From NCBI GenBank assembly GCA_016202645.1, contig JACQOF010000047.1:1-6245 (forward strand): 6,245 nt of DNA, in the 5' to 3' direction. Of this stretch, positions 1 to 6,245 are shown piece after piece. The stretch comes from a bacterium. GTDB lineage: Bacteria; Lindowbacteria; 2-12-FULL-62-27. Position numbers and translations under genes: made by a program. How positions within the stretch are numbered: the stretch's first letter is position 1; each line of letters starts with the position of its first letter. A model generated the notes under the pieces. The model searched no databases. It was not told the origin of the DNA and worked only from the letters and a program-made list of their open reading frames with translations.

Positions 1-732
1 GAGCTCCGCCTGGTTGATCAACTGCCCCAGGCGCAGGCAGGCCGCGCGCATCAGCCGGCGGAAGTCGGGGAGCGCTCCGATCGAGGCCAGATCCTGGAGA
101 TCCCGCTCCAGATAGGTGCGCACGTAGCCATCGAACCAGACTGCACGGTCCGCGGACCGTTTCATCGCCACCGCGGGCGTCGGAAAACCGCCCCTCAGCG
201 CGAGCGCGCGCCAGTCCTCGGGTTCGTCCGGCTGCGCGGCCAGAAGATCGAGCCATTGCGCATCGCGTGCGGCGAGCAGCTCCTCCCAGAGTCCGCCGCG
301 CCCCTCGCCCCGTTGCTCGCGCCGCGTCATCGGCCAGAGCGTGAGGTAGCTCGCCCGGCCGGCCAGCGATTCGGACACCCGCCGCATCAGCAGCAGGTTG
401 GCCGAACCCGTGAGCAGGAAACGCCCCGGGACGCGCCGCCGGTCAATGGCGCGCTTGACGGCATGCAGCAGCCCCGGCGCGCGTTGGATCTCGTCGAGCG
501 TCACCGGCTCGTCGCCGCCGACCAGCACCTCGGGGTCGCGCCGCGCGGCATCGAGCACGTCGAGGTCGTCGAGCGAGCGGTAGCGGCGCTTCCCCGGCGC
601 GAGGCGCTGCGCCAGGGTGCTCTTGCCCGCCTGCCGCGCGCCGGTGAGCACCAGCGCGGGCATCGCGCGCAGGCGCTCCGCGAGGCTCGGGGTGACCAGC
701 CGGGGCAGCGTATCGGTATCCACAGGCCGCAT
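1..732 (-). CDS. AAA family ATPase, AAA_14/DUF4143 type (partial, C-terminus beyond window)
   Basis: 244 N-terminal residues are visible; the reading frame is still open at base 1. Seen: Walker A GARQAGKST (residues 31-39), Walker B VTLDEIQ (77-83), a sensor-1-like LLTGSAN (106-112) and the segment YVRTYLERDL (203-212). This order is characteristic of the AAA_14 plus DUF4143 ATPases, which usually run to about 380-400 residues with a C-terminal domain often described as nuclease-like. That C-terminal domain lies outside the window. The cellular role of this widespread, mobile family is poorly known; toxin-like or DNA-related roles have been suggested, and none can be read here. The start used is ATG at 732. 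An in-frame ATG at 741 would add three residues, and neither has a strong ribosome binding site. The gene is very GC-rich. It lies downstream of the Fic remnant on the same strand. Confidence 0.9.
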   Translation of the reverse strand, partial: MRPVDTDTLPRLVTPSLAERLRAMPALVLTGARQAGKSTLAQRLAPGKRRYRSLDDLDVLDAARRDPEVLVGGDEPVTLDEIQRAPGLLHAVKRAIDRRRVPGRFLLTGSANLLLMRRVSESLAGRASYLTLWPMTRREQRGEGRGGLWEELLAARDAQWLDLLAAQPDEPEDWRALALRGGFPTPAVAMKRSADRAVWFDGYVRTYLERDLQDLASIGALPDFRRLMRAACLRLGQLINQAEL

Positions 733-834
733 GATAATCATTCATGGAGTGAATTGCCAGGCACGGCCCGTCCATGCTCCGCCGGGCGGCTGAACGATTC
801 GGAAAACCTTGCGCCGCCCATGCGTCCGCCACCG

Positions 835-877
835 CATTACCCATTTCATTACCCATTCAATTGGGTATTGCCCAATT
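835..877. repeat. Phased TACCCA/TGGGTA half-sites with two overlapping dyads
   Basis: Two adjacent 12-bp direct repeats, CATTACCCATTT (835-846) and CATTACCCATTC (847-858), are followed by the inverted copy TGGGTA (862-867). TACCCA at 838 and 850 and TGGGTA at 862 are therefore spaced exactly 12 bp apart. The last copy also forms a 7-bp perfect stem, AATTGGG (859-865) with CCCAATT (871-877), loop 5 nt, which touches the stop codon of the Fic remnant. The patch lies about 100 bp upstream of the DUF4143 ATPase start. It could be an operator array for that gene or a weak terminator for the Fic remnant. No run of T follows the hairpin on either strand. Confidence 0.55.
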
Positions 878-1155
878 CACTCGCCTGCCCTGGCCCATTG
901 CGCGTTCTGACCGCGGCCGAGGCATCTGACTTTCCGCGCGGTCCGCAGATTCTTGAGCACCCGGCGGATGAGATCAATGCTCACGCCCGGGCACTCCCTC
1001 TGCAGATCGGCGACCCGGAACGGCCCCTGCTGGCGGTTTACGGCCGCCGAGACCAGCGCTGTTTTCGCACCCCTGGGCGCGGCAACCCGGCCCACCCGCT
1101 CCTCGAATTCCCGGTATGCAGATTTCAGGATATACAGCACGTAGCCGATGGCCCA
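877..1155 (-). pseudogene. Fic-family protein, C-terminal remnant (winged-helix end only)
   Basis: The open frame runs from a TAA at 1156-1158 to a TGA at 877-879. It begins WAIGYVLYILKSAYREFEER, which resembles the last helix of the Fic fold in large Fic/DUF4172-type proteins. It ends in a winged-helix-like module, FRVADLQRECPGVSIDLIRR and then KVRCLGRGQNAQW, which in those proteins follows the Fic domain. The Fic active-site motif (HPFxxGNGR) and everything before it are absent, and no other frame of the 115 bp upstream restores it. The only usable start is a GTG at 1140, giving 87 residues. Fic proteins transfer AMP or other groups to target proteins; this piece could not. It is most likely a 5'-deleted gene. 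A small stand-alone DNA-binding protein is the less likely alternative. Confidence 0.7.
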
Positions 1156-1168
1156 TTACGCCCAAAAT

Positions 1169-1189
1169 CTAACAATTTCGTGCTGTTAG
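1169..1189. repeat. Short inverted repeat CTAACA-N9-TGTTAG
   Basis: A perfect 6-bp inverted repeat (1169-1174 and 1184-1189) sits directly left of, and overlaps by 3 bp, the larger palindrome upstream of the antitoxin gene. It covers the place where a -35 element would lie if the TATATT at 1196-1201 is the -10 box. It may be a secondary regulator site, but a 6-bp repeat can also arise by chance. Confidence 0.3.
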
Positions 1190-1208
1190 TGTAAGTATAT
1201 TTGCACTA
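1187..1208 (+). promoter_or_regulatory. Candidate operator/promoter of the VapBC45-like operon
   Basis: The 22-bp sequence 1187-1208 reads TAGTGTAAGTA then TATTTGCACTA. It matches its own reverse complement at 18 of 22 positions, with half-site consensus TAGTGYAARTA. It contains TATATT (1196-1201), a reasonable -10 hexamer, but I see no good -35 at 16-18 bp. It lies 63 bp before the antitoxin ATG. HTH antitoxins usually repress their own operon by binding such a dyad over the promoter, so this is the best candidate for VapB45-type autoregulation. The palindrome is seen directly; the role is inferred. Confidence 0.5.
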
Positions 1209-1271
1209 TTCGCCACATCGGCTCTCCAAAACACCACGGATCGCCAAATCTGGTTCACAATACCGCCCCGT

Positions 1272-1979
1272 ATGACGACGAAATCCCGGAGAAGCGCCCA
1301 AGACACCGATCTCAGGAATCAGCCGGCCTATACTTTGGCCGAGGCTGCCCGATATCTCAAGCTGCCGCCAGCAACGCTGCGCACATGGGTGGCCGGCCGG
1401 CCCTACCCCAAGGCTGAAGGCGTGGGACGCTTTCAACCGCTGATTCATCCGCCCGCACGCCAACCGGCAATCTTGTCGTTCTGGAACCTAATCGAGGCCC
1501 ACGTGCTCAGGTCGTTGCGGACCGACCACGGCGTTTCAATCAAAGCGGTTCGCCAGGCATTGGCGTATTCGGAGAAATCACTCCGGATCGACCGGCTATT
1601 GCTGCGAAAGGAACTCCGGACCAACGCCGGGAAGGTCTTCCTGGATCGTTACGGTGAACTCATAGAGCTGTCCGCGTCCGGCCAGCTCGCAATGCGGCAG
1701 CTCCTGGAAGAACACCTCAAGCGCGTCGAATGGGATGAATGGCAGTTCCCCATCCGCCTGTATCCCTTCCTGTCCGTCGAAGCGCATGCGGCGGAAAAAG
1801 CCATCGCCATCGATCCGAAAATTGCTTTCGGCCGCCCGGTGATGATACGCGCCGGCGTGTCCACCGCCACAATTGCAGAGCGCATCGATGCAAATGAATC
1901 GGTCGAGGAACTGGCCGCCGACTATGGCCTGAGCGCATCCGAGATCGAGCAGGCGGTACTCTTTGAGCGCGCCGCGTGA
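1272..1979 (+). CDS. vapB45-like: VapB45-like antitoxin: HTH plus DUF433
   Basis: 235 residues, close to the M. tuberculosis VapB45 (Rv2018) length as I recall it. The N-terminal part (about 19-60: YTLAEAARYLKLPPATLRTW, then basic residues and FQPLIHPP) looks like a MerR/excisionase-type helix-turn-helix. The middle (about 65-165) is mostly helical with a WNLIEAHVLRSLR segment. The C-terminus (about 178-233: IAIDPKIAFGRPVMIRAGVS, EELAADYGLSASEIEQAV) is a clear DUF433 domain, the part expected to hold the toxin. It would neutralise the PIN-like toxin encoded directly downstream and probably repress the operon through its HTH. The start is ATG at 1272; the ribosome binding site is weak. The last 17 bases overlap the toxin gene, typical of paired toxin-antitoxin genes. 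Confidence 0.85.
   Translation: MTTKSRRSAQDTDLRNQPAYTLAEAARYLKLPPATLRTWVAGRPYPKAEGVGRFQPLIHPPARQPAILSFWNLIEAHVLRSLRTDHGVSIKAVRQALAYSEKSLRIDRLLLRKELRTNAGKVFLDRYGELIELSASGQLAMRQLLEEHLKRVEWDEWQFPIRLYPFLSVEAHAAEKAIAIDPKIAFGRPVMIRAGVSTATIAERIDANESVEELAADYGLSASEIEQAVLFERAA
1951..1956 (+). promoter_or_regulatory. Ribosome binding site that supports the TTG start of the toxin gene
   Basis: AGGCGG lies inside the antitoxin gene, 6 nt before the TTG at 1963. It is the only purine-rich site near a usable start in the toxin frame. No ATG or GTG in that frame precedes the conserved VFFTDRDLG motif, so this site decides the start. Confidence 0.5.
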
Positions 1980-2406
1980 ACCCCTCGTATTCTTCACTGA
2001 TCGCGATCTCGGCACGCGATTTCCGGACATTCTTACCGAAGCGGGACTGAACGTCAGGCGGCATCGCGATCACTTCCCGCCCGACTGCCCGGACGAAGTC
2101 TGGTTGGAAGCCGTCGGTAAGAACGGATGGATCGCGATTAGCCACGACACCCGCATCCGTTACAAGCCGAATGAGCTGGCCGCCGTTGTGCGCCATCGCG
2201 CGCGGCTGTTGGTGGTCATCGGAAAAGCGCCGTTCCCGCAACTCGCGAAGCACTTCGTCGCAACGGCACTGAAAATCGCCGAGTTCGTGGAGCAACATCA
2301 AGCGCCGTGGATCGCGAAGGTCTATCGGCCGTCGATGACGGAGTTGGTGAAAAATCAGGACGCGGCTGGAGGCGTTTCGCTTTGGTATCCGCCCAAGAAG
2401 AGTTAG
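1963..2406 (+). CDS. vapC45-like: VapC45-like PIN-like toxin
   Basis: 147 residues. It has the signature of the PIN-like proteins paired with DUF433 antitoxins (M. tuberculosis VapC45, Rv2019, is of similar size). Acidic residues expected in the metal-binding nuclease site are present: D13 and D15 in VFFTDRDLG, D44 and E45 in DCPDEVW (41-47), and D62 in WIAISHDTRI. The family is taken to be Mg2+-dependent ribonucleases that stop growth when the antitoxin is lost; the RNA target here is unknown. The start is TTG, overlapping the antitoxin by 17 nt, which suggests translational coupling and a low toxin yield. No frameshift is seen and all candidate catalytic acids are kept, so it is probably active. 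It converges with the Nmad operon. Confidence 0.82.
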   Translation: MSAPREPLVFFTDRDLGTRFPDILTEAGLNVRRHRDHFPPDCPDEVWLEAVGKNGWIAISHDTRIRYKPNELAAVVRHRARLLVVIGKAPFPQLAKHFVATALKIAEFVEQHQAPWIAKVYRPSMTELVKNQDAAGGVSLWYPPKKS

Positions 2407-2482
2407 CCGCAATCGTGCTATCGCCCTCCCTTTAAACCCACCGATGGCCACTTACACATTTGGTGGAACTCGTCCATCGTTG

Positions 2483-2504
2483 CGGTAGTTATTGAAAACT
2501 ACCG
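2483..2504. terminator. Hairpin between convergent operons (possible bidirectional terminator)
   Basis: CGGTAGTT (2483-2490) and AACTACCG (2497-2504) form a perfect 8-bp stem with a 6-nt loop, ATTGAA. It lies midway between the toxin stop (2406) and the end of the Nmad2 gene (2566), where both operons need to end. No T-run follows on either strand, so intrinsic termination would be weak. A second, smaller dyad CCGA-AACT-TCGG (2502-2513) overlaps its right arm. The rest of the 2407-2565 gap holds a GC-rich imperfect stem near 2519-2552 and nothing that looks coding. Confidence 0.4.
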
Positions 2505-2565
2505 AAACTTCGGAACCGGGCTATCCGACCGCCCGGCGCTCTCGGCGGAGCCTACCGTTTAATCT

Positions 2566-3210
2566 TCACTGTTCTCGTACTGCATCGTCACCGACCACGC
2601 CGCACGACCTACTGCGATGGCAGGCGCCGCGACGCGGCTTGCTCGTCGGTGCGCCCAGCACCTTCTTCCGGGTCCCGTTCCAGATTTCTTGCTTCAGCGC
2701 CTCCAGTTCCATACGCAACGGCTCGTCGTGACGGCTGCGATGCCCCCGCCCGAGGTGCTCTACTGCGTCCTTGATCAATGAGTAACGAGCTTTATACTCG
2801 GCGCTCCCATTCGCGCCGAAGTATCGAAAGTCATTGCTTAACAGCACGCTGGCTTTCGAATACTCGGGATGCTCACCGAGATCATGAACGAGATGCTCCG
2901 GGCCATGATGGAGCGCGCCTTCACGCCACACGAAACGGTTTCCACGCCGTTCGTAAATGCAGTCTTCGCGGCGCTTAAATTTCTTTGCCGTGTAATACTC
3001 GCCACTGGACGGTTTCTCGGCTACGCGCGCGATGTAGAGCAGCGGGTTGTCAGTGCGCAGCGACTTGGCTGCAAAGCCGAAGATCCAATCACCCGGCTTC
3101 GCAGCGCTCCGAATCATGGGTTTGCAGATTGCAAGCGACAACAACCCATCCTGTATGCACGGCGCTCCACCGCTGTCCGCGGTGAGCTTGTAGAAGTAGA
3201 TCTTCGCCAC
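2566..3210 (-). CDS. Nmad2-family putative nucleotide modification protein
   Basis: 214 residues, about full length for the family. Recognised from the N-terminal pattern IYFYKLTADSGGAPCIQDGL, the LAICKPMIRSAAKPGDWIFG block (26-45), LLYIARV (57-63), IYERRGNRFVW (85-95), HLVHDLG (106-112) and VLLSNDFRYFG (122-132). Nmad2 (nucleotide modification associated domain 2) was defined computationally from association with DNA/nucleotide-modifying gene sets. To my knowledge no reaction has been demonstrated, so the catalytic role is unknown. The C-terminus carries an Arg-rich CHRSRSCG (197-204) that could bind metal or nucleic acid. The start is GTG at 3210, 9 nt after the Nmad3 stop, with only a weak ribosome binding site, so it is probably translated by coupling. 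It is the last gene of the operon. Confidence 0.75.
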   Translation of the reverse strand: MAKIYFYKLTADSGGAPCIQDGLLSLAICKPMIRSAAKPGDWIFGFAAKSLRTDNPLLYIARVAEKPSSGEYYTAKKFKRREDCIYERRGNRFVWREGALHHGPEHLVHDLGEHPEYSKASVLLSNDFRYFGANGSAEYKARYSLIKDAVEHLGRGHRSRHDEPLRMELEALKQEIWNGTRKKVLGAPTSKPRRGACHRSRSCGVVGDDAVREQ

Positions 3211-3219
3211 GAAAAAGTC

Positions 3220-3930
3220 TCAGTTGTTAGCCTGCACGAGTGACGGCCCCTGCCTTTCCAGCCACCGCATGAACCGTGGAGAATCAAAGAATCGCGGCAA
3301 CCGTGCACTGCGCTGCAGATAGCCGTCCTTGACCGACAGTCCACCCCATTCCTTCAGGAGATCCTTCCTCACGCGATAGGCGCGATCGCGGTAATCACCG
3401 ATCGGAATGCAGCACCGAAACCGGCCGGAGATCCGTGGCCGACCGCGGACAATAATATCTACGGTGTTGAGCGGCAGCACGCGCCGGGAATGCGCGTTGG
3501 TGTCGCGCTGGGACGCGAGAATGTCAGTCGCCCGCACGAGATCATTCACGACGAACAGGCCGACCAGCGCATAAACAAGTTGCGCAGCGCCGTTCGTATC
3601 CGCAAGCCCAGCGTAAAAAACGATCAGGTCACCGTCCCGTAGGTTCGCCCGCAACTGCTTGGCACGCTCCCCTGAGTCCCCGTAGGTGAGATGTTCGAAA
3701 TCCGGGTCCAGGTGCATGTAGCGCATCTGCAAGTGCAGCGGCAATTCAACTCCGAATTTCGCCAGCGCGGGTCGCAGCACAGTGTAGGGCTTCTCCATGC
3801 CCGGGTACACAGGTCTGTTTTCTGGAATGGCAACATAGACGAATTCGCCAGAGTCAACGCAGACCGGTCCGTTCCACGATCCGCCTCCCGGACTGAGGTC
3901 TGCGCCAACCCGAACAAGAAGGCCGTTCAT
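3220..3930 (-). CDS. Nmad3-family putative nucleotide modification protein
   Basis: 236 residues from ATG at 3930; an in-frame TTG directly before (3933) would add one residue but is less likely. Family-type blocks: LLVRVGADLSPGGGSWNGPV (4-23), FVYVAIPE (30-37), MHLDPDFEHLTYGDSGER (72-89), GDLIVFYAGL (100-109), LVYALVG (118-124), NAHSRR (145-150), CCIPIGDYRDRAYRVRKDLL (173-192) and WGGLSVKDGYLQRSAR (195-210). I recognise this as Nmad3 (nucleotide modification associated domain 3), a computationally defined family with no biochemistry that I know of. The conserved His/Asp and Arg-rich blocks look enzyme-like, but the reaction is unknown. Its ATG shares one base with the stop of the preceding small reading frame (TGATG), and Nmad2 follows after 9 nt, so the two Nmad proteins probably work together. 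Confidence 0.75.
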   Translation of the reverse strand: MNGLLVRVGADLSPGGGSWNGPVCVDSGEFVYVAIPENRPVYPGMEKPYTVLRPALAKFGVELPLHLQMRYMHLDPDFEHLTYGDSGERAKQLRANLRDGDLIVFYAGLADTNGAAQLVYALVGLFVVNDLVRATDILASQRDTNAHSRRVLPLNTVDIIVRGRPRISGRFRCCIPIGDYRDRAYRVRKDLLKEWGGLSVKDGYLQRSARLPRFFDSPRFMRWLERQGPSLVQANN

Positions 3931-4085
3931 CAAATCACTTCCGTCACCCTCTGCTCGACACAGAGTTCACTCGGTACAATGTCCGGCCCGTATACGATCA
4001 GGTAACCAAGCGCTTTAAGCCACACGAAGGTGGCGTCTTCGACGATAGATTCGGAGGACGGATGAGGGCCCACCACACATTTCAC
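3930..4085 (-). pseudogene. Fragment resembling the N-terminus of type I restriction HsdR (51 codons)
   Basis: The frame starts with GTG at 4085, overlapping the ATPase stop as GTGA, and ends at TGA 3930-3932, overlapping the Nmad3 ATG as TGATG. It encodes 51 residues. The core ESIVEDATFVWLKALGYLIV followed by YGPDIVPSE and EQRVTEVI closely resembles the first ~50 residues of many HsdR subunits (pattern: E..VEdAaL.WL.aLGY.vlhGPDIaPgE...ER..y.eVvL). HsdR is normally about 1000 residues; no nuclease or helicase part follows. The simplest reading is an hsdR stub left by a deletion that joined its 5' end to the Nmad3 gene. The alternative, a genuine small operon protein that keeps ribosomes loaded between its neighbours, is made credible by the neat overlaps on both sides. 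No other gene lies in the ATPase-Nmad3 gap. Confidence 0.55.
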
Positions 4086-6136
4086 TGATTAGAAGCAACC
4101 AGCCGAAGCGGGACTGGGTCGCCACGAACGTCCCGCGTGGTGACCACTGGACCACTCCGACTCCAGCCGTCGAGTTCGATTACTACGGTCCGCTGCTGCG
4201 ATGATCGTGGTCGAAGCTTTCGAGCCAAAAGATTTCCAAATCGAACATCGTGAGTGGATACGCAGAGCTGCCGTTGATCTTTGGTACGCCGAAGTAGATC
4301 AACGAGCCCCAGCAGGTTAATATCGTCCAAGCTCTGAAGTGGGTCATCCAGGATCGTAGCTTCGAGTGGTGGCCGTTCAACACCCAAGTTGAGTGACAAA
4401 AACGTGCAGACTGCAAGGGCATTCATTTGCGAACTCGAGAGAACAGTCCTCGGAGCATTGCAGTCAACACCTGCGAGAGGATCACTGACAACGGTTGAAA
4501 GCTGACCACGACCTCGCACCACGGAAGCCAGGAATCGTACTATGCGGAAGGCCGGATGAACGTCTATGCGGCTGTAAATATCGCTGAGCAATGGTTCAAT
4601 CTCCTTCACTCGCTCAGTGACAATGCGTGATGCAGCCTCTCGAAGAGCCTCTATGACTCGTTGCGCCTGCTCTCCCGTGGAGGCACGCCCTGCGAGCTCC
4701 TTCTCGTCCTGCTGAAGCTTTATGCGGGCTGCCTCAATCTCTCGTTGCAGCTCAAGGATAGTAGCCCGGTCTCCGACCCGACCGAGCTGAAGGGCAAACG
4801 CCTCGCCAGTCTCTTGCGCCCCGACTAGCGCATCGATCCTCTCTCGTGTGGACCTTGCCGCCGCACTGACAGCGGGTACTCGATCGGCAGACATGGCCGG
4901 CTCGATGCCGAACTCGGCGAGCTGCTTCGTGATGGCTAGCTCACGCGCCTCGAAGTCCCTAGCAGCCTGCTCCGCCGTTCGAAGCGCAAGCTCCGCAGCA
5001 GAAAGCTCTTTCTCCTGTGACGAAAGCGCTGTTAATAGCTGCGGTAACGTCTCCAGTTTGGAAGAAGAAGGCGCGCTTTGGTTTCCTCCCGCCGCAATTG
5101 CTTCGAGTCGACGTCGCGTTGCTTCCACGTCGTAGTCTTGCTCGCAGACCGGACATTTGTTCCCGAGATGCTTGAGCGCGAGCCCGGCGAGGGCTTGCAT
5201 CTGCTCCGATTTTTCCTTTAACTCTGCTTGTAACCGACGAACCTCGGCCACGCGTGCCTGCTCCAAGGTCACCTTGTCCCGTGTCTCTTTCAGCTGCTGC
5301 TGATGAGCAGCAACTGTGTCCCGTAGCGGCGCCAGGTTGGGTTTGGATTTTCCGGCAATCCCGGAAAGCTCCTTACCAAGGGAATCGAGAAGTTGCTCTC
5401 TTCGTTCTGCGGCACGACGTGCAGCGTCGAGTTGCTTGATGGCGGCGTCAATGGCGCCGGCAGCTTCCCGAGAGGCTATAGGAACGGAGTTAATGCTAAC
5501 ACCCAACGACTGCAGACACCCCCACCAGTTAGCCCACAGTTGCTCATCGAGACTATCTTCGCTGGAGACCAGTCGGCTCTTGAGTTCGGCCAATCGAGAT
5601 TCCATGGTGATAAGCCGTGTACGAATTGGCTGCAGCTCTGCTGCTCGGCTGTTGGTAATCGTGCTCCATGCCTTCTTTTCCCTCTCAAGTTCGGACTGAA
5701 GATCGGTCACCCTGCCCGCACCGACAAGTTCGCTTACGGCGGTGAACCTCTCTTGCTCCGTCACTGCGTCTATGAAATCGCGCACGAGATCCTGCTGTAA
5801 GTACACGCTTCGGGTCAGGACAGTAGCCAGCGCTTCTGGAGGACTTGCCGCGGTGGCAGCCTCTCTCCAGATCAACCGAATCAAACGTCCCTCAGCCTCC
5901 GGTCCACGAACCGACCCTTCGGGTGATTCCACCGAGACGCGCATCTCCCTTCCGTCAAAGATTCGCGTGACGGTGATGGGCGGTGATTTTTGTTCGCGGC
6001 TGAGTCGGAGTACGACCCGGGCTTGGCCGGACTCTGCGAATCTGCACAACAATTGTGTGCTATCACTGCCGAGTCGCGGGATGCGACCGCTAAGCGCCCA
6101 AAGCACAGCGTCAAAGAGGGAAGCGGAATATGTCAA
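4082..6136 (-). CDS. Rad50/SbcC/SMC-like ATPase with zinc hook, N-terminus lacking Walker A
   Basis: 684 residues from a TTG at 6136, the only start in the frame after a TAA at 6164-6166. It opens with YSASLFDAVLWALSGRIPR, the helix that in this family directly follows the Walker A loop. Then come a Q-loop-like VYLQQD (111-116), coiled coil (about 140-320), a zinc hook CPVC (328-331), a second coiled coil (about 365-515), an ABC signature LSSSQMNALA (566-575), Walker B ATILDD (593-598), the D-loop SLDD and the H-loop STHD (627-630). Known for the family: two lobes join head to head around ATP and act with a nuclease on DNA ends. Odd here: the first ~40 residues, including GxxGxGK[ST], are missing, so ATP binding by the canonical route should fail. 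It may be 5'-truncated. The Walker B Asp-Asp instead of Asp-Glu is, as I recall, common in this subgroup. It is coupled to the following frame by GTGA. Confidence 0.85.
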   Translation of the reverse strand: MTYSASLFDAVLWALSGRIPRLGSDSTQLLCRFAESGQARVVLRLSREQKSPPITVTRIFDGREMRVSVESPEGSVRGPEAEGRLIRLIWREAATAASPPEALATVLTRSVYLQQDLVRDFIDAVTEQERFTAVSELVGAGRVTDLQSELEREKKAWSTITNSRAAELQPIRTRLITMESRLAELKSRLVSSEDSLDEQLWANWWGCLQSLGVSINSVPIASREAAGAIDAAIKQLDAARRAAERREQLLDSLGKELSGIAGKSKPNLAPLRDTVAAHQQQLKETRDKVTLEQARVAEVRRLQAELKEKSEQMQALAGLALKHLGNKCPVCEQDYDVEATRRRLEAIAAGGNQSAPSSSKLETLPQLLTALSSQEKELSAAELALRTAEQAARDFEARELAITKQLAEFGIEPAMSADRVPAVSAAARSTRERIDALVGAQETGEAFALQLGRVGDRATILELQREIEAARIKLQQDEKELAGRASTGEQAQRVIEALREAASRIVTERVKEIEPLLSDIYSRIDVHPAFRIVRFLASVVRGRGQLSTVVSDPLAGVDCNAPRTVLSSSQMNALAVCTFLSLNLGVERPPLEATILDDPLQSLDDINLLGLVDLLRRTKDQRQLCVSTHDVRFGNLLARKLRPRSSQQRTVVIELDGWSRSGPVVTTRDVRGDPVPLRLVASNQ

Positions 6137-6245
6137 TGGCTTTGAGACACCTCGGTTAAGAAATTAGTGAGCAAAGCGGGTGTCGTCGTCAGGTCATGGG
6201 TACTCTCCTTGGGTTCGATGATGAGTTTGGGCAGGTTGATTCCGA
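6133..6245 (-). CDS. C-terminal end of an unrecognised upstream gene (partial)
   Basis: 36 codons are visible, open at the right window edge and ending at TGA 6133-6135. They begin GINLPKLIIEPKESTHDLTT and end LLTNFLTEVSQSH. The stop overlaps the ATPase start as TTGA, as is usual in a translationally coupled operon, and no competing frame is open across this stretch. I do not recognise the family. From operon logic it could be a nuclease partner of the ATPase, but nothing in these residues shows that. The last few codons could also be out-of-frame readthrough if the ATPase 5' end was lost by a deletion here. Confidence 0.45.
   Translation of the reverse strand, partial: GINLPKLIIEPKESTHDLTTTPALLTNFLTEVSQSH
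6148..6153 (-). promoter_or_regulatory. Possible ribosome binding site for the TTG start of the ATPase
   Basis: On the minus strand GAGGTG lies 11 nt before the TTG at 6136, somewhat far but usable. It sits inside the end of the upstream reading frame, so coupled re-initiation at the TTGA overlap would also serve. Confidence 0.35.

Follow-up and report, generated by a model that had tools for sequence, protein, structure and literature searches.

Many proteins of the PUA-like (EVE/YTH/ASCH) fold bind modified bases, and TIR proteins are a known effector or signal-making type. In restriction loci, the space separating hsdS from hsdR is known to host embedded defence genes, such as DarTG2 in enteropathogenic E. 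coli (PMC12255303), and TgvAB lies inside the type I gene cluster of Vibrio cholerae (PMC11411939). Legends to figures of validated and of predicted defence systems in a 2026 study name an NMAD domain (PMC13092281). The Nmad2 and Nmad3 families are already known, whereas their pairing, the exchange of their partners, the predicted PUA-like fold and the apparent entry site at hsdR seem to be new. A literature search excluding most subscription journals found neither a demonstrated reaction for the Nmad families nor any account of these four points.

The window analysed here spans an entire 6245-base contig of a 2.9 Mb genome that is 82% complete and belongs to a phylum represented by three genomes in the data set used. 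It resembles the DarTG2 and TgvAB cases in that a foreign gene pair, Nmad3 and Nmad2, appears to sit inside a type I restriction locus; it differs in that the contig keeps just a 51-codon hsdR fragment and in that the Nmad pair is known from genes alone.

Nmad3 and Nmad2 in the window

The features of the window are collected in Table 1. Re-reading of the frames confirmed the minus-strand frames and the TTGA, GTGA, TGATG and 9-nt junctions given in a preliminary description of this DNA, and its assignment of the two small proteins to Nmad3 and Nmad2 held, both being far over the Pfam cut-offs: Nmad3 matched PF18754 at 1e-19 (71.6 bits, curated cut-off 27) and Nmad2 matched PF18753 at 3e-27 (95.7 bits, curated cut-off 26.1). 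Judged by these profiles, membership of the window proteins in the two families is not in doubt. The neighbouring toxin-antitoxin pair and the hsdR-like fragment of that description were recovered as well, the former as the DUF433/HTH and PIN_10 genes (Pfam) and the latter as the 51-aa ORF, which resembles the HsdR N-terminus of locus L067. Its Fic remnant found no confirmation, the ORF at 877-1140 having no Pfam match. The 36-residue terminal fragment of the upstream ORF gave no tblastn match among plasmids at E<=10.

Table 1. Features of the window, with those on the minus strand listed first in their 5′ to 3′ order.
Feature	Position	Strand	Basis or remark
C-terminal 36 residues of upstream ORF (GINLPKLIIEPKESTHDLTTTPALLTNFLTEVSQSH*), cut by contig end	6134..6245	-	Frame reading
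SMC/Rad50-like coiled-coil ATPase, LmuB/ABC-3C-like, without N-terminal Walker A segment	4082..6136	-	PADLOC LmuB
51-aa ORF, N-terminal HsdR fragment by sequence likeness	3930..4085	-	GTGA overlap with ATPase frame; TGATG overlap with Nmad3 start
Nmad3 (PF18754), intact	3220..3933	-	Pfam; frame opens at 3933, likeliest start ATG at 3930, judged from relatives
Nmad2 (PF18753), intact	2566..3210	-	Pfam; 9-nt gap after Nmad3
HTH/DUF433 antitoxin-like gene, flanking, outside module	1272..1979	+	DUF433 2e-10, HTH_66 3e-7
PIN_10 toxin-like gene, flanking, convergent with Nmad pair	1978..2406	+	PIN_10 8e-19

Alignment with relatives revealed that the conserved motifs of both proteins are retained without a break, namely HLDPDF, YGD and NAHxRR in Nmad3 and YKLTxDxGGAPC, ICKPxIR and GDxIxGF in Nmad2. 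The window Nmad3 is nevertheless a divergent branch of PF18754, matching profile positions 3-195 of 247 only. Canonical Nmad2 proteins score 200-273 bits against PF18753 and lie behind TIR genes, whereas the window Nmad2 scores 96 bits and lies behind Nmad3. Nmad3 showed no identifiable nuclease motif, and PHROGs and PADLOC held no informative family for either protein.

The AlphaFold models reached a pLDDT of 95.1 and a pTM of 0.92 for Nmad3, and 90.4 and 0.88 for Nmad2. The best structural match of the Nmad3 model was the EVE-like PH1033 (Z 8.5), with ASCH, YTH, VcaM4I and THYN1 filling the match list; the Nmad2 model had a best Z of 7.2 (below 8), and the EVE/YTH/ASCH superfamily made up nearly all of rows 1-36. 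The Foldseek E-values for both models were weak (0.03 and above), Foldseek of viral structures returned weak ASCH-type matches only, and a comparison of the Nmad3 and Nmad2 profiles with PDB sequences gave no relevant match, including to any PUA-like structure. The models suggest that both proteins likely have a PUA-like (EVE/YTH/ASCH) fold, like that of VcaM4I and the McrB N-domains of modification-dependent restriction. The Nmad proteins differ from this group in showing no significant sequence similarity to it, in their conserved residues and in carrying no fused nuclease. Nmad3 carries a GDxxxFY strand motif resembling one of EVE domains, which is our own reading and serves as a lead only.

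The recurrent unit is a two-gene module

Scanning 84,980 species genomes for Nmad3 yielded 46 loci, 35 of them close. Nmad3 adjoins Nmad2 in 14 of the 35 close loci, a family X in 12 (two broken and two, L049 and L059, fused to Nmad3) and a convergent family Y in two, while no partner was recognised beside it in the other seven. Neither X nor Y has a Pfam match; their shared motif order had suggested distant Nmad2 proteins, but the profile comparison was weak and the families were kept apart. Within same-strand pairs Nmad3 precedes its partner in all except L057, and the gap does not exceed about 35 nt in the phyla concerned. A random sample of 386 genomes contained 12 with Nmad3 and four with Nmad2 (the source genome being counted in both), and the one genome besides the source that has both carries Nmad3 directly before Nmad2. 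No partner was recognised beside the haloarchaeal Nmad3 relatives. Searches of 50,697 phage records detected neither Nmad3 nor Nmad2; viral contigs yielded a single Nmad3-X pair plus two more X genes, with Nmad2 not found among them. An insertion rule at tRNA sites was rejected, as a tRNA lies within about 320 bases at L036 and L038 only.

Nmad2 relatives 28-33% identical to the window Nmad2 were detected on plasmids, where they lie directly behind a small TIR gene in eight cases (Alphaproteobacteria, Betaproteobacteria, Cyanobacteria and Bacteroidota). Pfam assigned ThsB_TIR to both TIR genes tested and canonical Nmad2 to all five following genes tested, and it identified MazG_C, UDG and 5-hmdU kinase genes near these pairs. 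In the tree, the TIR-linked Nmad2 proteins form one clade apart from the window type (support 97/99), with one non-TIR plasmid member included; row T_L096b is a TIR protein and was left out of this clade statement. The plasmid pairs are like the window pair in their compact two-gene layout with Nmad2 as the second gene, but their nucleotide-related neighbours set them apart, and a Thoeris ThsB-like TIR gene occupies the place held by Nmad3 in the window.

The ATPase frame of the window matches the PADLOC LmuB profile at 4e-35, with profile positions 39-597 of 611 aligned, and Pfam AAA_13 at 5e-6, below the cut-off; inspection by eye shows that it has a CPVC zinc hook, a Walker B and an H-loop. 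No Walker A was found in any of the three frames across the last ~110 bases of the contig. Because the LmuB profile aligns from position 39 and no upstream frame encodes a Walker A, the N-terminus of the ATPase is missing, and the TTGA at 6136 was rejected as its start. The loss of the ATP-binding end may be a true deletion or an artefact of the contig end. The ATPase is like those of Lamassu and ABC-3C systems over most of its length and unlike them in the absent Walker A; neither LmuA nor LmuC was recognised on the contig, which stops 109 bases upstream of the frame. The RloC anticodon nuclease was considered in view of AAA_13 and the zinc hook; the window frame stops soon past the ATPase C-terminal motifs. 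Plasmid relatives of the ATPase are at most about 39% identical over partial length only, one of them sitting in an annotated ABC-three-component operon, and no close relative was found in 98 diverse genomes, 369 genomes of one class, plasmids or viral contigs.

The preliminary description had joined the ATPase to Nmad3 and Nmad2 as one system and expected all three to recur together. Nmad3 and Nmad2 do recur side by side, whereas the ATPase is missing from all the other Nmad3 loci fetched: tblastn gave no match in the DNA flanking the 46 Nmad3 relatives, nor in 12 whole genomes carrying Nmad3. The recurrent unit is hence a two-gene module and not a three-part system, and on these absences we treat the ATPase as a neighbour that looks like a broken bystander rather than a partner of the pair. 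A machine of ATPase, Nmad3 and Nmad2 acting together is suggested by the shared strand and the overlapping or near-touching frames on the window contig, and LmuB-like ATPases are real defence components; yet this neighbourhood survey has already largely refuted it, the window ATPase has no Walker A and the hsdR fragment separates it from Nmad3, so that we hold such a machine to be very improbable.

Type I restriction loci around the pair

Over 35 aa, the 51-aa ORF shares 40% identity with the N-terminal end of the L067 HSDR_N protein, and by this likeness it is an N-terminal fragment of the type I restriction subunit HsdR; no match to it was found among plasmids. A search of the source assembly, 82% complete, for HsdM_N and HSDR_N gave no match elsewhere, only the HsdR N-terminal fragment being present. 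A comparable mini-ORF was observed in L041 (Burkholderiaceae) at 9855-10001, which over 34 residues shares 56% identity with the full-length HsdR encoded in the same locus at 12041 and overlaps Nmad3 by TGATG, as in the window. The order in L041 is methylase, specificity subunit, 1266-aa protein, GmrSD, DarT, macrodomain protein, hsdR mini-ORF, Nmad3, Nmad2, 194-aa protein and HsdR, so that a DarTG and a GmrSD-type gene share the region with the Nmad pair, a further likeness to the embedding of DarTG2. Since hsdR fragments stand ahead of Nmad3 in both the window and L041, the pair seems to have inserted at the hsdR 5′ end in each, and such N-terminal fragments before embedded genes hint at the route by which cargo comes into type I loci.

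Type I genes were also found near other close Nmad3 relatives (L044, L053 and L067 in addition to L041), and McrBC stands right behind the pair in L037, a locus of the cultured Bradyrhizobium australiense. Of the six loci in the random sample with canonical Nmad3, HsdM is near in L032 and HsdR in L033. Type I methylase genes are enriched around Nmad3, four being seen in 634 kb around 41 Nmad3 genes against 0.17 expected from an HsdM_N density of 0.27 per Mb (98 genomes), with a Poisson P of about 3e-5; this value is approximate, as the observed genes were counted by N6_Mtase and the expectation was derived from HsdM_N, and it comes from few loci under assumed independent placement. About 30 of the 35 Nmad3 loci have no recognised restriction gene nearby (partial annotation). 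The defence-like setting proposed earlier is borne out by the type I fragment in the window and by the restriction genes near its relatives.

Candidate roles of the Nmad pair

Nmad3 is kept while its partner changes between Nmad2, X and Y, and Nmad2 is kept while its partner changes between Nmad3 and TIR, which is of a known effector or signal-making type; this gene exchange suggests that Nmad3 probably fills the effector place and Nmad2, X and Y the sensing place. Our tentative reading, to which we give somewhat less than an even chance, is that Nmad3-Nmad2 is a mobile sensor-effector pair of defence type, lodged in a restriction locus, with exchangeable sensors and a constant effector. The pair would have come to sit at the hsdR 5′ end, with an unrelated ATPase gene of SMC type as its neighbour. 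Nmad2, X and Y would serve as sensors that bind an invader's modified base or nucleotide, and Nmad3 would act on nucleic acid or nucleotides via its invariant His, Asp, Asn and Arg residues. It is from genomic context that we infer these roles and the anti-invader function. The narrower proposal of an undescribed defence module, in which Nmad3 as a PUA-fold effector would work with an interchangeable PUA-like sensor of modified nucleotides, be it Nmad2, X or Y, in parallel to the TIR-Nmad2 pairs, is doubtful. A housekeeping role is possible, since most Nmad3 loci are without a recognised restriction gene and the haloarchaeal relatives without a recognised partner. The conserved pair, whose partners are interchangeable, whose predicted fold is of the reader kind and which is linked to restriction loci and TIR genes alike, provides a concrete hypothesis for Nmad function, and the gene pairs are small, intact and easy to test. 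If true, they would represent a new sensor-effector type among defences against modified invader DNA.

Both proteins might instead be readers only, marking modified DNA as a complex of two and calling in a separate nuclease such as a type I, GmrSD or McrBC neighbour. Both predicted folds are like those of modified-base readers, restriction nucleases adjoin the pair in L037, L041, L044 and L067, and an association of EVE and DCD domains with type I systems has been described (PMC7641849). We consider this rather unlikely, because most loci have no recognised nuclease beside the pair, which makes a fixed outside nuclease improbable, and the invariant polar residues of Nmad3 exceed the seeming need of a simple binding pocket. 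A toxin-antitoxin or other selfish module, kept by addiction and having no sensing role, would account for two small adjacent genes with a scattered distribution, an exchangeable partner and occasional fusion; but the Nmad3-X fusions and the partnerless Nmad3 genes are ill-suited to a toxin that needs a separate antitoxin, and the reader-like predicted folds of both proteins also speak against it, leaving it decidedly unlikely. The sensor-effector reading has further to be set against a couple of enzymes serving nucleotide or base metabolism (with ASCH-type hydrolase or RNase-like activity) that makes, repairs or removes modified nucleotides outside defence. An ASCH protein in our match lists is a ribonuclease (PMC5615036), MazG_C, UDG, 5-hmdU kinase and thymidylate synthase genes occur near Nmad2 relatives, and a thymidylate synthase follows the pair in L051. 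However, these nucleotide genes belong with the TIR clade, the unrelated thymidylate synthase of L051 being the only one that tblastn detected around window-type pairs, and we regard such a couple as unlikely, since the patchy distribution and the enrichment at restriction loci fit defence better.

Partner families of Nmad3 in place of Nmad2

Two unnamed families, X and Y, adjoin Nmad3 in place of Nmad2 (Table). In 12 loci X lies behind Nmad3, and L049 and L059 encode the two as a fusion; the motifs HLRRP, DPFWEFGSFG and CHxxNL are conserved in the X alignment A5, and searches of Pfam and PHROGs returned no match. The two Y proteins, which share 61% identity, are encoded convergently with Nmad3 in two different bacteria, and the one member searched had no Pfam match.

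Features and their positions
Feature	Position	Details
Family X	L055:6061-6702 + relatives	~220 aa; alignment A5
Family Y	L052:3522-3995; L054:5782-6276	~160 aa
Nmad3-X pair with ATPase gene	L061:5886-10001	
tRNA genes	L036:4389-4465; L038:11028-11117	
hsdR piece, first	L041:6222-6287	22 residues, E 0.5
hsdR piece, second	L041:9855-10001	34 residues, 3e-8
TIR-Nmad2 pair (example)	L097:4534-5639	
Distant haloarchaeal Nmad3	L023:10001-12058	27-38% (with L070-L080)
AAA_14/DUF4143 gene	window 1-741	truncated at contig start; PADLOC candidate PDC-S01, 4e-69
Terminal 109 bases	window 6137-6245	G+C 50.5%

Genomic settings of Nmad genes

L036 and L038 each have a tRNA gene within ~320 bases of the Nmad pair, which suggests that in both genomes an island inserted at a tRNA gene. 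In the Burkholderiaceae type I restriction locus (L041), hsdR N-terminal pieces precede the embedded genes; the first likeness may be due to chance and the second is not.

On eight plasmids from four major groups (L096-L103), a ThsB-like TIR gene is directly followed by canonical Nmad2, near genes for MazG_C, UDG, 5-hmdU kinase, thymidylate synthase or cGAMP-activated phospholipase. Haloarchaea carry distant Nmad3 genes, and the one on a Halorientalis plasmid (L023) adjoins a 7-cyano-7-deazaguanine synthase-like gene and a PfkB kinase gene.

Other ATPase genes and the window ends

Upstream of the Nmad3-X pair of L061 lies an SMC/AAA-type ATPase gene, with a response-regulator-like gene in between; tblastn found no similarity between this ATPase and that of the window. 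The terminal 109 bases of the window, lower in G+C than the ATPase frame (57.1%), may mark a junction or reflect an artefact of the contig end.
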